Of a stretch of DNA of 64,000 bases, positions 1 to 64,000 are shown piece by piece (positions within the stretch are counted from its first letter, which is position 1; each line of letters opens with the position of its first letter). This DNA comes from Ruegeria sp. PrR005. Its GTDB lineage: Bacteria; Pseudomonadota; Alphaproteobacteria; Rhodobacterales; Rhodobacteraceae. Where the stretch lies: contig NZ_JAAGOX010000011.1 in NCBI RefSeq assembly GCF_010500245.1, positions 186,001 through 250,000 of the forward strand. Direction: 5' to 3'. The notes under the pieces were generated by a model. That model was not told the DNA's origin. It made no database searches and saw nothing but the letters and a program-made list of their open reading frames with translations. The position numbers and the translations under genes are program-made.

Positions 1-30
1 GCCTGCCGAAGCGCCGGACGCCTCCGGCGG

Positions 31-119
31 GAGTATTTGCGACCAGAAAGAAGCGAGAGGTTTTCTGCTTCTTTCTGGTTGGAAATACTCCGGGGGGTCT
101 GGGGGGCAGAGCCCCCCAG
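31..119. repeat. Dispersed palindromic repeat, copy 1, with adjacent G/C hairpin
   Basis: Positions 31-54 (GAGTATTT..CCAGAAAGAAGC) and 67-90 (GCTTCTTTCTGG..AAATACTC) are near-perfect inverted arms around a 12-base loop. A second hairpin follows, with stem CTGGGGGGC (99-107), loop AGA and stem GCCCCCCAG (111-119). The unit lies just past the stop of the small minus-strand gene ending at 129, so it probably acts as its transcription terminator. The same palindrome recurs at many gene ends in this window. Confidence 0.85.
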
Positions 120-128
120 CTTGCGGTC

Positions 129-305
129 TCAAGAAACTTTCATCCCATGCCAGAAGGTGAAGACGCGGGACAGGCGGTTTACAAGCCCGGATGTGAGAAT
201 GCGGCGGCGTGTAACCAGCCGGGCTGCGACCCGTTCTTCTTGCGAGAGGCGGTGCAGATGGGCGGGGCGGTGGATCATCAGCGCGGTATCGGTATGCAGG
301 ATCAT
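129..305 (-). CDS. Small hypothetical protein (58 aa)
   Basis: I do not recognise this product. The case for a real gene is the start: the ATG at 305 is preceded on the minus strand by AAGGAGAC at ideal Shine-Dalgarno spacing, and the frame closes at 129 just before a palindromic terminator-like repeat. The predicted protein is basic, begins MILHTDTALM and ends FWHGMKVS, with an arginine-rich centre and no obvious signal peptide or membrane segment. It is divergent from the winged-helix/hydrolase gene at 444. A longer upstream frame exists but lacks a matching ribosome site. Confidence 0.5.
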   Translation of the reverse strand: MILHTDTALMIHRPAHLHRLSQEERVAARLVTRRRILTSGLVNRLSRVFTFWHGMKVS

Positions 306-443
306 GTCGGGTCTCCTTTGTATGACCCCAGCATGGCAGGGCCGGGCTCGCGGCGCTTTCAGACGGTGCTGAGAAACCCTTGGGAAACGCCTTATTTTGA
401 CTCTGGACTTGCCGAACCTTGCAAAGCCGGGTGTTAATTCTGA

Positions 444-1634
444 ATGCGCTATGTGTTTTGCGATTGCGTTCTGGATACCGGGCGGCATGTCCTGCTGCGG
501 GGCGATGCACCGGTTGCCGTAGAGCCGCAGGTGTTCGACCTGCTGCACCTGTTGGTGCGCAATCCCGGGCGGCTGGTGAGTCGCGACGAGATCCTGGCCG
601 AGGTCTGGAACGGGAGGATTGTCTCGGAAAGCGCGATCAGCGCCCGCATCGCGGCGGTGCGCAAGGCGGTGGGCGATGACGGCAAGACGCAGCGGATCAT
701 TCAGACGGTCACCCGGCGGGGATTGCAGATGGTGGCAGAGGTTGTGGAACACTCCGACGACACCAGCTCTGCGGCTGGGTCAGAACGGCTCGAAGAGCCG
801 CGCATTCGTTACACCACCCTGCCCACGGGGCACTCCTTGGCTTATTCGGTTTCGGGCACCGGCCCTCCAGTGATCCTGATCGGTCAGACCCGCTCGGACA
901 TTACAGCAGAATGGCGCCTGCCATTCGAACGCCACCGGTTCGAAGCCTTGTCGCGTAAGAATACGCTGATCCGGTTCGACACCATCGGAGCGGGGCAATC
1001 AGATCCCCGGCCTGATCGTTCGGCGATCAATGAGCAAGCCGACGATATCCTGCACCTTGCCGACGCTCTGCGGCTGGATCGGTTCGCGCTTTATTCCCAA
1101 TCCGGCGGCTGTTCCCAGGCCATTTACATTGCGGCGCAATATCCCGACCGCGTCACCCGCCTTGCCATGATGGGCGCCTATGCCGAGGGACGCGCGGTGC
1201 GCGACAGCGCGGATGGCAAGGAGGCCGAACCCTTGCAAGCCATGTTGCACACCGCGCGATCACGGTCGGATAGCACCTTCTTCGAAGCCTTCCTGCTGGC
1301 GTATCAGCCCGAAGGACCGCTGGACGCCGTCCGGGCCTATGCCCGGATGATGCTGGACGCGGCGTCCAAGGACCATGACCTGCGCCATCGCGACGTGATC
1401 AATCATCATTCCAGCCTGCAATTCCTGCCCCGGATCACTTGTCCTACTCTGATCCTGCATTCCCGCCATGACGCGGTTCATCCGCTATCGGAAGCCCGCA
1501 AGCTGGCCGCTGGCATCGCGGACGCCGAAATGGTGGTGCTCGAGTGCGCCAATCACGTTCCCTGGCAGGGCAATGCGGCCTATGACACCTACTTGGAAAC
1601 GCTAACCAGGTTCCTTGCGACGGAGGCACGCTAG
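444..1634 (+). CDS. Winged-helix DNA-binding / alpha-beta hydrolase fusion protein, copy 1
   Basis: A 396-residue protein with two domains. Residues 1-100 match the OmpR/ToxR-type C-terminal transcriptional regulator fold (EPQVFDLLHLLVRNPGRLVSR, then the recognition-helix stretch SAISARIAAVRKAVGDDG and TVTRRGL). Residues from about 120 form an alpha/beta hydrolase with nucleophile Ser220 in YSQSGG, an Asp in RHDAVHP and a His in CANHVPW. The first Gly of the usual G-x-S-x-G is Ser here. There is no receiver domain and no membrane segment, so it is neither a typical response regulator nor a ToxR protein. Inference: a transcription factor whose hydrolase-like domain senses or turns over a small ligand. 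Copy 2 follows after 6 bp. Confidence 0.85.
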   Translation: MRYVFCDCVLDTGRHVLLRGDAPVAVEPQVFDLLHLLVRNPGRLVSRDEILAEVWNGRIVSESAISARIAAVRKAVGDDGKTQRIIQTVTRRGLQMVAEVVEHSDDTSSAAGSERLEEPRIRYTTLPTGHSLAYSVSGTGPPVILIGQTRSDITAEWRLPFERHRFEALSRKNTLIRFDTIGAGQSDPRPDRSAINEQADDILHLADALRLDRFALYSQSGGCSQAIYIAAQYPDRVTRLAMMGAYAEGRAVRDSADGKEAEPLQAMLHTARSRSDSTFFEAFLLAYQPEGPLDAVRAYARMMLDAASKDHDLRHRDVINHHSSLQFLPRITCPTLILHSRHDAVHPLSEARKLAAGIADAEMVVLECANHVPWQGNAAYDTYLETLTRFLATEAR

Positions 1635-1640
1635 ACCTTC

Positions 1641-2810
1641 ATGCGCTATGTTTTCGCCAATTGCCTGCTGGACACCGACGCACTGACGCTGGTGCGGGAC
1701 ACCCATGAGGTTGACGTTGAACCGCAGGTGTTCGACCTGTTGCACCTGCTGGTGCGCAATCCCGGGCGGCTGGTGAGCCGGGACGAGATCCTGACCGAGG
1801 TCTGGAACGGGCGGATTGTCTCGGAAAGCGCGATCAGCGCCCGCATCGCGGCGGCACGCAAGGCGGTGGGCGATGATGGCAAGGCGCAACGGATCATTCA
1901 GACGGTCACCCGGCGCGGTCTGAAATTCGTGGCCGAGGTGACGGCGGACACGCCGCCTGCCCTGCCCCGGCCTGTACCCATGGTCCAGCGCATCCGCTAT
2001 ACGCGCACAGCAGAGGGGAAGTCGCTGGCCTATGCCGTCATCGGGACCGGCCCGCCGGTGGTGCGCGGCGGCTACAACACCACAGATCTGGAGGCAGAGT
2101 GGAACACACCCTCGGAACGGGCGATGTTCGATGCGATTGCGGCACACCACAGCCTGCTGCGGTTCGATCCGATCGGGTTCGGGCGGTCGGACAGGGCGCT
2201 GGAGAAATTCTCGTTCGATACCTTGGCCGAGAACCTGAAACAGGCGGCGGATGCGGCCGGGTTCGACCGGTTCGCGCTTTACACCGAATCCGGCGGGGTG
2301 CAGGCGGCGCTGCGCTTTGCGGTGAAATACCCCGAGCGGGTCAGCCGCCTGGCCATTGTCGGCGGCTATGCCGAGGGGCGCGGGCGGCGGAACCCGGAGC
2401 TCAAGTCAGACGTGATGCACTCGCTGGTGACCGAGGGCTGGACCGCGCAGGAGATCAGCTTTGTCTCTGCCATGATGCTGAGCTATTTCCCCGAAGGTCC
2501 GCTGGAGGCGATCCACGACATGGCGCGCAACATGATCAACGCGGCGTCACGCGAGACCATGCTGAAGGTGCGGGCGGCGATCCACGATGTCACGCTGGTG
2601 CCGCTGTTGCCGCAGGTGCAATGCCCGACCCTGATCATCCATGCCCGGCATGATAATGTGCATCCGCTGTCCGAGGCGCAGAAACTGGCGGCGGGGATTC
2701 CGGGGGCCGAGCTGATGGTGCTGGAAACCGCCAACCATATCCCGATACCGGGCAACACGGTCTGGGACGAATATCAACGCGCGCTGCTGGGGTTTCTGGG
2801 CGAAGCGTAG
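1641..2810 (+). CDS. Winged-helix DNA-binding / alpha-beta hydrolase fusion protein, copy 2
   Basis: A 389-residue tandem paralogue of the preceding gene, starting 6 bp after its stop and probably cotranscribed. The winged-helix part is nearly identical: only three differences (positions 52, 72 and 82) between residues 26 and 94. The first 25 residues and the hydrolase domain are clearly diverged. The hydrolase keeps a complete triad: Ser217 in YTESGG, Asp in ARHDNVHP and His in TANHIPI. The conserved DNA-binding face implies both copies read the same operator, while the divergent hydrolase domains suggest different ligands. Enzymatic activity is unproven; the hydrolase could be purely sensory. 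Confidence 0.85.
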   Translation: MRYVFANCLLDTDALTLVRDTHEVDVEPQVFDLLHLLVRNPGRLVSRDEILTEVWNGRIVSESAISARIAAARKAVGDDGKAQRIIQTVTRRGLKFVAEVTADTPPALPRPVPMVQRIRYTRTAEGKSLAYAVIGTGPPVVRGGYNTTDLEAEWNTPSERAMFDAIAAHHSLLRFDPIGFGRSDRALEKFSFDTLAENLKQAADAAGFDRFALYTESGGVQAALRFAVKYPERVSRLAIVGGYAEGRGRRNPELKSDVMHSLVTEGWTAQEISFVSAMMLSYFPEGPLEAIHDMARNMINAASRETMLKVRAAIHDVTLVPLLPQVQCPTLIIHARHDNVHPLSEAQKLAAGIPGAELMVLETANHIPIPGNTVWDEYQRALLGFLGEA

Positions 2811-2813
2811 TCG

Positions 2814-3182
2814 CTATTCGCCCAGCATCTCGTTGAACGGTTGGTATTTTGCGCCATAGCAGGGTGACAAGAGGCCGGTCACGTTGCGGGTTTCCAGCAC
2901 GGTCTTGCCATCGGCGCTGAGCGTCACCTCCCAATAATCGCGGCCGATATATTTGCCGGTGGTGTTGCGGGCGTCCGAGGTGGCGCAAAGCTTGACGGTC
3001 TGACCATTACTGGAAAGCGGCGAGACCTGCGCCTGGCCTGGGTTTGCCGGGTCGGCAAGTTGCTTGCCGATCGCCTCGGCGGCGCTGCGGCGAGCGGTTT
3101 CGGCGGTTGGGCGCTCCTCTTCCTGCGCGGCGAGCGGCAGGGCGAGGCAGGCAAGCAGAGGGAACAGGACAAGGCGGATCAT
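2814..3182 (-). CDS. Secreted hypothetical protein
   Basis: A 122-residue protein that starts with a clear signal peptide (MIRLVLFPLLACLALPLAAQ, cleavage likely after AQA/AQ). The mature part holds two cysteines that could form a disulfide, and an extended region resembling a small beta-rich periplasmic domain (YWEVTLSADG). No family recognised with certainty. It converges on the winged-helix/hydrolase gene with only 3 bp between stops and is divergent from the aminopeptidase gene at 3293, so it is a single-gene unit. Confidence 0.7.
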   Translation of the reverse strand: MIRLVLFPLLACLALPLAAQEEERPTAETARRSAAEAIGKQLADPANPGQAQVSPLSSNGQTVKLCATSDARNTTGKYIGRDYWEVTLSADGKTVLETRNVTGLLSPCYGAKYQPFNEMLGE

Positions 3183-3292
3183 GGCGGCATGATAGGGGAT
3201 GGGGCGGGCATCTCAAGAGCCGCAGCGGCAGTGCTGGACATTTCCGCCGCCGCGCCGCACCTTTCGCCGCGAAGAATGAAGGAGGCCGCAGC

Positions 3293-5083
3293 ATGTATCA
3301 GTCGTTCGAGGTGACCGCCCGCCCGGAACAGGGGCCGCCACGGCTGGAGCGGTTGCGCACTGAGATGCGGGCCGAGGGGTTGAGCGGCTTTCTGGTGCCG
3401 CGCGCGGATGCGCATCAGGGCGAATATGTCGCCGCCCATGACGAGCGGCTGGCCTGGCTGACCGGGTTCACCGGCTCGGCCGGGTTCTGCGCCGCGCTCA
3501 TGGATGTGGCGGGCGTGTTCATCGACGGCCGCTATCGCACCCAGGTCAAGGCGCAGGTGGCCGATGTCTATACGCCTGTGCCCTGGCCCGATGTGACGTT
3601 GACGGCGTGGTTGAAGGAGCAATTGCCCCAAGGCGGGCGCGTGGGGTTCGACCCCTGGCTGCATGCCGCAGGGCAGATTCGTTCGGCCGAGGCAGAGCTG
3701 GCGGGCAGCGGTATCGAGCTGGTGCGCTGCGACAACCTGGTGGACCGGATCTGGGAGGATCAGCCGCCACCGCCGATGGAGCCGGTCAAGGCGCATCCGC
3801 TGGAATTCGCGGGAGAAAGCGCGGCTGACAAGGCGGCGCGTCTGGCCGAGGAACTGCGCCGTGCGGGGCAGAAGGCGACGGTGATCACCCTGCCCGATTC
3901 GATCATGTGGCTGTTGAACATTCGCGGCGCGGATATTCCGCGCAACCCGGTGGCGCATGGTTTCGCCATTCTGCATGACGACGGGCGGGTCGATCTGTTC
4001 ATGGCGGCGGCCAAGCTCTCGGGGTTGGGCGATCACCTGGGGCCGACGGTGACGCAGCATGAGCCCGAGGCGTTTCTGAACGCGGTGGCGGCGCTCAGCG
4101 GCCCGGTGCGGGTGGACCTGAACACGGTGCCGCAGATCGTTGCCGACCGGCTGGGCGAGCGGCTGGCCGAGGGCGGCGATCCCTGCGCCCTGCCCAAGGC
4201 GCGCAAGAACGCCGCCGAGATCGCGGGCGCGGCCGAGGCGCATCTGCGCGACGGGGCGGCGATGGTGGAACTATTGACCTGGCTCGACGGGCAGGCGCCC
4301 GGCAGCCTGACCGAGACACGGGTGGTCAGTCGGCTGGAAGAGTGCCGCCGCCGTGACAACGCGCTTCAGGATATCAGTTTCGAGACCATCGCGGGCACCG
4401 GGCCCAATGGTGCGATCATGCATTACCGGGTGACCGAGGAGACCGACAGCCGTCTGGAAAACGGGCATCTTCTGGTGCTGGACAGCGGCGGGCAATATCT
4501 GGACGGCACCACTGACATCACCCGCACCATTGCCATCGGCACCGTCGGGGACGAGGAGAAAGCCTGTTTCACCCGGGTGCTCAAGGGCATGATCGCCATG
4601 TCCATGCTGCGCTGGCCGGTTGGCCTTGCGGGGCGTGACATCGAATGCGTGGCGCGGCTGCCGCTGTGGCTCGCCGGGCAGGATTTCAACCACGGGGTCG
4701 GGCATGGCGTCGGCGCCTATCTGAGCGTGCATGAGGGGCCGCAGCGGCTGGCCCGTGTCAGCCATGTGCCGCTGGAACCCGGCATGATCCTGTCGAACGA
4801 GCCGGGATATTATCGCGAGGGCGCGTTTGGCATCCGCATCGAGAACCTGGTGGTGGTGGAAGAGGCCCCCACCCTGCCCGGCGGCGACGCAGAGCGCGCC
4901 ATGCTGCACTGGCGCACGCTGACCTTTGCCCCGATCGACCGGCGGCTGATCGTCGCGGAGATGCTGACGGGTGAGGAACGCCGCTGGCTGAACGACTATC
5001 ATGCCGAAGTCGCGGCCCGGATCGGCCCGCGCGTCGGCGAGGACGCGCGCCGGTGGCTGGATGCCGCAACCGCACCGATTTGA
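3293..5083 (+). CDS. pepP: Xaa-Pro aminopeptidase (M24 family, three-domain type)
   Basis: Removes the N-terminal residue from peptides with proline at position 2; probably a cytoplasmic dimetal enzyme. The 596-residue length and two creatinase-like N-terminal domains followed by a pita-bread catalytic domain match the long aminopeptidase P type (eukaryotic XPNPEP1-like) rather than the shorter E. coli PepP. All five metal ligands are visible: Asp397 and Asp408 ([17 protein letters not shown]), His471 (GHGVG), Glu503 (NEPGYY) and Glu517 (RIENL). I chose the ATG at 3293 because GAAGGAGG precedes it. The frame stays open upstream, but that extension is antisense to the secreted-protein gene and has no family match. 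Confidence 0.92.
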
Positions 5084-5153
5084 CCGACACGAAGATGTTA
5101 CACCACGGGGGCAACAGAACCCCGCAGGAAAGATGGACAGGAAGGAACCGAGA

Positions 5154-5498
5154 ATGAGCGACCATATCACCATCCGCAAGGCGCCGGGCAAATGGAGCGT
5201 GCGCTCGGGCGGCGCGGTGCTGGGCGAAAGCGCAAATGCGCTGGAGCTGAGCGAGGGCGACTATGATCCGGTGATCTATTTCCCGCGCGAGGATATCGCC
5301 ATGGCGTTCCTCGACCGCTCGGACAAGACCACCCATTGCCCGCACAAGGGCGACGCGAGCTATTACTCGATCGTCAACCGCTCGTCTGTGACCAAGGACG
5401 CGGTCTGGAGCTATGAGAACCCGCTGCCCGCGATGGAGCGGATCAAGGGCTATCTGGCCTTTGTGGTGGGCGACAGCGTCAAGGTCGAGCAGATCTGA
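5154..5498 (+). CDS. DUF427 domain protein
   Basis: A 114-residue single-domain protein of the DUF427 family. Hallmarks are [12 protein letters not shown], then [11 protein letters not shown] and the C-terminal [17 protein letters not shown]. The fold is a small compact beta-barrel-like domain; the biochemical function of the family is not established. The ATG at 5154 follows a GGAAGG-type ribosome site. An in-frame ATG 21 bp upstream (5133) is less well placed. It lies 70 bp after pepP on the same strand and may be cotranscribed with it, but no functional link is evident. Confidence 0.88.
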
Positions 5499-5525
5499 GG
5501 CGACCAGCCCATCGGTCAGTCGAGG

Positions 5526-5921
5526 TCAGTCGGCAACCACCGCATCGACCTCGATCTCGACCAGCCATTCGGGGTTCACGAACCGGTTTATGGCCATGAT
5601 CGTGTCCACGGGGCGCGTGTCGCGGCAGTATTCCTTGCGCGCCTCGATCGCCTGTTTCCAGTTGTCGATATCGGTCAGGATGACGCGCGTTCTGACAATG
5701 TCGTGCAGGCCGGAGCCGGCCTGTTCCAGCGCGGCCTTGATGATTTCGAAACACTGGCGCGTCTGGGCGTAGACATCGCCGATGCCGACGGTCTTGCCGT
5801 CCGGGCCCACCGGCGCCGTGCCTCCGACCGAGATATAGGGCCCCACCCTGACCGCGCGGCTGAAGCCGACGATCTCTTCCATCGGGTTACCATTCGAGAT
5901 GAGTTGACGTTTGAAGGACAT
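5526..5921 (-). CDS. RidA/YjgF family protein (reactive imine/enamine deaminase type)
   Basis: A 131-residue protein of the RidA superfamily (SRAVRVGPYISVGGTAPV near the N-terminus; YCRDTRPVDTIMAI and NPEWLVEIEVDAVV near the C-terminus). Canonical RidA hydrolyses 2-aminoacrylate-type imines with an Arg in the C-terminal motif. Here the C-terminal region fits one of the Rid subfamilies rather than RidA proper, so the substrate is uncertain. The start at 5921 has an upstream GCAAGGAGAGC. It is divergently transcribed from the sulfatase gene, with a strong palindrome between them, suggesting shared control. Confidence 0.85.
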   Translation of the reverse strand: MSFKRQLISNGNPMEEIVGFSRAVRVGPYISVGGTAPVGPDGKTVGIGDVYAQTRQCFEIIKAALEQAGSGLHDIVRTRVILTDIDNWKQAIEARKEYCRDTRPVDTIMAINRFVNPEWLVEIEVDAVVAD

Positions 5922-6010
5922 GGGCGCTCTCCTTGCACGACCGTGAAGGAACTGTAGCATGAGCCTTGGTTTTCCGGTTCGGCAATCGTTCGGCGCCGAT
6001 GCGTCTTTTG

Positions 6011-6044
6011 GTGGAATATGTTAACATGTTAAAGTACATTCCAC
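6011..6044. promoter_or_regulatory. Palindromic operator between ridA-like gene and sulfatase
   Basis: GTGGAAT (6011-6017) and ATTCCAC (6038-6044) are perfect 7-bp inverted arms. Inside them sits the perfect palindrome ATGTTAACAT (6018-6027), followed by a second GTTAA. The site lies 28 bp upstream of the sulfatase start and 89 bp from the divergent ridA-like start, in AT-rich DNA that stands out from the GC-rich surroundings. The half-site spacing would suit a GntR- or LacI-type dimer, but no such regulator is encoded next to it. Confidence 0.6.
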
Positions 6045-6072
6045 ACAGACTGGCACGGACAGGAGCAGGCAC

Positions 6073-7743
6073 ATGATCCGGAACATCCTTTTCATCATGT
6101 TCGACCAGCTCAGGTGGGATTACCTGAGCTGTTACGGTCATCCGCATCTGCACACGCCCCATATCGACCGGCTGGCGGCGCGGGGGGTGCGGTTCGACCG
6201 CGCCTATATCCAGTCGCCCATCTGCGGCTCTTCGCGGATGTCGACCTATACCGGGCGTTATGTGCATTCACACGGGGCGAGCTGGAACGGCATCCCGCTG
6301 AAAGTGGGAGAGATCACCATGGGCGATCACCTGCGCAAGGCAGGCATGGGCTGCTGGCTGGTGGGCAAGACCCATATGCGGGCCGATGCCGAGGGCATGG
6401 CCCGGCTGGGGCTGGAACCCGACAGCCTGATCGGGGCGCGGGTCGCCGAATGCGGGTTCGACGTGTTCGAGCGTGACGACGGGATGTTGCCCGAGGGGCC
6501 GGATGGCGCCTATGACCCGGACGGGGCCAAGACCTATAACGAATGGCTGCGCGACAAGGGCTATGACAGCGACAACCCCTGGCACGATTTTGCCAATTCG
6601 GGGCTGGATGCCGAAGGCAACGTGCTGTCGGGCTGGTTCCTGAAGAATTCTCCCGAGGCGGCCAATATCGCCGAAGAGGATAGCGAGACCCCCTATCTGA
6701 CCGGGCGCGGCATCGAATTCATGCAGCAGGCCGAAGGGCCATGGTGCTGTCACCTGAGCTATATCAAGCCGCACTGGCCCTATATCGTGCCCGAGCCCTA
6801 CTCCAGCATGTACGGGCCGGAGCATGTGCTGCCGGTGGTGCGTTCGGAGGCCGAGCGGCAAAATGCGCATCCGGTGCTGAAGGCGTTCATGGACACCAAG
6901 ATCGGCCAGACGTTCTCGCGGCAGGATGTGCGCGAGGCGGTGATCCCTGCCTATATGGGGCTGATCAAGCAGGCCGATGACCAGATGGGGCGGCTGTTTG
7001 CCTGGCTGGAAGAGACCGGGCGCGACAAGGATACGGTGATCGTGCTGACCAGCGACCATGGCGATTTCCTGGGCGATCACTGGATGGGGGAAAAGACGTT
7101 TTTCCACGATACCTCGACCCGCGTTCCCCTGATCATCTACGACCCCAGCCCCGAGGCGGACGCGACGCGCGGCACGGTCTGTGAGGCGCTGGTGGAATCG
7201 ATCGACCTGGCGCCGACCTTTGTCGAGATCGCAGGCGGCGAGGTGGCGGGCCACATCCTGGAGGGTGAGAGCCTGATGCCGATCCTGCGGGGCGAGCGTG
7301 CGGGCACGCTGCGCGACTATGTGATCTGCGAATACGACTATTCCGGCTCGCCGCTGGCCAAGCTGTTGGGCGTTTCGGTGCGCGACGCGGTGATGTTCAT
7401 GATCGCCGATACGCGCTGGAAGCTGATCCATTGCGAGGGCGGGTTCCGCCCGCTGCTCTTCGATCTGGAGAACGATCCGCAGGAACTGGTGGATCTGGGC
7501 GAGAGCGAGGCGCACGGGGACGTGATCGCGGGCATGTATGACAAGCTGTTCCAATGGGCGCGGCGGCCATCGCAGCGCACCACGCGGTCAGAGGCACAGC
7601 TGATCGAGATGCGCGGCAAATCGGGCCGGCGCGGCGTGGTTCTGGGCGTTTATGACGAGAACGACACAGCCCTGGAGCTGACGGTGAAATACCGGGGCCG
7701 CACGGCGAAACCCTGGCAGGAGATCGTCAAGCCGAAGGAGTGA
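6073..7743 (+). CDS. Sulfatase / phosphonate monoester hydrolase-like enzyme
   Basis: A 556-residue alkaline-phosphatase-superfamily hydrolase. N-terminal metal-binding FMFDQLRWD (Asp11) and the distal TSDHGDFLGDH metal motif are intact. The nucleophile motif reads C51-G-S53-S-R55 followed by MSTYTGRY. Canonical sulfatases have C-x-P-x-R, so the Cys that becomes formylglycine and the Arg are kept, but the proline is Ser. No signal peptide is visible, so a cytoplasmic enzyme is expected, as for the phosphonate monoester hydrolase/choline-sulfatase branch. The substrate cannot be read from the sequence. A sulfotransferase gene follows 93 bp downstream. The palindrome at 6011-6044 is its likely operator. 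Confidence 0.88.
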   Translation: MIRNILFIMFDQLRWDYLSCYGHPHLHTPHIDRLAARGVRFDRAYIQSPICGSSRMSTYTGRYVHSHGASWNGIPLKVGEITMGDHLRKAGMGCWLVGKTHMRADAEGMARLGLEPDSLIGARVAECGFDVFERDDGMLPEGPDGAYDPDGAKTYNEWLRDKGYDSDNPWHDFANSGLDAEGNVLSGWFLKNSPEAANIAEEDSETPYLTGRGIEFMQQAEGPWCCHLSYIKPHWPYIVPEPYSSMYGPEHVLPVVRSEAERQNAHPVLKAFMDTKIGQTFSRQDVREAVIPAYMGLIKQADDQMGRLFAWLEETGRDKDTVIVLTSDHGDFLGDHWMGEKTFFHDTSTRVPLIIYDPSPEADATRGTVCEALVESIDLAPTFVEIAGGEVAGHILEGESLMPILRGERAGTLRDYVICEYDYSGSPLAKLLGVSVRDAVMFMIADTRWKLIHCEGGFRPLLFDLENDPQELVDLGESEAHGDVIAGMYDKLFQWARRPSQRTTRSEAQLIEMRGKSGRRGVVLGVYDENDTALELTVKYRGRTAKPWQEIVKPKE

Positions 7744-7836
7744 CCTGCCGACCCTCTTGGGAAAACATGCGACAGACACGCGGATTTGGAGTACCGTTGT
7801 GCATCCGTAGTCCGCATGTTTCGAGGGGGAAGATAC

Positions 7837-8469
7837 ATGGCGCTGGAGGTCATCGGGGCCGGATTCGGCCGCACGGGTACCAATTCACTGAGACTGGCAT
7901 TGCAACACCTGGGCTTTGGCCCATGCCACCACATGTTCGAGGTACGCGACAATCCTCAACAACTGCCCGCCTGGGAGGCCGCCGCGCGGGGCGAGGCGGT
8001 GGACTGGGACGCGATGTTTCAGGGCTATCGGTCACAGGTCGACTGGCCCGGTGCGGCCTATTGGCGGCAGCTGGCGGCGCATTACCCGGATGCCAAGGTG
8101 CTCCTGAGCGTGCGCGATCCGGATGCCTGGTTCGACAGCGTACAGGCGACGGTCGGGCCGTTCATGACGGTGATGCGCGGCAAGCACAGCAACGCTCACA
8201 TGAACGCGATATCCGAGATGTGCGCCGATTTCATCGCGCGGGACATCTTTGACAACCGGATGGACGACCGCGCCCATGCCACCGCCGTTTTCACGGCGCA
8301 TGTGGACGAGGTGCGCGACACCCTCCCGGCCGACCGGCTGCTGGTCTACGAGACCGGCAGCGGCTGGGGGCCGCTCTGTGATTTCCTGGACGTTCCGGTG
8401 CCGGAGGAGCCTTATCCGAATACCAACAGCAGCAAGGAGTTCCGCGCACAGCAGGGCATCACGACCTGA
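7837..8469 (+). CDS. Sulfotransferase family protein
   Basis: A 210-residue P-loop protein whose N-terminus, GAGFGRTGTNSLRLAL, is the 5'-phosphosulfate loop of PAPS-dependent sulfotransferases of the Sulfotransfer_4 type. It is followed by the CHHMFEV segment and the 3'-phosphate region (VRDPDAWFDSV). The C-terminal VPVPEEPYPNTNSSKEF is also typical of that family. The ATG at 7837 follows GAGGGGGA at good spacing; an in-frame ATG at 7786 has no ribosome site. The acceptor is unknown. Location directly after a sulfatase gene may mean linked turnover of one sulfated compound, but this is only positional inference. Confidence 0.85.
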   Translation: MALEVIGAGFGRTGTNSLRLALQHLGFGPCHHMFEVRDNPQQLPAWEAAARGEAVDWDAMFQGYRSQVDWPGAAYWRQLAAHYPDAKVLLSVRDPDAWFDSVQATVGPFMTVMRGKHSNAHMNAISEMCADFIARDIFDNRMDDRAHATAVFTAHVDEVRDTLPADRLLVYETGSGWGPLCDFLDVPVPEEPYPNTNSSKEFRAQQGITT

Positions 8470-8488
8470 CGGCCCGGTATCCGCCGGG

Positions 8489-9493
8489 TCACTGCACCCG
8501 GCGGTAGCGAAGCAGGTTGCCGCGCGGCACATAGATCAGCTCGATCCGGTCGCCTTCAGGCATCTCTATCCCGTAGCAGGCGGTCTCCCCGGTCTCGATC
8601 TCGCGCAGGGCGAGATAGCGGGCGCCAGTGGGAAAGTCCTCGCACCAGTCCTGGATGCTGATGGCTTCGGCGGTGATGTAGTCGCCGTTGTAGCGGGTGA
8701 CCCGCTCGGCCCCGGTGATTTCCAGTGTCTCGGCCGGGTCGTCCAGCGATTGCCAGTCGCCCTGCATGGCATCAAGCAGGCTGTCGGCCTCGGTCCAGGG
8801 GCGGGTGGTGACCGACCGCGCGATCAGTTCGGCCGAGCTGTCGTAGATGGCGGTCATGTCGCCCTCGACCGAGATCGGCGCGCCGGGGGCGAGGCCGCGC
8901 ATGACGTCCATCAGATGCGCCGGTGTTTCGGGCTGGTCGTAGACATAGATCAGGAACCCGTCGGCGTAGAAGCTGCAATAGGAGCCGCCATCGCCGATGG
9001 CGCATTCCTGAAACGTGCCCGCGTTGGAATAGGGCTCGCCATAGGTGCCGGGCGGGGCCGCGGCCGGGGTCTCGGGCCTTGTGTAGGGCCCGATGTTGTA
9101 GCGGAAGTCCTTGGCGGTCTTGCCGGTGTCGATCTTGCGGAACAGGTTGGTGACATAGCCGCGCGCCTGGCAGTCCGTGTCGCCGGTGATATCGAAAGCC
9201 TGCGGGCTGACGCAGAAGGCGATATCCTCGTGATCGAAGGTCCAGCCGTCGGCGGTGGCGGTGACGTAATAGTACCGGTTCTTCAGATCGCCGGTCAGCA
9301 CCGTCAGGCATTGGCCCGGCTCGAAGATGTACCAGCCTTCGCTGACCCAGTCGGCATCTTTCTTGTAGCCAAGCGCCACCGATTGGGTGGCGGTGCTGTC
9401 GTTGCAGATCTCAAGCCCCGCCAGAGCCAGGGTGGGCGTGCTCAGCAAGAGGGTCAGAAAGGAAAGCCGGGGAAAAATGGAGTTTGGTTTCAT
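8489..9493 (-). CDS. Secreted DUF1036 domain protein
   Basis: A 334-residue protein with an N-terminal signal peptide ending around LALAG. Residues about 26-125 are a DUF1036 domain (LEICNDSTATQSVALGYK, then WYIFEPGQC and YYYVTATADG), with paired cysteines likely disulfide-bonded in the periplasm. The second half (about 180-334) is a separate domain that mentions no known motif and ends LIYVPRGNLLRYRRVQ. Function of the family is unknown. It converges on the sulfotransferase gene and stands alone on its strand before the DMT exporter. Confidence 0.8.
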   Translation of the reverse strand: MKPNSIFPRLSFLTLLLSTPTLALAGLEICNDSTATQSVALGYKKDADWVSEGWYIFEPGQCLTVLTGDLKNRYYYVTATADGWTFDHEDIAFCVSPQAFDITGDTDCQARGYVTNLFRKIDTGKTAKDFRYNIGPYTRPETPAAAPPGTYGEPYSNAGTFQECAIGDGGSYCSFYADGFLIYVYDQPETPAHLMDVMRGLAPGAPISVEGDMTAIYDSSAELIARSVTTRPWTEADSLLDAMQGDWQSLDDPAETLEITGAERVTRYNGDYITAEAISIQDWCEDFPTGARYLALREIETGETACYGIEMPEGDRIELIYVPRGNLLRYRRVQ

Positions 9494-9533
9494 CCCGCCA
9501 GCCTAGGGTGCGCGTCGGGCCGCTGGCAAGCGT

Positions 9534-10445
9534 TCAGAGCTTGGGCGCGATGCTGGGCGGGGTGATCTGGCGGCGTTTCAGCACCGCCTCGCGCCAGGTG
9601 ATGAAGCTGACCGAGGCCAGGATCAGCGTACCACCCGCGATCACCCAGGGGTCGATCCCCTCGCCAAAGACCAGCGCGCCCAGCAGCGTGGCCCAGATCA
9701 GTTGCAGGAAGGTCACCGGCTGGGTCACCGCCACCGGCGCGGCCTTGAGCGCGAGGGTCATGAAATAGTGCCCGGCGGTGGCGAAACAGGCGATGGTGAA
9801 CAGCACCACGACCTGATGCCAGGTGGGGGTCTGCCAGACCGCCACGGCAAAGGGGATCATCGCCACCGTGACCCAGACCGACAGATGCGCGACCACCACG
9901 GCCGGGCTGAGATCATCGACCGCGACCTTGGCCAGCAGGTAGGAACCGCCCAGCGTCAGCGTGGTGCCGAGCATCGCCAGATGGCCGGGCGAGACCTCGC
10001 GAAAGCCGGGGCGCAGGATGATCGCAGCGCCGATCAGCGCCACGAAGATGGCGGTGATCCGGCGGGCGGCCAGTTTCTCGCCCAGGAACAGGGCGGCGCC
10101 GAGGCTGACATAGACCGGCGTGAGGTAGTTCATCGCCGTGACCTCGGCCAGCGGGATCTGGGTCATGGCGAAGAACCACAGCATCACGCCCGCCGAGTGG
10201 ATGGCGCCGCGCACGCCGAAGATGGTCCAGTGGCGGCGGGTCAGCCGGGCAGACAGGATCTGGCGCAGCGCCGGCAGCAGAAAGACGATGCCGAAGAGAT
10301 AGCGCAGGAAAGCCGACTGGATCGGGTGCATCCCCTGCCCCATCGACTTGACCAGCGCGGTCATCACCACAAAGCAGAGCCCCGCCGCAAGCATCCAGAG
10401 GATACCGGCAACCGGGCGGGAGTCGGGGGACAGGTCCAGGGTCAT
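9534..10445 (-). CDS. EamA/DMT-superfamily transporter
   Basis: About 303 residues with ten hydrophobic helices in two EamA repeats (first GILWMLAAGLCFVVMTALVK, second starting near LAMLGTTLTLGGSYLLAK). This is the typical size and topology of drug/metabolite-type inner-membrane exporters. The substrate is not predictable. The ATG at 10445 (MTLDLSPDSRPV) is the first good methionine; a TTG further upstream would add a non-hydrophobic tail and is unlikely. It ends 40 bp before the DUF1036 gene start on the same strand. Confidence 0.88.
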   Translation of the reverse strand: MTLDLSPDSRPVAGILWMLAAGLCFVVMTALVKSMGQGMHPIQSAFLRYLFGIVFLLPALRQILSARLTRRHWTIFGVRGAIHSAGVMLWFFAMTQIPLAEVTAMNYLTPVYVSLGAALFLGEKLAARRITAIFVALIGAAIILRPGFREVSPGHLAMLGTTLTLGGSYLLAKVAVDDLSPAVVVAHLSVWVTVAMIPFAVAVWQTPTWHQVVVLFTIACFATAGHYFMTLALKAAPVAVTQPVTFLQLIWATLLGALVFGEGIDPWVIAGGTLILASVSFITWREAVLKRRQITPPSIAPKL

Positions 10446-10512
10446 GCCAGAGGTTGAACACGCAATTTTCGACCGGGGCAACCCTTCACATGACAACAAG
10501 TTCCGGCGCGGG

Positions 10513-11118
10513 TCACGTGAGCAGGAGTTTGGCGGCGATGGTCCACATGGTCAGCGCCACCAGCGTGTCGAGCACCTGCCAGGCGCGGGGGCGGGCAAAG
10601 AGCGGCGCCAGCAGCCGTGCGCCATAGCCAAGCGCAAAGAAGAAGGTGAGGCTGGCCAGCGCCGCGCCGATGCCGAAACTGAGCCGGTCGTGGTATTGCG
10701 CCGAGATCGAGCCGATCAGCACCACGGTGTCGAGATAGACATGCGGGTTGAGCCAAGTAAAGGCCAGCACCGTCAGCAGCACCGGGCGCAGCGGCAGGCT
10801 TGCTCCGTTTGCGGGGCCTGTGTCCAGCGCCTCGACCTTGGTAAAGGCGGCATGCAGACTGCGCGCGCCGTACCAGATCAGGAAGGCCGCGCCGCCATAG
10901 CGCATCAGCGGTTCGAACCAGTCCGCCGTCTGTGTCAGGCTGCCGAAGCCCGCCACTCCGGCGGTGATCAGCAGCGCATCGGAGAAGGCGCAGGTCAGGC
11001 AGACGACGAACACGTGCTCGCGCCGGATGCCCTGGCGCAGGACAAACGCGTTCTGCGCCCCGATGGCAAGGATCAGCCCGAGGCTGAGCGCGTATCCGGC
11101 GAAGAAGGCAGGCGACAT
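10513..11118 (-). CDS. argO: LysE/ArgO-type amino-acid exporter
   Basis: A 201-residue inner-membrane protein with six hydrophobic helices and the LysE signature GLILAIGAQNAFVLRQGI, plus the conserved FTWLNPHVYLDTVVLIGS segment. These are characteristic of ArgO/LysE exporters of arginine and lysine. It is divergently transcribed from an ArgP/LysG-type LysR gene, the classical arrangement in which the regulator activates the exporter when arginine or lysine accumulates. The start ATG at 11118 begins MSPAFFAGYAL; the reading frame upstream of it is antisense to the regulator. Confidence 0.93.
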   Translation of the reverse strand: MSPAFFAGYALSLGLILAIGAQNAFVLRQGIRREHVFVVCLTCAFSDALLITAGVAGFGSLTQTADWFEPLMRYGGAAFLIWYGARSLHAAFTKVEALDTGPANGASLPLRPVLLTVLAFTWLNPHVYLDTVVLIGSISAQYHDRLSFGIGAALASLTFFFALGYGARLLAPLFARPRAWQVLDTLVALTMWTIAAKLLLT

Positions 11119-11167
11119 GGGCGATGGTCCTTGATTGTGTCGGGGTTTGACTAGACGGCGCACGCAG

Positions 11168-11182
11168 TTTAAGCCAGTTAAA
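11168..11182. promoter_or_regulatory. LysR-type operator between argO and argP
   Basis: TTTAA-GCCAG-TTAAA is a perfect inverted repeat with the T-N11-A form of LysR-family sites. It lies 27 bp upstream of the argP-like start and 49 bp from the argO start, so it could serve both autoregulation and exporter activation. Confidence 0.55.
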
Positions 11183-11209
11183 GATACTGACGGTGATTTA
11201 GTTTTCCTA

Positions 11210-12094
11210 ATGCAGTTCGATCCCCAGCATCTGGCGGCCCTGGCCGCCATCCTGCGGCTTGGCAGTTTCGAGGGCGCCGCTAGCGCGCTGTCGGTGACGC
11301 CTTCGGCGGTTTCGCAGCGGATCCGCGCGCTGGAAGAGCGGGTGGGCCTGCCGTTGATCCATCGCGGCACGCCCTGCACCGGCACCGCCGCCGGGCTGCG
11401 GCTGGCGCGACATGCCGAGGATGTGGGTCTATTGGAGGCGCAGGTGAGCCGCGATCTGGCGCTGGACCAGGGTGCCGGGCCGGTGCGGGTGCGGATCGCG
11501 GTCAATGCCGACAGCCTGGCCACCTGGTTTCTGGCGGCGATGACCGGGGTCGAAGATGTGCTGTTCGACCTGGTGATCGACGATCAGGATCATTCCGCCG
11601 ACTGGCTCAGGCGTGGCGAGGTGGCGGCCGCCATCACCGCCAATGACAAGCCGGTGCCGGGCTGCGACGCGCATCCGCTGGGCGCGCTGCGCTATATCGC
11701 GACGGCCAGCCCCGCCTTTATGCAACGCTGGTTCGCGGGCGGGGTCACGGCCGAGGCGCTGGAGCGCGCGCCCTGCCTGACCTTCAACGCCAAGGACCGG
11801 CTGCAACAGCGCTGGATCGAAGTGCAGACCGGCGCGCGGCTGAGCCCGCCCTGCCACTACCTGCCGTCCTCGCAGGGGTTTGTCGATGCCGCATCGGCCG
11901 GGATGGGATGGGGGATGAACCCGCGCGCCCTGGTGCGCGGGCAGCTCGACCGGGGGGATCTGGTGCCGCTGATCCCTCACCGGCCGCTGGACGTGCCGCT
12001 GACCTGGCAGGTGAGCCGGGTGCTGACCCCAGCGCTGGCGCCTCTGACGCGCGCGGTGCGGCGGGCGGCGGCGCTGGGCTTGAACCCGGACTGA
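11210..12094 (+). CDS. argP: LysR-family regulator of the ArgP/LysG type
   Basis: A 294-residue LysR regulator. The N-terminal helix-turn-helix is at residues about 17-37 (GSFEGAASALSVTPSAVSQRIR), and the effector domain starts near residue 90. The form SFEGAA..LSVTPSAVSQRI and the C-terminal GWGMNP are typical of ArgP/IciA/LysG, which bind arginine or lysine and switch on the divergent exporter. The gene faces away from argO across a 91-bp region holding a T-N11-A palindrome. The start at 11210 has no clear Shine-Dalgarno, so translation may be weak or leaderless; no better ATG exists. Confidence 0.92.
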   Translation: MQFDPQHLAALAAILRLGSFEGAASALSVTPSAVSQRIRALEERVGLPLIHRGTPCTGTAAGLRLARHAEDVGLLEAQVSRDLALDQGAGPVRVRIAVNADSLATWFLAAMTGVEDVLFDLVIDDQDHSADWLRRGEVAAAITANDKPVPGCDAHPLGALRYIATASPAFMQRWFAGGVTAEALERAPCLTFNAKDRLQQRWIEVQTGARLSPPCHYLPSSQGFVDAASAGMGWGMNPRALVRGQLDRGDLVPLIPHRPLDVPLTWQVSRVLTPALAPLTRAVRRAAALGLNPD

Positions 12095-12134
12095 GACTGC
12101 CGGATAAGGTTGCGACAGTCTTGGAGGATCCGCC

Positions 12135-12827
12135 ATGTTTGCCCGCGACGCTCTCAGTTATTCCGCCCTGCCCTTGCCCGACCGGGTCGAGATGAGTGAC
12201 GACCAGATGCTGGCCGCGGCCGAGGCGTTTCACGACACCATGCGGCGCCGACACACGGTGCGTGACTACTCGGATCGGCCGGTGCCGCGCGCGGTAATCG
12301 AGGCTTGCATCCGCACGGCGGGCACCGCGCCCTCGGGCGCCAATCACCAGCCCTGGCATTTTGTGGCGGTGGCCGATCCGGCGCTGAAGGCGCGGATCCG
12401 GGAGGAGGCCGAGGAGGAAGAGCGGCGGTTCTATGCGGGGGGCGCGGGCGACGAGTGGATCAAGGCGCTGGAGCCCATCGGCACCAATGCGGTGAAGGAA
12501 CATCTGACGGTTGCGCCCTGGCTGATCGTGGTCTTTGCCCAGCGCTGGGGCCAGTTCGACGACGGCACCCGCTACAAGAACTATTACGTGCCCGAGAGCG
12601 TCAACATCGCCACCGGCTTCCTGCTGGCGGCGCTGCATCACGCGGGGCTGTGCGCGCTGACCCATACACCCAACCCGATGCGGTTCCTGAATGACGCGCT
12701 GGGGCGGCCCGCGTCCGAGAAACCCACGATGATCATCGCGGTGGGGCATCCGGCGAAGGATGCGACCGTGCCCGAGGTGGCCAAGATCAAGAAGCCGCTG
12801 AGCGAGATCGCGAGTTTCGCCGAGTAG
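12135..12827 (+). CDS. Nitroreductase-fold flavoprotein, iodotyrosine deiodinase-like
   Basis: A 230-residue FMN-binding nitroreductase-superfamily enzyme (RRRHTVRDYSDRPVP; TAGTAPSGANHQPWHF). It resembles vertebrate iodotyrosine deiodinase more than ordinary nitroreductases. The substrate-zwitterion triad of IYD (Glu157, Tyr161, Lys182 in human) has exact spacing equivalents Glu96, Tyr100 and Lys121, within a lid EEEERRFY..TNAVKEHL. The C-terminal GRPASEKPTMIIAVGHPAKDATVP is also IYD-like. Inference: reductive dehalogenation of halotyrosines, or a flavin reductase using the same pocket. It starts 40 bp after argP on the same strand; a link to it is not obvious. It converges with the SLC13 permease gene. 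Confidence 0.85.
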   Translation: MFARDALSYSALPLPDRVEMSDDQMLAAAEAFHDTMRRRHTVRDYSDRPVPRAVIEACIRTAGTAPSGANHQPWHFVAVADPALKARIREEAEEEERRFYAGGAGDEWIKALEPIGTNAVKEHLTVAPWLIVVFAQRWGQFDDGTRYKNYYVPESVNIATGFLLAALHHAGLCALTHTPNPMRFLNDALGRPASEKPTMIIAVGHPAKDATVPEVAKIKKPLSEIASFAE

Positions 12828-12830
12828 CGC

Positions 12831-14606
12831 TTACATCGGCCAGAACAGCAGGATCGCGGGGATGGTGACGACGACGATCAAGAGTTCCAGCGGCAGGCCC
12901 ATGCGCCAGTAATCGCCGAAGTGATAGCCGCCGGGGCCTAAGATCAGCGTGTTGTTCTTGTGCCCGATCGGGGTCAGGAACGCCGCCGAGGCCGCCACCG
13001 CCACCGCCATCAGGAACGGATCGGGCGAAACGCCCAGCGTATTGGCCATCTGGATGCCGACGGGGGCGGCGACAATGGTCGTCGCGGTGTTGTTGAGCAC
13101 GTCCGACAGCGTCATCGTCACCACCATCAGCACGGTCAGGATGGCCCAGGCGGGCCAGCCTTGGGTCAATGTCACCAACCCACCCGCGATCAGTTGCGTC
13201 CCGCCCGAGGCCTCGAGCGCGGCGCCCAGCGGGATCATCGACCCCAGAAGCACCACCACCGGCCATTCGATATGGTCATACAGCTCGGCAATGGGCAGGA
13301 TACCGGTCAGCACATAGGCCACCACCACCAGCCCCAGCGCCACCGGCAGATAGAGAAGCCCGACCGAGGCCGCCAGCACCGCCGCACCAAACAGCCCAAT
13401 GGCCAGCCAGGTCTTGTCATTGGCCGTCACACTCAGGCCGCGGGTCGCCAGCGGCAGGCAGCCCAGCCACTCGGTCACATCCGGGCCCCGGTCGCGCGGG
13501 CAGAGCAGCAGCAGGATATCGCCGGGCTGCACCTCGGTCCGGCGAATGTGCTGGGTGATCCGGGTGCCCTGGCGCGAGATGCCCATCAGCACGGTGTTCT
13601 GCCGCCAGCTGAGCCCCAGCCCCTGCGCGGTGCGCCCTGCAATGCGGGCGCCGTCGGTCACCACCACCTCGATCACGTCCAGCCCCTCGCCCGCCGCCGT
13701 CAGCGCCTGCTGGCGCTCCTTGTCCGAGAAATCGAGGCTGAGGGCGGCGCGGAATTCATCGAGCGCCTCGGGCGTGGCCTCGATCACCAGCGTATCGCCG
13801 GCGGCCAGGATGGTGTTGGCGGCGCGGCCATAGCGGCGCTGGCCGTCGCGGATGAGGCCCAGGAGCGCTACGTCGGCCTTTTCTGCCTCGGCGTCCAGTT
13901 CAGCCAGTCGTTTGCCGATATGGGGCGAAGCTTCGGGCACCGTCAGTTCGGCAATGTATTCGGCCAGCGCCTCGGCCGCCTCGGCAGCGCCGCCGCCGCG
14001 TGTAGGAATCAGCCGCCAGCCGATCAGCGCCACAAAGATCAGCCCCGCCAGCGCCGCCGCCCCGCCGACCGGAGCAAAATCGAACATGTGGTATGGCTCA
14101 CCCAGCGCCTCGGCCCGGATCGAGGCGATGATGATATTGGGCGGCGTGCCGATCAGCGTGACCATGCCGCCGAGGATGGTGGCAAAGGACAAGGGCATCA
14201 GCGTCAGCGCCGCCGCCCGCCCCGCCTTGCGCGCGGTCTGGATATCGACCGGCATCAGAAGCGCCAGCGCCGCCACGTTGTTCATGAAGGCCGAAAGCAC
14301 CGCGCCGATGCCGCCCATCAGCGCGATATGGGCGCCAAGGCCGCGCGAGGCATCGACCAGCGTGCGGGTGATCAGGAACACCGCGCCCGAGCGCACCAGC
14401 CCGGCCGAGACCACCAGCACCAGCGCCACCACGATGGTGGCGGGATGGCCAAAGCCGGAAAACGCGTCCTTGACCGGAACCAGCCCCAGCACCACCCCCA
14501 GCATCAGCGCCGAAAACGCCACCAGATCGTAGCGGAATCGCCCCCAGAGCAGCAGCGCAAAGACCGCCGCGAAGAGAGAGAAGAGCAGGATCTGGTCGAT
14601 CGTCAT
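12831..14606 (-). CDS. SLC13-family permease with two RCK_C/TrkA-C domains, copy 1
   Basis: A 591-residue inner-membrane transporter of the divalent-anion:sodium symporter (SLC13/ArsB-like) type. The first half has about six helices and the conserved SFATILGGMVTLIGTPPN motif. Two cytoplasmic TrkA-C modules occupy about residues 210-370 (LAELDAEAEKADVALLGLIR; DTLVIEATPEALDEF). A second membrane half has the paired LTPIGHKNNTLILGPGGY motif. Typical substrates are sulfate, dicarboxylates or other anions; the specific one cannot be read. It lies 59 bp downstream of tctA on the same strand, so it may be cotranscribed with the tricarboxylate transporter genes. Confidence 0.9.
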   Translation of the reverse strand: MTIDQILLFSLFAAVFALLLWGRFRYDLVAFSALMLGVVLGLVPVKDAFSGFGHPATIVVALVLVVSAGLVRSGAVFLITRTLVDASRGLGAHIALMGGIGAVLSAFMNNVAALALLMPVDIQTARKAGRAAALTLMPLSFATILGGMVTLIGTPPNIIIASIRAEALGEPYHMFDFAPVGGAAALAGLIFVALIGWRLIPTRGGGAAEAAEALAEYIAELTVPEASPHIGKRLAELDAEAEKADVALLGLIRDGQRRYGRAANTILAAGDTLVIEATPEALDEFRAALSLDFSDKERQQALTAAGEGLDVIEVVVTDGARIAGRTAQGLGLSWRQNTVLMGISRQGTRITQHIRRTEVQPGDILLLLCPRDRGPDVTEWLGCLPLATRGLSVTANDKTWLAIGLFGAAVLAASVGLLYLPVALGLVVVAYVLTGILPIAELYDHIEWPVVVLLGSMIPLGAALEASGGTQLIAGGLVTLTQGWPAWAILTVLMVVTMTLSDVLNNTATTIVAAPVGIQMANTLGVSPDPFLMAVAVAASAAFLTPIGHKNNTLILGPGGYHFGDYWRMGLPLELLIVVVTIPAILLFWPM

Positions 14607-14665
14607 GGGCGAAATCTCCGGCAGTCAGGTCAGCCTAACCCGCGCCGGAGGGAAGGGCCACCGGC

Positions 14666-16171
14666 TCAGCGCGTTTCGCTTTCGGTGTCGCGGCGGCGGG
14701 CCAGCGCCACCGCAGTGACCAGTGCCAGCGCCATCAGGACCAGCGCGAACGGGTAATCGAGCAGCTTTTGCGGCTGGCCGTTCAGCAGGGCCAGCGTCTG
14801 CGACAGCGAGATTTCCAGCCGGGGTCCAAGGAAAAAGGCGATGATGAAGACCACCACCGAGATGCCGAAGGCGGACATGACATAGGCCAGAAGCGCAAAG
14901 ACCAGCATCACCCCGATGCCGAACAGCCCGCCCGAAGCCAGCGCCACGCCGACGAAACACATCAGCAGCGCCGAGGCAAAGATGAAGGGTTCCGGCGCCG
15001 AGACCACCCGCACCCAGAACCGCAAGCCAAGCTGCCCGACCCAGAGGTTGATCAGGTTGGCGATGATCATCGCGCCAAACAGGCCATAGACCAGCTGCCC
15101 CTGCTGCGAGAACAGGAAGGGGCCGGGCTGGATGCCATGGATCATGAAGGCGCTGATGATAAGCGCGGCGCTGACGCTGCCGGGGATGCCAAGGGTCAGC
15201 ATCGGGATCATGTTGGCCCCCATGACCGAGGAATTGGCCGACTCGGATGCGGCGATGCCGTGCAGGCTGCCCTTGCCAAAGCTCTCGGGCTCTTTCGATG
15301 CCTGCCGGGCCGAGGCATAGGACATGAAGGCCGCCGCCGTCGAGCCGATGCCGGGAAGCGCGCCCAGAATGGTGCCGATCACCGCGCCGCGCAGCATGGT
15401 GAAGCGGCAGCCCCAGTATTCGGCCCAACTGACGCTGCGGTCGGCGCGCGGCTGGTTGCGCGGCAGGGTGATCGCGGGGCGCACGGTGCCCCTTGTCTCG
15501 CTGAGCCGTTTGAGGAGTTCCGAAATCGCCAGCATGCCGATGGCGACCGAGGCCAGCGGCAGGCCGTCGTAAAGCTCGTAATTGCCGAAAATCAGCCGGG
15601 GCGAGCCATGTTCGGGATCGGTGCCCACCATCGCCGCCATCAGGCCCAGCGCGATGGCGACCACGCCCTTGACCAGCGATTGGCCCATCAGCCCGGCGAT
15701 GACGGCAAAGGCGAGCAGCATCAGGCCCAGAACCTCGACCGGGCCCATGCGCAGCGCCAGGATCGCCATCGGCGCCGAGACGGTGATCAGCACGATATCG
15801 CTGAACGTGTCGCCGGTGATCGAGGCAAAGAGCGCCATCTTGGTCGCCTTGAGCGGTTTGCCCTGTTTCGCCAGCGGATAGCCGTCAAGCGCGGTTGCCG
15901 CCGCGTCCGGCGTGCCGGGGGTATTGAGCAGCACCGCCGGGATGGCGCCGCCGACCAGCCCGCCCTTGTTCACCCCCACCAGAAAGGCGATGCCGGTGAG
16001 CGGGTGCATGCCAAAGGTAAACGGAATGGCGATGGCCGTTGCCATAACCGGCCCGATCCCCGGCACCGCGCCGACAAACTGCCCCAGCGCCACGCCGAAC
16101 AGGATGAACAGCAGGTTGATCGGGGCAAGGGCATCGCCAAACCCGGCGAGTATGACGCTCAGTTCCGGCAT
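14666..16171 (-). CDS. tctA: Tripartite tricarboxylate transporter, large membrane subunit TctA
   Basis: A 501-residue polytopic membrane protein with about twelve helices. It carries the TctA signature near the N-terminus (GALPGIG-type loops: GAVPGIGPVMATAIAIPF and ILGALPGIGSTAAAFMSYA) and GVNKGGLVGGAIPAVLLNTPG. It forms the sodium- or proton-coupled channel that receives substrate from the periplasmic TctC protein. It starts 27 bp after tctB. No two-component tctDE pair lies next to the operon, so the regulator must be elsewhere. Confidence 0.95.
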   Translation of the reverse strand: MPELSVILAGFGDALAPINLLFILFGVALGQFVGAVPGIGPVMATAIAIPFTFGMHPLTGIAFLVGVNKGGLVGGAIPAVLLNTPGTPDAAATALDGYPLAKQGKPLKATKMALFASITGDTFSDIVLITVSAPMAILALRMGPVEVLGLMLLAFAVIAGLMGQSLVKGVVAIALGLMAAMVGTDPEHGSPRLIFGNYELYDGLPLASVAIGMLAISELLKRLSETRGTVRPAITLPRNQPRADRSVSWAEYWGCRFTMLRGAVIGTILGALPGIGSTAAAFMSYASARQASKEPESFGKGSLHGIAASESANSSVMGANMIPMLTLGIPGSVSAALIISAFMIHGIQPGPFLFSQQGQLVYGLFGAMIIANLINLWVGQLGLRFWVRVVSAPEPFIFASALLMCFVGVALASGGLFGIGVMLVFALLAYVMSAFGISVVVFIIAFFLGPRLEISLSQTLALLNGQPQKLLDYPFALVLMALALVTAVALARRRDTESETR

Positions 16172-16198
16172 CTTTGGCCTTTCGTCATGAGGGTGCGG

Positions 16199-16630
16199 TT
16201 ACGGCAGCGGGCGGTCGAGCAGCACCGCCACCGTGAACCAGATCGCGGCGGGCATTCCGGCGGCCCCCAGCATCAGCCAGAGCGGTCGCCGTTCATGCGC
16301 AAGCCACATCAGCACCAGCGCCATGGGGGGTGCGACCAGGACAAAACCCAGCCACGACATCGCCGCCAGCCCCAGCACCAGAACCCCGGCAAAGAGCATG
16401 GCGCGCGCCCAGTAGAACCGCCCCGGCCGCACATCGCCCGGCGGGCGGATGAACAGCGCCAGGCCACACAGGCCCAGCACCACCGCCAGGATGCGGGGCA
16501 AAGTCCGCGGCTTGAGCCAGCCGTAATCGGCCGCCTGCGCCTGCCAGGGGATGATGCTGGCGAAAAACGCCACCCCCAGCAGGATCAGGAACAGGCCCAA
16601 GAGCCGGTCGCTTGTCTTGGCTTGCATCAC
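16199..16630 (-). CDS. tctB: Tripartite tricarboxylate transporter, small membrane subunit TctB
   Basis: A 143-residue protein with four predicted membrane helices (LLGLFLILLGVAFFASIIPW; LPRILAVVLGLCGLALFI; AMLFAGVLVLGLAAMSWLGF; LMLGAAGMPAAIWFTVAVLL), the size and topology of TctB. Its start lies 7 bp after the tctC stop, giving a tight tctC-tctB-tctA order. Two consecutive ATGs (16630 and 16627) are possible starts. Confidence 0.9.
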   Translation of the reverse strand: MMQAKTSDRLLGLFLILLGVAFFASIIPWQAQAADYGWLKPRTLPRILAVVLGLCGLALFIRPPGDVRPGRFYWARAMLFAGVLVLGLAAMSWLGFVLVAPPMALVLMWLAHERRPLWLMLGAAGMPAAIWFTVAVLLDRPLP

Positions 16631-16637
16631 CAGCGCA

Positions 16638-17582
16638 TCACTTGCCGAACAGTGCGCCCACGTTCACCAGCCCGTCGCGCAGCATCTTTTCGGTGCCTTC
16701 GGGGCCCATGTTCTCGATCGGCGATTTCAGCGAATTCATCACCACCGTCTTGACCTCTTCGCTGTCGAGCGCTGCGGCCAGCGCCTCGGTTATCGCCATG
16801 CGGGCATCCTCGGGCGTGCCCTTGGCGGCGGCAAAGAAGAACACCGGATCGACATAGATGTCATAGCCCTGTTCCGGCAGTGTCGGCGTGTCGGGGGCAT
16901 AGTTGTGGCGTGTGTTGTTCATGCTGGCGATCATCTTGATCTCGCCGCTTTCGAGGAAGGGCAGGTGCTCGCCCGCCTCGAAACCGGCGATGGCCTGACC
17001 GCCCAGCACCAGTTTCAGGTTCTCGGCCCCGCCCTTGGTCGAGAGGAACTGGAACTCGGCCCCCGATTTCGCCATCACCTGGCGCATCGCCAGTTCCTGC
17101 GGCTTGGCGTCAAAGGCCAGCGGCGCGGCCCCGTTGGCCTTGGCATATTCGATCAGCCCGGCGACATCGTCGAACGGCGCATCGGCACGGGCAAAGAGGC
17201 CCAGCTGCGCCCGCGCCGCGGTGCCGAGATAATCGAAACTGTCCAGATCGAAACCCAACTCTCCGGGCTTGTTCACCAGGTTCACCAGGATCGGCATGTT
17301 GACCCCGAGCCCGACCACCGAGCCATCGGCGGGGCGGTTGGCGATCCCGGCGAACATGGCGACGCCGCCGCCGCCCGGCTTGTTCTCGGCAATCACGTTC
17401 CAGCCGGTCTGTTCCTTCATCACCTTGGCCACGACCCGGCCGATGGTGTCGGTCGAGCCACCGGCACCGAACCCGATCTGAAGCGTCAGGTTGCCCTTGG
17501 GCGCCCATTCGGCCTGGGCGACCCCGGCCACGAATAGACTGGCCGCAGCCGCGAATGCGGCGAGTGTCTTGCGCAATGTCAT
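16638..17582 (-). CDS. tctC: Tripartite tricarboxylate transporter, periplasmic binding protein TctC
   Basis: A 314-residue Bug/TctC-type solute-binding protein with a cleavable signal peptide (LAAFAAAASLFVAGVAQAE). It has the family hallmarks QIGFGAGGSTDTIGRVVAKVM, ENKPGGGGVAMFAGI and, near the C-terminus, the YDIYVDPVFFFAAAKGTPEDA segment. It delivers a carboxylate or related anion to TctBA. The ATG at 17582 follows GGGAGGAAC; 18 further residues upstream are basic and not part of the family. It is the first gene of the minus-strand transport operon and faces yebC across 203 bp. Confidence 0.95.
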   Translation of the reverse strand: MTLRKTLAAFAAAASLFVAGVAQAEWAPKGNLTLQIGFGAGGSTDTIGRVVAKVMKEQTGWNVIAENKPGGGGVAMFAGIANRPADGSVVGLGVNMPILVNLVNKPGELGFDLDSFDYLGTAARAQLGLFARADAPFDDVAGLIEYAKANGAAPLAFDAKPQELAMRQVMAKSGAEFQFLSTKGGAENLKLVLGGQAIAGFEAGEHLPFLESGEIKMIASMNNTRHNYAPDTPTLPEQGYDIYVDPVFFFAAAKGTPEDARMAITEALAAALDSEEVKTVVMNSLKSPIENMGPEGTEKMLRDGLVNVGALFGK

Positions 17583-17785
17583 GGTTCTGTTCCTCCCTGA
17601 ACATGGCCTGCGTCCACGGGAGCGCCCGCGTCGCATCGTCGTAGGCTCTGCCCCGAGTAAAACATGAATTACTTAACAAGCCAACAAATTTTCGTGAGTC
17701 CGGCGGGGCGCCAAACGGGGATTGAAGCCCCCCCGGCCCTTCGTCTATAGAAGCGCGGTCAAGCCAAATACGTCGGGAGTTCCAC

Positions 17786-18526
17786 ATGGCCGGCCATTCC
17801 AAATGGGCAAACATCCAGCACCGCAAGGGCCGGCAGGACGCCGCGCGGTCAAAGCTGTTCTCGAAGTTCTCGAAAGAGATCACCGTTGCAGCCAAGATGG
17901 GCGACCCGGACCCGGACAAGAACCCGCGCCTGCGCCTGGCGATCAAGGAAGCCAAGTCCCAGTCGATGCCCAAGGACAATATCGAACGCGCGATCAAGAA
18001 GGCGATCGGCGGCGATGGCGATGCCTATGAGGAAATCCGCTATGAGGGCTATGGCCCCAATGGCGTGGCGGTGATCGTCGAGGCGATGACCGACAACCGC
18101 AACCGCACCGCGTCGAACGTGCGCTCGACCTTCACCAAGCATGGCGGCAACCTGGGCGAGACCGGCTCGGTGGGCTTCATGTTCGAACGCAAGGGCGAGG
18201 TGATCTATCCGGCCTCCGTGGGCGATGCGGACACCGTGATGATGGCGGCGATTGAGGCCGGCGCCGAAGACGTGGAAAGCTCGGAAGAGGGCCACGTGAT
18301 CTGGTGCGCCGATACCGACCTGAACGAGGTATCGACGGCGCTGGAAGCGGAGCTGGGCGAATCGGATTCGACCAAGCTGGTGTGGAAACCCTCGACCACC
18401 ACCGAGCTGGACCTTGAAGCGATGCAGAAGCTGATGAAGCTGGTGGACGCACTGGAAGACGATGACGACGTACAGCGCGTGACCACCAATTTCGAGGCCT
18501 CCGACGAGGTTATGGCGGAGCTCTGA
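17786..18526 (+). CDS. yebC: YebC/PmpR family protein
   Basis: A 246-residue member of the universal YebC/TACO1 family. The N-terminus [19 protein letters not shown], then [12 protein letters not shown] and the [11 protein letters not shown] motif are diagnostic. Members act as DNA-binding regulators (PmpR) and, as recently shown for several bacteria and TACO1, as factors that help ribosomes through proline-rich stretches. In many proteobacteria it sits beside ruvC; here it stands alone, followed by a palindromic repeat. Confidence 0.96.
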
Positions 18527-18540
18527 GCGCGGCCGAGGCA

Positions 18541-18642
18541 GGGGGCGCTGCCCCCGCCGCCCGTTCCGGGCGACTCCCCCGGAGTATTTCCGACCAGAAA
18601 GAAGCAGCAGGACCTGCTCTCTTCATTTCGCCCCAAATACTC
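18541..18642. repeat. Dispersed palindromic repeat, copy 2 (composite)
   Basis: Hairpin GGGGGC-GCT-GCCCCC (18541-18555) is followed by a GAGTATTTCCGACCAGAAAGAAG arm starting at 18582. The right arm is a variant, CTTCATTTCG..AAATACTC, ending at 18642. It lies 14 bp after the yebC stop and probably serves as its terminator. The variant arm matches the single-arm copies at 31042 and 39689. Confidence 0.8.
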
Positions 18643-18725
18643 CGGAGCGCGAGGCAGAGCCTCGCTTGCCCGCTGCTGGCCATGTGCGCTTGCCCGGCAG
18701 GGCACTGCGCGTTAGACGAAGCGCC

Positions 18726-19460
18726 ATGAAACGCTTTCTGATCCTGCAACTGCGCCCCGAAACCGATGCAGCCGATGCCGAGTTCGCCTCGATCCTCGAC
18801 AAATGCGGGATCGGGCCGGAACGGGCGCATCGCATCCGGCTGGATTGCGAGGACCTGCCCGAGGGGCTGGATGTGACCGATTACGCGGGCGTCATCGTCG
18901 GCGGCGGCCCCGGCTGTGTCAGCGACGATCCCGCCACCAAGCCCGCGACCGAAGCGCGTATCGAAGCGGCGATCCTGGGGCTGATGCCGCAGATCACCGG
19001 TGCTGATCATCCCTTCATGGGCTGCTGTTACGGTCTGGGCGTGCTGGCGGTGCACTTGGGCGGAGATGTCAGCAAGGTGCGCTATGGCGAGCCGGTCGGC
19101 CCTTCGACCTGCACCCTGACCGATAGCGGCGCGACCGATCCGCTGACCGCTGGCCTGCCCCCGGTTTTCGACGCCTATGTCGGCCACAAGGAGGCGGTGC
19201 AGGCGCTGCCGCCGGGCTGCACCCATCTGGTTGCCTCAGGCCCCTGCCCCTTTCAGATGATCCGCTGGGGCGAGAATGTCTATGCCACCCAGTTTCACCC
19301 GGAAGCGGATGCGCATGATTTCGAACAACGCATCCAGATCTACAAGGATCATGGTTATTTCCCGCCCGAGGATGCCGAACGGCTGATCACGCTCTGCCAT
19401 TCGGCCGAGGTCACTGCCCCGGGCGAGATCCTGCGCCGCTTTGCCCGGCGCTATGGCTGA
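18726..19460 (+). CDS. Class I glutamine amidotransferase-like protein
   Basis: A 244-residue stand-alone class I GATase domain. The nucleophile elbow FMGCCYGLGVL places Cys101 in G-x-C-x-G. The His-Glu pair is at QFHPEAD (His191, Glu193), and the oxyanion strand GVIVGGGPG is present. No synthase domain is attached, so it resembles GuaA-like GATases that act on small gamma-glutamyl compounds or partner with another enzyme. The partner is not identifiable here. It begins after the palindromic repeat following yebC and ends 68 bp before the FAD dehydrogenase gene on the same strand. Confidence 0.85.
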   Translation: MKRFLILQLRPETDAADAEFASILDKCGIGPERAHRIRLDCEDLPEGLDVTDYAGVIVGGGPGCVSDDPATKPATEARIEAAILGLMPQITGADHPFMGCCYGLGVLAVHLGGDVSKVRYGEPVGPSTCTLTDSGATDPLTAGLPPVFDAYVGHKEAVQALPPGCTHLVASGPCPFQMIRWGENVYATQFHPEADAHDFEQRIQIYKDHGYFPPEDAERLITLCHSAEVTAPGEILRRFARRYG

Positions 19461-19528
19461 CCCAACGGCGCCGTTGCCTGTTGCCCCGCCCCCGTCCTAG
19501 GCTGACACCAGGACAAGGGAGGATGGAT

Positions 19529-21190
19529 ATGGGCGCGAATACCGCCGATGCGATCATCGTGGGCAGCGGGCTGGCCGGGCTGGTTGCCGCCGCCGAACTA
19601 GGCGACCGGGGCAAGCGGGTGATCCTGCTGGACCAGGAACCCGAGAGTTTCCTGGGCGGTCAGGCCTTCTGGTCGCTGGGCGGACTTTTCATGGTCGACA
19701 CTCCTGAACAGCGCCGCATGGGCATTCGCGACAGCGCCGACCTGGCCCTGCGCGACTGGCTGGGCAGCGCGCAGTTCGACCGCGCCGAGGACGCCTGGCC
19801 CCGCAAATGGGCCGAGGCCTATGTGGAATTCGCCGCTGGCGAGATGCGGCCCTGGCTGCATGCGATGGGCCTGCGCTGGTTCCCGGTGGTGGGCTGGGCC
19901 GAGCGCGGCGGCTCCTATGCCAATGGGCATGGCAACTCGGTCCCACGCTTTCACATCACCTGGGGCACCGGGCCGGGCGTTCTGGCGCAGTTCCAGCGCC
20001 GGGTGCGGGACCACGTGGCGGCAGGCCGGATCGAGATGCGGTTTCGCCATCAGGTCAGCCATATCATCATGCAGCACGGTGCCGCGACCGGGGTCTCGGG
20101 CGAGGTTCTGGCAGATGACAGCGCCCAACGCGGGCAAAAGACCAACCGCGACGAGGTGGGAGAGTTCGAGGTCTATGCCCCCTCGATCCTGGTCACCTCG
20201 GGCGGGATCGGCGGCAATTTCGACCTGGTGCGCAAAGCCTGGCCGCGCGACCGGCTGGGAGAGCCGCCGCGCGACATGGTGGCGGGCGTGCCGTTCCATG
20301 TCGATGGCCGGATGATCGCGATTTCGGAACGGGCGGGCGGCCATGTGATCAACGGCGACCGGATGTGGCATTACACCGAGGGCGTGCGCAACTGGGATCC
20401 GATCTGGCCCGACCACGGCATCCGCATCCTGCCCGGCCCCTCGTCGATGTGGTTCGATGCGCGCGGCAACCGGCTGGCGCCGCCCTGCCTGCCGGGGTTC
20501 GACACGCTGACCACGCTACGCGAGATCCTCAAGACCGGATACGAATACAGCTGGTTCGTGCTGACCCAGAAAGTGATCAAGAAGGAATTCGCGCTCTCGG
20601 GCTCGGAACAGAACCCCGATTTCACCTCGGCCAGATGGTCCGAGGTGATCCGCCAGCGCATCCTGTCGGGTAAGTCCGCAACTGCGCCGGTGGAGGCTTT
20701 CAAGCAGCATGGCGAGGATTTTGTTGTCGCCCACAGCCTGAGCGAATTGGTGCGCGGCATGAACCAGCTGGGCGAGGTGCCGATCGACGAGGCCCATCTG
20801 CGCACCCAAATCGAGGCGCGCGATGCGCAGATGGACAACCCATTCACCAAGGATGCGCAGATCATGGCGATCCATGCCGCGCGCAACTATCGCGGCGACC
20901 GGCTGATCCGCACCGCCAAGCCGCACAAGTTCCTCGACCCCGCCAATGGTCCGCTGATCGCGGTGCGCCTGCATGTGCTGACCCGCAAGACGCTGGGTGG
21001 GCTGCATACCAATCTGGATGGCCAGATGCTGGGCGCCGATGGTCGGGTGGTGCCGGGCCTTTTTGCGGCGGGCGAGGTCTCGGGGTTCGGCGGCGGTGGA
21101 TACCACGGCTATAACGCGCTCGAAGGCACCTTCCTGGGCGGCTGCATCTTCTCGGGCCGCAATGCCGGGCGGTCGCGGGCCATGGCCTGA
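19529..21190 (+). CDS. FAD-binding dehydrogenase (KstD/fumarate-reductase flavoprotein type)
   Basis: A 553-residue flavoprotein. The N-terminal Rossmann motif is AIIVGSGLAGLVAAAELG followed by VILLDQEPES, and the C-terminal FAD-closing motif is GLFAAGEVSGFGGGGYHGYNA. This architecture is the 3-ketosteroid-dehydrogenase/fumarate-reductase flavoprotein group, often annotated only as FAD-binding dehydrogenase. The in-frame ATGs at 19523 and 19529 differ in spacing from AGGGAGGA; 19529 gives the usual 6-7 bases, so I chose it. The substrate is unknown. It converges with the SnoaL-like gene 41 bp downstream. Confidence 0.88.
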   Translation: MGANTADAIIVGSGLAGLVAAAELGDRGKRVILLDQEPESFLGGQAFWSLGGLFMVDTPEQRRMGIRDSADLALRDWLGSAQFDRAEDAWPRKWAEAYVEFAAGEMRPWLHAMGLRWFPVVGWAERGGSYANGHGNSVPRFHITWGTGPGVLAQFQRRVRDHVAAGRIEMRFRHQVSHIIMQHGAATGVSGEVLADDSAQRGQKTNRDEVGEFEVYAPSILVTSGGIGGNFDLVRKAWPRDRLGEPPRDMVAGVPFHVDGRMIAISERAGGHVINGDRMWHYTEGVRNWDPIWPDHGIRILPGPSSMWFDARGNRLAPPCLPGFDTLTTLREILKTGYEYSWFVLTQKVIKKEFALSGSEQNPDFTSARWSEVIRQRILSGKSATAPVEAFKQHGEDFVVAHSLSELVRGMNQLGEVPIDEAHLRTQIEARDAQMDNPFTKDAQIMAIHAARNYRGDRLIRTAKPHKFLDPANGPLIAVRLHVLTRKTLGGLHTNLDGQMLGADGRVVPGLFAAGEVSGFGGGGYHGYNALEGTFLGGCIFSGRNAGRSRAMA

Positions 21191-21231
21191 GGATCAGGCA
21201 GAAGCCCGCATTTGGTCCGCCCCGAAAAGTC

Positions 21232-21657
21232 CTAGTCCATAAAACCCAGCTGGCGGACAATTGTGGCACTGTCGTAATAGTCGCGCCCTTCGACCACCTT
21301 GCCATCCCGAACACGCATGACCGAGCAATAGCGCACCTCGGCCCGCCGACCGGTCGGCTGGAAATCACCAAGGCTGGACCGCAGAACCCCGGTATGCGTC
21401 CCGGTGTTGCGGAATTCGACCGTCGCCCATTCGCCACATTGGCTGACGATCACATTCTCCACCTTGCACAGCCCGTCGGGAAAGGCCTCGCGCCAGCGAT
21501 TGTAGTCAGCCTTGTAAGCTTGTTTCCCCGGCAGTTTTTCACCGCGCGCTATGTCTTCGAAATCGCAATCCTCGGCGATCACGGCTGCACCGCGCTCGGG
21601 GTCGCGCAGGTCCCAGGATTCGTGAAACTGGCGCACAACCTTTTCGGTTGGATGCAT
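21232..21657 (-). CDS. SnoaL-like (NTF2-fold) protein
   Basis: A 141-residue single-domain protein with the SnoaL/NTF2 pattern. It has an N-terminal helix (EKVVRQFHESWDLRDPE), an early acidic pocket segment (VIAEDCDFED), central FPDGLCKVENVIV and the closing strand DGKVVEGRDYYDSATIVRQLG. Members are small polyketide-type cyclases, isomerases or ligand-binding domains. The start at 21657 is preceded by GGGAGG. It is not closely similar to the NTF2-like domains of the cyclase array at 47-51 kb. Confidence 0.82.
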   Translation of the reverse strand: MHPTEKVVRQFHESWDLRDPERGAAVIAEDCDFEDIARGEKLPGKQAYKADYNRWREAFPDGLCKVENVIVSQCGEWATVEFRNTGTHTGVLRSSLGDFQPTGRRAEVRYCSVMRVRDGKVVEGRDYYDSATIVRQLGFMD

Positions 21658-21750
21658 GGCTTTGCCTCCCTTGCCATATGGGGGTAAGGGTACCCGTCCG
21701 GCTTGGCTTGTGTCGAGGGTGCTCTCCTTCGAGCAGACCACCCTGCCCCC

Positions 21751-21812
21751 ATCCTCTTGCTAAAAATATCCCGGGGTGAATGCGGCGCAGCCGCAGAGGG
21801 GCAGCGCCCCTG
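21751..21812. repeat. Dispersed repeat, single-arm variant with two hairpins
   Basis: TCTTGCTAAAAATATCCCGGGGTGAA (21755-21780) is a diverged arm of the palindrome family. It is followed by GCGGC-GCA-GCCGC and GGGGCAGCGCCCC hairpins up to the TPM-protein stop at 21813. It lies in the terminator position for the TPM gene on the minus strand. Confidence 0.6.
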
Positions 21813-23003
21813 CTACCAGCTGCCCGAAGCGCCGCCGCCCGAGGAGGAGCCGCCGCCGAACGACGACCGCCCCGAGCCACCTCCATTGCTCTCGCTGATC
21901 CTGGGGATCGTGCGGGTCTCGCTGTTGTGATAGGCGCAATGTCGGCAATCGTAATCCACCCGCTTGCGCCCCTCGCGCGATTTGGTGGCGGCGGTCAGCA
22001 CGGTCGAGGTGGTCGAGAGCGTGCGATAGTTGCATTGCGGACAGGCGCCAAAGGAAGAGAACCAGCTTTTGTACCGGTGAATGTCGATATGGCCGCATCC
22101 CGGGCAATGCCAGACATCGTAATCGACGGATTTGAGGAATTCCTCCAACCGCTGGCCGCCGTCGAGATGTTCGTCATCGGCCTCTTCCCCGGCGCGGATC
22201 ATCATCGTGCGGCATTGCGGACAGGGGCGCGGGCGGGTGCGCAGATAGCGGCGCACCCAGAGCGCCAGCCCGCCCAGCGGCACCAGCACCAGCGCCAGCA
22301 CCCATTCGCCGATCCTGTCGACCGCGCGCGCAATCCAGGACCAGCCGCGCTGTGCGGTGCCCATGTCCCAGGCGCCGGGATAGCTGCCGGTCAGCTCGCG
22401 CACGGTCTCGTCCACCCCGGCCTCGATCCCCTTCTGGTATTCGTCGCGACGGAAGTACGGCAGGAACCCTGTGTCGATCACCCGTTGCATCCGGGCGTTC
22501 CAGCTCATGTCGTAGCCCGCGCCGATCTCGATCCGCATGCGCCGGTCATAACGCGCGACCAACACCAGCACCCCGTCGTTGCGGCTGGCGTTGCCGATCC
22601 CCCAGGCGTTGAACAGCCCGGTTGCAAAGGGCTCGATCTCGCCTTGGTGGCCATATTGCCCCATGTTGTCGATGGTCAGCACCGTCATCTCGATGCCCGC
22701 GTAATCGTAGAGGTCGATCAGGACCTGGCGGATGCGGCTTTCCGCATCCTCATCCAGCAGGTCGGCATAATCGTTGACATAGACATCGGCATAGCCGGGA
22801 TAGGTCGCGCCGTCCGCGCCGGTGACGGTGCGCGCGGATTTTTCGATTTCGGATTTAACCGTTTCCGCGGCCTCGGCAGGCGGATTGGGCGGCACGACCG
22901 AGACCGGGCGCGTCAGCAGGCCGATGCCATAGCCGATCGCCCAGCCAAGAAACAGCACCACCCCGGCGATGGTCAGCGCCATGCGGATGTCCTGTTTCGT
23001 CAT
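21813..23003 (-). CDS. TPM-domain membrane protein with zinc ribbons (YdjH/YgcG-like)
   Basis: A 396-residue membrane protein. A first helix (about 9-31) precedes a periplasmic TPM domain at about 60-190 (YPGYADVYVNDYADLLDEDAE; ASRNDGVLVLVARYDRRMRIEIGAGY). A second helix follows at about 226-246. The cytoplasmic tail carries several Cys pairs (CPQC, CPGC, CPQC, CRHC) that look like rubredoxin-type zinc ribbons, and ends in a Gly/Ser-rich GGGSSSGGGASGSW tail. The same parts occur in Bacillus YdjH and in YgcG proteins. The start at 23003 follows AGGAGGGC. Inference: envelope-stress component that could pair with the SPFH and zinc-ribbon proteins at 56-59 kb. Confidence 0.85.
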   Translation of the reverse strand: MTKQDIRMALTIAGVVLFLGWAIGYGIGLLTRPVSVVPPNPPAEAAETVKSEIEKSARTVTGADGATYPGYADVYVNDYADLLDEDAESRIRQVLIDLYDYAGIEMTVLTIDNMGQYGHQGEIEPFATGLFNAWGIGNASRNDGVLVLVARYDRRMRIEIGAGYDMSWNARMQRVIDTGFLPYFRRDEYQKGIEAGVDETVRELTGSYPGAWDMGTAQRGWSWIARAVDRIGEWVLALVLVPLGGLALWVRRYLRTRPRPCPQCRTMMIRAGEEADDEHLDGGQRLEEFLKSVDYDVWHCPGCGHIDIHRYKSWFSSFGACPQCNYRTLSTTSTVLTAATKSREGRKRVDYDCRHCAYHNSETRTIPRISESNGGGSGRSSFGGGSSSGGGASGSW

Positions 23004-23060
23004 GCCTGCCCTCCTGGCTTTGCCGCAGCATAGGCACAAGCCGGGCGGGCGGCCAAGGGG

Positions 23061-23795
23061 TTACGGCAGCCGTGTCAGGCGCAAGACCTCGGCCCCGTCC
23101 GCATCGGTCAGCATCAGGGTGTCACCGTCGACGATAAACCCCGCCACCCGCGGAAAGGCCGCCAGCAGCGCCCGGTCCAGCGCTTCGGCGGGCTCGGGGC
23201 AGGCCATCAGGGTGCCGGCCATATTGGCCGGCAGGGTCAGCTTGTTGCCCGAGATTTCGGCCTTGCCCCGGAAACTGTTGCAGGCGCCGCGCAGCCCCAG
23301 GCCGCCATCGTCGGCAAAGGCAAGCTCGGGCCGTTTTTCCGCCTCGACCGGCGCGCCTTCGAGGTGGGACAGGCGCCAGGAGCTGTTCTCCAGCGGGTTA
23401 GGGGCCGCCTGCACGACCCGGACCAGCATCAGATCCACGCTGTCGCCCGCCTCGCGGGTCAGCACCGGGTAATGCGTGTCGGTGGTGAAAAGCAGCTTGT
23501 CCCCCACCAGGATGCGGGCCGAGACCGAATAGCTCATCGCAGGGTCGATCAGCGCATCGTCATAGACCAGTTCAAAGGCCTGCGGCACGCCGGTCATCGC
23601 ATAGCGGCGGGCCGACAGGACCGTGGCCGCCACATCCATCCGCGAGACGTCAAGCAATTGCACATCCAGCACCGCACCGGGTGGCAACGCGATCCGCTCG
23701 CGATACCCAGCGGTTCCGGTCACCGTTCCCGCCATTGCGCTGCCTCCGATCAGGGCGCCCAGGCAGAGCGCCGCCCATCCAAAAAACCGTTTCAT
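23061..23795 (-). CDS. YbaY-type / META-domain (HslJ-like) secreted protein
   Basis: A 244-residue exported protein with a signal peptide (LCLGALIGGSAMAGT). Residues about 22-120 form a YbaY-like domain (TAGYRERIALPPGAVLDVQLLD..SYSVSARI). Residues about 132-240 form an HslJ/META domain (ENSSWRLSHLEGAPV; RGACNSFRGKAEISGNKLTL). YbaY proteins are usually lipoproteins, but no lipobox Cys is present here, so it is probably soluble periplasmic. META proteins are heat-shock or membrane-associated. The start follows GAGAGG. Confidence 0.85.
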   Translation of the reverse strand: MKRFFGWAALCLGALIGGSAMAGTVTGTAGYRERIALPPGAVLDVQLLDVSRMDVAATVLSARRYAMTGVPQAFELVYDDALIDPAMSYSVSARILVGDKLLFTTDTHYPVLTREAGDSVDLMLVRVVQAAPNPLENSSWRLSHLEGAPVEAEKRPELAFADDGGLGLRGACNSFRGKAEISGNKLTLPANMAGTLMACPEPAEALDRALLAAFPRVAGFIVDGDTLMLTDADGAEVLRLTRLP

Positions 23796-23898
23796 GCCAC
23801 CAAGACCTCTCGATTTTGAAGCGGACCCAACCCAACAGATCGGGCCAGCGCGTGTACATTCAAGTCAGGCGTGTGGAAACGCTGCGTTCCACGCCCAG

Positions 23899-25677
23899 TT
23901 AAAGCGGCCAGATAAACGGGATCAAGGCCGAGACCAACAGGCCCATGCTCAGGTTCAGCGGAATGCCGACCTTCATGAAATCGGTAAAGCGATAGCCGCC
24001 GGGCCCGTAGACCAGCATGTTTGTCTGATACCCGATGGGGGTGGCGAAGGAGGCCGAGGCCGCGATCATCACCGCCACCACCAGCGGGCGCGGGTCGAGC
24101 CCGGTCGCCTGCGCAAGACCGATGGCAATCGGGGTGACAACCACGGCCACCGCATTGTTCGACACCAGTTCCGTCAGAACCGAGGTCAGCAGGTAGATCG
24201 CCCAGATCACCAGGAAGGGCGGCAGGTTGCTCAGCCCCGGTGCGATGGCCTCGACGATCAGCCGCACCGCGCCAGAGCTTTCCAGCGCCGCGCCGATGGC
24301 CAGCATGGAAAAGATCAGCGCCAGCAGACGCCCGTCGACAAAGGAGAACGCCTCGTCCGCGTCGATGCAGCGGGTGGCCAGCACCAGTGCCACGGCCACG
24401 ATCGACAGCATCAGGATCGGCGCAACACCCAGGCCCGCCAGCGCCACGATCCCCACCAGCGAGGCCACCGCGATGGGCGCGTGGCCACGCCGGTAGGCGC
24501 GCGCCGAGGGATGCGAGACATCGACCATCTCCATATCCGCGGCCAGCCGCTGGATATCCACGGGGGATCCTTCGAGCAGCAGCGTATCGCCCACCTTGAC
24601 GATCAACTCGTCCAATTGGCGGCCGATGTTCTGGTTGCGGCGGTGCACTGCCAGCACGTAGACGCCATAGCGGCGGCGCAGGCGCAACTCGCCCAACGAC
24701 CGGCCCACCATACGGCAGCCGGGCGTGATCAGCACCTCGACCGTTGTCGTCTCGACCGCCGAGACCTGGTCGACGCGCTTCAACTCCTTGTTGCGTTGCA
24801 GGCTCAGAAGCTCGGTCATCTGGGTGCGCAGCACCACCCGGTCGCCCACCTGCAACTCGACCCCCTTGAGGTTGCGGCGGAGCGACAAGTCGCCCCGGAT
24901 CACGTCAATGAGCCGCACGCCGGGCCGTTTGAACAGCTGCACCCCCGTCACCTCGCGCCCGATCAGGTTGCTGTCCGGGGGGATTACCGCCTCGGTGAAG
25001 AATTTCATCTTGGACTTGTCGGACAGGAGCATCGCCATGCTGTCGCGTTCAGGCAGCAGACGGGGGGCGATGAAGCGCAGATAGATCATGCCCCAGGCCA
25101 CCACCGCAATGCCCAGCGGCGTGACCTCGAAGATCGAGAACGCCTCCATCCCCTGCGACCGCGCCACGCCATCGACCAGCAGGTTGGTCGAGGTCCCGAT
25201 CAGCGTCAGCGTACCGCCCATGATCGCGCCATAGCTGAGCGGGATCAGCAGCTTGGAGGCGGCGACATCAAGCGTGCGGGCGATCTGCACGAAGACCGGG
25301 ATCATCACCACCACGACCGGCGTGTTCGAGACAAAGGCCGAGGCAACCACGACAAAGGCCATCAGGAGGCCGATGGCAAAGCGGGCATTGGTCTGGGCCT
25401 GCCGCTGTGCAATCGAGGTGAAGGCATCGAGCGCGCCGGTGCGCACCAGTGCCCCCATGATGATGAACATGGCCGCGATGGTCCAGGGTGCCGGGTTCGA
25501 CAGCACCGGCAGCGCCGCGTCATAGGGCAGAACCCCGGTCACCAGCATCACCGAGACGCCCAGAATGGCCACCACCTCGGTCGGGAACACCTCGCGCAGA
25601 AACAGTACAAACATCGCCGCCACAATCCCCAGGGTCAGGATCGCGCTGCCGGTTTCACTCAATGTCAGGAATTGCAT
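23899..25677 (-). CDS. SLC13-family permease with two RCK_C/TrkA-C domains, copy 2
   Basis: A 592-residue paralogue of the permease at 12831-14606, with the same layout. It has membrane half one with SYGAIMGGTLTLIGTSTNLL, two TrkA-C modules at about residues 210-375 (VGDRVVLRTQMTELLSLQ; VGDTLLLEGSPVDIQRL) and membrane half two with FATPIGYQTNMLVYGPGGY. Unlike copy 1 it is not next to a tct operon. Substrate unassigned; divalent inorganic or organic anions are typical. No Shine-Dalgarno is evident before the ATG at 25677. Confidence 0.9.
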   Translation of the reverse strand: MQFLTLSETGSAILTLGIVAAMFVLFLREVFPTEVVAILGVSVMLVTGVLPYDAALPVLSNPAPWTIAAMFIIMGALVRTGALDAFTSIAQRQAQTNARFAIGLLMAFVVVASAFVSNTPVVVVMIPVFVQIARTLDVAASKLLIPLSYGAIMGGTLTLIGTSTNLLVDGVARSQGMEAFSIFEVTPLGIAVVAWGMIYLRFIAPRLLPERDSMAMLLSDKSKMKFFTEAVIPPDSNLIGREVTGVQLFKRPGVRLIDVIRGDLSLRRNLKGVELQVGDRVVLRTQMTELLSLQRNKELKRVDQVSAVETTTVEVLITPGCRMVGRSLGELRLRRRYGVYVLAVHRRNQNIGRQLDELIVKVGDTLLLEGSPVDIQRLAADMEMVDVSHPSARAYRRGHAPIAVASLVGIVALAGLGVAPILMLSIVAVALVLATRCIDADEAFSFVDGRLLALIFSMLAIGAALESSGAVRLIVEAIAPGLSNLPPFLVIWAIYLLTSVLTELVSNNAVAVVVTPIAIGLAQATGLDPRPLVVAVMIAASASFATPIGYQTNMLVYGPGGYRFTDFMKVGIPLNLSMGLLVSALIPFIWPL

Positions 25678-25721
25678 TTCGAACTGTTATGATCCAATCG
25701 GGCCTGGCATCAGTGCCGGCG

Positions 25722-26645
25722 TCAAGTTTCCCGTATCGTTCCCGTCTGGGCAAGCCCATCCTTGGGCCGGGGCTGTACCAGGAACACGCCCAGCAGGATC
25801 AGGCCCATGGCCGCCCAGATATAGGGCGAATAGCTCTCTCCCAGCAGCGCCATGGCCCAGAGCACCCCGGTCGCGGTGACGACATAGCTGACCTGAACCG
25901 CAAAGACGGCGCCGGCCTGCCCCACCAGCCAGACATAGCCCGCATAGGCAAAGACATGGATCAGCGACGAGGCGATCAATGCCCATTCGGGCGCGCGCCA
26001 GGGCGCCAGCGGCGAGATGAACTGGCCCGAGGCCAGCGCCAGCGGCAGGGCAATCGCGGCGCCCATCAGCGAGGCGCCGAACAGCACCTGGATCGCGTCA
26101 AGCCCGGCCGTGCCCCAGCGCGAGACATAATTGCCCTCGACCGCGTAGCAGAGCGGCGCCACAAGCGCCAGCGGCAGCCAGGCCAGCATCGACCGGTCGG
26201 GCAGGCTCGCCTCGGGCAGCACCAGCAGCAGGACCCCCGCCAGCCCGGCCGCCAGGCCGCCGAAACGGCGCGTGCTGAACGGCTCCAATCCCAGCCCCAG
26301 GGCAATCGGGAAAGCCATCATCGGGATCAGCGACATCAGGATCGACATCAGCCCCGACGGCAGATGCGCGATGGCCCGGTAAGAGGCCGCGTTGGGCACC
26401 AGCGTGCCCACCAGCGCGATGATCAGGCAAACCGCCAGGGTCCGCCGGGTCACCGGCAGGCCGCGCCCGCGCAGCAAGGAAACACCGGCCATGACGCCCG
26501 CACCGATCACCAGTTGCCAGAAGATCAGACCCAGCGGCTGATACCCGGTGCTGACCGCGATCTTGGTCAGCGGCTGGGTCAGGCCCCAGCCGGTCCCAAA
26601 CAGCAGCAAGAGGCCGATATGAAAGGCCAGCGTGCGGCGGGTCAT
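25722..26645 (-). CDS. EamA/DMT-superfamily transporter
   Basis: About 307 residues with ten helices in two EamA repeats (first: LLLLFGTGWGLTQPLTKIAV; second: ALIASSLIHVFAYAGYVWLV). Size and topology are those of small-metabolite exporters. The start codon overlaps the ymdB stop by four bases (26642-26645), indicating translational coupling to ymdB. It ends 44 bp before the SLC13 gene on the same strand. Confidence 0.88.
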   Translation of the reverse strand: MTRRTLAFHIGLLLLFGTGWGLTQPLTKIAVSTGYQPLGLIFWQLVIGAGVMAGVSLLRGRGLPVTRRTLAVCLIIALVGTLVPNAASYRAIAHLPSGLMSILMSLIPMMAFPIALGLGLEPFSTRRFGGLAAGLAGVLLLVLPEASLPDRSMLAWLPLALVAPLCYAVEGNYVSRWGTAGLDAIQVLFGASLMGAAIALPLALASGQFISPLAPWRAPEWALIASSLIHVFAYAGYVWLVGQAGAVFAVQVSYVVTATGVLWAMALLGESYSPYIWAAMGLILLGVFLVQPRPKDGLAQTGTIRET

Positions 26646-27454
26646 GGGCCGGATTGTTCCAGCCGGCCGCCCACGCGCACCATCGCGATCCGGGTCGCGG
26701 CGCCGGTGCGGTCGTCGGTCTCGACATAGACGCCCGACACCGTTGCGGCGCCCAATGCCGGAGTGAAACGGGTTTTGGCCATGCCGGTGATGAACCGGCG
26801 CATCGGCTCGGCCTTGTCCATGCCGATAACCGAATCGTAATCGCCGCACATGCCCGCGTCGCTCAGGTATCCGGTGCCGCCCGGCATCACCATCGCATCC
26901 GCCGTCGGCACATGGGTATGCGTCCCCACCACCAGGCTGGCGCGCCCGTCGCAGAAATGGCCCATCGCCATTTTCTCCGAAGTCGCCTCGCAATGCATGT
27001 CGACGATCACCGCATTGGCCATGCCGCCGCGCGGATGCGACTTCAGCACCGGTTCGATGGCCGAAAACGGATCGTCATAGGGACGCTTCATGAAGACCTG
27101 GCCCAGCACCTGCGCCACCAGCACCTTGCGCCCGCCCGGCGCGTTGAACAGGCGATGCCCCCGCCCCGGCGCGCCCTTGGCATAGTTGATCGGGCGCACG
27201 ATGCGGCTTTCGCCCTCGATGTATTGCAGCATGTCCTTCTGGTCGAAAGCATGATCGCCAAGGGTCAGGCAATCTGCCCCGGCATCGAGCAGCAGCTTGG
27301 CATGCTCACCCGACAGGCCCATGCCGTTCGAGGCGTTCTCGCCATTCACCACCACAAAATCAAGCTTCCACTCTGCCCGCAGCCGCGGCAGGTGCTCAAC
27401 CACCGCCGCGCGCCCGGCACGGCCCATCACATCGCCAAGAAAGAGTATCTTCAT
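26642..27454 (-). CDS. ymdB: YmdB-type metallophosphoesterase
   Basis: A 270-residue protein of the TIGR00282/YmdB family of binuclear-metal phosphodiesterases. Key motifs are FLGDVMGRAGR near the N-terminus, VVNGENASNGMGL, LGDHAFDQ (metal His), and VVGTHTHVPTADA. Bacillus YmdB hydrolyses 2',3'-cyclic nucleotides and affects biofilm and RNA decay. The start at 27454 follows AGGAC. Downstream the DMT gene is coupled by an overlapping ATG. The repeat between ymdB and the upstream cyclo-ligase gene probably separates them transcriptionally. Confidence 0.93.
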   Translation of the reverse strand: MKILFLGDVMGRAGRAAVVEHLPRLRAEWKLDFVVVNGENASNGMGLSGEHAKLLLDAGADCLTLGDHAFDQKDMLQYIEGESRIVRPINYAKGAPGRGHRLFNAPGGRKVLVAQVLGQVFMKRPYDDPFSAIEPVLKSHPRGGMANAVIVDMHCEATSEKMAMGHFCDGRASLVVGTHTHVPTADAMVMPGGTGYLSDAGMCGDYDSVIGMDKAEPMRRFITGMAKTRFTPALGAATVSGVYVETDDRTGAATRIAMVRVGGRLEQSGP

Positions 27455-27502
27455 GTCCCCGGTCCTAGGCGGCGGCGCGCCTTCGGGCAAGCGGGAAATG
27501 CA

Positions 27503-27601
27503 GGGGGCGCTGCCCCCGGCGCCTTCGGCGCCTCCCCCGGAGTATTTTCAACCAGAAAGAAGCAGGCGCGGGATCGGGCTTCTTTCTGGTCAAAAATACT
27601 C
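27503..27601. repeat. Dispersed palindromic repeat, copy 3 (full composite)
   Basis: The best composite copy. Hairpin GGGGGC-GCT-GCCCCC (27503-27517) is followed by GGCGCC-TTC-GGCGCC (27518-27532). Then comes the palindrome with arms GAGTATTTTCAACCAGAAAG.. (27540-27563) and its complement ending in AAAAATACTC (27578-27601). It sits between the minus-strand cyclo-ligase stop and the ymdB start, in terminator position. Confidence 0.85.
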
Positions 27602-27631
27602 AATGCGCGCGGGCCGAACCCGGGCGAAAGG

Positions 27632-28189
27632 TCAAAAGCTCAGCACCCGGCTTTCGGTGACCACCATATCAAGCGGCTGGTCGGTGGGTTCCAGCGGCAG
27701 CGCCTCGGCCTCTTGCGCGTCGAAGGCGAAACCGATGGCGAGCGTGGCGCGTCTGGCCCGCAATCCCTGCAAGGTACGGTCATAGAAACCGCCGCCATAA
27801 CCCAATCTGCCGCCCTGCGCGTCAAAGGCCACCAGCGGCACGATCAGAATCTCGGGTTCCATCCAGTCGTCGATTTCCGGCACCATGGCCCCAAACGGCC
27901 CCTCGCGCAGCGGGCCGTCCGGTTCCCAGCGCGAAAACCGCAAGGCCAGCCCTGCGCCCTGAATGACAGGAACGCCCACGGGACCGTGGGCGGCGGCCTC
28001 GGCCATGGCGGGCAGCGGGTCGATCTCGGTCCGGATCGGCATGTAGCCCGACAGCGGCACGCCGCGATAGCCAGCCAGGACTTCCGACAGCCGCCCCGCA
28101 GCACCCGGGGGACGCGCATCGAAGGCCAGTTTACGGCGGGCAAAAGCCGCCTTGCGGGCAGCGGCCTTGATCTCGGTCAGGTCGTCCAT
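27632..28189 (-). CDS. ygfA: 5-formyltetrahydrofolate cyclo-ligase
   Basis: A 185-residue enzyme that converts 5-formyl-THF to 5,10-methenyl-THF with ATP. The ATP/substrate signature is the C-terminal LIVPLVAFDAQGGRLGYGGGFYDRTL, and the N-terminal basic helix (KAAARKAAFARRKLAF) is typical. The start at 28189 lies 10 bp after the mgtE stop, so the two are probably cotranscribed. In several bacteria ygfA is linked to the 6S RNA gene, but there is no room for it here. Genes in the folate one-carbon pathway also occur at 60.8 kb (metF). Confidence 0.93.
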   Translation of the reverse strand: MDDLTEIKAAARKAAFARRKLAFDARPPGAAGRLSEVLAGYRGVPLSGYMPIRTEIDPLPAMAEAAAHGPVGVPVIQGAGLALRFSRWEPDGPLREGPFGAMVPEIDDWMEPEILIVPLVAFDAQGGRLGYGGGFYDRTLQGLRARRATLAIGFAFDAQEAEALPLEPTDQPLDMVVTESRVLSF

Positions 28190-28199
28190 GCGGGAGCCT

Positions 28200-29594
28200 T
28201 TACAACAGGAAGACGGAAGCCAGCCCCAGGAACGCGAAGAACCCCACCACGTCGGTAACGGTGGTGACGAATGTGCCCGAGGCCAGCGCCGGATCGACTC
28301 CGGCCTTTTCAAGAAGCACCGGAATGCCGGTGCCCGCCAGCCCGGCCACGACCAGATTGACCACCATTGCGGCAGCGATGACGATGCCCAGCATCGGCAG
28401 GCCGAACCAGACATAGCCGACCAGCCCCATCACCACGGCAAATACCAGCCCGTTGGCCAGGCCCACCACCACCTCGCGCCGGATCACCCGGCCCAGGTTC
28501 GACCCCGTAAGGTCGCGGGTGGCGAGCGCCCGCACCGCCACCGTCAGGCTCTGGGTACCGGCATTGCCCCCCATGGAGGCCACGATCGGCATCAGCACGG
28601 CCAGCGCCACGACGCTGGCGATCGTGTCCTCGAAGATCGAGATCACCAGCGAGGCCAGGATCGCGGTCGCCAGGTTGACCGCCAGCCAGGGCAGGCGCTG
28701 GCGCGTCGTCTCGACCGCCGTGTCGGACAGGCTGCTTTCCTCGCCGACACCGGCGAGGCGGAGGATGTCCTCTTCGTGGCCCTCGTCCAGTACGATCATC
28801 GCATCGTCGATGGTGATCATGCCGACCAGCCGGCCCTCGGCATCGACCACGGGCGCCGAGATCAGGTGGTACTGGTTGAAGGCATAGGCGACATCTTCCT
28901 CGTCCTGATCGACGGGAATGATCTGAAACGTCTCTTCGGCGAGGTCGGCAAGCGGGACCTCGCGCCGGGACGACATGATCCGGCCCAGGGTCACGTTGCC
29001 GATGGGATGCAGGCGCGGGTCGACCAGCACCACGTGATAGAACTGGTCCGGCAACTCGTCCGAGTTGCGCATGAAGTCGATGACCTCGCCCACCGTCCAG
29101 TGTTCGGGGGCCATCACCACCTCGCGCTGCATCAGGCGGCCAGCGGAGCCTTCGGGATAGGTCAGCGACTGTTCGACCGCGACCCGGTCGGCATCGTCCA
29201 GCGCGTCGAGGATCGCCACCTGCTCGGTCTCTTCGAGATCCTCGATCAGGTCGACCACATCGTCGCTGTCCAGTTCGCGCACCGCCTCGGCCAAGACCTC
29301 GGGCGTCAGCTGGCGGATCACGTCCTCGCGGATGCCCTCGTCAAGTTCGGACAGGATCTCGCCATCGAACTCGCGGTCGTAGAGACGGATCAGGTCCGCC
29401 CGGTCCTGGGCGTCGATCTGTTCCAGAAGGTCGGCGATGTCGGCCGCGTGCAACGGCTCCATCAACTCGATCAGACGCTCACGATTGCCTACCTCGACCG
29501 CCTCGAGAATCTCGGCCACAAGCTCGAGATCGAGCTCATAGGCGTCCTCGTCGCGGGGCTTTTCCAGATCGGGTGTGTCGGAACCTGTGCTCAT
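28200..29594 (-). CDS. mgtE: Magnesium transporter MgtE
   Basis: A 464-residue Mg2+ channel of the MgtE family. A helical N domain lies at about residues 15-140 (acidic, with LIELMEPLHAADIADLLEQ). A pair of CBS domains that sense cytoplasmic Mg2+ follows at about 145-270 (LGRIMSSRREVPLADLAEE; GRLVGMITIDDAMIVL). Five membrane helices from about 295 carry the conserved pore stretch MPIVASMGGNAGTQSLTVAVRALA. It is divergent from guaD across 137 bp. I see no M-box-type RNA leader in that short gap. Confidence 0.95.
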   Translation of the reverse strand: MSTGSDTPDLEKPRDEDAYELDLELVAEILEAVEVGNRERLIELMEPLHAADIADLLEQIDAQDRADLIRLYDREFDGEILSELDEGIREDVIRQLTPEVLAEAVRELDSDDVVDLIEDLEETEQVAILDALDDADRVAVEQSLTYPEGSAGRLMQREVVMAPEHWTVGEVIDFMRNSDELPDQFYHVVLVDPRLHPIGNVTLGRIMSSRREVPLADLAEETFQIIPVDQDEEDVAYAFNQYHLISAPVVDAEGRLVGMITIDDAMIVLDEGHEEDILRLAGVGEESSLSDTAVETTRQRLPWLAVNLATAILASLVISIFEDTIASVVALAVLMPIVASMGGNAGTQSLTVAVRALATRDLTGSNLGRVIRREVVVGLANGLVFAVVMGLVGYVWFGLPMLGIVIAAAMVVNLVVAGLAGTGIPVLLEKAGVDPALASGTFVTTVTDVVGFFAFLGLASVFLL

Positions 29595-29731
29595 GGTTAG
29601 CCCCTATGCGAATTGGCCGCGAATTTGAAGAAGCAGCTATCAGAAAACAATGACAATGGCGCAATTTACCGCCGGGCCGGGAATGTTTTAGGGTAGCGTC
29701 CGTTTTGTGATGCGCAAAGGAGGTCCGGACG

Positions 29732-31015
29732 ATGACCGGCAAGACGATCCTCAGGGGGCAGGTCCTGTCCTTTGCCCGCTCTCCGTTCGAAGGCGCGCCC
29801 GCGGATGCGGTACAGGTCGATGAGGCCGTGCTGATCGACGGGTCGCATATCGCGGCTGTCGGCACGCTGGCTGCGATGCGCGCGGCAGCACCGGAAGCCG
29901 CCGAGACGAACCATGGCGCGCATGTCATCCTGGCCGGTTTTGTCGATGCCCATGTGCATTATCCCCAGACGGCGATGATCGCCAGCTGGGGCAAACGGCT
30001 GATCGACTGGCTCAACACCTATACCTTTCCCGAGGAGCGCAAGTTCGCCGATCCGGCCTATGCGTCCGAGATCGCCGCGCGCTATCTGGACCTGACGGCG
30101 GCGCATGGCACCACCACCATGTGCAGTTTCTGCACCATCCATCCCGAGAGCGTGGAGGCCTTCTTTTCCGAGGCGCAGGCGCGCGGGCAGCGGGTGGTGG
30201 CGGGCAAGACCTGCATGGACCGCAACGCCCCCGAATTCCTGCGCGACACGGCGCAAAGCGCCTATGACCAGTCCAAGGCGCTGTTGCAGAAGTGGCATGG
30301 GGTGGACCGGATCTCTTACGCGATCACGCCCCGGTTCTCGCCCACTTCCACACCGGAACAGCTGGATGCGATGGGCGCGCTCTGGGCCGAGCATCCCGAT
30401 TGCCTGATGCAGACCCATCTGAGCGAACAGACCGACGAGATCGAATGGGTCAAGGGGCTCTACCCCGAGGCGCGGGATTACCTGGACACCTACGAGCAGC
30501 ACGGGCTCTTGGGTGGGCGTGGGCTCTATGGCCATGCGATCCACTTGGAAAAGCGCGAGCGCGACCGGCTGCGCGAACATGGTGCCGGGCTTATCCATTG
30601 CCCGACCTCGAACACCTTCATCGGCTCGGGCCTCTTCGACATGGCCGGGCTGATGGGTGAGGGGCAGCGCATCGGGCTGGCCACCGATACCGGTGGCGGG
30701 TCCAGCTTTTCCATGCTGCGCACCATGGCGGCGGCCTATGAGATCGGCCAGCTGCGCGGCGTGCCGCTGCATGCGGCGCAGCTGTTGTGGCTGGCCACCC
30801 AGGGCTCGGCCCGGGCGCTGCGGATGGATCACCAGATCGGCAATATCGCAGCCGGGATGGAGGCCGATCTGGTGGTGCTCGACCTCGCCTCCACCCCCGC
30901 CATCGCCCAGCGCAGCGGGGTGGCGGACAACCTGTGGGAGGCGCTGTTTCCGACCATCATGATGGGCGATGACCGCGCCATTGCCGAGGTCTGGATCGGC
31001 GGCAGGCGGGTCTGA
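29732..31015 (+). CDS. guaD: Guanine deaminase
   Basis: A 427-residue amidohydrolase that converts guanine to xanthine. Diagnostic segments are AGFVDAHVHYPQTAMIASWG (metal HxH and guanine pocket), TTTMCSFCTIHPES, the substrate region TPRFSPTSTPEQLDAMG, MQTHLSEQTDEI and the metal Asp in GLATDTGGGSSFSML. The length matches bacterial GuaD. The start is preceded by AAAGGAGG. It ends 52 bp before the convergent 8-oxoguanine deaminase, forming a purine-deamination pair. Confidence 0.96.
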   Translation: MTGKTILRGQVLSFARSPFEGAPADAVQVDEAVLIDGSHIAAVGTLAAMRAAAPEAAETNHGAHVILAGFVDAHVHYPQTAMIASWGKRLIDWLNTYTFPEERKFADPAYASEIAARYLDLTAAHGTTTMCSFCTIHPESVEAFFSEAQARGQRVVAGKTCMDRNAPEFLRDTAQSAYDQSKALLQKWHGVDRISYAITPRFSPTSTPEQLDAMGALWAEHPDCLMQTHLSEQTDEIEWVKGLYPEARDYLDTYEQHGLLGGRGLYGHAIHLEKRERDRLREHGAGLIHCPTSNTFIGSGLFDMAGLMGEGQRIGLATDTGGGSSFSMLRTMAAAYEIGQLRGVPLHAAQLLWLATQGSARALRMDHQIGNIAAGMEADLVVLDLASTPAIAQRSGVADNLWEALFPTIMMGDDRAIAEVWIGGRRV

Positions 31016-31041
31016 CCGCCCTGCGGGCGGGCCTCCGGCGG

Positions 31042-31063
31042 GAGTATTTTTTGCGAAATGAAG
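31042..31063. repeat. Dispersed repeat, single-arm copy
   Basis: GAGTATTTTTTGCGAAATGAAG matches the variant arm seen at 18642 and 39689. It fills the gap between the convergent stops of guaD (31015) and the 8-oxoguanine deaminase (31068), with a CCTCCGGCGGGAG lead-in. No second arm is present. Confidence 0.7.
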
Positions 31064-31067
31064 GGGC

Positions 31068-32402
31068 TCAGCCCATCAGGGTGCGGGCGAGACTGTTCTG
31101 GCGTTCGATCATGCGCGGCAGGTCGATGGTGGTGATCTGGCCGTCGCGCACGATCTGGCGGCCTTCGACAAACAGGTGCTTGACCCGGGTAGGTCCGGCC
31201 AGCAGCAGCGCCGCCGGATCCCAGCTGCCCGCGCTATCAATGCCCGAGACATCCCAGACCGCGATATCGGCACGTTTGCCCAGCTCGAGCCGGCCGCAAT
31301 CGGGGCGGCCCAGCACATCGGCGCCGCCGCGGGTGGCGATCTCCAGCGCCTCGCGGGCCGACATGGCATTGGCGCCCCGCGCCACCCGTTGCAGCAGCAT
31401 CGCCTGCCGCGCCTCACCCATCAGGTTGCCGCTGTCGTTGCTGGCCGAGCCGTCGACCCCCAACCCCACAGGCACGCCCGCGTCGCGCATCGCACGCACC
31501 GGGGCGATGCCACTGCCCAGACGGCAGTTGGAACAGGGGCAATGGGCGACGCCGGTGCGTGAGCGGGCGAAGAGGTCGATCTCGGCCTCATCCAGCTTGA
31601 CGCAATGGGCGTGCCAGACATCCGGGCCGATCCAGCCCAGATCCTCGGCATATTGGCCGGGGAGGCAGCCGAACTGCGCCAGACTATAGGCGATATCCTC
31701 GTCATTCTCGGCCAGATGGGTGTGCAGCATCACGCCCTTGTCGCGCGCCAGCAGGGCGGCGTTACGCATCAGTTCGCGGCTGACCGAGAAGGGCGAACAG
31801 GGGGCAAGGCCCACGCGGCACATGCTGCCCTCGCCCGCATCGTGATAGGCATCGACCACCCGGATCATGTCGTCCAGGATCGCGGCTTCACCCTCGACCA
31901 GCGTATCGGGCGGCAGGCCACCGGCGCTTTCGCCGATGCTCATGGCGCCCCTTGTGGGGTGAAAGCGCAGGCCAAGCTCGGTCGCGGCGGCGATGGTATC
32001 GTCAAGCCGCGCGCCGTTGGGGTAGAGATACAGGTGATCGGAACTGAGCGTGCAGCCCGACAGCGCCAGCTCGGCCAGCCCGATCTGGGCCGAGACGAAC
32101 ATCTCCTCGGGCCCGAAACGGGACCAGATCGGATAGAGCGTCTTGAGCCAGCCAAAAAGCAGCGCATCCTGCCCCCCCGGCACCGCGCGGGTCAGGCTCT
32201 GGTACAGGTGGTGATGGGTGTTCACGAGGCCCGGCGTGACCACGCAGCCGCGCGCCTCGTGCACCGCGCCGGTGGTGACGAGGCCTTGGCCGATGGCCGC
32301 AACGACCCCGTCCCGGATCAGGATATCGGCGCCGGAGAGTTCGCGGCGCTCGGCATCCATGGTCAGGATGCAATCGGCATTACGGATGATAATTTCGGAC
32401 AT
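31068..32402 (-). CDS. 8-oxoguanine deaminase
   Basis: A 444-residue amidohydrolase. It has VTPGLVNTHHHLYQSLTRA (metal site), the segment LLFGWLKTLYPIWSRFG that is characteristic of the 8-oxoguanine deaminase group (Pa0142-like), HTHLAENDEDI, CVKLDEAEID and the metal Asp in GLGVDGSASND. It deaminates 8-oxoguanine to urate, a step in clearing oxidised purine bases. The start at 32402 follows AGGGAAG. It is convergent with guaD, which suggests co-selected purine-base catabolism. Confidence 0.93.
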   Translation of the reverse strand: MSEIIIRNADCILTMDAERRELSGADILIRDGVVAAIGQGLVTTGAVHEARGCVVTPGLVNTHHHLYQSLTRAVPGGQDALLFGWLKTLYPIWSRFGPEEMFVSAQIGLAELALSGCTLSSDHLYLYPNGARLDDTIAAATELGLRFHPTRGAMSIGESAGGLPPDTLVEGEAAILDDMIRVVDAYHDAGEGSMCRVGLAPCSPFSVSRELMRNAALLARDKGVMLHTHLAENDEDIAYSLAQFGCLPGQYAEDLGWIGPDVWHAHCVKLDEAEIDLFARSRTGVAHCPCSNCRLGSGIAPVRAMRDAGVPVGLGVDGSASNDSGNLMGEARQAMLLQRVARGANAMSAREALEIATRGGADVLGRPDCGRLELGKRADIAVWDVSGIDSAGSWDPAALLLAGPTRVKHLFVEGRQIVRDGQITTIDLPRMIERQNSLARTLMG

Positions 32403-32519
32403 AGCTACACACTTCCCTATCGCACCCGTTTCATAGAAGTGTGTGATGCGCCGATGGAAAACGGGGTCAAGAACCGGCACTTGCGAAGTCTACCCCAGCG
32501 GTCGGCGGACCGCAAGACA

Positions 32520-33311
32520 TCAGACCCGGCTGAGGATCTCCAGCGCCGCCGCGTGCACCTGCGGATTGGCCGCGGCGAGCGCCCTGCCCCCTTCATGAGC
32601 CGGTCCCCCCTGCCAGTCCGTGACAACGCCCCCGGCGGCCCGGATCAGGGCAATCGGGGCCTGGATGTCGACCGCCTTCAGCCCCGCCTCGATGACCAGA
32701 TCCACCAACCCGGCTGCCAGCAGCGCATAGGCGTAGCAATCCATGCCATAGCGGGTGAGTTTGACCCGTTGCGACACCGCACGGAACGCCGCCTCTTCAT
32801 CGCTGCTGCCCAGTTCGGGGAAGGTGGTGAACAGTACCGCGTCATCCAGCGTGGCGCCGCGCCGGGTGCCCAGATCGCGCCGCCCCAGCGGCCCGACCAT
32901 ATGCGCCCCCTGCGGCGTGCCGATGAACCGTTCGCCGATATAGGGCTGGTCGACCACCCCCAGGAACGGGCCATTCTGGTCCGAGAGCGCAATCAGCACC
33001 CCCCATGTGGGCGTGCCCGAGATGAAGCCCCGGGTTCCGTCGATGGGATCGAGCACCCAGGTCCGGCCGGACCGGCCCGGGACATTGGCAAACTCTTCAC
33101 CGTGAATCGCGTCCTGCGGCCGCAGATCCGCCAGGATCGCGCGCATCGCCAGCTCGGCGTCGCGATCAGCTGCCGTTACCGGATCGAACCCGGCGGCAAG
33201 CTTGTTTTCCGCGTCCAGGTCCGCCCGCCGGAAATAGGGAAGAATGGCTTGCCGCGCGGCGTCGGCAAGCTTTTCGGCGATCGCGACATCTGTCAGGTTT
33301 ACGTCTGTCAT
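32520..33311 (-). CDS. hisN: Histidinol-phosphatase of the inositol-monophosphatase family
   Basis: A 263-residue FIG-superfamily phosphatase. The metal motifs are GEE in IHGEEFANV and WVLDPIDGTRGFISGTPTW, with the C-terminal VDIQAPIALIRAAGGVVTDWQGG. The TRGF form and the YGMDCYAYALLAAGLVD stretch are those of HisN-type histidinol-phosphatases of alphaproteobacteria. Other IMPase-like substrates are possible. It starts 49 bp after the XRE regulator gene on the same strand, so the two may be cotranscribed. Confidence 0.9.
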   Translation of the reverse strand: MTDVNLTDVAIAEKLADAARQAILPYFRRADLDAENKLAAGFDPVTAADRDAELAMRAILADLRPQDAIHGEEFANVPGRSGRTWVLDPIDGTRGFISGTPTWGVLIALSDQNGPFLGVVDQPYIGERFIGTPQGAHMVGPLGRRDLGTRRGATLDDAVLFTTFPELGSSDEEAAFRAVSQRVKLTRYGMDCYAYALLAAGLVDLVIEAGLKAVDIQAPIALIRAAGGVVTDWQGGPAHEGGRALAAANPQVHAAALEILSRV

Positions 33312-33360
33312 GATGCTGCTTTGCCATCGAAGGCGCGGCAAAGCAACAGGCGTCGGATCG

Positions 33361-33732
33361 TCAGGCGACGTCGCTGAGAACGCGGGCCAGTTCGAACAGA
33401 CGGCGGCGCTGGTTTTCCGGGATCGCGTAATAGGAGCGGACCAGGTCCAGCGCTTCCTTGTCGCCCATCAGATCGGCAGGCACGCTGGGCTTTTCCGAGC
33501 TGCCCTTTTGCGTCTCGTCCAGCCCTTCGAAGAAGAAGCTGACCGGCACATCCAGCGCCTCGGCGATATCCCAAAGGCGCGAAGCGCTGATCCGGTTGGC
33601 GCCGGTCTCGTATTTCTGGATCTGCTGGAACTTGATGCCGACCTGCTCGGCCAGCTGCTGCTGGGTCATACCGATCAACCAGCGCCGGTGACGGACGCGC
33701 TTGCCCACATGGACGTCAACAGGATGGGTCAT
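33361..33732 (-). CDS. XRE-family helix-turn-helix regulator
   Basis: A 123-residue protein with a Cro/CI-type helix-turn-helix at about residues 9-64 (GKRVRHRRWLIGMTQQQLAEQVG, QIQKYETGANRISASRLWDIAEAL). A short C-terminal helical tail follows (ALDLVRSYYAIPENQRRRLFELARVL). This form is common in alphaproteobacteria as a single-copy chromosomal regulator of unknown target. It is upstream of hisN and divergent from the quinone reductase. The 348-bp upstream region probably holds its own promoter. Confidence 0.88.
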   Translation of the reverse strand: MTHPVDVHVGKRVRHRRWLIGMTQQQLAEQVGIKFQQIQKYETGANRISASRLWDIAEALDVPVSFFFEGLDETQKGSSEKPSVPADLMGDKEALDLVRSYYAIPENQRRRLFELARVLSDVA

Positions 33733-34080
33733 TGAATTTCTCCTCTGATACACTGACAACCGCCCGGGGAAACAACCGGAGGGGCAGACTTGCCCAATTG
33801 TCCGGCATTGCCGACTAAGGTTTTCCTAATAACGTCTGGCAACCCGAACCTCACCACTTTGGAATATGACGAAATTATGGGTTGAATTCAAGTTGGTTGA
33901 ATCTTCTGACCCGAAGATACACTTTTGGTTGTGCGCCATTTTGACACGTACAACCTGTGTGGAGTAGCGCCCGGCACCACCGGGAATATCGCCGCGACTC
34001 TGTGACCGCTCGACGCCCTGCCTGTTTGACAGCTGCGCCGCGCTTGGCCTTTATGGCCGAAGAATCAAGAGGTAACAGCA
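33733..34080. other. Intergenic region between divergent XRE regulator and quinone reductase
   Basis: 348 bp with no convincing gene. The first half is noticeably AT-rich compared with the surroundings. A tract near 33821 reads ACTAAGGTTTTCCTAATAACG. I cannot assign an RNA. The right end holds a candidate promoter for the quinone reductase: TTGACA (34026-34031), 18-bp spacer, TTTATG (34050-34055). Confidence 0.4.
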
Positions 34081-35037
34081 ATGCGTTCATTCACTGTGCT
34101 CAAGGATGCCACCCAGGCCGTTCTGGTCGACAGGCCGGTTCCGATGCCCGGACCCGGTGAAATCCGGGTCGACATTCGGGCGTGCGGACTGAACTTTGCC
34201 GACCTGTTGATGCAGAAGGGTACGTACCAGGATACCCCGGCCGCCCCCTTCACCTTGGGCCTCGAAGTGGCCGGAATCGTCAATTCCGTGGGGCCGCAGG
34301 TGGACGGTTTTGCCGTCGGCGACCGAATCGCCGTCTACTCGGGACAGGGCGGATTGGCCGAACAGGGGGTGTTTTCCGCCGATCGCGCAGTGAAACTGCC
34401 CGACATGATGAGTTTCGAGCACGCCGCAGCCTTTCTGATCGCCTATGGCACCAGTCATATGGCGCTGGATCACCGGGCGCGCCTGCAACCGGGCGAAACT
34501 CTGCTGGTGACCGGAGCCGCGGGCGGGGTCGGGCTGACGGCGGTCGAGATCGGCAAGCTGATGGGCGCGCGGGTGATCGCCCATGCGCGCGGAGCTGACA
34601 AGCTCGAGATCGCACGCCAGGCTGGCGCCGATATCGTGATCGACGCGAGCGAGGATCTGCGCGCCCGGCTGCTGGAACTTGGCGGGGTCGATGTCGTCTA
34701 TGACGCGATTGGCGGCGAGGTATTCAAGGCCGCCTTTCGCGCCACCAACCCCGAAGGCCGCCTGCTGCCGATCGGTTTCGCCGGTGGCGACGTGCCGCAA
34801 ATTCCGGCCAATCACCTGCTGGTCAAGAACCTGACGGTGATCGGTTTCTATATCGGCGGCTATCTGAAGTTCCGGCCCGAGGTCATGCGGCAAAGTTTCG
34901 AAACCCTGTTCCGGTGGTACCAGGAGGGCAAGCTGAAACCGCATGTCAGCCATGTGCTGCCACTGGATCGTGTCGAAGAGGGAATGGAGCTGCTGCGCAG
35001 CCGCGCCTCGACCGGCAAGGTGGTGATCACCCCCTGA
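34081..35037 (+). CDS. Zinc-free quinone oxidoreductase (MDR family)
   Basis: A 318-residue NADPH:quinone-reductase-like member of the medium-chain dehydrogenase/reductase family. The N-terminal GroES-like domain has CGLNFADLLMQKGTYQ and PFTLGLEVAGIV. The Rossmann domain has LVTGAAGGVGLTAVEIGK at about residues 142-160. The structural-zinc Cys cluster of alcohol dehydrogenases is absent, as expected for the quinone-reductase branch. Single gene between the XRE intergenic region and a palindromic repeat. The physiological acceptor is unknown. Confidence 0.92.
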   Translation: MRSFTVLKDATQAVLVDRPVPMPGPGEIRVDIRACGLNFADLLMQKGTYQDTPAAPFTLGLEVAGIVNSVGPQVDGFAVGDRIAVYSGQGGLAEQGVFSADRAVKLPDMMSFEHAAAFLIAYGTSHMALDHRARLQPGETLLVTGAAGGVGLTAVEIGKLMGARVIAHARGADKLEIARQAGADIVIDASEDLRARLLELGGVDVVYDAIGGEVFKAAFRATNPEGRLLPIGFAGGDVPQIPANHLLVKNLTVIGFYIGGYLKFRPEVMRQSFETLFRWYQEGKLKPHVSHVLPLDRVEEGMELLRSRASTGKVVITP

Positions 35038-35100
35038 CGCGCAGGGCGGCGGCCAGCCCCGTTGGCGCTCGGATCAATCGCGCAACAATGGCGGCCGCAG

Positions 35101-35164
35101 GAGTATTTAGAGCCCTAAAGAAGCAGGACGATGCGATGCCGCTTCTTTCTGGTCACAAATACTC
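35101..35164. repeat. Dispersed palindromic repeat, copy 4
   Basis: Arms GAGTATTTAGAGCCCTAAAGAAGC (35101-35124) and GCTTCTTTCTGGTCACAAATACTC (35141-35164). The left arm has diverged in the middle while keeping the ends. It lies between the convergent stops of the quinone reductase and the LysR gene and could terminate both. Confidence 0.8.
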
Positions 35165-35190
35165 CCGCCGGAGGCGTCCGTCGGTACCCG

Positions 35191-36069
35191 TCAGCCGACG
35201 GCGCGGAGGTGACCGCTGCCGAGGGTCTTGAAGTTCTGCCGCACCAGGGCGGCCAGTTCCTCGACGATCTGGCCCTTGCCATCGGCGCCGCCGTAAAGGT
35301 TGATCTTGTGTACCGGCAGGTCGGGCAGCGCGCCCGGTTCGATCTGCACCAGATGCTTGGCCTCGGTCCCGTCCAGCATGGCATGCACCGCCAGATCGGC
35401 CGAGACGGTCGCCTCGATGGTGCGGTCGTTCTCGGTCTCGACCGCCAGATCCCAGGGGATGCCTGCGGCATCCAGCGCGGCGATGACCTTGGGCCGGAAC
35501 AGGCAGCGCCGCCCGAGCGCCAGCCGCAAGGGCCGCTGCCGCCAGGCCGAGCCACCGGCGGCCCCGACCCAGCGCAGGGGCAGTTCCGCGATGGTTTCGC
35601 AATGATCGCCGCCGCCAGCCTCGGTCGTCAGGATCAAGTCGCATTCGCCCCGGTCATACAGCTCCTTCAACCGCGACGAATACGAAGACAGAAGCTGCAC
35701 CTTCACCCGCGGAAAGCTGGCGTTGAACTGTTGCAGCACGCGCGGAACCGCCGGATAGACGATGTCATGCGGCACGCCCAGAACCACCTCGCCCTCGAAT
35801 CCCTGATCGGTCAGGCGGGCGATCACCTCGTCGTTCAGCGCCACCATGCGCCGCGCATAGGCAAGCAGTTGTTCGCCCGCCGCGGTCAAGGCAATGCCGC
35901 GCCCGGACCGGTCCAGCAGTTCCAGCCCCAGTAACTCCTCCAGCCGCTTGAGCTGCATCGAGACCGCCGACTGCGTCAAATGCAGGAAACCCGCCGCGCG
36001 GGTCACGCCGCCGCTGTCCGCCACGGTGACAAAACTGCGCAGGGTGGTGATATCGAGATTTCTAATCAT
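35191..36069 (-). CDS. LysR-family transcriptional regulator
   Basis: A 292-residue LysR regulator. The helix-turn-helix is at residues about 17-37 (GGVTRAAGFLHLTQSAVSMQLK), followed by the dimerisation linker (LEELLGLELLDRSGRGIALT) and a substrate-binding domain from about 90. The target is unknown; it is divergent from the DUF1127 gene with palindromes between them. ATG at 36069 is used; a GTG one codon upstream is also possible. Confidence 0.9.
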   Translation of the reverse strand: MIRNLDITTLRSFVTVADSGGVTRAAGFLHLTQSAVSMQLKRLEELLGLELLDRSGRGIALTAAGEQLLAYARRMVALNDEVIARLTDQGFEGEVVLGVPHDIVYPAVPRVLQQFNASFPRVKVQLLSSYSSRLKELYDRGECDLILTTEAGGGDHCETIAELPLRWVGAAGGSAWRQRPLRLALGRRCLFRPKVIAALDAAGIPWDLAVETENDRTIEATVSADLAVHAMLDGTEAKHLVQIEPGALPDLPVHKINLYGGADGKGQIVEELAALVRQNFKTLGSGHLRAVG

Positions 36070-36075
36070 CACAAG

Positions 36076-36140
36076 CCTTGATGTTTTGGTTCAAAACTAT
36101 TCATTTCCATGATGTTTATAACGCACCATATACATCAAGG
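36076..36140. promoter_or_regulatory. Inverted repeats between LysR gene and DUF1127 gene
   Basis: Perfect palindrome GTTTTG-GTT-CAAAAC (36083-36097) has the T-N11-A form of a LysR-family site and lies 14 bp upstream of the LysR start. In addition CCTTGATG (36076-36083) and CATCAAGG (36133-36140) are exact inverted repeats spanning the divergent promoter region. The DNA is AT-rich relative to the neighbours. Confidence 0.55.
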
Positions 36141-36189
36141 CAATTGATGAAATGCACGGCAATCATCACAACAACGAAAGGAACAGCCC

Positions 36190-36399
36190 ATGACCGCATT
36201 TACCTCTGCACAGCGCTGCCGCCCTGCCCCCGTCTCCCGCCCGGGTGTTGTGACCCGGCTGGCAGCCCTCTGGCGGCAGCGCCGCGCCCTGGCCCGGCTG
36301 GACGACCGGGCGCTGGACGACATTGGAGTGAGCCGCGCGCAGGCCGAGGCCGAAGCGCGCCGGTCGGTCTGGGATGCGCCCGATTTCTGGCGCCGCTGA
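36190..36399 (+). CDS. DUF1127 small protein (YjiS-like)
   Basis: A 69-residue protein with the DUF1127 core LWRQRRALARLDDRALDDIGVSRAQAEAEA, an arginine-rich helical domain. Members in alphaproteobacteria are small stress- or growth-phase-responsive proteins, some linked to RNA metabolism and phosphate/carbon balance. It starts after AAAGGAAC, is divergent from a LysR regulator and ends in a clean intrinsic terminator at 36432-36461, so it is a monocistronic unit. Confidence 0.9.
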   Translation: MTAFTSAQRCRPAPVSRPGVVTRLAALWRQRRALARLDDRALDDIGVSRAQAEAEARRSVWDAPDFWRR

Positions 36400-36431
36400 G
36401 CCTTGCCGAAACAGGTGATTTTCCCCTGACT

Positions 36432-36461
36432 CGGTCCGCCCCCGCGGCGGGCCGCCTTTTT
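36432..36461 (+). terminator. Intrinsic terminator of the DUF1127 gene
   Basis: Stem CGGTCCGCC (36432-36440) and GGCGGGCCG (36446-36454) with one G-U pair, loop CCCGC, followed by CCTTTTTAT. Located 32 bp after the DUF1127 stop. Confidence 0.75.
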
Positions 36462-36616
36462 ATGCATCCGAAATGTAAATTTAGCCGCGAAAACAGCCTG
36501 GAAATCCGTGGATTTCCTGAGGAACGTCTTGAATTGAGGGGCAAGCTCTCCGATATTTGATCTGACCGCCGTCGGGGGAACCTGACGGCCGGAGAATGTT
36601 ATTGAGGGAGACCCAC

Positions 36617-37393
36617 ATGGCTCAATTCGACACGGTCCGGTCCGCAGCCGGTTCGCGCGCCGTCCAGATCGACGAGGGCTTGCGCGCCCATATGAACAAA
36701 GTCTACGGCACAATGTCCGTGGGTATGCTGATCACCTTTGCCGCGGCCTGGGCAATTTCGGGTCTGGCGGTGACGACCGATCCCAATGCCGCCGTGGCAC
36801 AGCTGAGCGCCGACAAGTTCCTCACCCAGTTCGGCTATTCGATCTACGCTTCGCCGCTGAAATGGGTGATCATGTTCGCCCCGCTGGCCTTTGTCTTTGG
36901 CTTCAGCGCCGCGATCAACCGCCTGTCGGCCGCCGCCGCGCAGCTGGTGTTCTATGCCTTTGCCTTTGTGATGGGCCTGTCGATCAGCTCGATCTTTCTG
37001 GTGTTTACCGGCGAGTCGATCATCCAGGTGTTCCTGATCACCGCCATCGCCTTTGCCGGTCTGTCGCTCTTTGGCTACACGACCAAGAAGGACCTGAGCG
37101 CGATGGGAACCTTCCTGGTGATGGGTCTGATCGGCCTGATCGTCGCCTCGGTGGTCAACATCTTCCTGGCGTCTTCGGCCATGGCCTTTGCGATCTCGGC
37201 GATCGGTGTTCTGATCTTTGCGGGCCTGACCGCCTATGACACCCAGAACATCAAGAACACCTACCTGCAAATGGCCCATTCGGGCGATCAGGAATGGCTG
37301 GGCAAGGCCGCCATCATGGGCGCGCTGAGCCTGTACCTGGACTTCATCAACCTGTTCATGTTCCTGCTGCAATTCCTGGGCAACCGCGAATAA
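36617..37393 (+). CDS. Bax inhibitor-1 / YbhL family membrane protein
   Basis: A 258-residue protein with seven predicted helices and the BI-1 signatures GFSAAINRLSAAAAQLVFYAFA, FVFTGESI-like turn, and the C-terminal AYDTQNIKNTYLQ with SLYLDFINLFMFLLQFLGNRE. Bacterial members (YbhL/YccA) include proton- and calcium-leak channels and partners of FtsH. The ATG at 36617 follows GAGGGAG. It ends just before a strong terminator, so it is a single-gene unit. Confidence 0.93.
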   Translation: MAQFDTVRSAAGSRAVQIDEGLRAHMNKVYGTMSVGMLITFAAAWAISGLAVTTDPNAAVAQLSADKFLTQFGYSIYASPLKWVIMFAPLAFVFGFSAAINRLSAAAAQLVFYAFAFVMGLSISSIFLVFTGESIIQVFLITAIAFAGLSLFGYTTKKDLSAMGTFLVMGLIGLIVASVVNIFLASSAMAFAISAIGVLIFAGLTAYDTQNIKNTYLQMAHSGDQEWLGKAAIMGALSLYLDFINLFMFLLQFLGNRE

Positions 37394-37418
37394 CACAGCA
37401 CCGGACGCAGACACAGCT

Positions 37419-37446
37419 AGGGCGGGGATTTCCCCGCCCTTTTTGT
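37419..37446 (+). terminator. Intrinsic terminator after the BI-1 family gene
   Basis: Perfect 10-bp stem AGGGCGGGGA (37419-37428) / TCCCCGCCCT (37431-37440), two-base loop, then a T-rich tail TTTTTGTTTG. Located 25 bp after the stop codon. Confidence 0.85.
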
Positions 37447-37485
37447 TTGTTCAGGTAGAGTGCCCCAGGTTTCGGGTCGGCAACT

Positions 37486-37995
37486 CTAGCTGCAATTGAG
37501 CGGTACGGCCAACCCCTTGGGGCGTTTGGCGGTTCCGGCCTGATGGACCTGCCCACCGGCAAGGCAACCGGTCAGGCGCGGCACCGACTGGGCAAACCCT
37601 GCCCCGGCGCCCTCGGGCAGCCGGTCGATGCCATCCTCGGGCGTGCGCAGGACCGCAAACAGGACGCCGTTCACCTCGACCGTGCTGAGATACAGATCGA
37701 CGTCACCGGCGCCGACCTCGACCGCGGTGGCCGGGCTGCGGCCGCCATTGGCGATGGCCACCCCGGCCAGACTGTTTATATCGCCCTTGTCGCTTTGCAG
37801 GCGCGGCGTCGGCTTGCCAGCCAGCTCGGCCGGCAGGCTCATCCGGCGGGCGACATAGTCGGCCGCGCCCTTCTCGGCGGTAACGGTCTTTGGCTCACCA
37901 TCGATGCCGGTAAAGCCGACACCCTCACGATGGAACCAACTGCCACAGGCGGACAGGGACAGCAGGGCGGCGACGGGCAGCAGTAGATTTTTCAT
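37486..37995 (-). CDS. Lipoprotein, unknown function
   Basis: A 169-residue lipoprotein. Signal peptide with lipobox LSLSACGSW (Cys at about residue 17). The mature part has a conserved-looking core VEVNGVLFAVLRTPEDGIDRLPEG and a C-terminal pair of cysteines (RLTGCLAGG and PLNCS) that could form a disulfide. I do not recognise the family. It converges on the BI-1 gene and lies 170 bp upstream-strand of rpmG's terminator. The start is chosen at 37995 for the signal peptide; no strong ribosome site. Confidence 0.7.
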   Translation of the reverse strand: MKNLLLPVAALLSLSACGSWFHREGVGFTGIDGEPKTVTAEKGAADYVARRMSLPAELAGKPTPRLQSDKGDINSLAGVAIANGGRSPATAVEVGAGDVDLYLSTVEVNGVLFAVLRTPEDGIDRLPEGAGAGFAQSVPRLTGCLAGGQVHQAGTAKRPKGLAVPLNCS

Positions 37996-38106
37996 GTTGG
38001 GCTGGGACTTGCTGGGGGTTCGGTGGCAGATGCCCCAGCCTAGCCCCGCAAGGGCGGCCATGGCAAGCAAGACCTTTCCGCCGGGTCCCGGGGCATGCGC
38101 CGGGGC

Positions 38107-38141
38107 AAAACGACAAAGAGCCGCGCCTTGCGGTGCGGCCC
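38107..38141 (-). terminator. Intrinsic terminator of rpmG
   Basis: On the minus strand, a GGGCCGCACC / GGCGCGGCTC stem closes a GCAA tetraloop with one mismatch and one G-U pair (38118-38141). It is followed by TTTGTCGTTTT. Located 25 bp after the rpmG stop. Confidence 0.75.
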
Positions 38142-38166
38142 TTCCACGAGGTCTGCAAATGCAAGA

Positions 38167-38334
38167 TTACTTGATCTTGCCTTCCTTGTACTCGACATGC
38201 TTGCGGACGACCGGATCGTACTTACGCACGGTCATCTTTTCGGTCATCGTACGCGCGTTCTTCTTGGTCACGTAGAAGTGGCCCGTGCCCGCGGTCGAGT
38301 TCAGACGGATCTTGATTGTCGTCGGCTTCGCCAT
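38167..38334 (-). CDS. rpmG: 50S ribosomal protein L33 (cysteine-free form)
   Basis: A short frame on the minus strand translating to a 55-residue protein: [20 protein letters not shown], then [35 protein letters not shown]. These are diagnostic of bacterial L33. There are no zinc-binding cysteines, so this is the C-minus type that works when zinc is scarce and is the usual form in alphaproteobacteria. AGGAG precedes the ATG at good spacing. The gene is monocistronic, with a promoter candidate at 38396-38423 and a terminator at 38107-38141. Confidence 0.96.
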
Positions 38335-38395
38335 GGTTATCTCCTGCGTCCGAAAAGGCAGGGGCCTTTCGGTTGAAATCTCTCTTGAGGCTGCG

Positions 38396-38423
38396 CTTTT
38401 ACCCGGCTGGCGGGCCGAGTCAA
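38396..38423 (-). promoter_or_regulatory. Candidate rpmG promoter
   Basis: On the minus strand TTGACT (38423-38418), 16-bp spacer, then TAAAAG (38401-38396), about 60 bp upstream of the L33 start. The -35 element is strong; the -10 is moderate. Confidence 0.45.
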
Positions 38424-38861
38424 CCGGATTCCTTGCAGTATTCCGGAAATTCCGGACAAAGCCAAAATAAGGTGCCGGACCTGCGATTTTGAAAACTCAC
38501 GGTTTCGTGATATGGTCGTGATCCAAGACCCAGGAATGCCAAGCCGGATGATATCGGCGCGAGGCGACAGGCTGGCAAGACCCCCCGAGCGGGCGATTTT
38601 TCAGGCCGGACTTTTTGGGGGACATCAAGAAGGACCGAAGGAAGCGCCGCGAGGCACGCGGCGGTTGTTCATGCGTTTTCCCTTGTCCGCGCCGGATCGA
38701 GGCGATGCAGGGCCAAGGGAAGTTTTGCGGCCTTCATCTGTTTCGAAACCAGAGAGTCTGATCGGCACGCCGCACCGGCGTGCGCGCAGCCGAAGAAAGA
38801 AGGACCTCCGGATCCGGTCCGCAAGATGGATCCGAAACCTGACAGGTCAAAGGAGAATACC
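38424..38861. other. Gene-poor intergenic region upstream of the GYD gene
   Basis: About 440 bp between the rpmG promoter and the GYD protein. Plus-strand frames here are arginine-rich and lack a convincing start. It contains purine-rich runs (GAAGGACCGAAGGAAG near 38629, GAAGAAAGAAGGACC near 38791), a CCGCG-AGGCA-CGCGG hairpin near 38650 and GGATCCGG palindromes near 38812. It could encode a small RNA or a long 5' leader, but nothing assigns a function. Confidence 0.35.
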
Positions 38862-39191
38862 ATGGCGCTGTTCATTACCTATGCAAGCTATTCCCAATCC
38901 GGCATCCAGGGGCTGATGCAAAAGCCCGAAGACCGCACCGGCCCCATACAGGCCTTGCTGGACAAGGTGGGCGGCCGGGTCGTGGCGCTGTACATGACGA
39001 CCGGGACCAATGACGTCGTGATGATCAGCGAGGCGCCCGATGGGGCCGATACCGTGGCCGTCGGCATGGCTGTGGCGGCCTCGGGTTCGGTGTCCAAGGT
39101 CGAGACGGTACGGGCATGGACCGGGGCGGAATTTGTCGCCATCGCCAAGAAGGCCGGAACCCTGACGGGCGCCTACACGCCGCCAGGCTAA
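38862..39191 (+). CDS. GYD domain protein
   Basis: A 109-residue protein of the GYD family (YASYSQSGIQGLMQKPEDR; the DVVMISEAPDGADTVAVGMAVAASGSV core; C-terminal ETVRAWTGAEF). The fold is a ferredoxin-like dimeric alpha/beta barrel similar to Dabb proteins. Function unknown. The start follows AAAGGAG. It ends 8 bp before the 3' end of rnpB, which is transcribed towards it. Confidence 0.88.
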   Translation: MALFITYASYSQSGIQGLMQKPEDRTGPIQALLDKVGGRVVALYMTTGTNDVVMISEAPDGADTVAVGMAVAASGSVSKVETVRAWTGAEFVAIAKKAGTLTGAYTPPG

Positions 39192-39199
39192 ACAGAGAA

Positions 39200-39598
39200 C
39201 GCGCGCGGAGGGCCTGTAAGCCGGATTCTGTTCCGGGGTTTCCCCCTTCGATGACCATTCCTCTGGGGCGCCTGTTACCAGGCGCCTCAAGCTGCCAACC
39301 CGACCCCTCTCGGCTGAAGCGGCCTAGCGGAGGTATCGGCCGAAACCGACGCGTCCCGCGCGGGGGTCCTATTTGGCATTGCTCCCGGTGGGGCTTGCCG
39401 TGCCGCCCCTGTTGCCAGGGGCGCGGTGGGCTCTTACTCCACCGTTTCACCCTTGCCGCGACCTGCGCGGCGGACTGTTCTCTGTGGCGCTTTCCGTCGG
39501 GTTTCCCCGCCCGGGCGTTACCCGGCACCGCTGCTTCATGGAGTCCGGACTTTCCTCGCGGGGGTTGCCCCCCACGCGGCCATCCGGCCCTCCGCGCG
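39200..39598 (-). ncRNA. rnpB: RNase P RNA (class A)
   Basis: The catalytic RNA that matures the 5' ends of tRNAs. On the minus strand the 5' end GCGCGGAGGGCCGGATGGCC is followed by the universally conserved GAGGAAAGTCCGGACTCC region (39553-39536). The 3' end has the conserved ACAGAATCCGGCTTACAGGCCC region near 39211-39232. The two ends pair (GGAGGGCC with GGCCCTCC) as helix P1. The A-rich GGTAACGCCCGG and GGGTAACAGGCGCC style loops are present. Total length is about 400 nt, as usual for alphaproteobacterial type A RNase P RNA. Promoter elements lie directly upstream. Confidence 0.95.
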
Positions 39599-39604
39599 GC
39601 TTCG

Positions 39605-39633
39605 CAGTTAGGCGCTGGCGCGGCAGAGGTCAA
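39605..39633 (-). promoter_or_regulatory. rnpB promoter
   Basis: Minus-strand TTGACC (39633-39628), 17-bp spacer, TAACTG (39610-39605), placing the transcription start about 7 bp downstream at the predicted 5' end of rnpB. The spacing fits a sigma-70-type promoter. Confidence 0.7.
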
Positions 39634-39649
39634 GGGGGCGAGACAAACA

Positions 39650-39710
39650 GGGGCGCTGCCCCTCTTGGCCTGCGGCCAATTCACCCCGGAGTATTTTCAG
39701 CGAAATGAAG
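39650..39710. repeat. Dispersed repeat, composite with single arm
   Basis: Hairpin GGGGCGCTGCCCC (39650-39662), GGCCTGCGGCC (39667-39677), then GAGTATTTTCAGCGAAATGAAG (39689-39710). It has the same order of elements as the copy at 27503-27601 but lacks the right arm. It sits upstream of the rnpB promoter and downstream of the minus-strand amidase gene. Confidence 0.7.
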
Positions 39711-39776
39711 TCACATGGCGCCCGGTCTTCGTTGCGCCGCGGATGTTCCCGAGCGCGGGGCGGCGACGCGCAGGAA

Positions 39777-40442
39777 TCACGCCCGAGGGGCGGCGGGCGC
39801 GAGCGATGCGAGATCCTCGGGCGCAAGCGGGCCGTGCGCCCAGGGTCTGTGGCGCAGGCGCACGGCGGCCAAAAGAGTGTCGTCATCGACCGGCGCGGTG
39901 AATCCGGCGGCACAGGCGCGGGCACGGAACACTTGCGGCGAGGGGTACTCGAACAAGCGTTCACAAAGGGTTGGCGCGGCCAGACCGGCACGGGCCAGCC
40001 GTGCCCAGTCGAATCGCGGACCGGGGTCGCATTTGCGCCCAGGTGCCATGTCGGAATGGCCGATCACGCCAGCGGGGGGAATGGCCCAGCGGCGCAGCAC
40101 CTCGGCCAGCAGGATTTCCAGCGTGGCCATCAGCGGGGCCGAAAACGGGTGATCGCCGCGGTTGTCGAGTTCGATACCGATGGAGCGGGAGTTGATGTCA
40201 TCAAGGCCCTGCCACTCCCCCGCCCCGGCATGCCAGGCCCGTTGCGCCTCGTCGACCATCTGCCAGAGCCTGCCATCGGCGCCGATCAGGTAATGGGCCG
40301 AAACCTCGGTCACCGGATCGCAGAGCCGGTCAAGCGCGGCTGCCGCGTCCTGCATGGCGGTATAGTGGAGCACCACCAGCGACGGAGACAGCCCGTCGCG
40401 GCGGGGGCCGAAATTTGGCGAGGGATGCCAGACCGGGATCAC
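39777..40442 (-). CDS. N-acetylmuramoyl-L-alanine amidase (Amidase_2 / AmiD-like)
   Basis: A 221-residue zinc amidase of the Amidase_2 fold that cuts the MurNAc-L-alanine bond of peptidoglycan or its fragments. Zinc ligands and catalytic residues: His in VVLHYTAM, His in AWHAGAGEW, and His plus downstream Asp in GHSDMAPGRKCDPGP. No signal peptide is visible, so it may be an AmpD-like cytoplasmic enzyme recycling muropeptides. The family split AmpD/AmiD cannot be settled here. It lies 6 bp after the lipoprotein gene on the same strand. Confidence 0.92.
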   Translation of the reverse strand: MIPVWHPSPNFGPRRDGLSPSLVVLHYTAMQDAAAALDRLCDPVTEVSAHYLIGADGRLWQMVDEAQRAWHAGAGEWQGLDDINSRSIGIELDNRGDHPFSAPLMATLEILLAEVLRRWAIPPAGVIGHSDMAPGRKCDPGPRFDWARLARAGLAAPTLCERLFEYPSPQVFRARACAAGFTAPVDDDTLLAAVRLRHRPWAHGPLAPEDLASLAPAAPRA

Positions 40443-40448
40443 GCGGCC

Positions 40449-41240
40449 CTAGTTCTGCACCGCGCGGCGGAACGGCGCCGGATCCCAGGCACAGGCATAG
40501 CCGTCGCCGTCAGGGTCCAGCCCCTTGCGGTCGCGCTGCGGGCCACCGTTGGCCAGAAACTCGGCTTGTGCCTGATCGGGCGAGGCGAAGCCCGCGCAGT
40601 TGCGCTGTGCCTTGGCGGCGAGGTTGAAGCCCGACCGGCTGTACATCTGCGTGCCCTTAGGGTGGCTGGTCGAGAGCGCGTATTGCACCACGTTGGGCGT
40701 GCCGTCGCTGGTTCGTTCAGGCAGCGCGGTGGGGGCGATCACCTGGTAATTGGCGCGGTTCTGCGCGATCCGTTCGGCATCGCTCTGGATCGTCTGGCGG
40801 CTGGCCACAGCCTGAAAATCCTGTTCATCCGAGATGGACGGGCTGCTGATCAGGTCCGGCGCCGGGTTCGAGGGGCTGGCCTCGACCGGCGCGACACCGG
40901 AATTGGCATTGGCCGCCGCCAGGGCGGCGGCGGTTTCGCGGGCGATATCCTCGGCGGTATCTGTCGGCTGCGGTGCATAGGCGGTGGCGGTCGTGGTGAT
41001 CGGGTCCTCGATCGGGTTGGGCTGAATCAGCCCGCCCGCCTGGGCGGGCGCCAGCCCCTCGGTCGAGACGGCAGAGGGCGGGATCAGCGGATCGCCGTTG
41101 ATCGTCTGCCCCTCCAGCACCGCCTCGCGCTGGGCCTGATACTCGGGCGTGTTGAATCCGACGCCGGCCGCCGAATCCGGGACCGCCGGATCACAGGCCG
41201 TCAGCACCCCGATCACGGGAACCAGATAGAATGCGCGCAT
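40449..41240 (-). CDS. Lipoprotein with C-terminal excalibur-like domain
   Basis: A 263-residue lipoprotein (MRAFYLVPVIGVLTACDP; Cys at about residue 16). A long low-complexity, proline/alanine-rich middle separates it from a C-terminal domain with CAGFASPDQAQAEFLANGGPQ and the DPDGDGYACAWDP motif of excalibur calcium-binding domains. Such domains often anchor surface proteins. The start at 41240 follows AGGAC. The gene is followed closely by the amidase gene, hinting at a joint envelope role. Confidence 0.8.
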   Translation of the reverse strand: MRAFYLVPVIGVLTACDPAVPDSAAGVGFNTPEYQAQREAVLEGQTINGDPLIPPSAVSTEGLAPAQAGGLIQPNPIEDPITTTATAYAPQPTDTAEDIARETAAALAAANANSGVAPVEASPSNPAPDLISSPSISDEQDFQAVASRQTIQSDAERIAQNRANYQVIAPTALPERTSDGTPNVVQYALSTSHPKGTQMYSRSGFNLAAKAQRNCAGFASPDQAQAEFLANGGPQRDRKGLDPDGDGYACAWDPAPFRRAVQN

Positions 41241-41281
41241 CGCTGCTGTCCTGCTCTCTTGCTTTTGCTTTGCGCGGCCTT

Positions 41282-42769
41282 TTACCACCATTTGCCCGGT
41301 TTGGCCAGAAATCCGGCCGCCTGTTCCAGCGCGTAGGCGGTGTTCAGCAGATCGCCTTCCTCCCACGGGCGGCCGATCAGTTGCAGCCCCAACGGCAGTC
41401 CCTGCTTGTCAAGCCCGGCGGGCACCGACACACCGGGCAGCCCGGCCAGGTTTACCGTCACGGTGAACACGTCGTTAAGATACATCTGCACCGGATCGGC
41501 ATCCGCCATCTCGCCCAGACCAAAGGCGGCCGAGGGGGTGGCGGGTGTCAGGATCGCGTCGACACCTGCGGCAAAGACATCCTCGAAGTCTTTCTTGATC
41601 AGGGTGCGCACCTTGCGGGCGCGGTTGTAATAGGCGTCGTAAAAGCCCGCCGACAGCACATAGGTGCCGACCATGACCCGGCGCTGCACCTCGTGCCCGA
41701 ACCCTTCGGCGCGGGTCTTTTCGTACATCTCGGTGATGCCGTCACCCTGTGCCAGCTTGGCGCGGTGACCATAGCGCACCCCGTCATAGCGGGCCAGGTT
41801 CGACGACGCCTCGGCAGGCGCGATCACGTAATAGGTGGGCAGCGCGTATTTGGTGTGCGGCAGCGAGATGTCGCGGATCTCGGCGCCGGCGGCGCGCAGC
41901 ATCTCGGTGCCCTGCTGCCACAGTGCCTCGATCTCTTCGGGCATGCCGTCCATGCGGTATTCGCGCGGGATGCCGATCACCTTGCCCCGGATATCGCCGG
42001 TCAGCATCGCCTCGAAATCGGGCACCGCCAGATCGGCGCTGGTCGAATCCTTGGGATCGTGGCCGCACATCGCCTCGAGCATGATGGCGGCGTCGCGCAC
42101 ATCCTTGGTCATCGGCCCGGCCTGATCCAGCGAGCTGGCAAAGGCGACGATGCCCCAGCGCGAGCAGCGGCCATAGGTCGGCTTGATGCCGGTGATGCCG
42201 ACAAAGGCGGCAGGCTGGCGGATCGAGCCGCCGGTATCGGTGCCGGTCGCGGCCAGGCACAGATCGGCGGCCACGGCGGCAGCCGAACCGCCCGAAGAGC
42301 CGCCCGGCGTCAGCGCCGCGTCGTCATTGCCACGGCGCCAGGGGTTGACCGCATTGCCATAACACGAGGTCTCGTTGCTGCTCCCCATGGCAAACTCGTC
42401 CATGTTGAGCTTGCCCAGCATGACGGCGCCTGCATCGGCCAGTTGCTGGCTGACGGTGGATTCGTATTCCGGCTTGAACCCTTCAAGGATCCGGCTGGCC
42501 GCCTGACTCGGCACGCCTTTGGTGCAGAACAGGTCCTTGATGCCGATGGGCAGGCCGCACATCTTGGGCGCATCGCCCGATTGCAGCCTTGCGTCGGCGG
42601 CTTTCGCACGCTCCAGCGCGATCTCGGGGGTCTTGTGGACAAAGGCGTTGAGCGCCCCTGCCCCTTCGATGGCAGCAAGGCAGGCTTCGGTCAGCGCGAC
42701 CGAGGTGGTCTCGCCCTTGCGCAGCGCATCGCGCGCCTGGGCCAGCGTCAGCGTGTTCAGATCGCTCAT
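41282..42769 (-). CDS. gatA: Glutamyl-tRNA(Gln)/aspartyl-tRNA(Asn) amidotransferase subunit A
   Basis: A 495-residue amidase-signature enzyme that produces ammonia from glutamine to convert Glu-tRNA(Gln). The Ser-cis-Ser-Lys triad is visible: Lys in [10 protein letters not shown], Ser in [12 protein letters not shown] and Ser in [14 protein letters not shown]. The C-terminal [23 protein letters not shown] is GatA-specific. Its start is 3 bp after the gatC stop. gatB is not in the window. Confidence 0.96.
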
Positions 42770-42772
42770 GTC

Positions 42773-43060
42773 TTACTCCACCACCTTGGGAACCGCGAAA
42801 AACCCTTCGCGCGCGTCGGGCGCATTGGACAGGACCTTGGCCTGCTGGTTGCCGTCGGTCACACCATCGGCGCGGCGCTTCAGCCGCATCGGCGTAACCG
42901 AGACCATCGGCTCGACGCCCTCGACATCCACCTCGTTCAGCTGCTCGATGAAACCGAGGATGGTGTTGAATTCGGCGGCCAGCGCAGGCAGCGCTTCTTC
43001 GTCCACCTTGATCCGGGCCAGCTTGGCCACTTTGGCGGCGGTGCTTTGGTCAATCGACAT
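42773..43060 (-). CDS. gatC: Amidotransferase subunit C
   Basis: A 95-residue GatC (DQSTAAKVAKLARIKVDEEAL, FNTILGFIEQLNEVDVEGVEP, RADGVTDGN and the C-terminal FFAVPKVVE). It clamps GatA to GatB. It is the upstream gene of the gatC-gatA pair on the minus strand. Confidence 0.96.
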   Translation of the reverse strand: MSIDQSTAAKVAKLARIKVDEEALPALAAEFNTILGFIEQLNEVDVEGVEPMVSVTPMRLKRRADGVTDGNQQAKVLSNAPDAREGFFAVPKVVE

Positions 43061-43136
43061 CGGTTTCCCTCATCTGCGTCAGGCCCGCATTTACCGCCCC
43101 ATGGGCGCGGTCGCAAGGGCAACGGAAAGGCGATGG

Positions 43137-44291
43137 TCAGCCGCGCCGCCTGCGCAGATAGGCCAGCGCCGCCATTGCCGCAAAAATCAGCGCCAGAACC
43201 CCGGCAAAACCGCCATTGCCGGTCAGTTGCATCGCTGCACCGGTGATTGGCCCGCCCAGCATGCCCCCCAGGCCAAAGGCGATGGCAAAGGCGGCATTGC
43301 CCGCCACCAGGTCGCTGCCGCTGAACCGGTCGCCCAGTTCCGACATCGCCATGGTATAGATGCCGCCCGCCGTGGCACCAAAGACAAAGAGAACGCCCAG
43401 AAACAGCGGCAACCGGTCAGGCAGGCCGGGCAACAGCAGCGCGCCCAGCGCGGTCAAGAGGGCACACAGCACCATCACCTGCCGACGCGAGGTCCGGTCC
43501 GACAGCCATCCGATGGGGATCTGCAACACCGTATTGCCCAGGAACGCCACCGACAGGGCCGAGGTCGCCACCGCCACAGTCAGCCCCGCTGACAGGCCAA
43601 AGACCGGAAACAGCGACAGCATCGCCCCCTCCCAGAAGGCATAAACACAGATCGCCGCCAGCAGGGTCGGCGCCCGGCGCAGGAACCCCAGCGGCGACAC
43701 CGGTGCCTCGTCCGAAACATCGGGCACCTGTGCCCTGACCGCCAGCACCACGCCGATGGCCAGCAAACAGCAGGCCGCGCCAACGGCAAAGGGTGCAAAC
43801 CCCTGAAACCCGATCAGCGCCAGCGTGAACGGCCCGGCACCAAACCCCACCGACAGCGCGGTGGCATAGATCCCGACCACCCGGCCGCGCGTCTCGGGGC
43901 GGGCGAGCTGATTGATCCAGGTCTCCGACACGATGAAGATGCCCACATCGGCCATGCCCAGCATCAGCCGCAGCACCAGAAACGCGCCAAAGGAGCGGGT
44001 CAGCCCCAGCGCCAGGATCAAGAGCGCCGACAGCAGCAGCGAGCCGATGGCCACCTGCCAACTGCCGAATCGCTCGATCAGGCGCGGGTAAAAAGGCGAG
44101 GCGATCATGATCCCCAGCGGCGTCATCGCCGCGTTGACCCCGATGGCGGCCTCGCTGGTGCCCTGATCCTCCAGCACCAGCGACAACAGCGGAAAGCTGA
44201 GACCAACGGTCAAGGCAAAGATGGTGGTGCAGGCAATCGCGCCCGCGATCCCGGCGCGCCGCGCCTTGTCGGTCATAACCGCCGCCGTCAT
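43137..44291 (-). CDS. MFS transporter (YcaD/sugar-efflux-like)
   Basis: A 384-residue inner-membrane protein with twelve helices. The motif between helices 2 and 3 is PRLIERFGSWQVAIGS, and the second-half motif is WLSDRTSRRQVMVLCALLTALGALLLPG, typical of the YcaD/MFS_1 group. Substrate unknown. The ATG at 44291 is preceded by GGGAGG; an in-frame ATG 18 bp upstream would place the ribosome site inside the gene. It converges on gatC only loosely, being on the same strand 76 bp upstream. Confidence 0.88.
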   Translation of the reverse strand: MTAAVMTDKARRAGIAGAIACTTIFALTVGLSFPLLSLVLEDQGTSEAAIGVNAAMTPLGIMIASPFYPRLIERFGSWQVAIGSLLLSALLILALGLTRSFGAFLVLRLMLGMADVGIFIVSETWINQLARPETRGRVVGIYATALSVGFGAGPFTLALIGFQGFAPFAVGAACCLLAIGVVLAVRAQVPDVSDEAPVSPLGFLRRAPTLLAAICVYAFWEGAMLSLFPVFGLSAGLTVAVATSALSVAFLGNTVLQIPIGWLSDRTSRRQVMVLCALLTALGALLLPGLPDRLPLFLGVLFVFGATAGGIYTMAMSELGDRFSGSDLVAGNAAFAIAFGLGGMLGGPITGAAMQLTGNGGFAGVLALIFAAMAALAYLRRRRG

Positions 44292-44350
44292 CGCATCCTC
44301 CCTGCGCATCCGGGCAGATGACCGACCCGGGCGGCAAAGGTCAAGCGACC

Positions 44351-44387
44351 AAAACGAAACGGCCCGCGCGAGGGGTCGCACGGGCCG
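44351..44387 (-). terminator. Intrinsic terminator of the YHS gene
   Basis: Minus-strand stem CGGCCCGTGCG / CGCGCGGGCCG (one mismatch; 44387-44377 and 44370-44360) followed by TTTCGTTTT. Located 20 bp after the YHS-protein stop. Confidence 0.7.
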
Positions 44388-44406
44388 ATCCGGGAAGCGG
44401 GCGGGA

Positions 44407-44889
44407 TCAGAGATCCTTGGCCGCCTTGTGTTCGATCTTCTGCCAGTTGGCTGCCGCCTTGGCGATGGTGCCCGCCTTGTCCTGCTCGAACATCTTGTAG
44501 ATTTCTTCGTTCAGGAAGACATAGAGCTTGCCATCGACCACGGCGGCATAGTTCGGGTCGCCGTCGAACTTCTTGCCCACCGAGACGCCGAATGTGCAGA
44601 ACCCGCCGTTCTGGATCGCGTAATGGGCGGGGTTGGCCTCGAACGCCTTGAGGTTCTTCTCAGAGGCAAAGTAATAGGCCACACCGTTATGGACGGCGGT
44701 ATGCGCGGCTTTGCCTTCGCGGTTCTTGCCCTTGTCGAGCAGCGCCACCGGGTCCGAGCCATGCAGGCCCAGCGGCGCGCCAGCAGCGGTCAGGCCGGGC
44801 ACCACATTGGTTTCATCGGCGGCCATCGCCGGACCAAAGGCAAGCAGGGCCGACAGGGCAGCGGCGGTGAAGGGGATCATTCGGTTCAT
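44407..44889 (-). CDS. Secreted YHS-domain-like protein
   Basis: A 160-residue exported protein with a signal peptide (AAALSALLAFGPAMAADE). The mature part matches YHS-domain periplasmic proteins: LGLHGSDPVALLDKG, then GVAYYFASEKNLKAFEANPAHY and the single-Cys segment NGGFCTFGVSVGKK. These are typically putative metal-binding partners. It starts after AAAGGAAA. Its upstream region carries a perfect palindrome, so expression is probably controlled by a dimeric regulator. Confidence 0.85.
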   Translation of the reverse strand: MNRMIPFTAAALSALLAFGPAMAADETNVVPGLTAAGAPLGLHGSDPVALLDKGKNREGKAAHTAVHNGVAYYFASEKNLKAFEANPAHYAIQNGGFCTFGVSVGKKFDGDPNYAAVVDGKLYVFLNEEIYKMFEQDKAGTIAKAAANWQKIEHKAAKDL

Positions 44890-45008
44890 CGGTTGGTTTC
44901 CTTTTGGTTGACTGATAACGCCCAGCCACTTGATTGGCGGGTGTGTCAGGAAACTGCATCACGAGGCCGCTGCCGTGAATGTTCAGACGTTCAAGCAATA
45001 CGACAGAT

Positions 45009-45026
45009 CGTTCAAATGATTGAACG
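45009..45026. promoter_or_regulatory. Palindromic operator upstream of the YHS gene
   Basis: CGTTCAA-ATGA-TTGAACG is a perfect 7-bp inverted repeat, with a further GTTCAAGC copy at 44989-44996. It sits 120 bp upstream of the YHS start in an AT-rich intergenic stretch. The cognate regulator is not identified in this window. Confidence 0.55.
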
Positions 45027-45070
45027 AATAATGCCAATATTCGAACCGATGGGCATGGAAAATTCAAGAT

Positions 45071-46390
45071 TCATGACAATGAAGGGGGATTGGCCGCTCC
45101 AGTATCATGGTCAAGACGCGAAACTCCCTGCTCTGACAACAGCCTCACCAGTTCTGCGGTATCCACCTGCTGCACCGGCACACGGTCGCGGATCGCCAGA
45201 TGCGCCGCCGTCCCGGTCGCCTGACCCATCGCCATGCATTGCGGCATCCCCCGGACCGAGGCAAAGGCCACCAGATCTGCCGACAGGATGCGCCCCGCGA
45301 ACATCAGGTTCTCAACCGCTTTCGGCAACAGCGACCGGAACGGGATGGTGTAATAACCGCCACGCTCGACCATGGCGTCATGGGTCATCTGATCCGAGGT
45401 GCGCATCACATCGTCGATCGGGTTGTCACAGGCAACAATCCCGTCGGCAAACTTGGTTCCCGCCGCCAGATCGGCGCCGGTGACCTTGTACACCCCTTCC
45501 AGCTTGCGGGTCTCACGCACCCCCACGGTCGGCCCCAGTTGCGACATATGCGCGGCCTCGAATCCGGGCACATCCGCGCGCAGGAACTGCGCCAGTTGCA
45601 GACAGCGCCGCCGCCCCTCCTGCGTGGCGCGGGTGACGGCGGCCGGGTCGGTGCCGTCCACCCCGCGAATGGCCACCGAGTTGCAGAAGACCGTGCCCGG
45701 GTGAAACCCCTTCATCAGGTAGAGCTGCGCCAGATGTGGATGCAACCGCCCCTCGGCGATGCCCCGGGCGGCATAGCGGCGGAAATAGGGATCGTTCTCG
45801 GCAAACACCCGGTCCCAATCGGCGCCCTCCATGAAAAAGGACAGGGTCACCGCCATCATGTTGCCCTGCCCGTCACCCAGCGTGAACGGCACCCCCGCCT
45901 TGGACGAGATGTCACCATCGCCGGAACAGTCGATCACGATCCGCGCCCCAATCCGTTGCGGCCCGCGCCGGTCGAAGAATTCGACTGCGGCGATGCGGTT
46001 GCCCTCCATCACCGGGGCAAAGGCCACCGCGCCAACGAACACCCGCACACCCGCCTCTTCCAGCATCTCGAACATCATCGTGGTGGCGGCGTCGTGGTCG
46101 TACTGGATCTCGGGGCCGAAGTTTTCCAGCGTGCAGGGGCGTTTCTCGGCCATCGGCGGGTCCATCGCCATCAGCCGGCCCTCCAGTTCCTGCATCAGTC
46201 CGCCGATGCTCTCATCTTGTGGATAAGCCGCGCCCCAGGGCATGCCGGGGCAGAATGCCATGACCCCGCCCACCTTGGTCCCCGCTTCCAGCAGTACCAC
46301 ATCGAGACCCAACCGCCCTGCCGCCACCGCCGCGCCAAAGCCCGCGGTGCCACCGCCGATCACCAGAACATCCGCTGTTATTTCCCGCAT
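45071..46390 (-). CDS. FAD-dependent oxidoreductase (FAD_oxidored / HdrA-like)
   Basis: A 439-residue flavoprotein. The N-terminal Rossmann motif ADVLVIGGGTAGFGAAVAAGRLG is followed by VVLLEAGTKVGGVMAFCPGMPWG. The region RIVIDCSGDGDISSKAG and the C-terminal MFAGRILSADLVAFASVRGMPQC match the FAD_oxidored group (PF12831), often annotated as CoB-CoM heterodisulfide reductase subunit A-like. No iron-sulfur domain is fused. The start at 46390 follows GGAGGGAC. It is divergent from the MBL hydrolase/cyclase operon across 172 bp. Confidence 0.85.
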   Translation of the reverse strand: MREITADVLVIGGGTAGFGAAVAAGRLGLDVVLLEAGTKVGGVMAFCPGMPWGAAYPQDESIGGLMQELEGRLMAMDPPMAEKRPCTLENFGPEIQYDHDAATTMMFEMLEEAGVRVFVGAVAFAPVMEGNRIAAVEFFDRRGPQRIGARIVIDCSGDGDISSKAGVPFTLGDGQGNMMAVTLSFFMEGADWDRVFAENDPYFRRYAARGIAEGRLHPHLAQLYLMKGFHPGTVFCNSVAIRGVDGTDPAAVTRATQEGRRRCLQLAQFLRADVPGFEAAHMSQLGPTVGVRETRKLEGVYKVTGADLAAGTKFADGIVACDNPIDDVMRTSDQMTHDAMVERGGYYTIPFRSLLPKAVENLMFAGRILSADLVAFASVRGMPQCMAMGQATGTAAHLAIRDRVPVQQVDTAELVRLLSEQGVSRLDHDTGAANPPSLS

Positions 46391-46562
46391 CCCTGTCCCT
46401 CCGCCTGCTGTTTCCCGTTTGTCCTCCACAGAAACACGGCACGTCTGTCCCGTTCGCGACCGGTCCGGCCCCGAACCTATCGCGATTTCCCGCAACCTCT
46501 CCGTAGATTTTCACCCGGCCGGTGCTAGGGTGATCTGAAACGCAGTTCACGGAGAGAAACAC

Positions 46563-47255
46563 ATGAAGATCATCTGGCTGGGACATGGCAGTTTCCGGAT
46601 CGAAAGCGGCGAGGCCGTGCTGCTGATCGACCCCTGGCTCAGCGGCAACCCCGCCCTGCCCGAGGATCAGCACGACGCCGCCGTCGCCGGCGCCACCCAT
46701 ATCCTGCTGACCCATACGCATTTCGACCATGTCATCGACGTGCTGCCACTGGCAAAACGGCTCAGGATCCCGGTCGTGGGCCAGTACGACCTGATGGGAT
46801 TTTGGGGCGAAACCGAAGGGATCGAAACCATCGGGTTCAACAAGGGCGGCACGGTCACCCTGAACGGCGTGCGGGTGTCGATGGTGCCCGCCTCGCACAG
46901 TTCGACCTTCTCCACCCCCGAGGGGCTGCGCACCGGCGGATCGGAAGTGGGCTATATGATCAGCGCCGAGAAGCACACGGTCTACCACTCCGGCGACACC
47001 GCGATTATGGCCGACATGGACTGGATGGGCGAGTATTACAAACCCGATATCGGCATCCTCAGCGCGGGCGGCCATTTCACCATGGACATGAAGGGCGCCG
47101 CCTGGGCGTCCAAGCGCTTCTTCAACTTCAAGACGGTGATCCCGGGTCACTACAAGACCTTCCCGATCCTCGAACAATCGGCCAAGGCGCTGATCGACGG
47201 CCTGCCCGATGTCGACGTGATCGAGCCGGAGGTGATGCAACCCATCGAGGTCTGA
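46563..47255 (+). CDS. MBL-fold metal-dependent hydrolase (UPF0173/YtkL family)
   Basis: A 230-residue metallo-beta-lactamase-fold hydrolase of the UPF0173 type. Metal motifs: LLTHTHFDHVIDVLPLAK, the His in VPASHSST, the Asp in YHSGDTAIMADM and the His in VIPGHYKTFP. Substrate of the family is not established. It starts after GGAGAG and is the first gene of the run that includes the four cyclase genes: its stop is 4 bp before the GTG of the first cyclase, which implies operonic and probably translational coupling. Confidence 0.9.
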   Translation: MKIIWLGHGSFRIESGEAVLLIDPWLSGNPALPEDQHDAAVAGATHILLTHTHFDHVIDVLPLAKRLRIPVVGQYDLMGFWGETEGIETIGFNKGGTVTLNGVRVSMVPASHSSTFSTPEGLRTGGSEVGYMISAEKHTVYHSGDTAIMADMDWMGEYYKPDIGILSAGGHFTMDMKGAAWASKRFFNFKTVIPGHYKTFPILEQSAKALIDGLPDVDVIEPEVMQPIEV

Positions 47256-47259
47256 GGCC

Positions 47260-48231
47260 GTGGCGGCCATCACCCCCTCGCCCGAGCTTGGCGCCATCGT
47301 GCGGCGATGGCTCCGCGCCTATGCGTCAGGGGACAAGGCGGCCGTGACCAACCTCTTCTCGGCCGATCCGGCGCTGGGATATATCGGCTCCTCCCATGGC
47401 GAGATCTGGCGCGGCGACACGCTGCGCCGGGGCATGGCGAGCTATATGGAGGACATCCCCAGCTTTGCCTGGGACCGGGACGAGTTTCGCGGCTTTGAAT
47501 GCGGCGAACTGGGTTGGGTCGAATGGTTCGGCGAGCGGGTTTCGCTGGACACCGGCAAGGAGATCACCTTTCGCTCCACCTTCGTTCTGCATCTTGAACA
47601 GGGCGTCTGGCGGATCGTGCATGTGCACAACTCGAACCCGGTCTCGAACATGGAGGCGCTGGGATACGAATCGCGCGGGTTCGAGGATCTGCTCGAAGCA
47701 GCACTTGCCACCCCGGCCCAGTTCCAGCGCACCGGCATGGCCACGATCATGTTCACCGATATCGCCGACAGTTCGGTGCTGGCCGAAACCCTGGGCGACG
47801 CCCGCTGGTCGGTTGCCGTGCAGGCGCATCTGAAACAGGTCGAAAGCATCGTCACCGAGCATGGCGGCACGCTGATCAAGACCTTGGGCGACGGCACCAT
47901 GTCGGCCTTTCCCTCGGCCTCGGCGGCACTGTCCGCGGCGGTAACATTGCAGAACATCATCACGAACACCACCGAGGAGCCGCATCTGCGCATCCGGATC
48001 GGCCTGCATACCGGCGATCTGGTCGAACAGGACGGCGACCTGTTCGGCACCGTCGTGAACAAGGCCGCGCGCGTTGCCGCGCTGGCGGCGCCGGGCGATA
48101 TCTGCCTGTCGGACGCCACCCGCATAATGGTCGGCGCCGCCCGCCATTTCCGGTTCTCGCAACCTGTCGAGGTGACGCTCAAGGGGCTGGAGGGGCGGCA
48201 TGTGACCTACCGGCTGGAGTGGCGAGAATGA
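47260..48231 (+). CDS. NTF2/SnoaL-like domain + class III adenylate cyclase, copy 1
   Basis: A 323-residue soluble protein, GTG start 4 bp after the MBL gene. Residues about 8-130 form an NTF2/SnoaL-like domain (IVRRWLRAYASGD; RSTFVLHLEQGVWRIVHVHN). Residues about 158-323 form a class III nucleotide cyclase domain. Catalytic residues are all present: metal Asp167 (MFTDIADS) and Asp211 (LGDG), adenine-selecting Lys207 and Asp260, transition-state Asn267 and Arg271 (NKAAR). No membrane helix or signal peptide. Predicted to make cAMP as a dimer, with the NTF2 domain sensing a ligand. The stop overlaps the next ATG as ATGA. Confidence 0.9.
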   Translation: MAAITPSPELGAIVRRWLRAYASGDKAAVTNLFSADPALGYIGSSHGEIWRGDTLRRGMASYMEDIPSFAWDRDEFRGFECGELGWVEWFGERVSLDTGKEITFRSTFVLHLEQGVWRIVHVHNSNPVSNMEALGYESRGFEDLLEAALATPAQFQRTGMATIMFTDIADSSVLAETLGDARWSVAVQAHLKQVESIVTEHGGTLIKTLGDGTMSAFPSASAALSAAVTLQNIITNTTEEPHLRIRIGLHTGDLVEQDGDLFGTVVNKAARVAALAAPGDICLSDATRIMVGAARHFRFSQPVEVTLKGLEGRHVTYRLEWRE

Positions 48232-49202
48232 GCGATCCCTTCACCCCATCGGCAGAACTGTCCGCCATAGCCCGGCGATGGTTGCAGCATTACGCCAGCC
48301 GCCAGTCCAAGATGGTGGCCAATCTCTTCTCGGGATCCGAAGCCTGGACCTATGTCGGCTCGGACGACAACGAGATTTGGACGGGGCAGGACCTGTGCCG
48401 GAGTTTCAACGCCTATACGGACGAACAGGCGCGGTTGATCCTCGAGGATATCAAGGTCACGGGATTCGAGGCGGGAAGTTTCGGCTGGGCCTGCGCGACC
48501 TTCACCGTCTTGTCCGAGAACCGGCAGGTCAGTTCATTTTTCCGCAGCACGTTCGTCTTTACCCTCGAAGATGCTGTCTGGAAGATCGTTCACGTCCATA
48601 ATTCGGTTCCAAAGGCCAGCATGGAATCGATGGGGTACGAGTCGCGCAGCCTCGATGAACTCGCGGCCAGCGCCGATGTCGGGAGTTTTCACATAGGCCG
48701 GACCGGGATCGCGTCGGTGATGTTCACCGATATCGTCGGCAGCACCGCGCTGGCCGCCGCGATGGGGGACGCGGCCTGGAGCCGGAAGATCAAGGCGCAT
48801 CTGGCGCAGATCGCCTCGGACATCCAGAAATTCGGCGGAACCCTGGTAAAATCGCTGGGCGACGGAACCCTGTCTTCCTTCACCTCGGCCCAGGCCGCCA
48901 TGCGCGCGGCGCAGGCGATTCAGCGGGTCAATGCGCAGGACGAGGAGGAGCCGAACCTTTCGATCCGCATCGGCATTCACACCGGCGACGTGGTGCAGTC
49001 GGGCGGCGACTATCTCGGCTCGGTGGTCAACAAGGCGGCGCGCATCGCGGCCATCGCCGAACCGGATGAAATCCGGGTGTCGGACGCCACCCGCATCATG
49101 GTGGGCGCCGCGCCGGGCTTCATCTTTTCGGGTCCGGAGACAACACGCCTGAAAGGGTTGGAGGGGGATCATACCTTCTATCGGCTGGAGTGGCGGGAAT
49201 GA
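48228..49202 (+). CDS. NTF2/SnoaL-like domain + class III adenylate cyclase, copy 2
   Basis: A 324-residue paralogue with the same architecture. The NTF2-like domain occupies about residues 9-130 (SAIARRWLQHYASRQ; FFRSTFVFTLEDAVWKIVHVHNS) and the cyclase about 159-324. Catalytic set: Asp168, Lys208, Asp212, Asp261, Asn268, Arg272. The ATG at 48228 overlaps the stop of copy 1 by four bases; a GTG 9 bp upstream is the only alternative. The NTF2 pocket region (residues about 60-105) differs from copy 1, suggesting a different ligand. The end YRLEWRE is identical to copy 1, which supports recent tandem duplication. Confidence 0.9.
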   Translation: MSDPFTPSAELSAIARRWLQHYASRQSKMVANLFSGSEAWTYVGSDDNEIWTGQDLCRSFNAYTDEQARLILEDIKVTGFEAGSFGWACATFTVLSENRQVSSFFRSTFVFTLEDAVWKIVHVHNSVPKASMESMGYESRSLDELAASADVGSFHIGRTGIASVMFTDIVGSTALAAAMGDAAWSRKIKAHLAQIASDIQKFGGTLVKSLGDGTLSSFTSAQAAMRAAQAIQRVNAQDEEEPNLSIRIGIHTGDVVQSGGDYLGSVVNKAARIAAIAEPDEIRVSDATRIMVGAAPGFIFSGPETTRLKGLEGDHTFYRLEWRE

Positions 49203-50167
49203 TCCGGTCCTCGCCCGAGCTTCTCGCCTTTGCGCGACGCTGGATCGACGCGATCCCCAACAGGCGACCGAACGATCTGCGCAACATGATGACCGAAAGG
49301 GAACACCTGCGTTTCGTCGGAACCGGCGAGAACGAGATCTGGGCCGGTGCGGCAGTACGCGAGGGGATCGGCGCATTCTTTGGTGTCATCCCTGAGATGA
49401 TCAGGCATCAAGAGGTCTTTGCCGAAGCTTACGAACACAACGGCACCGGCTGGGCCTGCATGTGCCACGAGCTGATCTTTGCCAATCAGCCCGACCGGGT
49501 GTTCCGGATCCGCTCGACCCTGATCTTCACGCTCGAGGACGGCGCCTGGAAGATCGTGCATCGCCATGGATCGGTCCCGATCCCGAACATGGATTTCACC
49601 GGCGCCGCACAGACGGCCATCGCCGATCTGGTCGCCGCCGCGAAACAGGGGTTCTCGCTGGATCAGCGCGAGGGCTTTGCCTCGGTCATGTTCACCGACA
49701 TCGTCAATTCGTCGCGCCTTGCATCGGCCATGGGCGACCGGCTGTGGTCGTCCGAGGTGGCCCGCCATTTCAACAGCTTGCGCGAGATCATCGAGGCGCG
49801 GGGCGGGCAGTTCGTCAAATCGCTGGGCGACGGCACCATGTCGAGCTTTCCGTCACCAGAGCAGGGGTTGCGCGCGGCGCAAGCCATATTGCGCGCGACC
49901 GAGGCCTCCGACGGCCCCGCCATCGCGCTGCGGATCGGCATCCATACCGGCGAGGTGATCCAGACCCGCGAAGATTTCTTTGGCAGCGTGGTCAACAAGG
50001 CCGCCCGCATCGCCGCCGCCGCGGCACCGGGCGAAATCGTGATCTCCGGCGCCACCTGCGATTTGACCGGCAAGGTGGCGGACCTGGTCATTCACCCGCC
50101 GGCAGAGATCCCGCTCAAGGGCTTTGACGGCCTGCACCGGGTCCATCGGCTGGAGTGGAAGGCATGA
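49199..50167 (+). CDS. NTF2/SnoaL-like domain + class III adenylate cyclase, copy 3
   Basis: A 322-residue paralogue. NTF2-like part about residues 5-130 (LLAFARRWIDAIPNRRPN; RIRSTLIFTLEDGAWKIVHRHGS), cyclase about 158-322. Catalytic set intact: Asp167, Lys207, Asp211, Asp259, Asn266, Arg270. ATG at 49199 overlaps the stop of copy 2 (ATGA). The C-terminus past residue 283 (GATCDLTGKVADLVIHPPA) is diverged from the SDATRIMVGAA form of copies 1 and 2, so this copy has changed the back of the cyclase domain while keeping the active site. Confidence 0.9.
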   Translation: MIRSSPELLAFARRWIDAIPNRRPNDLRNMMTEREHLRFVGTGENEIWAGAAVREGIGAFFGVIPEMIRHQEVFAEAYEHNGTGWACMCHELIFANQPDRVFRIRSTLIFTLEDGAWKIVHRHGSVPIPNMDFTGAAQTAIADLVAAAKQGFSLDQREGFASVMFTDIVNSSRLASAMGDRLWSSEVARHFNSLREIIEARGGQFVKSLGDGTMSSFPSPEQGLRAAQAILRATEASDGPAIALRIGIHTGEVIQTREDFFGSVVNKAARIAAAAAPGEIVISGATCDLTGKVADLVIHPPAEIPLKGFDGLHRVHRLEWKA

Positions 50168-51123
50168 TCCAGCGCTCGCCCGAGATCGAAGCCATTGTCC
50201 GCCGCTGGACCACCCTGATCCGCAGCCACAAGGTGGCCGACCTGCCGCATTACCTGTCGCAATCCGACGCGCTGGTCTATATCGGCAGCGCCGATGGCGA
50301 GCTCTGGCGTGGCCAACTGGTGCGCGACGGTCTCGCCGATCATCTGGCCGAGGTCCCCGATTTCATCGAGGACGACGTCGAGATCGAAGCCTATGAGCAT
50401 GGCGAAACCGGCTGGGCCACCTATCGGAGTCATTACACCTTTCTCGGCACCGGCAGCCGTGGCACCCATCGGGTGACCTTTGTCTTTGTGCTGGAACGCG
50501 GCAGCTGGAAGATGGTCCAGCACCATATCTCGCAGGCCGACTCGAACCGCGACAAGCTGGGGATCGAGCACACCGCCTTTCAACGCCTGATCGCGGCCGC
50601 CCAGGCCGGATCGCACCGGTTCGGCACCGGTGGGCTTGCCACCATCATGTTCACCGATATCGTCGACAGCTCCGCCTTGGCCGAAGCCATGGGCGATACC
50701 GAATGGGTACGCCTGCTCGACGCCCATTTCCGCCGGGTCGAGGCGATTGTCACGGACCATGGCGGTACGCTGGTCAAATCACTGGGCGATGGCACCATGT
50801 CCTCGTTCCCGTCCGCCACCAACGCGGCCCATGCGGCATCGGCCATCCGGGCAGGGACCAAAACGCAGGACCAGCGCCTTGCCCTGCGCATCGGCCTGCA
50901 CACCGGCGAAGTGGTCGAGAACCGCGGCGATTTCTTTGGCACCGTGGTCAACAAGGCCGCGCGCATCGCCGCCGCAGCCGGTCCCGGCGAGATCCTGGTC
51001 TCGGACGCCCTGCACCAGATGGCCGAGGGCGGCGCGGGATACCGTTTCTCGGACCCGGTTTCCCTACGCCTCAAGGGGTTCGAGGGCGAACACGCGGTTT
51101 ACCGTCTGGAGGCGGACGGATAG
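50164..51123 (+). CDS. NTF2/SnoaL-like domain + class III adenylate cyclase, copy 4
   Basis: A 319-residue paralogue. NTF2-like part about residues 7-130 (IEAIVRRWTTLIRSHK; HRVTFVFVLERGSWKMVQHHIS), cyclase about 156-319. Catalytic set: Asp165, Lys205, Asp209, Asp256, Asn263, Arg267. ATG at 50164 overlaps the stop of copy 3. It is the last of the series, and the array ends with a 159-bp gap and a convergent gene. I see no strong terminator, only a CCACGCC/GGCGTGG stem without a T-run near 51233-51259. Confidence 0.9.
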   Translation: MIQRSPEIEAIVRRWTTLIRSHKVADLPHYLSQSDALVYIGSADGELWRGQLVRDGLADHLAEVPDFIEDDVEIEAYEHGETGWATYRSHYTFLGTGSRGTHRVTFVFVLERGSWKMVQHHISQADSNRDKLGIEHTAFQRLIAAAQAGSHRFGTGGLATIMFTDIVDSSALAEAMGDTEWVRLLDAHFRRVEAIVTDHGGTLVKSLGDGTMSSFPSATNAAHAASAIRAGTKTQDQRLALRIGLHTGEVVENRGDFFGTVVNKAARIAAAAGPGEILVSDALHQMAEGGAGYRFSDPVSLRLKGFEGEHAVYRLEADG

Positions 51124-51282
51124 CGCCCACTATGCGCCAGCGTGCTGCCCAGACAACATCCGCTGGCCTTCCACGGTCGTGCCTGTGATGCAGAATCGGA
51201 AGGCGGCAAGCGCCCTGATTTAGCCGGATTGCCCACGCCTGCTCATGTTGGGGGCGTGGCGGATGCAACCCGGCAAAAGTGC

Positions 51283-51762
51283 TCAGTCCTGACCGGTCTC
51301 TTTCGGCCCCGCCTTGGGCGTGAACTCACAGCGGTTGGGTTTGATGTCGATCAGCGGCGTGCCGTCCAGGCAATCGAGACCGCGCACCACCAGCGTCGTG
51401 CCCTCCACCCGCTCCAGCCGCACCCGCGACAGGCCGATCGGGTTGGGCCGCTGAGGCGAGCGCAGGGCGAAGGTACCAAAGAGCTTGCCGTCGCTCTTGG
51501 GGTTCTGGATGACCAGATCACGCCGCCCCTTGTCGAGCCAGTAGAGCACGTCGAGCCAGGTATACTCCGCCACCCCGCGCAGCGCGGGCGCCCAGCGCGC
51601 ATCCAGCTCGATCCGGCATTCGGGCCCGTCCTCGCGCCCCTGCCGGGGGCAGTCCTTGCGGTCGGTCCAGGGGGTGCGGATGCGGCCGATGAAATAGACG
51701 CCCGAGTCGGTGGCCTCGGGCAGGTCCACCACCTCTTCGCCCTCGCGAAACCTGAATTCCAT
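51283..51762 (-). CDS. TsaA/TrmO-like SAM-dependent protein
   Basis: A 159-residue protein of the UPF0066/TsaA family. Signature SPQRPNPIGLSRVRLERVEG and the C-terminal LDCLDGTPLIDIKPNRCEF are typical; E. coli TrmO N6-methylates t6A37 in tRNA(Thr) using a SAM-binding beta-barrel. The C-terminal extension differs from TrmO, so the target is uncertain. The start at 51762 follows AAGGGAG. It starts 1 bp after the tadA stop, an RNA-modification gene pair. Confidence 0.88.
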   Translation of the reverse strand: MEFRFREGEEVVDLPEATDSGVYFIGRIRTPWTDRKDCPRQGREDGPECRIELDARWAPALRGVAEYTWLDVLYWLDKGRRDLVIQNPKSDGKLFGTFALRSPQRPNPIGLSRVRLERVEGTTLVVRGLDCLDGTPLIDIKPNRCEFTPKAGPKETGQD

Positions 51763-51763
51763 T

Positions 51764-52228
51764 TCACTCCACTCCCTTGTCCCGCCGTTCAGCAAAAAAC
51801 CCGCGCAACAGTTCCGCCGCCGCCTCGCCGCCGATACCGTCATAGACCTCGGGCACGTGATGCGCCTGGCTGTGTGAGAACACCCGCGCCCCATGCGCCA
51901 CCCCGCCCGATTTCGGATCCGCCGCACCATAATACACCCGCCGGATGCGCGCCGCAGCCAGCGCCGCCGCGCACATGGCGCAAGGCTCCAGCGTCACATA
52001 GAGGTCATGCCCCACCAGCCGTTCCGACCCGGCGGCGGCGCAGGCCGCGCGCAGCGCCACGATCTCGGCATGCGCGGTGGGATCGCAGGTCTCGCGCGTG
52101 CGGTTGCCGGCGGCGGCTACCACGCGCCCGTCCGGGGCCACGATCACCGCGCCCACCGGCACCTCGCCGCGCGCGCCCGCCGCGCGCGCCTCTGCCAGCG
52201 CCTGATCCATATGCGATCTGAAAACCAT
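51764..52228 (-). CDS. tadA: tRNA-specific adenosine deaminase
   Basis: A 154-residue zinc deaminase that makes inosine at position 34 of tRNA(Arg). Zinc and catalytic residues: His and Glu in [10 protein letters not shown] and the two Cys in EPCAMCAAA. The N-terminal [24 protein letters not shown] is TadA-like. Start at 52228 (MVFRSH) is preferred over 52249 by alignment. It is divergent from the rluB-like gene, whose start lies 62 bp away, and translationally adjacent to the TrmO-like gene. Confidence 0.93.
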
Positions 52229-52289
52229 GCCCGACCCTGCCCCGATCATCCATCTTCCGCAAGCGCGGCAAATGGTCTATTGCGCGGGG

Positions 52290-53357
52290 ATGAACAACAC
52301 CCCTCCCCCCGGCGAGCGCATCGCCAAGATCCTGTCGCGCGCGGGCGTCGCCTCGCGCCGCGAGGCCGAACGCATGATCGAGGCCGGCCGCGTCGCGGTC
52401 AACGGCAAGGTGATCGACAGCCCGGCGCTGAACGTGACTGAACGCGACCGCGTGACGGTCGACGGCGCGCCGCTGGCCGCCGCCGAACCTGCGCGGCTGT
52501 GGCTCTATCACAAGCCCAGCGGCCTGGTGACCACGGCGCGCGACGAAAAGGGGCGTAAGACCATTTTCGACGAGCTGCCCGAAGAGATGCCCCGGGTGAT
52601 GAGCGTGGGCCGTCTCGACCTCAACTCCGAGGGGCTGCTGCTGCTGACCAACGATGGCGCCATCAAGCGGCAGCTGGAACTGCCCTCGACCGGCTGGCTG
52701 CGCCGGTACCGGGTGCGGATCAAGGGTACGCCCAAGGACGAGGATTTCGCACCGCTGCGCCAGGGTTTGGTGATCGAGGGCGAGCGGTTCCAGCCGATGA
52801 TTGTGACGCTCGACCGCCAGCAGGGCGCCAACGCCTGGCTGACCGTCGGCCTGCGCGAGGGCAAGAACCGCGAGATCCGCCGCGCGATGGAGGATATCGG
52901 GCTGGTGGTGAATCGGCTGATCCGGATATCCTATGGTCCGTTCCAGCTGGGCACCCTTGCGCCCGGCAAGGTCGAGGAGGTGCGCCGCCGGGTGCTGCGC
53001 GACCAGTTGGGACTGGATGCCGAGGACCAACCAACCGACGAACGCCCCGCCCGTCCCGAACGCAAGCGCAGGCCCGCGCCGGGTGCAGCCAAGGCCGCCG
53101 CCGCGCGGAACGAGGCCCGCAAACCGGGGTCCAAACCGCTTGGCAAACCGGTCGGCAAGCCGGGGACCAAACCGGTCGGCAAACCGGACGGTAAAACGTT
53201 CGGCAAACCGGGCACCAAACCGGCCCCGTCCCGGCCTGCGACCGCTGGCAAATCCGCTGCATCCAAGGGGCCGCGTCCGGCCAAAGGCGCAAAACCGGGC
53301 ACCCGGCCCGGCACCCGGCCCGGCACCCGCCCCACCGGCGGCAAACCGCGGCCCTGA
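52290..53357 (+). CDS. rluB: Pseudouridine synthase, RsuA/RluB type, with long basic tail
   Basis: A 355-residue protein. The S4 RNA-binding domain is at residues about 8-55 ([26 protein letters not shown]). The catalytic domain has [17 protein letters not shown], with the essential Asp, and [15 protein letters not shown], characteristic of RluB/RluE/RluF/RsuA synthases. From about residue 250 a disordered lysine/proline/glycine tail of about 100 residues follows, with repeats of the [10 protein letters not shown] type and a triple GTRP. The target U is probably in 23S rRNA (RluB, U2605 in E. coli), but could be another site of this subfamily. Confidence 0.9.
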
Positions 53358-53439
53358 GCCGATTGCCCCAACCTTCCCCCTAGCAAGCCCGCGCCGCATC
53401 GCCTAGATTCCCTTCAGAACAACCACCAGGGGATTGGCT

Positions 53440-53529
53440 GTGTCGCAGAACAGCATTCAGAAACTGGCCTATACCGCGCTTCTGGTGCTGCTGTTCGGCG
53501 TGGCCACCGGCTGGCTGGGGGGGCTCTGA
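53440..53529 (+). CDS. 29-residue single-helix membrane peptide
   Basis: GTG start at 53440 after AGGGGAT. The product begins MSQNSIQKLAYTALLVLLFG and ends in VATGWLGGL: one hydrophobic helix with a polar N-terminus. The stop at 53529 is 4 bp before the ATG of the XpaC-like gene, so it is probably the first gene of the following operon. Very short, so a real product is likely but not certain. Confidence 0.5.
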   Translation: MSQNSIQKLAYTALLVLLFGVATGWLGGL

Positions 53530-53533
53530 CCCG

Positions 53534-54439
53534 ATGGCCGAGCGATATGGCGGCAAATACAGCCCCGAGGCGGCCAAGCCGGACCAGGCCGAAACACCCA
53601 AACGTGGCCAGTTCGAAGGTGCCCGCGTGGACCCCGCAGGCGCGCGGGCGAACGCGATGTTCGTGCCCGCCATTCCGCTGGTCTTCACCTCGCTGAACGA
53701 CGGCGCCATCGGGCTGACCCTGGGCCTGATCGCCGCCGGTCTCTGGACCGGCGCCGCCCTGCTCTTGCGCGAGGGGCTGAGGGCCGAGGCCGCCTATCAC
53801 GCCCGCCGCGTGGCGCGGCGGCCCGCCTTTCCGCGCAAACTGGCGGCAACGCTGCTGACCGCGCTGGGAACCGGGGGTGCCGTCTACAAGTCCGGCCTGA
53901 TGGATGGTGATGCCTCGGTCCTGGCCGCCGGTCTCTTCGGCCTTGCCGCAGGCGCCCTGCACCTGGTGGCCTTTGGCCCCGACCCGATGCGCGACAAGGG
54001 AATGGAGGGGATCGACACCTTCCAGCAGGACCGCGTCGCCCGCGTGGTGGGCGAGGCGGAAACCCTGCTTGCCGACATGTCCGATGCCATCCGCCGCGCT
54101 GGCAATCGCCAGATCGAGGCCCGCGTCGAACGCTTCCAGACCACCGCGCGCGAACTGTTCCGCACCGTCGAAGAGGACCCGCGCGACCTGACCGGCGCCC
54201 GCAAGTACCTGACCGTCTACCTTCAGGGCGCGCGCGACGCGACCGTCAAGTTCGCCGATATTCACGCCCGCACCCGCGATCAGAAGAGCATGCTCGACTA
54301 TCTCGCGCTGCTTGACGATCTGGAGCAGAATTTCGCCGCCCGCACCCGCAAGATGCTGCTGGACGACCGCAGCGACCTGACCATCGAAATCGACGTCCTG
54401 CGCGAAAGATTGCAGCGCGAAGGCGTCCGGCTGGACTGA
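53534..54439 (+). CDS. XpaC-like 5-bromo-4-chloroindolyl phosphate hydrolysis family protein
   Basis: A 301-residue membrane protein of the XpaC/PF10112 group. Two or three hydrophobic segments lie in residues about 45-150 (AMFVPAIPLVFTSLNDGAIGLTLG; LAATLLTALGTGGAVY). A long cytoplasmic helical part follows (ARVVGEAETLLADMSDAIRRAGN; LARLDDLEQNFAARTRKM-like). XpaC genes are commonly next to telA genes. The original hydrolase activity is poorly established. It is followed by the TelA gene after 28 bp on the same strand. Confidence 0.85.
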   Translation: MAERYGGKYSPEAAKPDQAETPKRGQFEGARVDPAGARANAMFVPAIPLVFTSLNDGAIGLTLGLIAAGLWTGAALLLREGLRAEAAYHARRVARRPAFPRKLAATLLTALGTGGAVYKSGLMDGDASVLAAGLFGLAAGALHLVAFGPDPMRDKGMEGIDTFQQDRVARVVGEAETLLADMSDAIRRAGNRQIEARVERFQTTARELFRTVEEDPRDLTGARKYLTVYLQGARDATVKFADIHARTRDQKSMLDYLALLDDLEQNFAARTRKMLLDDRSDLTIEIDVLRERLQREGVRLD

Positions 54440-54467
54440 CCGGCCCCGAACCCAAAGGAACCCACCG

Positions 54468-55658
54468 ATGTCCGACAGCATCCAGAAGAAAGCCGCCGAA
54501 GCCGTCAGCCTGGTCGAGGAGGTCACCGCCGTCATCCTGCCCGAACCCACCCAGGAGGTGGTGCCTCTGGCCGAGGCCGACGCGCCCGTGGGCGCCGAGA
54601 TCCGCAAGCGGATGAGCGAGATCAACATGGGTGACACCAATTCCATAGTCCGCTTCGGCTCGGGCGCGCAGGCCGAATTGCAGGAAATCAGCCAGGCCAT
54701 GCTGGCCGATGTCCGCAACAAGGATGTGGGCCCCGCTGGCGACAGCCTGCGCAACATCGTCACCACCATTCGCGGTTTTTCCGTCAGCGAACTGGACGTG
54801 CGCCGCGAACGCAGCTGGTGGGAACGGCTGCTGGGCCGCGCCGCCCCCTTTGCCAAGTTCACCGCCCGCTACGAAGAGGTGCAGGGCCAGATCGACAAGA
54901 TCACCGACAACCTCTTGCGGCATGAACACACGCTCTTGAAGGACATCAAGTCGCTCGACCTGCTCTATGAAAAGACGCTGCGCTTCTACGACGAGCTGGC
55001 GCTTTACATCGCGGCGGGCGAGGAAAAGCTGGACGAGCTGGACAGCCACGACATCCCCGAACTGGCCGCCGCCGTCGACGCCGCGCCCGAGGGCGACCAG
55101 GTGATGAAGGCGCAGGAACTGCGCGACCTGCGCGCCGCCCGCGACGATCTGGAACGCCGGGTGCATGACCTGAAACTGACCCGCCAGGTGACGATGCAGT
55201 CGCTGCCCTCGATCCGGCTGGTGCAGGAAAACGACAAGTCGCTGGTGACCAAGATCAACTCGACCCTGGTCAACACCGTGCCGCTCTGGGAAACCCAGCT
55301 GGCGCAGGCTGTCACCATCCAGCGCAGCGCCGAGGCCGCCGCCGCCGTGCGCGACGCCAACGACCTGACCAACGAGCTTCTCACCTCGAACGCCGCCAAC
55401 CTGCGCGAAAGCAACAAGCTGATCCGCAAGGAGATGGAGCGCGGCGTGTTCGACATCGAAGCCGTGAAAAAGGCCAATGCCGACCTGATCGGCACCATTC
55501 AGGAAAGCCTCCAGATCGCCGACGAAGGCAAGGCCAAGCGCGCCGCCGCCGAGGAAGAGCTCAAGAAGATGGAGGCCGAATTGCGCGACACGCTGGCCGC
55601 CGCCCGCGCCCGCGCCGATGGCACCGGCGACAATGCCGGCACCGCGGTTCCGGGCTGA
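54468..55658 (+). CDS. TelA-family toxic anion resistance protein
   Basis: A 396-residue, mostly coiled-coil/helical cytoplasmic protein of the TelA family (PF05816), which carries the name of tellurite resistance. Family segments include RNIVTTIRGFSVSELDVRRERSWWERLLGR, the DKITDNLLRHEHTLLKDIKSLDLLYEKTL helix, and the C-terminal LTNELLTSNAANLRESNKLIRKEMERGVFD. Its usual partner, XpaC, is encoded just upstream. Likely role: membrane or envelope stress response through helical filament-like assemblies, as inferred for the family. Toxic-anion resistance itself is not shown here. Confidence 0.92.
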   Translation: MSDSIQKKAAEAVSLVEEVTAVILPEPTQEVVPLAEADAPVGAEIRKRMSEINMGDTNSIVRFGSGAQAELQEISQAMLADVRNKDVGPAGDSLRNIVTTIRGFSVSELDVRRERSWWERLLGRAAPFAKFTARYEEVQGQIDKITDNLLRHEHTLLKDIKSLDLLYEKTLRFYDELALYIAAGEEKLDELDSHDIPELAAAVDAAPEGDQVMKAQELRDLRAARDDLERRVHDLKLTRQVTMQSLPSIRLVQENDKSLVTKINSTLVNTVPLWETQLAQAVTIQRSAEAAAAVRDANDLTNELLTSNAANLRESNKLIRKEMERGVFDIEAVKKANADLIGTIQESLQIADEGKAKRAAAEEELKKMEAELRDTLAAARARADGTGDNAGTAVPG

Positions 55659-56619
55659 TCCCTTGCCGCGACTCCTCCCGATACTCAGATTGGTCGCGCT
55701 GCTGGCACTTGGGGCGCTGGCGGCTTGCGACATGCCGCCGCGCACTTCTCCCGTGCCTCCGGCAAGGCCTGCGGGGCTGGCCCCCGCCGGGTCCGAGGTC
55801 GTGGCCGCCTCGGCCGCCAGCCAGGATCTTGCCCGCTATTACAGCGCGGTACAGAACGACCTGCTTACCCGGGGGCTTCTCCGTACCGATGGCGGCGGCC
55901 CCGACACGCCTTATGACGCCGAGGATCTGGAGCGGAATTTCGTCAACATCGCCTTTTTCAACGAGTATTCCGGCAATGCCCCGGTGCCCACCGGCGGCCG
56001 CTCCAGCGGCCGGCTCAGCCGCTGGACCGCGCCCGTGCGCATCGGTGTCGAATTCGGCCCCACCGTGCCGCTCGACCGCCGCGACAAGGATCGCGCCAGC
56101 ATCCAGTCCTACGCCACGCGGCTGGGCCGCCTGACCGGCCACCCGGTCTCGACCGCCGAGCGCAACGCCAATTTCCACGTCTTTGTCGCCGGGCTGGATG
56201 ACGGCCCCTTCGTGCAGGACCGCCTGCGCCGCCTGGTGCCCGGCATCAGCGAGCAGCAGCTTGACCTCTTCGTCAACCTGCCGCGCGATTTCTACTGTTT
56301 CGTCTTTGCCGCCACCTCCGCCGACGCGCCCTATACCTATATGCGCGCGGTGGCGCTGATCCGGGCAGAACACCCCGATCTGGTGCGGCTCAGCTGCGTC
56401 CACGAGGAAATCGCCCAGGGCCTCGGCCTGTCCAACGACAGCCCCGGCGCCCGGCCTTCGATCTTCAACGACGACGACGAATTCGCCCTGCTCACCAGCC
56501 AGGACGAGATACTGCTTGCCATGCTCTATGACAAACGGCTCAGTCAGGGCATGAGCGCCGAGGAGGCACGCCCGGTGATCCGCATCATCGCGCGGGAAAA
56601 GATGGGTTTGTCGCTGTGA
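55633..56619 (+). CDS. DUF2927 lipoprotein
   Basis: A DUF2927 protein of about 328 residues if started at the ATG 55633, or 318 from the TTG at 55663. Hydrophobic LVALLALGALAACDMPPR contains a lipobox Cys, so it is probably outer-membrane-anchored. The conserved core has the acidic motif CVHEEIAQGLGLSNDSP, an HExxA-Q variant that could bind metal, and SIFNDDDEFALLTSQDEILLAMLYDKRL. The ATG start overlaps telA by 26 bp. It probably belongs to the same operon. Confidence 0.85.
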   Translation: MPAPRFRADPLPRLLPILRLVALLALGALAACDMPPRTSPVPPARPAGLAPAGSEVVAASAASQDLARYYSAVQNDLLTRGLLRTDGGGPDTPYDAEDLERNFVNIAFFNEYSGNAPVPTGGRSSGRLSRWTAPVRIGVEFGPTVPLDRRDKDRASIQSYATRLGRLTGHPVSTAERNANFHVFVAGLDDGPFVQDRLRRLVPGISEQQLDLFVNLPRDFYCFVFAATSADAPYTYMRAVALIRAEHPDLVRLSCVHEEIAQGLGLSNDSPGARPSIFNDDDEFALLTSQDEILLAMLYDKRLSQGMSAEEARPVIRIIAREKMGLSL

Positions 56620-56648
56620 CGTCAGCGTAAGGAAAAGGACCAAGACAC

Positions 56649-57767
56649 ATGGGTATTTTCGATTTTCTGTCCGGCCAATTCATCGACGTCATCCACTGGA
56701 CCGATGACACCCGCGACACGATGGTCTGGCGGTTCGAGCGCGAGGGCCACGAGATCAAGTACGGCGCCAAGCTGACGGTACGCGAGGGGCAGGCGGCGGT
56801 CTTCGTCCACGAGGGCCAGATTGCCGACGTGTTCACCCCCGGTCTCTACATGCTCGAGACCAACAACATGCCGATCATGACGACCTTGCAGCACTGGGAC
56901 CACGGCTTCAAATCGCCGTTCAAGTCCGAGATCTACTTCGTCAACACCACCCGGTTCAACGACCTCAAATGGGGCACCAAGAACCCGATCATGCTGCGCG
57001 ATCCGGAATTCGGGCCGACCCGCATCCGCGCCTTCGGCACCTATTCGATCCGGGTCACCGATCCGGCGCGGTTCATGACCGAAATCGTCGGCACCGACGG
57101 CGAATTCACCATGGACGAGATCAGCTTTCAGATCCGCAACATCATCGTGCAGGAGTTCTCGCGCGTGATCGCGGGTTCGGGCATCCCGGTGCTGGACATG
57201 GCTGCCAACACCCAGGACCTGGGCAAGCTCATCGCGGCGCAGGTGTCGAAACCGCTGGCCGATTACGGGCTGGAAATGCCCGAATTCTATATCGAGAACA
57301 TCAGCCTGCCGCCTGCGGTCGAGGCGGCGCTGGACAAGCGCACCTCGATGGGGCTGGCGGGCGATCTGGGCAAGTTCACCCAGTATTCGGCGGCCGAGGC
57401 GATGACCGCTGCTGCCGCCAACCCCGCCGGCGGCGGCATGGCCGCCGGTCTGGGCGCCGGGATGGGCATGGCGATGGCGCAGCAGATGGCGCAACCCGGC
57501 CCCTGGGGCGCCGCCCCCGCCGCCGCCGCGCCAGCCGCTCCGCCACCGCCGCCCGTCGAACATGTCTGGCACATCGCGGTCGACGGGCAGACCTCGGGCC
57601 CGTTTTCCAAGGCCAAGATGGGCCGCATGGCGAGCGAGGGGACCCTGACCCGTGACACCTATGTCTGGACCGCCGGGCAGGATGGCTGGAAACGGGCCGA
57701 GGACGTGCGCGAACTGGCCCAGCTCTTCACCATCCTGCCGCCGCCCCCGCCGCCGCCCGGCATCTGA
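56649..57767 (+). CDS. SPFH-domain protein with C-terminal GYF_2 domain (YdjI-like)
   Basis: A 372-residue protein. Residues about 30-240 form an SPFH/virion-core domain as in YdjI (FTPGLYMLETNNMPIMTTLQHWDHG; NTTRFNDLKWGTKNPIMLRDPEFG). A Gly/Ala/Pro-rich linker lies at about 255-302. A GYF_2 domain follows at about 303-358 (WHIAVDGQTSGPFSKAKMGRMASEG). SPFH proteins form membrane-associated rings. The GYF-type C-terminal domain probably binds proline-rich partners. It is 29 bp downstream of the DUF2927 gene. Confidence 0.92.
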   Translation: MGIFDFLSGQFIDVIHWTDDTRDTMVWRFEREGHEIKYGAKLTVREGQAAVFVHEGQIADVFTPGLYMLETNNMPIMTTLQHWDHGFKSPFKSEIYFVNTTRFNDLKWGTKNPIMLRDPEFGPTRIRAFGTYSIRVTDPARFMTEIVGTDGEFTMDEISFQIRNIIVQEFSRVIAGSGIPVLDMAANTQDLGKLIAAQVSKPLADYGLEMPEFYIENISLPPAVEAALDKRTSMGLAGDLGKFTQYSAAEAMTAAAANPAGGGMAAGLGAGMGMAMAQQMAQPGPWGAAPAAAAPAAPPPPPVEHVWHIAVDGQTSGPFSKAKMGRMASEGTLTRDTYVWTAGQDGWKRAEDVRELAQLFTILPPPPPPPGI

Positions 57768-57835
57768 CCCGCGCCGACGGAAACCGGGACCAGCGCCGTT
57801 ACAGCCAGACATAGCTTGTCCAAGGAGCCTCCGAC

Positions 57836-58324
57836 ATGTCCCCTCGCGCCGCCTATTCCCGCCTCCAGATTGCCTTGCATTGGCTCATCGCGATCCTGAT
57901 TGTGGCGACATGGCTAACGCATGAGAACATGGGCCGGGCGCTGAAAACCCGGATCGAGACCGGCGCCAGCGGGTTCGAAGGCAACACGCCGCATGTCTGG
58001 CTTGGCATCACGGTCTTTGTCCTCGTGCTGATCCGCATCGTGGTGCGCCGCGTGCAGGGCGCCCCTGACCCGCTGCCCGGCGCCACCCCGCTGATGGAAC
58101 GGGCCGCCCTCTGGGGCCACCGGCTGCTCTATCTGCTGATGGTGCTCACCCCTGCCCTGGGCGCGGTGGCCTGGAACGCCCCGTCCCGAACCGTGGGCGA
58201 AATCCACGAAACGGTGGGAGGCGCGCTCATGCTGGTGGCGCTGGCGCATGCGTTGGTTGCGATCTGGCACCAATATGTCAAAAAGGATGGCAGTTTGACC
58301 CGGATCACCCGACCACAAGGCTGA
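57836..58324 (+). CDS. Cytochrome b561 family membrane protein
   Basis: A 162-residue four-helix cytochrome b561 of the YodB/CybB type. Heme-ligand histidines are in IALHWLIAI (helix 1), HVWLGITVFV, GHRLLYLLMV and LAHALVAIWHQY. Likely a quinol-linked electron carrier in the inner membrane, often a superoxide or quinol oxidase component. It is 68 bp after the SPFH gene and starts only 3 bp upstream of the zinc-ribbon gene, so it lies inside this operon. Confidence 0.9.
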   Translation: MSPRAAYSRLQIALHWLIAILIVATWLTHENMGRALKTRIETGASGFEGNTPHVWLGITVFVLVLIRIVVRRVQGAPDPLPGATPLMERAALWGHRLLYLLMVLTPALGAVAWNAPSRTVGEIHETVGGALMLVALAHALVAIWHQYVKKDGSLTRITRPQG

Positions 58325-58327
58325 GGC

Positions 58328-59455
58328 ATGACCGATACCCCCCCGCCCCCGCCCGGTGCCGCCCCGGCCCCGGTGCAGGAGCACCGCTTTCCCTGCGCCC
58401 AATGCGGCGCCGACTACCGGTTCAATCCGGGCGCGGGCACGCTGGTCTGCGACCATTGCGGCCATACCGAACCGATGCGCGCCGACCCGTGGAAGGGCGC
58501 CAGCCTGCGCGAGCTGGATTTCGACGCCGCCATGGCCCAGACCCTGCCCGAGGCCGAGATCGAGGAAACCCGCGTCCTGTCCTGCCCCAATTGCGCGGCG
58601 CAGGTGGAATTCGACCCCGACACCCACGCCGCCGAATGCCCGTTCTGCGCCACCCCGGTGGTGACCGACACCGGCATCCACCGCCATATCAAGCCGCGCG
58701 GCGTGCTGCCCTTCTCGCTGGACGAGCGCAGCGCCCACCAGGCGATGACCGATTGGCTGGGTCGGCTCTGGTTCGCGCCGAACGGATTGAAGGAATATGC
58801 CCGCAAGGGGCGCCGGATGCAGGGCATCTATGTGCCCTACTGGACCTTCGACGCCGATACCAAATCCAGCTACCGGGGCGAGCGCGGCACCGTCTATTAC
58901 GAGACCCGCACCGTGGTGCGCGACGGCAAGACGGTGACCGAACAGGTGCCCAAGATCCGCTGGTCGCCGAAATCGGGCCGGGTTGCCCGGTTCTTCGACG
59001 ATGTGCTGGTGCTGGCCTCGCGCTCGCTGCCAAAATCCCACACCGACGCGCTGGAACCCTGGGACCTGGCCGCGCTCGAACCCTATCGGCCCGAATATCT
59101 GGCCGGGTTCCGGGCCGAGGGTTATACCGTCGAGCTGGCCGAGGCGCATGGAGAGGCGCGCGCGCATATGGCCCGTGTCATCGAGCGCGACGTGCGTTTC
59201 GACATCGGTGGCGACCAGCAGCGCATCCATGCCATCGACACCACCGTGTCGAATGTGACCTTCAAGCATATCCTGCTGCCCGTCTGGCTCGCCGCCTATA
59301 AATACCGTGGCACCACCTACCGGTTCGTGGTCAACGGCCGCACCGGCCGGGTGCAGGGCGAACGCCCCTGGTCGGCGATCAAGATCACCATCGCCGTGGT
59401 CCTCGGCCTGCTGCTGGCGGCCGGCATCGGCTATCTGGCCGCAACCAACCAGTAG
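58328..59455 (+). CDS. Zinc-ribbon membrane protein (YdjG-like)
   Basis: A 375-residue protein with N-terminal Cys-rich zinc ribbons (FPCAQCGADYRFNPGAGTLVCDHCG at about 20-45; LSCPNCAAQVEFD...CPFC at about 85-115). A large globular middle has YVPYWTFDADTKSSYRGERGT, and a single C-terminal helix follows (ITIAVVLGLLLAAGIGYLA). This layout is that of Bacillus YdjG and replication-factor-Y-like zinc-ribbon proteins. Together with the SPFH protein (YdjI-like) just upstream it matches two of the three YdjGHI components. It ends 67 bp before the small lipoprotein. Confidence 0.88.
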   Translation: MTDTPPPPPGAAPAPVQEHRFPCAQCGADYRFNPGAGTLVCDHCGHTEPMRADPWKGASLRELDFDAAMAQTLPEAEIEETRVLSCPNCAAQVEFDPDTHAAECPFCATPVVTDTGIHRHIKPRGVLPFSLDERSAHQAMTDWLGRLWFAPNGLKEYARKGRRMQGIYVPYWTFDADTKSSYRGERGTVYYETRTVVRDGKTVTEQVPKIRWSPKSGRVARFFDDVLVLASRSLPKSHTDALEPWDLAALEPYRPEYLAGFRAEGYTVELAEAHGEARAHMARVIERDVRFDIGGDQQRIHAIDTTVSNVTFKHILLPVWLAAYKYRGTTYRFVVNGRTGRVQGERPWSAIKITIAVVLGLLLAAGIGYLAATNQ

Positions 59456-59522
59456 TTGAAACCGCGCGCAGGACGCTTACCTGATCCTCATGCGACATCC
59501 CGCGCGATCAAAGGACCCCGCC

Positions 59523-59678
59523 ATGCGCCGCCTTGCCCGCTGCACCGCCACCCTCCTCGCCCTGGCCCTGCTGGCCGGGTGCCTGCCAACGGGCGACGGC
59601 ATTCCCGCCGGTGCCTCACCCGACCGCTATGAACGCGCCAAGGCCAACCGCGACAGCTACATGTACCAGGGCATCTGA
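59523..59678 (+). CDS. Small lipoprotein (51 aa)
   Basis: A short exported lipoprotein with lipobox LALLAGCLPT (Cys at about residue 20) and a hydrophilic tail ASPDRYERAKANRDSYMYQ. No family recognised. ATG at 59523; an earlier in-frame ATG at 59490 would add 11 residues without improving the signal peptide. Followed by a palindromic repeat that probably terminates it. Confidence 0.6.
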   Translation: MRRLARCTATLLALALLAGCLPTGDGIPAGASPDRYERAKANRDSYMYQGI

Positions 59679-59682
59679 CCCT

Positions 59683-59746
59683 GCTTCTTTCTGGTCGAAA
59701 ATACCTCCGGGGGAGTCGCGCAAAGCGCGACGGGGGCAGCGCCCCC
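59683..59746. repeat. Dispersed repeat, single-arm composite
   Basis: GCTTCTTTCTGGTCGAAAATACCTC (59683-59707) is followed by TCGCGC-AAA-GCGCGA (59716-59730) and GGGGGCAGCGCCCCC (59732-59746). The same elements as other copies, in reverse order, immediately after the small lipoprotein gene. Confidence 0.75.
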
Positions 59747-59786
59747 TCGGCCCCTCCGGCAGGGACGCCCCCGGGTTCACCCCGCC

Positions 59787-60692
59787 CTACTGGCTTTGCA
59801 ACTTGCGCGCCTCGGTCCGGGCCAGCCCGACCAGTTCCCGCACGAACGGTTTTTCCAGATCCTCGCGGCGCACCGCCGCATAAAGCCGCCGGGTGATTCC
59901 CGTCTCGGTCAAGGGCCGCGTCACATAATCGGAACTGTACTTCACCTCGCGCACCACCCAGTCGGGCAGCACCGAGACCCCCCGGTTCGACGCCACCAAC
60001 AGCAGAATCACCGCCGTCAGTTCGGCCTGACGCACCTGCGCCGGTTCCACCTTGGCCGGGATCAGAAGCTGGCTGAACACATCCAGCCGCGACCGTTCCA
60101 CCGGATAGGTGATCAGCGTCTCGCCCCGGAAATCCTCGGCCTCGATCCACGGTTTCTCGGCCAATGGATGGGTCGAGGCCGCGACAAACACCGCGTTGTA
60201 ATCGAAGAGTTCCACGAACTCGACGCCGGGGATGTCCTCGGGGTCCGAGGACACAACCAGATCCACCTCTTCCTTTTGCAGCGCGGGCAGCGCATCAAAC
60301 GCCAGACCGGGCCGGATATCCACATCCACATCTGGCCAGCTTTTTCGAAACGCCTCCAGCACCGGGAACAGCCATTCGAAACAGGCATGGCATTCGATGG
60401 CGATATGCATCCGCCCCGACTTCCCGTCGCGCAGCGAGGTGAACTCGGCCTGCATCGCCTCCACCTGCGGCAGGATCTGCTCGGCCAGCCTGAGCAGGCG
60501 CATTCCCGCCGCCGACAGTTTCATCGGCTTCGACCGCCGCACGAACAGCTCCACCCCCGCCTGATCCTCCAACCCCTTGATCTGATGGCTCAAAGCCGAC
60601 TGGGTGATGTTCAGCTGATCGGCGGCGCGGGCCAGACCGCCGCATTCATGGATCGCCTTTATGGTCCGCAAATGCCGGAATTCGATATGCAT
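59787..60692 (-). CDS. metR: LysR-family regulator of the MetR type
   Basis: A 301-residue LysR regulator. The helix-turn-helix is at about residues 15-40 (GGLARAADQLNITQSALSHQIKGLE). ALSHQIK plus the N-terminal MHIEFRHLRTIKAI is typical of MetR, which binds homocysteine and activates methionine genes. It is divergent from metF with a TGAA-N5-TTCA box between them, which makes the MetR assignment strong. Start at 60692; a longer frame upstream overlaps the operator. Confidence 0.92.
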   Translation of the reverse strand: MHIEFRHLRTIKAIHECGGLARAADQLNITQSALSHQIKGLEDQAGVELFVRRSKPMKLSAAGMRLLRLAEQILPQVEAMQAEFTSLRDGKSGRMHIAIECHACFEWLFPVLEAFRKSWPDVDVDIRPGLAFDALPALQKEEVDLVVSSDPEDIPGVEFVELFDYNAVFVAASTHPLAEKPWIEAEDFRGETLITYPVERSRLDVFSQLLIPAKVEPAQVRQAELTAVILLLVASNRGVSVLPDWVVREVKYSSDYVTRPLTETGITRRLYAAVRREDLEKPFVRELVGLARTEARKLQSQ

Positions 60693-60726
60693 CCTACAGT
60701 ATCGCTCATGTTGTTCTTGAGTATTA

Positions 60727-60739
60727 TGAAGTTGTTTCA
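60727..60739. promoter_or_regulatory. MetR box between metR and metF
   Basis: TGAA-GTTGT-TTCA matches the MetR consensus TGAANNNNNTTCA exactly. It lies 34 bp upstream of the metR start and 59 bp upstream of the metF start. Confidence 0.8.
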
Positions 60740-60798
60740 CAATGCTGCGGGTGCGACAAGAGGCGAAACACCGCCCCTTGCGCAGGATGACCGCACAA

Positions 60799-61665
60799 AT
60801 GACCGCCCCCCAGATCTCCTTCGAATTCTTCCCGCCGAAAAACCTCGAAGCCTCGTTCCGGCTCTGGGATACGGTGCAGGTACTGGCGCCGCTGGCCCCC
60901 CGTTTCGTCTCGGTGACCTATGGCGCCGGCGGCACCACCCGCGAGCTGACCCGCGACGCGGTGGCCACGCTGCACAAATCCTCGGGCCTCAACGTGGCGG
61001 CCCACCTGACCTGCGTGCAGGCCAGCCGCGAGGAAACCCTCGCCATCGCCGACAGTTTTGCCTTGGCCGGTGTCACCGACATCGTCGCCCTGCGCGGCGA
61101 CCCGCCCCAGGGCGCAGGCCACTTCACGCCGCATCCCGGCGGTTTTGCCAATTCGGTGGAGTTGATCCAGGCCCTGGCCGAAACCGGCAAATTCGCCATC
61201 AGGGTCGGCGCCTACCCGGACATCCACCCCGAAGCCGCCAGCGCCCAGGCCGACATTGACTGGTTGAAGGCCAAGCTGGACGCAGGGGCGGATGAGGCGC
61301 TGACCCAGTTCTTTTTCGAGGCGGAAACCTTCTTCCGTTTCCGCGACGCCTGCGCCAAGGCCGGCATCGACAAGCAGATCACCCCGGGCATCCTGCCGAT
61401 CGAGAACTGGAAAGGCGCGCGCAACTTCGCCCGCCGCTGTGGCACCTATATTCCGGCCTGGGTCGAGGACGCCTTTGACAAGGCCACCCGCGACGGGCGC
61501 GAGGATCTGCTGGCCACCGCCATCTGCACCGAGCTCTGCTCGGAGCTGATCGACGGCGGCGTCGACAAGCTGCATTTCTACACGCTGAACCGTCCCGAAC
61601 TGACCCGCGATGTCTGCCACGCGCTGGGCGTCACGCCCAAGGTGGCGCTCCAGAACGTCGCGTAA
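60799..61665 (+). CDS. metF: Methylenetetrahydrofolate reductase
   Basis: A 288-residue FAD enzyme that reduces 5,10-methylene-THF to 5-methyl-THF for methionine synthesis. Motifs: ISFEFFPPKNLEAS, RFVSVTYGAGGTTRELT, the folate-binding HLTCVQ, DIVALRGDPPQG and the FAD region RVGAYPDIHPEA. Length matches bacterial MetF. Nearby in-frame ATGs at 60787 (which adds MTAQ) and 60742 are alternatives; the ribosome site AGGA best supports 60799, though spacing is a little long. It is divergent from metR. Confidence 0.95.
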   Translation: MTAPQISFEFFPPKNLEASFRLWDTVQVLAPLAPRFVSVTYGAGGTTRELTRDAVATLHKSSGLNVAAHLTCVQASREETLAIADSFALAGVTDIVALRGDPPQGAGHFTPHPGGFANSVELIQALAETGKFAIRVGAYPDIHPEAASAQADIDWLKAKLDAGADEALTQFFFEAETFFRFRDACAKAGIDKQITPGILPIENWKGARNFARRCGTYIPAWVEDAFDKATRDGREDLLATAICTELCSELIDGGVDKLHFYTLNRPELTRDVCHALGVTPKVALQNVA

Positions 61666-61726
61666 CGGTTGAGCATCCCGCGGCCCCTGCTAGCGTTCCT
61701 TCGACCCTGAACCGGAGGAACGCGCC

Positions 61727-62212
61727 ATGACTTTCGCCAACGGACCCGAAGAGCTGCTGGGACCGGCCGACATGGCCAATATCTCCGGGCTCGACTTCAT
61801 GCAGGGCATCCTCGACGGACGCCTGCCCGCCCCGCCCATCGCGCGCACCATGGGCTATCACCTGCACGCGGTCGCCGAAGGCCGCGTCGCCTTTCGCGGC
61901 ACACCGACCTTCGATGTCTGCAACCCGCTTGGCGCCGTGCATGGCGGCTGGTACGGCACCCTTCTCGACAGCGCCATGGCCTGCGCGGTGCAGACGATGG
62001 TGCCGCAGGGCGCCGCCTATACGACGCTGGAATACAAGATCAACATCATTCGCTCGATCCCGACCGGGACCGAGGTCGAATGCGTCGGCATCGCCGATCA
62101 CGTCGGCCGCTCCACCGGCGTCGCCCATGGCGAGATCAGGGGCGTCGCGGATGGCCGCCTTTACGCAACCGGCTCCACCACCTGCATCGTCCTGAACATC
62201 CCGCGCGGCTAG
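61727..62212 (+). CDS. PaaI-type hotdog thioesterase
   Basis: A 161-residue 4HBT-fold acyl-CoA thioesterase. The active-site region NPLGAVHGGWYGTLLDSAMACAV, with catalytic Asp and Gly-rich loop, and YTTLEYKINIIRSIPTGTEV are typical of the PaaI/Acot13 group. Substrate is probably a phenylacetyl- or other acyl-CoA. It starts after GGAGGAA, 61 bp after metF, and may be cotranscribed with it. Confidence 0.9.
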   Translation: MTFANGPEELLGPADMANISGLDFMQGILDGRLPAPPIARTMGYHLHAVAEGRVAFRGTPTFDVCNPLGAVHGGWYGTLLDSAMACAVQTMVPQGAAYTTLEYKINIIRSIPTGTEVECVGIADHVGRSTGVAHGEIRGVADGRLYATGSTTCIVLNIPRG

Positions 62213-62220
62213 GCCCCCCG

Positions 62221-62281
62221 AAGTATGTCAAACCAGAAAGAAGCAACACGCGTTCGGGCTTCTTTCTGGTGAAAAATACTC
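62221..62281. repeat. Dispersed palindromic repeat, copy 5
   Basis: Arms AAGTATGTCAAACCAGAAAG.. (62221-62244) and GCTTCTTTCTGGTGAAAAATACTC (62258-62281), 9 bp after the thioesterase stop. The left arm has lost the leading GAG. It stands where a transcription terminator would be expected. The following 145 bp hold nothing I can identify. Confidence 0.8.
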
Positions 62282-62426
62282 CCGCCGGAGGCTCCCTCCC
62301 TCTTCACCGGACTGACGCTGAAAAAAGCTGGCCATCCGCCCGCCACACGCGCCCGCCCGAGGCGACGGAACGGCGCCGAGACATCGTCTTGCGCCGCAAG
62401 GCGCGCAATCTGGAAACCGGCCCTAC

Positions 62427-63506
62427 TCAGCCGAAACTGCGTGTCGGCGTATCGAGCGCGGGCAGGCCGGCCGGCAAAGCTTCGGCGCTCACGCTCTCAT
62501 GCAGGCGTTCGCTGCGGTCGCGGCCGACGCGGCGGGCCGAACGGAACAGGAATATCTTGCCCCAGCCGCGCCAGGTGCCCACCGACGGCGCCGCGACGCT
62601 GGTGGGAAAGCGCGCGCGCCAGTCCGGCGGCAGCGGCAACTGATGGCGCTCCGAACGCTCCAGCATCCAGACCAGCGACAGGTTGGACAGCGGCCGCGCC
62701 GCCTCGAACCCGCCCAGCTGCCCGCCCACGTCACCGTGACAGCCGGGAAACCAGACCTGTTCCACATGGCCGTCATAACCCGGGTCATAGTCCCACAGGA
62801 TCGGCTCGAACACCTGCCGCGTCTCGTGCAGCGCCAGCGCGTGATAACCGTGCCGGATGCTGCGGCCCAGCCGGTGGCTGTGAAACGCGTGCCGCTCCTC
62901 GGTCAGCCGCCACAACAGCGGCAGCCGCAAGCCCAGCGCCTTGACCGTGTCCCAGACCCCCACCATCTCGATCGGCAGGTCCGAATGGCAGTAAAGCCGC
63001 CGGAAATCCGCCGCATGGGCGCCGTTCGGGTTGCATTCGTAGTGGCGGTAAGCCTGCCGGATATTGCGCTCGGTCGCATGTTCCGCCCGCAGCAGCCCGA
63101 CCAGGTCGATCACCCCCGCCAGGCTCCGCACCGCGAATGCGCCGCGTGAATAGCCGAACAGGAACACCCGGTCGCCGGGCCGGTAGCGCGAGGCGAGATA
63201 GCCATAGGCGCGCCGGATCTGCCGGTTCAGCCCGCGCCCGACCATCACGTCGGTCGTGGTCTTCCAGCTGGTCCACTGCACCCCAGCCTCGTAATAGACC
63301 GAGGCGCGCGGCCCCATCTCGCAGATCAGGCGGAACAGGCGCCCGGCATGAGTCTCGTTCCCCGGCTCCAGCGTCGACATGGTACCGTCCAGGATGATCA
63401 CATGGGTCTGCGGCCCGCGCTCGCGGGTCTCGCCCGAGTGCTCGGTGCTGAGCGGCCGGCCAAGCCAGCCAAGCAGACGTCTATTCAGCCACGACAGGTT
63501 CAGCAT
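62427..63506 (-). CDS. DUF2235 alpha/beta-hydrolase (Tle1-like)
   Basis: A 359-residue predicted lipase of the DUF2235 family. Nucleophile elbow GYSRGAFAVRSLAG places Ser120 in G-x-S-x-G. The catalytic Asp is probably in VGVWDTVKALG and the His in VWFPGCHGDVGG. The same fold is used by type VI secretion phospholipase effectors (Tle1), but no secretion-system genes lie near and there is no signal peptide, so a housekeeping role is at least as likely. The start overlaps the upstream molybdenum hydroxylase gene by 26 bp. Confidence 0.88.
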   Translation of the reverse strand: MLNLSWLNRRLLGWLGRPLSTEHSGETRERGPQTHVIILDGTMSTLEPGNETHAGRLFRLICEMGPRASVYYEAGVQWTSWKTTTDVMVGRGLNRQIRRAYGYLASRYRPGDRVFLFGYSRGAFAVRSLAGVIDLVGLLRAEHATERNIRQAYRHYECNPNGAHAADFRRLYCHSDLPIEMVGVWDTVKALGLRLPLLWRLTEERHAFHSHRLGRSIRHGYHALALHETRQVFEPILWDYDPGYDGHVEQVWFPGCHGDVGGQLGGFEAARPLSNLSLVWMLERSERHQLPLPPDWRARFPTSVAAPSVGTWRGWGKIFLFRSARRVGRDRSERLHESVSAEALPAGLPALDTPTRSFG

Positions 63507-64000
63507 TCAGCAGTTCCCACAATCTCAGGGGCGTGAAAGGCATGTCCGCCTGCCGTACCCCCCGGTCCCAGAGCGCGTCCTGCACCGCGTTGGCGATCGC
63601 GGCCAGCGACCCCACGGTGCCCGCCTCGCCACAGCCCTTCATCCCCATCGGGTTGGCTGTCGACGGCACCGGCACCGAGGTAAACCCAATCATGGGAACG
63701 TCGCCTGCGCGCGGCAAGGCATAGTCCATGAACGATGCCGTGAGCAGCTGCCCCTCACTGTCATGCACCACATGCTCCATCAGCGCCTGGCCCAGCCCCT
63801 GCGCCACCCCGCCATGCACCTGCCCCTCGGCCAGCAAGGGGTTGATAAGATTTCCGAAATCGTCCCATACCCGGTACCGGTCCAGATGCACGGCGCCGGT
63901 TTCCGGGTCGATCACGATCTCGGCAACATGGGCGCCGTTGGGATAGGACCGCGCCGGCAACGTCGCGCGCGCCTCATGGGTCAAGAGCTCGACACGCCCG
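63481..64000 (-). CDS. Molybdenum hydroxylase (xanthine-dehydrogenase/CoxL family) large subunit, C-terminus only
   Basis: Partial: the gene runs off the right edge, and only the last about 172 residues are present. They contain the family-defining KGCGEAGTVGSLAAIANAVQDAL, with the active-site Glu, and upstream AQGLGQALMEH and the pterin-binding SFMDYALPRAGDVP segment. The subfamily (xanthine dehydrogenase, CO dehydrogenase-like, or aldehyde oxidoreductase) cannot be assigned from this end. The last 26 bp overlap the DUF2235 start, so the two genes are probably cotranscribed. Confidence 0.92.
   Translation of the reverse strand, partial: GRVELLTHEARATLPARSYPNGAHVAEIVIDPETGAVHLDRYRVWDDFGNLINPLLAEGQVHGGVAQGLGQALMEHVVHDSEGQLLTASFMDYALPRAGDVPMIGFTSVPVPSTANPMGMKGCGEAGTVGSLAAIANAVQDALWDRGVRQADMPFTPLRLWELLNAEPVVAE

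Follow-up and report, generated by a model that had tools for sequence, protein, structure and literature searches.

Four coupled two-domain cyclase genes in Ruegeria

We analysed a 64,000-nucleotide stretch of Ruegeria sp. PrR005 DNA (the window), which carries at 47260-51123 of the forward strand four consecutive genes, each encoding a SnoaL_3 domain (NTF2 fold) followed by a class III cyclase domain (Table 1). In all four copies the N-terminal domain matched SnoaL_3 (PF13474) at 48-86 bits (cut-off 22) and the catalytic domain matched Guanylate_cyc (PF00211) at 53-62 bits (cut-off 21.9). Across the family, all 76 members scanned matched both profiles at E ≤0.01. Identity to copy 1 is 50% for copy 2, 38% for copy 3 and 49% for copy 4. 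An initial annotation had described four translationally coupled genes starting 4 bp downstream of an MBL-fold hydrolase gene, with diverged NTF2 halves and a diverged end of copy 3. These points agreed with our analysis: stop and start codons overlap as ATGA at all three junctions, the 4-bp distance is as described, the NTF2 halves differ more among the copies than the cyclase halves do, and copy 3 has a diverged stretch around 286-305. We found 14 other arrays whose intact genes share this two-domain order, so the four-gene array is not a product of chance.

Table 1 Features of the cyclase array and its flanks (window coordinates)
Feature	Coordinates	Strand	Remarks
UPF0173-type metal-dependent hydrolase (MBL fold), upstream anchor	46563..47255	+	NF001911, 222.5 bits (cut-off 144)
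Copy 1, type A NTF2-cyclase	47260..48231	+	GTG start; Pfam SnoaL_3 + Guanylate_cyc
Junction 1-2	48204..48231	+	LEW codons with embedded GGAG + ATGA overlap
Copy 2, type B NTF2-cyclase	48228..49202	+	Pfam SnoaL_3 + Guanylate_cyc; types K and I here in sister species
Junction 2-3	49176..49202	+	LEW/GGAG/ATGA
Copy 3, type C NTF2-cyclase	49199..50167	+	Pfam SnoaL_3 + Guanylate_cyc
Junction 3-4	50141..50167	+	LEW/GGAG/ATGA
Copy 4, type D NTF2-cyclase, terminal	50164..51123	+	Pfam SnoaL_3 + Guanylate_cyc
TrmO/TsaA-like, downstream flank	51283..51930	-	TIGR00104, 101.4 bits (cut-off 93.25)
tadA-like tRNA adenosine deaminase, downstream anchor	51764..52249	-	NF008113, 123.9 bits (under cut-off 150)

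Class III cyclases use two metal-binding Asp residues together with an Asn and an Arg that act on the transition state, and a Lys and an Asp that select ATP mark adenylate, not guanylate, cyclases. In copy 1 we take these to be D167 and D211 (metal), K207 and D260 (ATP selection), and N267 and R271 (catalysis). All six are present in each window copy, as the initial annotation had stated, and among the matches listed they are kept in all 98 intact members, the window's four included; this holds equally for the K207 and D260 equivalents (98/98). We infer that the four copies produce cAMP, their likeliest output and the one originally suggested. An AlphaFold model of copy 1, computed as a monomer, resembled the catalytic domains of Ma1120 and Rv1900c (TMt 0.78-0.95, 33-37% identity), and its pTM of 0.55 leaves the relative placement of the two domains uncertain. 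The genome contains 45 Guanylate_cyc matches and 11 matches to cNMP-binding domains, the latter being possible receivers of cAMP.

Composition and spread of the family

Our family counts describe the best 80 of 276 matches from a pattern-based contig scan. This sample comprises 98 intact members, including the window's four, on 55 gene stretches that come mostly from the Roseobacter group: 15 arrays of two to five intact genes and 40 single-gene stretches. Broken or partial copies (L074, one L075 copy, one L092 remnant, L111, L112 and L113) were left out of the 98. We set types on a full-length tree, completing types A and F manually with the help of well-supported clades in the first tree; this gave 12 named types, with 13 rows in no named type.

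Matches at E 1e-55 occurred in 15 of 394 genomes of the taxonomic family, own genus included, and at class level two of 385 genomes matched at E 1e-50, namely the genome itself and another from its family. In most of these genomes, five candidates were scored. Single or partial members also appeared in a few metagenome-assembled genomes assigned elsewhere (L087, L100, L101, L105 and L112). Spread by plasmids was discarded: one of 72,556 plasmid records matched at E 1e-20 (Ruegeria conchae, 47.5% identity).

A shared chromosomal slot

Among the matches listed, all 15 arrays sit 0-152 bp downstream of the same UPF0173 gene, and tadA lies beyond the cyclases in 14 of them. The hydrolase gene also precedes 19 of the 40 single-gene stretches, and tadA lies downstream in 32 of the 34 hydrolase-bearing loci, window included. 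The family is not confined to this slot, since 21 of the 40 single-gene stretches, some of them near contig ends, showed no hydrolase in the flanking DNA examined. We also found 17 hydrolase loci free of cyclases. In six of these tadA follows the hydrolase; the other 11, two of them from outside the family, have neither cyclase nor tadA within 1.5 kb. The hydrolase had been proposed to modify the cyclases' ligand. We abandoned this idea because the UPF0173-tadA neighbourhood exists without any cyclase in those six relatives, which makes the hydrolase a flank and not a partner. It probably supplies transcription of the array.

Variable content between core anchors is also what one would expect of anti-phage, Pycsar-like cyclases in a defence-type slot. 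The window copies give weak PycC profile matches (each copy's best model scores 29-37 bits), and one sister's slot (L057) also carries an AAA_15/AAA_21 ATPase gene. In Pycsar, however, an effector gene adjoins PycC; in the window the four cyclases alone occupy the slot behind the hydrolase, the next gene (TrmO-like) lying 163 bp on, and thus no effector is adjacent. The PycC scores also lie under the Guanylate_cyc scores, and the ATP-selecting pair is universal among the intact members. We therefore regard a Pycsar-like role as very improbable.

Probable exchange of single cassettes

Intact copy number among relatives ranges from one to five among the matches listed, and content differs even between sister species, so that the fixed four-member module first envisaged did not hold. 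Written as strings of types, the arrays read ABCD (twice, the window and a Shimia), AKICD (twice, in sister Ruegeria), ACD (R. marina), ACFD, AHGE, AHBGE and AHBJE, plus six others including CD in another Ruegeria; because some species are related, their arrays do not count as independent evidence. Within the same matches, type A heads all nine arrays that contain it and type D ends eight of nine. Free variation in copy number among close strains, with frequent loss of catalytic residues, had been named as a pattern that would refute the initial reading. Half of it is seen: the number does vary among species, but no catalytic residue was lost in the 98 intact copies.

Copy 1 is 98% identical to copy 1 of Ruegeria sp. 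XHP0148, and copies 3 and 4 are each 93% identical to that sister, while the best identity of copy 2 among the other 97 members is 59% (L061_c3), and DNA identity between window and sister drops at both junctions flanking it. The difference from the sister species thus spans the entire copy 2 gene, from one ATGA junction to the next. The relatives as a group suggest that genes are gained, lost and exchanged singly at one chromosomal spot.

Recent tandem duplication was rejected because paralogs within an array share a mean NTF2 identity of 33.8%, far below the 68.7% of copies belonging to one type but lying elsewhere. Arrays as a whole showed no general sign of concerted evolution, as cyclase domains are 53.1% identical within arrays and 52.7% between different types elsewhere. 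In L083, with two copies, the catalytic C-terminal parts are 82% identical and the NTF2 domains 34%, and local exchange between these copies is likely.

A connector linked to gene position

Among the matches listed, internal genes tend to end in a LEW-ATGA connector, and terminal and solitary genes mostly do without it; copy 4, for instance, ends RLEADG-TAG. Internal copies carry the underlying GGAGTGG in 30 of 43 cases, last copies in 1 of 15 and single copies in 2 of 40 (Fisher p 7e-12 if every row counts as independent). Of the 13 internal copies that lack it, 12 still have ATGA or GTGA at their end. For types A and K, internal copies cannot be clearly told apart from the rest in this respect, as too few non-internal copies exist. 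At junction 2-3, the final 15 bases are 80-100% identical to copy tails in sister Ruegeria. The Glu codon is GAG in 32 of 34 junction LEW motifs, compared with 52% within the gene bodies, and the LEW codons possibly form a Shine-Dalgarno sequence (GGAG); the connector would then act in translation. CGG is also favoured at junctions, though no Shine-Dalgarno sequence requires it. Coupled translation would also be expected of heteromers.

NTF2 types and discordant domain histories

Mean NTF2 identity is 68.7% within and 35.3% between types, against 65.4% and 52.7% for the cyclase domains. The 12 types fit the NTF2 tree, which was built on few columns, jointly with 11 changes, the minimum for 12 types, with two each for types A and C, and the cyclase tree with 17; the NTF2 fit is partly built in, since types were defined on the full-length tree. 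In 16 hand-chosen ortholog pairs dN/dS was 0.08-0.26, and NTF2 dN/dS was below cyclase dN/dS in 12 pairs and not in the other four. Judged from these sequences, about 12 constrained types can be told by their NTF2 domains, some types have exchanged cyclase domains, and the two domains' histories are discordant. The NTF2 domain is indeed the diverged half, as first noted, and probably the specificity-setting one.

Could the NTF2 domain instead be an assembly hub like the CaMKII association domain, with arrays mainly setting cyclase dose or oligomer composition? Weak CaMKII_AD matches in 13 of 76 members and the best solved relative, the CaMKII-association-like protein 3h51 (E 3e-5), point this way. 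Yet 12 named NTF2 types, each constrained within itself and present across genera, exceed what assembly would need, and the domain is kept in solitary intact copies; one solitary cyclase half (L111) lacks it. We consider the hub decidedly improbable.

A proposed panel of parallel cAMP sensors

Taken together, the architecture, the invariant catalytic residues, the shared slot with its differing content, the position-linked connector and the type-specific NTF2 constraint favour a modular, coupled panel of soluble class III adenylate cyclases in the UPF0173-tadA slot of Roseobacter-group bacteria (probability roughly 0.6). Most probably these enzymes are parallel cAMP sensors that respond to different inputs, are swapped as cassettes and are probably homodimeric. 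Each gene would be an autonomous unit, whose N-terminal SnoaL_3/NTF2 domain receives the input, which may be a protein partner or a small ligand bound in the NTF2 cone; this domain probably also aids dimerisation. The C-terminal catalytic domain would pair head-to-tail with its identical partner, complete both composite sites and make cAMP. Units would be co-transcribed behind the hydrolase gene, with ribosomes moving from one to the next at the ATGA overlaps, aided by the Shine-Dalgarno sequence in the LEW codons, so that added cassettes would be expressed together. Types would differ in NTF2 specificity and presumably in ligand. By gaining, losing and swapping whole cassettes at junctions, and at times exchanging cyclase halves between types, genomes would alter the set of inputs that feeds one cAMP pool.

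The initial annotation suggested heterodimers or a combinatorial sensor. In obligate heterodimeric cyclases (mammalian C1/C2, soluble guanylate cyclase), each partner has lost the half of the composite site that the other one keeps, and among the matches listed none of the 98 intact copies misses any of the six residues. Moreover, A, B, C and D are each the sole family match at E 1e-50 in some genome, allowing for possible genome gaps. Obligate heterodimers are thus unlikely, and we rejected them as the default. Facultative mixing, in which co-made cyclases pair through their catalytic domains into as many as ten dimers, like and unlike, that would respond to ligands in hybrid ways, draws on the coupling of neighbours and on catalytic domains that are more alike within arrays than the NTF2 domains (53.1 vs 33.8%) and are exchanged between types, so that their interfaces are probably still compatible. 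The sole-copy genomes and complete sites weigh against this as well, and array composition depends on species, which argues against a fixed partner; we judge such mixing unlikely. Returning to the sensor panel, we tentatively, at slightly under even odds, propose a plug-in array that would combine the fixed slot, the standard LEW/GGAG/ATGA connector, one-gene exchange and domain recombination re-wiring inputs, to which heterodimers may add a combinatorial layer.

In some bacteria, class III cyclases number in the dozens. Here, at least 12 constrained input-domain types occur, either alone or grouped as two to five intact genes and often sharing one locus, and with one-cassette differences between species and separable NTF2 types, what a cyclase senses becomes testable. 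If it works as proposed, the connector is also nature's own layout for extending an operon with coupled genes.

Comparison with known systems

Among the papers listed, titles and abstract openings in the open-licence literature yielded no characterised NTF2-cyclase and no description of this locus. Passages of PMC2447327 offered nothing helpful, nor did those of PMC13313319, whose CyaB is treated alongside a class IV enzyme. Sinorhizobium meliloti CyaB and CHASE2 cyclases are likewise alphaproteobacterial and turn different inputs into cAMP, but have CHASE2 or no known input domain, and their abstract mentions no tandem cassette slot (PMC13001267). According to PMC6027212, the receptor adenylate cyclases of Trypanosoma brucei homodimerise, have unknown natural ligands and, like the window copies, carry a class III catalytic domain behind an N-terminal receptor part that varies; unlike them, they are eukaryotic membrane receptors, mostly with Venus-flytrap domains.

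The closest solved catalytic domains are those of Ma1120 (Mycobacterium avium) and Rv1900c/LipJ (M. tuberculosis), which are also the best by sequence for copy 4. The window copies scored 82-99 bits against the LipJ equivalog NF058673 (cut-off 800 bits), over the catalytic domain only. To our knowledge, the T. brucei receptor cyclases have no operon-type coupling. SnoaL_3/CaMKII association-domain-like NTF2 proteins share the N-terminal domain and a W..V/I..H.S motif with the window copies, in which this domain is fused to a cyclase. In LipJ, by its PDB and NCBIfam names, the cyclase is joined to a hydrolase/lipase part, where the window copies have an NTF2 domain instead.

The tandem array and its relatives

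The four tandem genes of the window (copies 1 to 4) each encode an NTF2-fold SnoaL_3 domain (residues ~10-128) and a class III cyclase domain (~156-320). Copy 1 starts 4 bp past a UPF0173-type hydrolase gene, and ATGA stop/start overlaps join the copies at every junction. All four retain six key residues (two metal Asp, the ATP-selecting Lys and Asp, and the catalytic Asn and Arg), tested here for presence, whose roles we assume to be those of class III cyclases. An AlphaFold2 model of copy 1 (76-row alignment, mean pLDDT 87.5, pTM 0.55) was weak at residues 147-155, between the domains, so that the two domains are each modelled with confidence and their mutual arrangement is uncertain. Foldseek placed the catalytic half nearest to Ma1120 and Rv1900c; the NTF2 half had only distant sequence kin among solved proteins, the best being 3h51.

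A pattern-based scan of 84,980 species genomes provided 75 loci (the best of 276 matches), which together with the window yielded 98 intact two-domain genes from 54 sources. These form 55 gene stretches, namely 40 single genes and 15 arrays of two to five intact genes, and all six residues occur in 98/98 members, the window's four included. Broken or cut members (L074, the third copy of L075, the remnant in L092, L111 and L113) were excluded. Family-wide, 15 of 394 genomes matched at E 1e-55; a class-level draw gave 2 of 385, these being the window's own genome and another member of its family. When the 47 genomes of named loci were searched whole (E 1e-50, partial members counted), 27 had one match, three had two, four had three, seven had four, five had five and one had six.

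The main arrays of five same-genus genomes comprise 4, 5, 5, 3 and 2 members, and one of these genomes carries three extra members elsewhere. On the protein tree the array/single label requires 19 changes, and well-supported branches force at least 13 of these, indicating that arrays and single genes often interconverted. The sequence of the L092 remnant is as expected from an internal deletion inside an array. No slot hydrolase was seen near the additional divergent pair of Ruegeria marina (L069).

Coordinates of the array and of features in related loci (L-numbers; window coordinates count within the window)
Feature	Position	Strand	Remarks
Four NTF2-cyclase genes	window:47260-51123	+	Proteins of 319-324 residues
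M24 peptidase resembling ectoine hydrolase DoeA	L059:11883-13067		In hydrolase-tadA slot beside cyclases
Same	L078:8964-10166		Same
Same	L098:8921-10132		Same
Same	L082:6817-7992		Same
Slot of C-D genome	L185:7093-10011		Also agmatine-deiminase-like and OLD-like ATPase genes (from reading the locus only)
AAA_15/AAA_21 ATPase	L057:13137-14960		Downstream of array
Remnant	L092:7913-9379		NTF2 profile positions 1-94, then in frame cyclase positions 270-319
Truncated member, Aestuariivita	L111:7866-8504		Cyclase half without NTF2
Truncated member, Sulfitobacter sediminilitoris	L113:7986-8588		NTF2 half and cut cyclase
Two further NTF2-cyclases, Ruegeria marina	L069:6760-8957		Other types, divergent; same genome has A-C-D array

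A shared slot between the hydrolase and tadA

The same hydrolase lies upstream of all 15 arrays, at -4 to 152 bp, and of 19 of the 40 single stretches (34 loci). On the downstream side, the sequence examined around each locus shows tadA in 32 of the 34. Relatives also provided 17 hydrolase loci that lack a cyclase; in six of these the slot is empty, hydrolase and tadA facing each other no more than 1.5 kb apart. Most probably, these two convergent core genes are anchors between which the cyclases became inserted; in individual cases an empty slot could stem from loss out of a filled one. Other occupants of this slot in relatives are an AAA ATPase, a tryptophan-halogenase family gene, LysR and EamA genes, and the DoeA-like M24 protein, which scores 501-514 bits (below the cut-off of 613) and is encoded after the cyclases in three loci and before them in L082. 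Four of ten scanned slot proteins lacked a Pfam match.

Cassette types and their order

A maximum-likelihood tree of the 98 proteins defined 12 named types and left 13 rows without one. Copies 1 to 4 are A-B-C-D, an order also found in an uncultured Shimia. Ruegeria sp. XHP0148 and R. pomeroyi SZCCDBG043 carry A-K-I-C-D, R. marina A-C-D, Shimia aestuarii A-C-F-D, and three Tropicibacter/Falsiruegeria genomes A-H-G-E, A-H-B-G-E and A-H-B-J-E; a further same-genus genome (L185), typed by DNA similarity alone, has C-D. Type A leads 9/9 arrays holding it, D is last in 8/9 and E in 4/5. The order is not absolute, J being first in L092 and last in L095.

Copies 1, 3 and 4 are 98, 93 and 93% identical to their XHP0148 counterparts, and for copy 2 none of the other 97 members exceeds 59%. 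DNA identity between the two arrays drops at junction 1-2 and is regained at junction 2-3, as though copy 2 had been replaced as a whole gene, from junction to junction; either lineage may be the changed one.

Types differ most in the NTF2 domain

Within arrays, NTF2 identity averaged 33.8% and cyclase-domain identity 53.1% (89 pairs), compared with 68.7 and 65.4% for the same type elsewhere (360 pairs) and 35.3 and 52.7% for different types elsewhere (3124 pairs). NTF2 is thus the part that sets the types apart and stays conserved inside each of them. An NTF2-only tree, built on few columns, jointly explains the 12 types with the minimum of 11 changes (A and C singly take two), a fit that is partly circular because it was the full tree that supplied the types. 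On the cyclase-only tree 17 changes are required, with at least two forced for each of A, B, D and E, and this discordance is not circular. Two cases look like domain exchanges: L063 copy 1 is 88% identical to type A in NTF2 and at most 61% to any other member in the catalytic N-terminal part, and the two L083 copies share 34% in NTF2 and 82% in the catalytic C-terminal part. Across 16 hand-picked ortholog pairs dN/dS values spanned 0.08-0.26, and in 12 of the pairs NTF2 had a lower value than the cyclase domain, a difference to which cyclase-half recombination may add.

A connector linked to array position

Most internal copies end in LEW-x-x-ATGA. GGAGTGG lies within the last 33 nt of 30/43 internal copies, 1/15 last copies and 2/40 single copies, and an ATGA or GTGA end occurs in 40/43, 2/15 and 7/40, respectively. 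One of the two GGAGTGG-bearing singles, L071, stops 176 bp short of the contig end and could belong to the interior of a truncated array. By type, internal and other copies contrast clearly in C (7/9 vs 0/6) and F (2/3 vs 0/4) and more weakly in B (2/5 vs 0/3) and J (1/3 vs 0/2), with too few others to judge in A (8/9 vs 1/2) and K (2/2 vs 1/1).

The Glu codon is GAG in 32/34 junction LEW motifs vs 52% in gene bodies (binomial p 1e-7), and the preceding Arg is CGG in 22/25 vs 29% (p 1e-9), p values that overstate the evidence as rows are related. GAG would be required by a Shine-Dalgarno sequence and CGG would not, which suggests that junctions were also copied among cassettes or share a common ancestry.

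Proposed working and relation to known systems

Composite class III sites need two catalytic domains head to tail. Every intact copy holds both site halves, and whole-genome searches (E 1e-50) found each window type as the sole family member somewhere: A in Shimia gijangensis, B in two Tateyamaria, C in, for example, Sulfitobacter sabulilitoris and Shimia biformata, and D in Shimia abyssi. Homodimers should therefore suffice, and functional heterodimers within the array appear unlikely. Dimerisation and the binding of small molecules in the cone are common among NTF2 domains of this kind, which may thus both pair like copies with each other and act as sensors; a pure assembly role is rather improbable. 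Such sensors would put out cAMP, with CRP-type proteins as its readers; the window's 5.07-Mb genome has 11 cNMP-binding matches and a large cyclase set (45 Guanylate_cyc domain matches). We favour parallel, autonomous cAMP sensors, at a probability of roughly 0.6, and give a defence role hardly any credence.

Searches of the open-licence PMC literature turned up no account of NTF2-cyclases or of the hydrolase-tadA slot. Our strongest claims, drawn from sequence comparison, are the slot, its differing cassette content and the position-linked connector. The domains themselves are already known, and their arrangement here is a variant.
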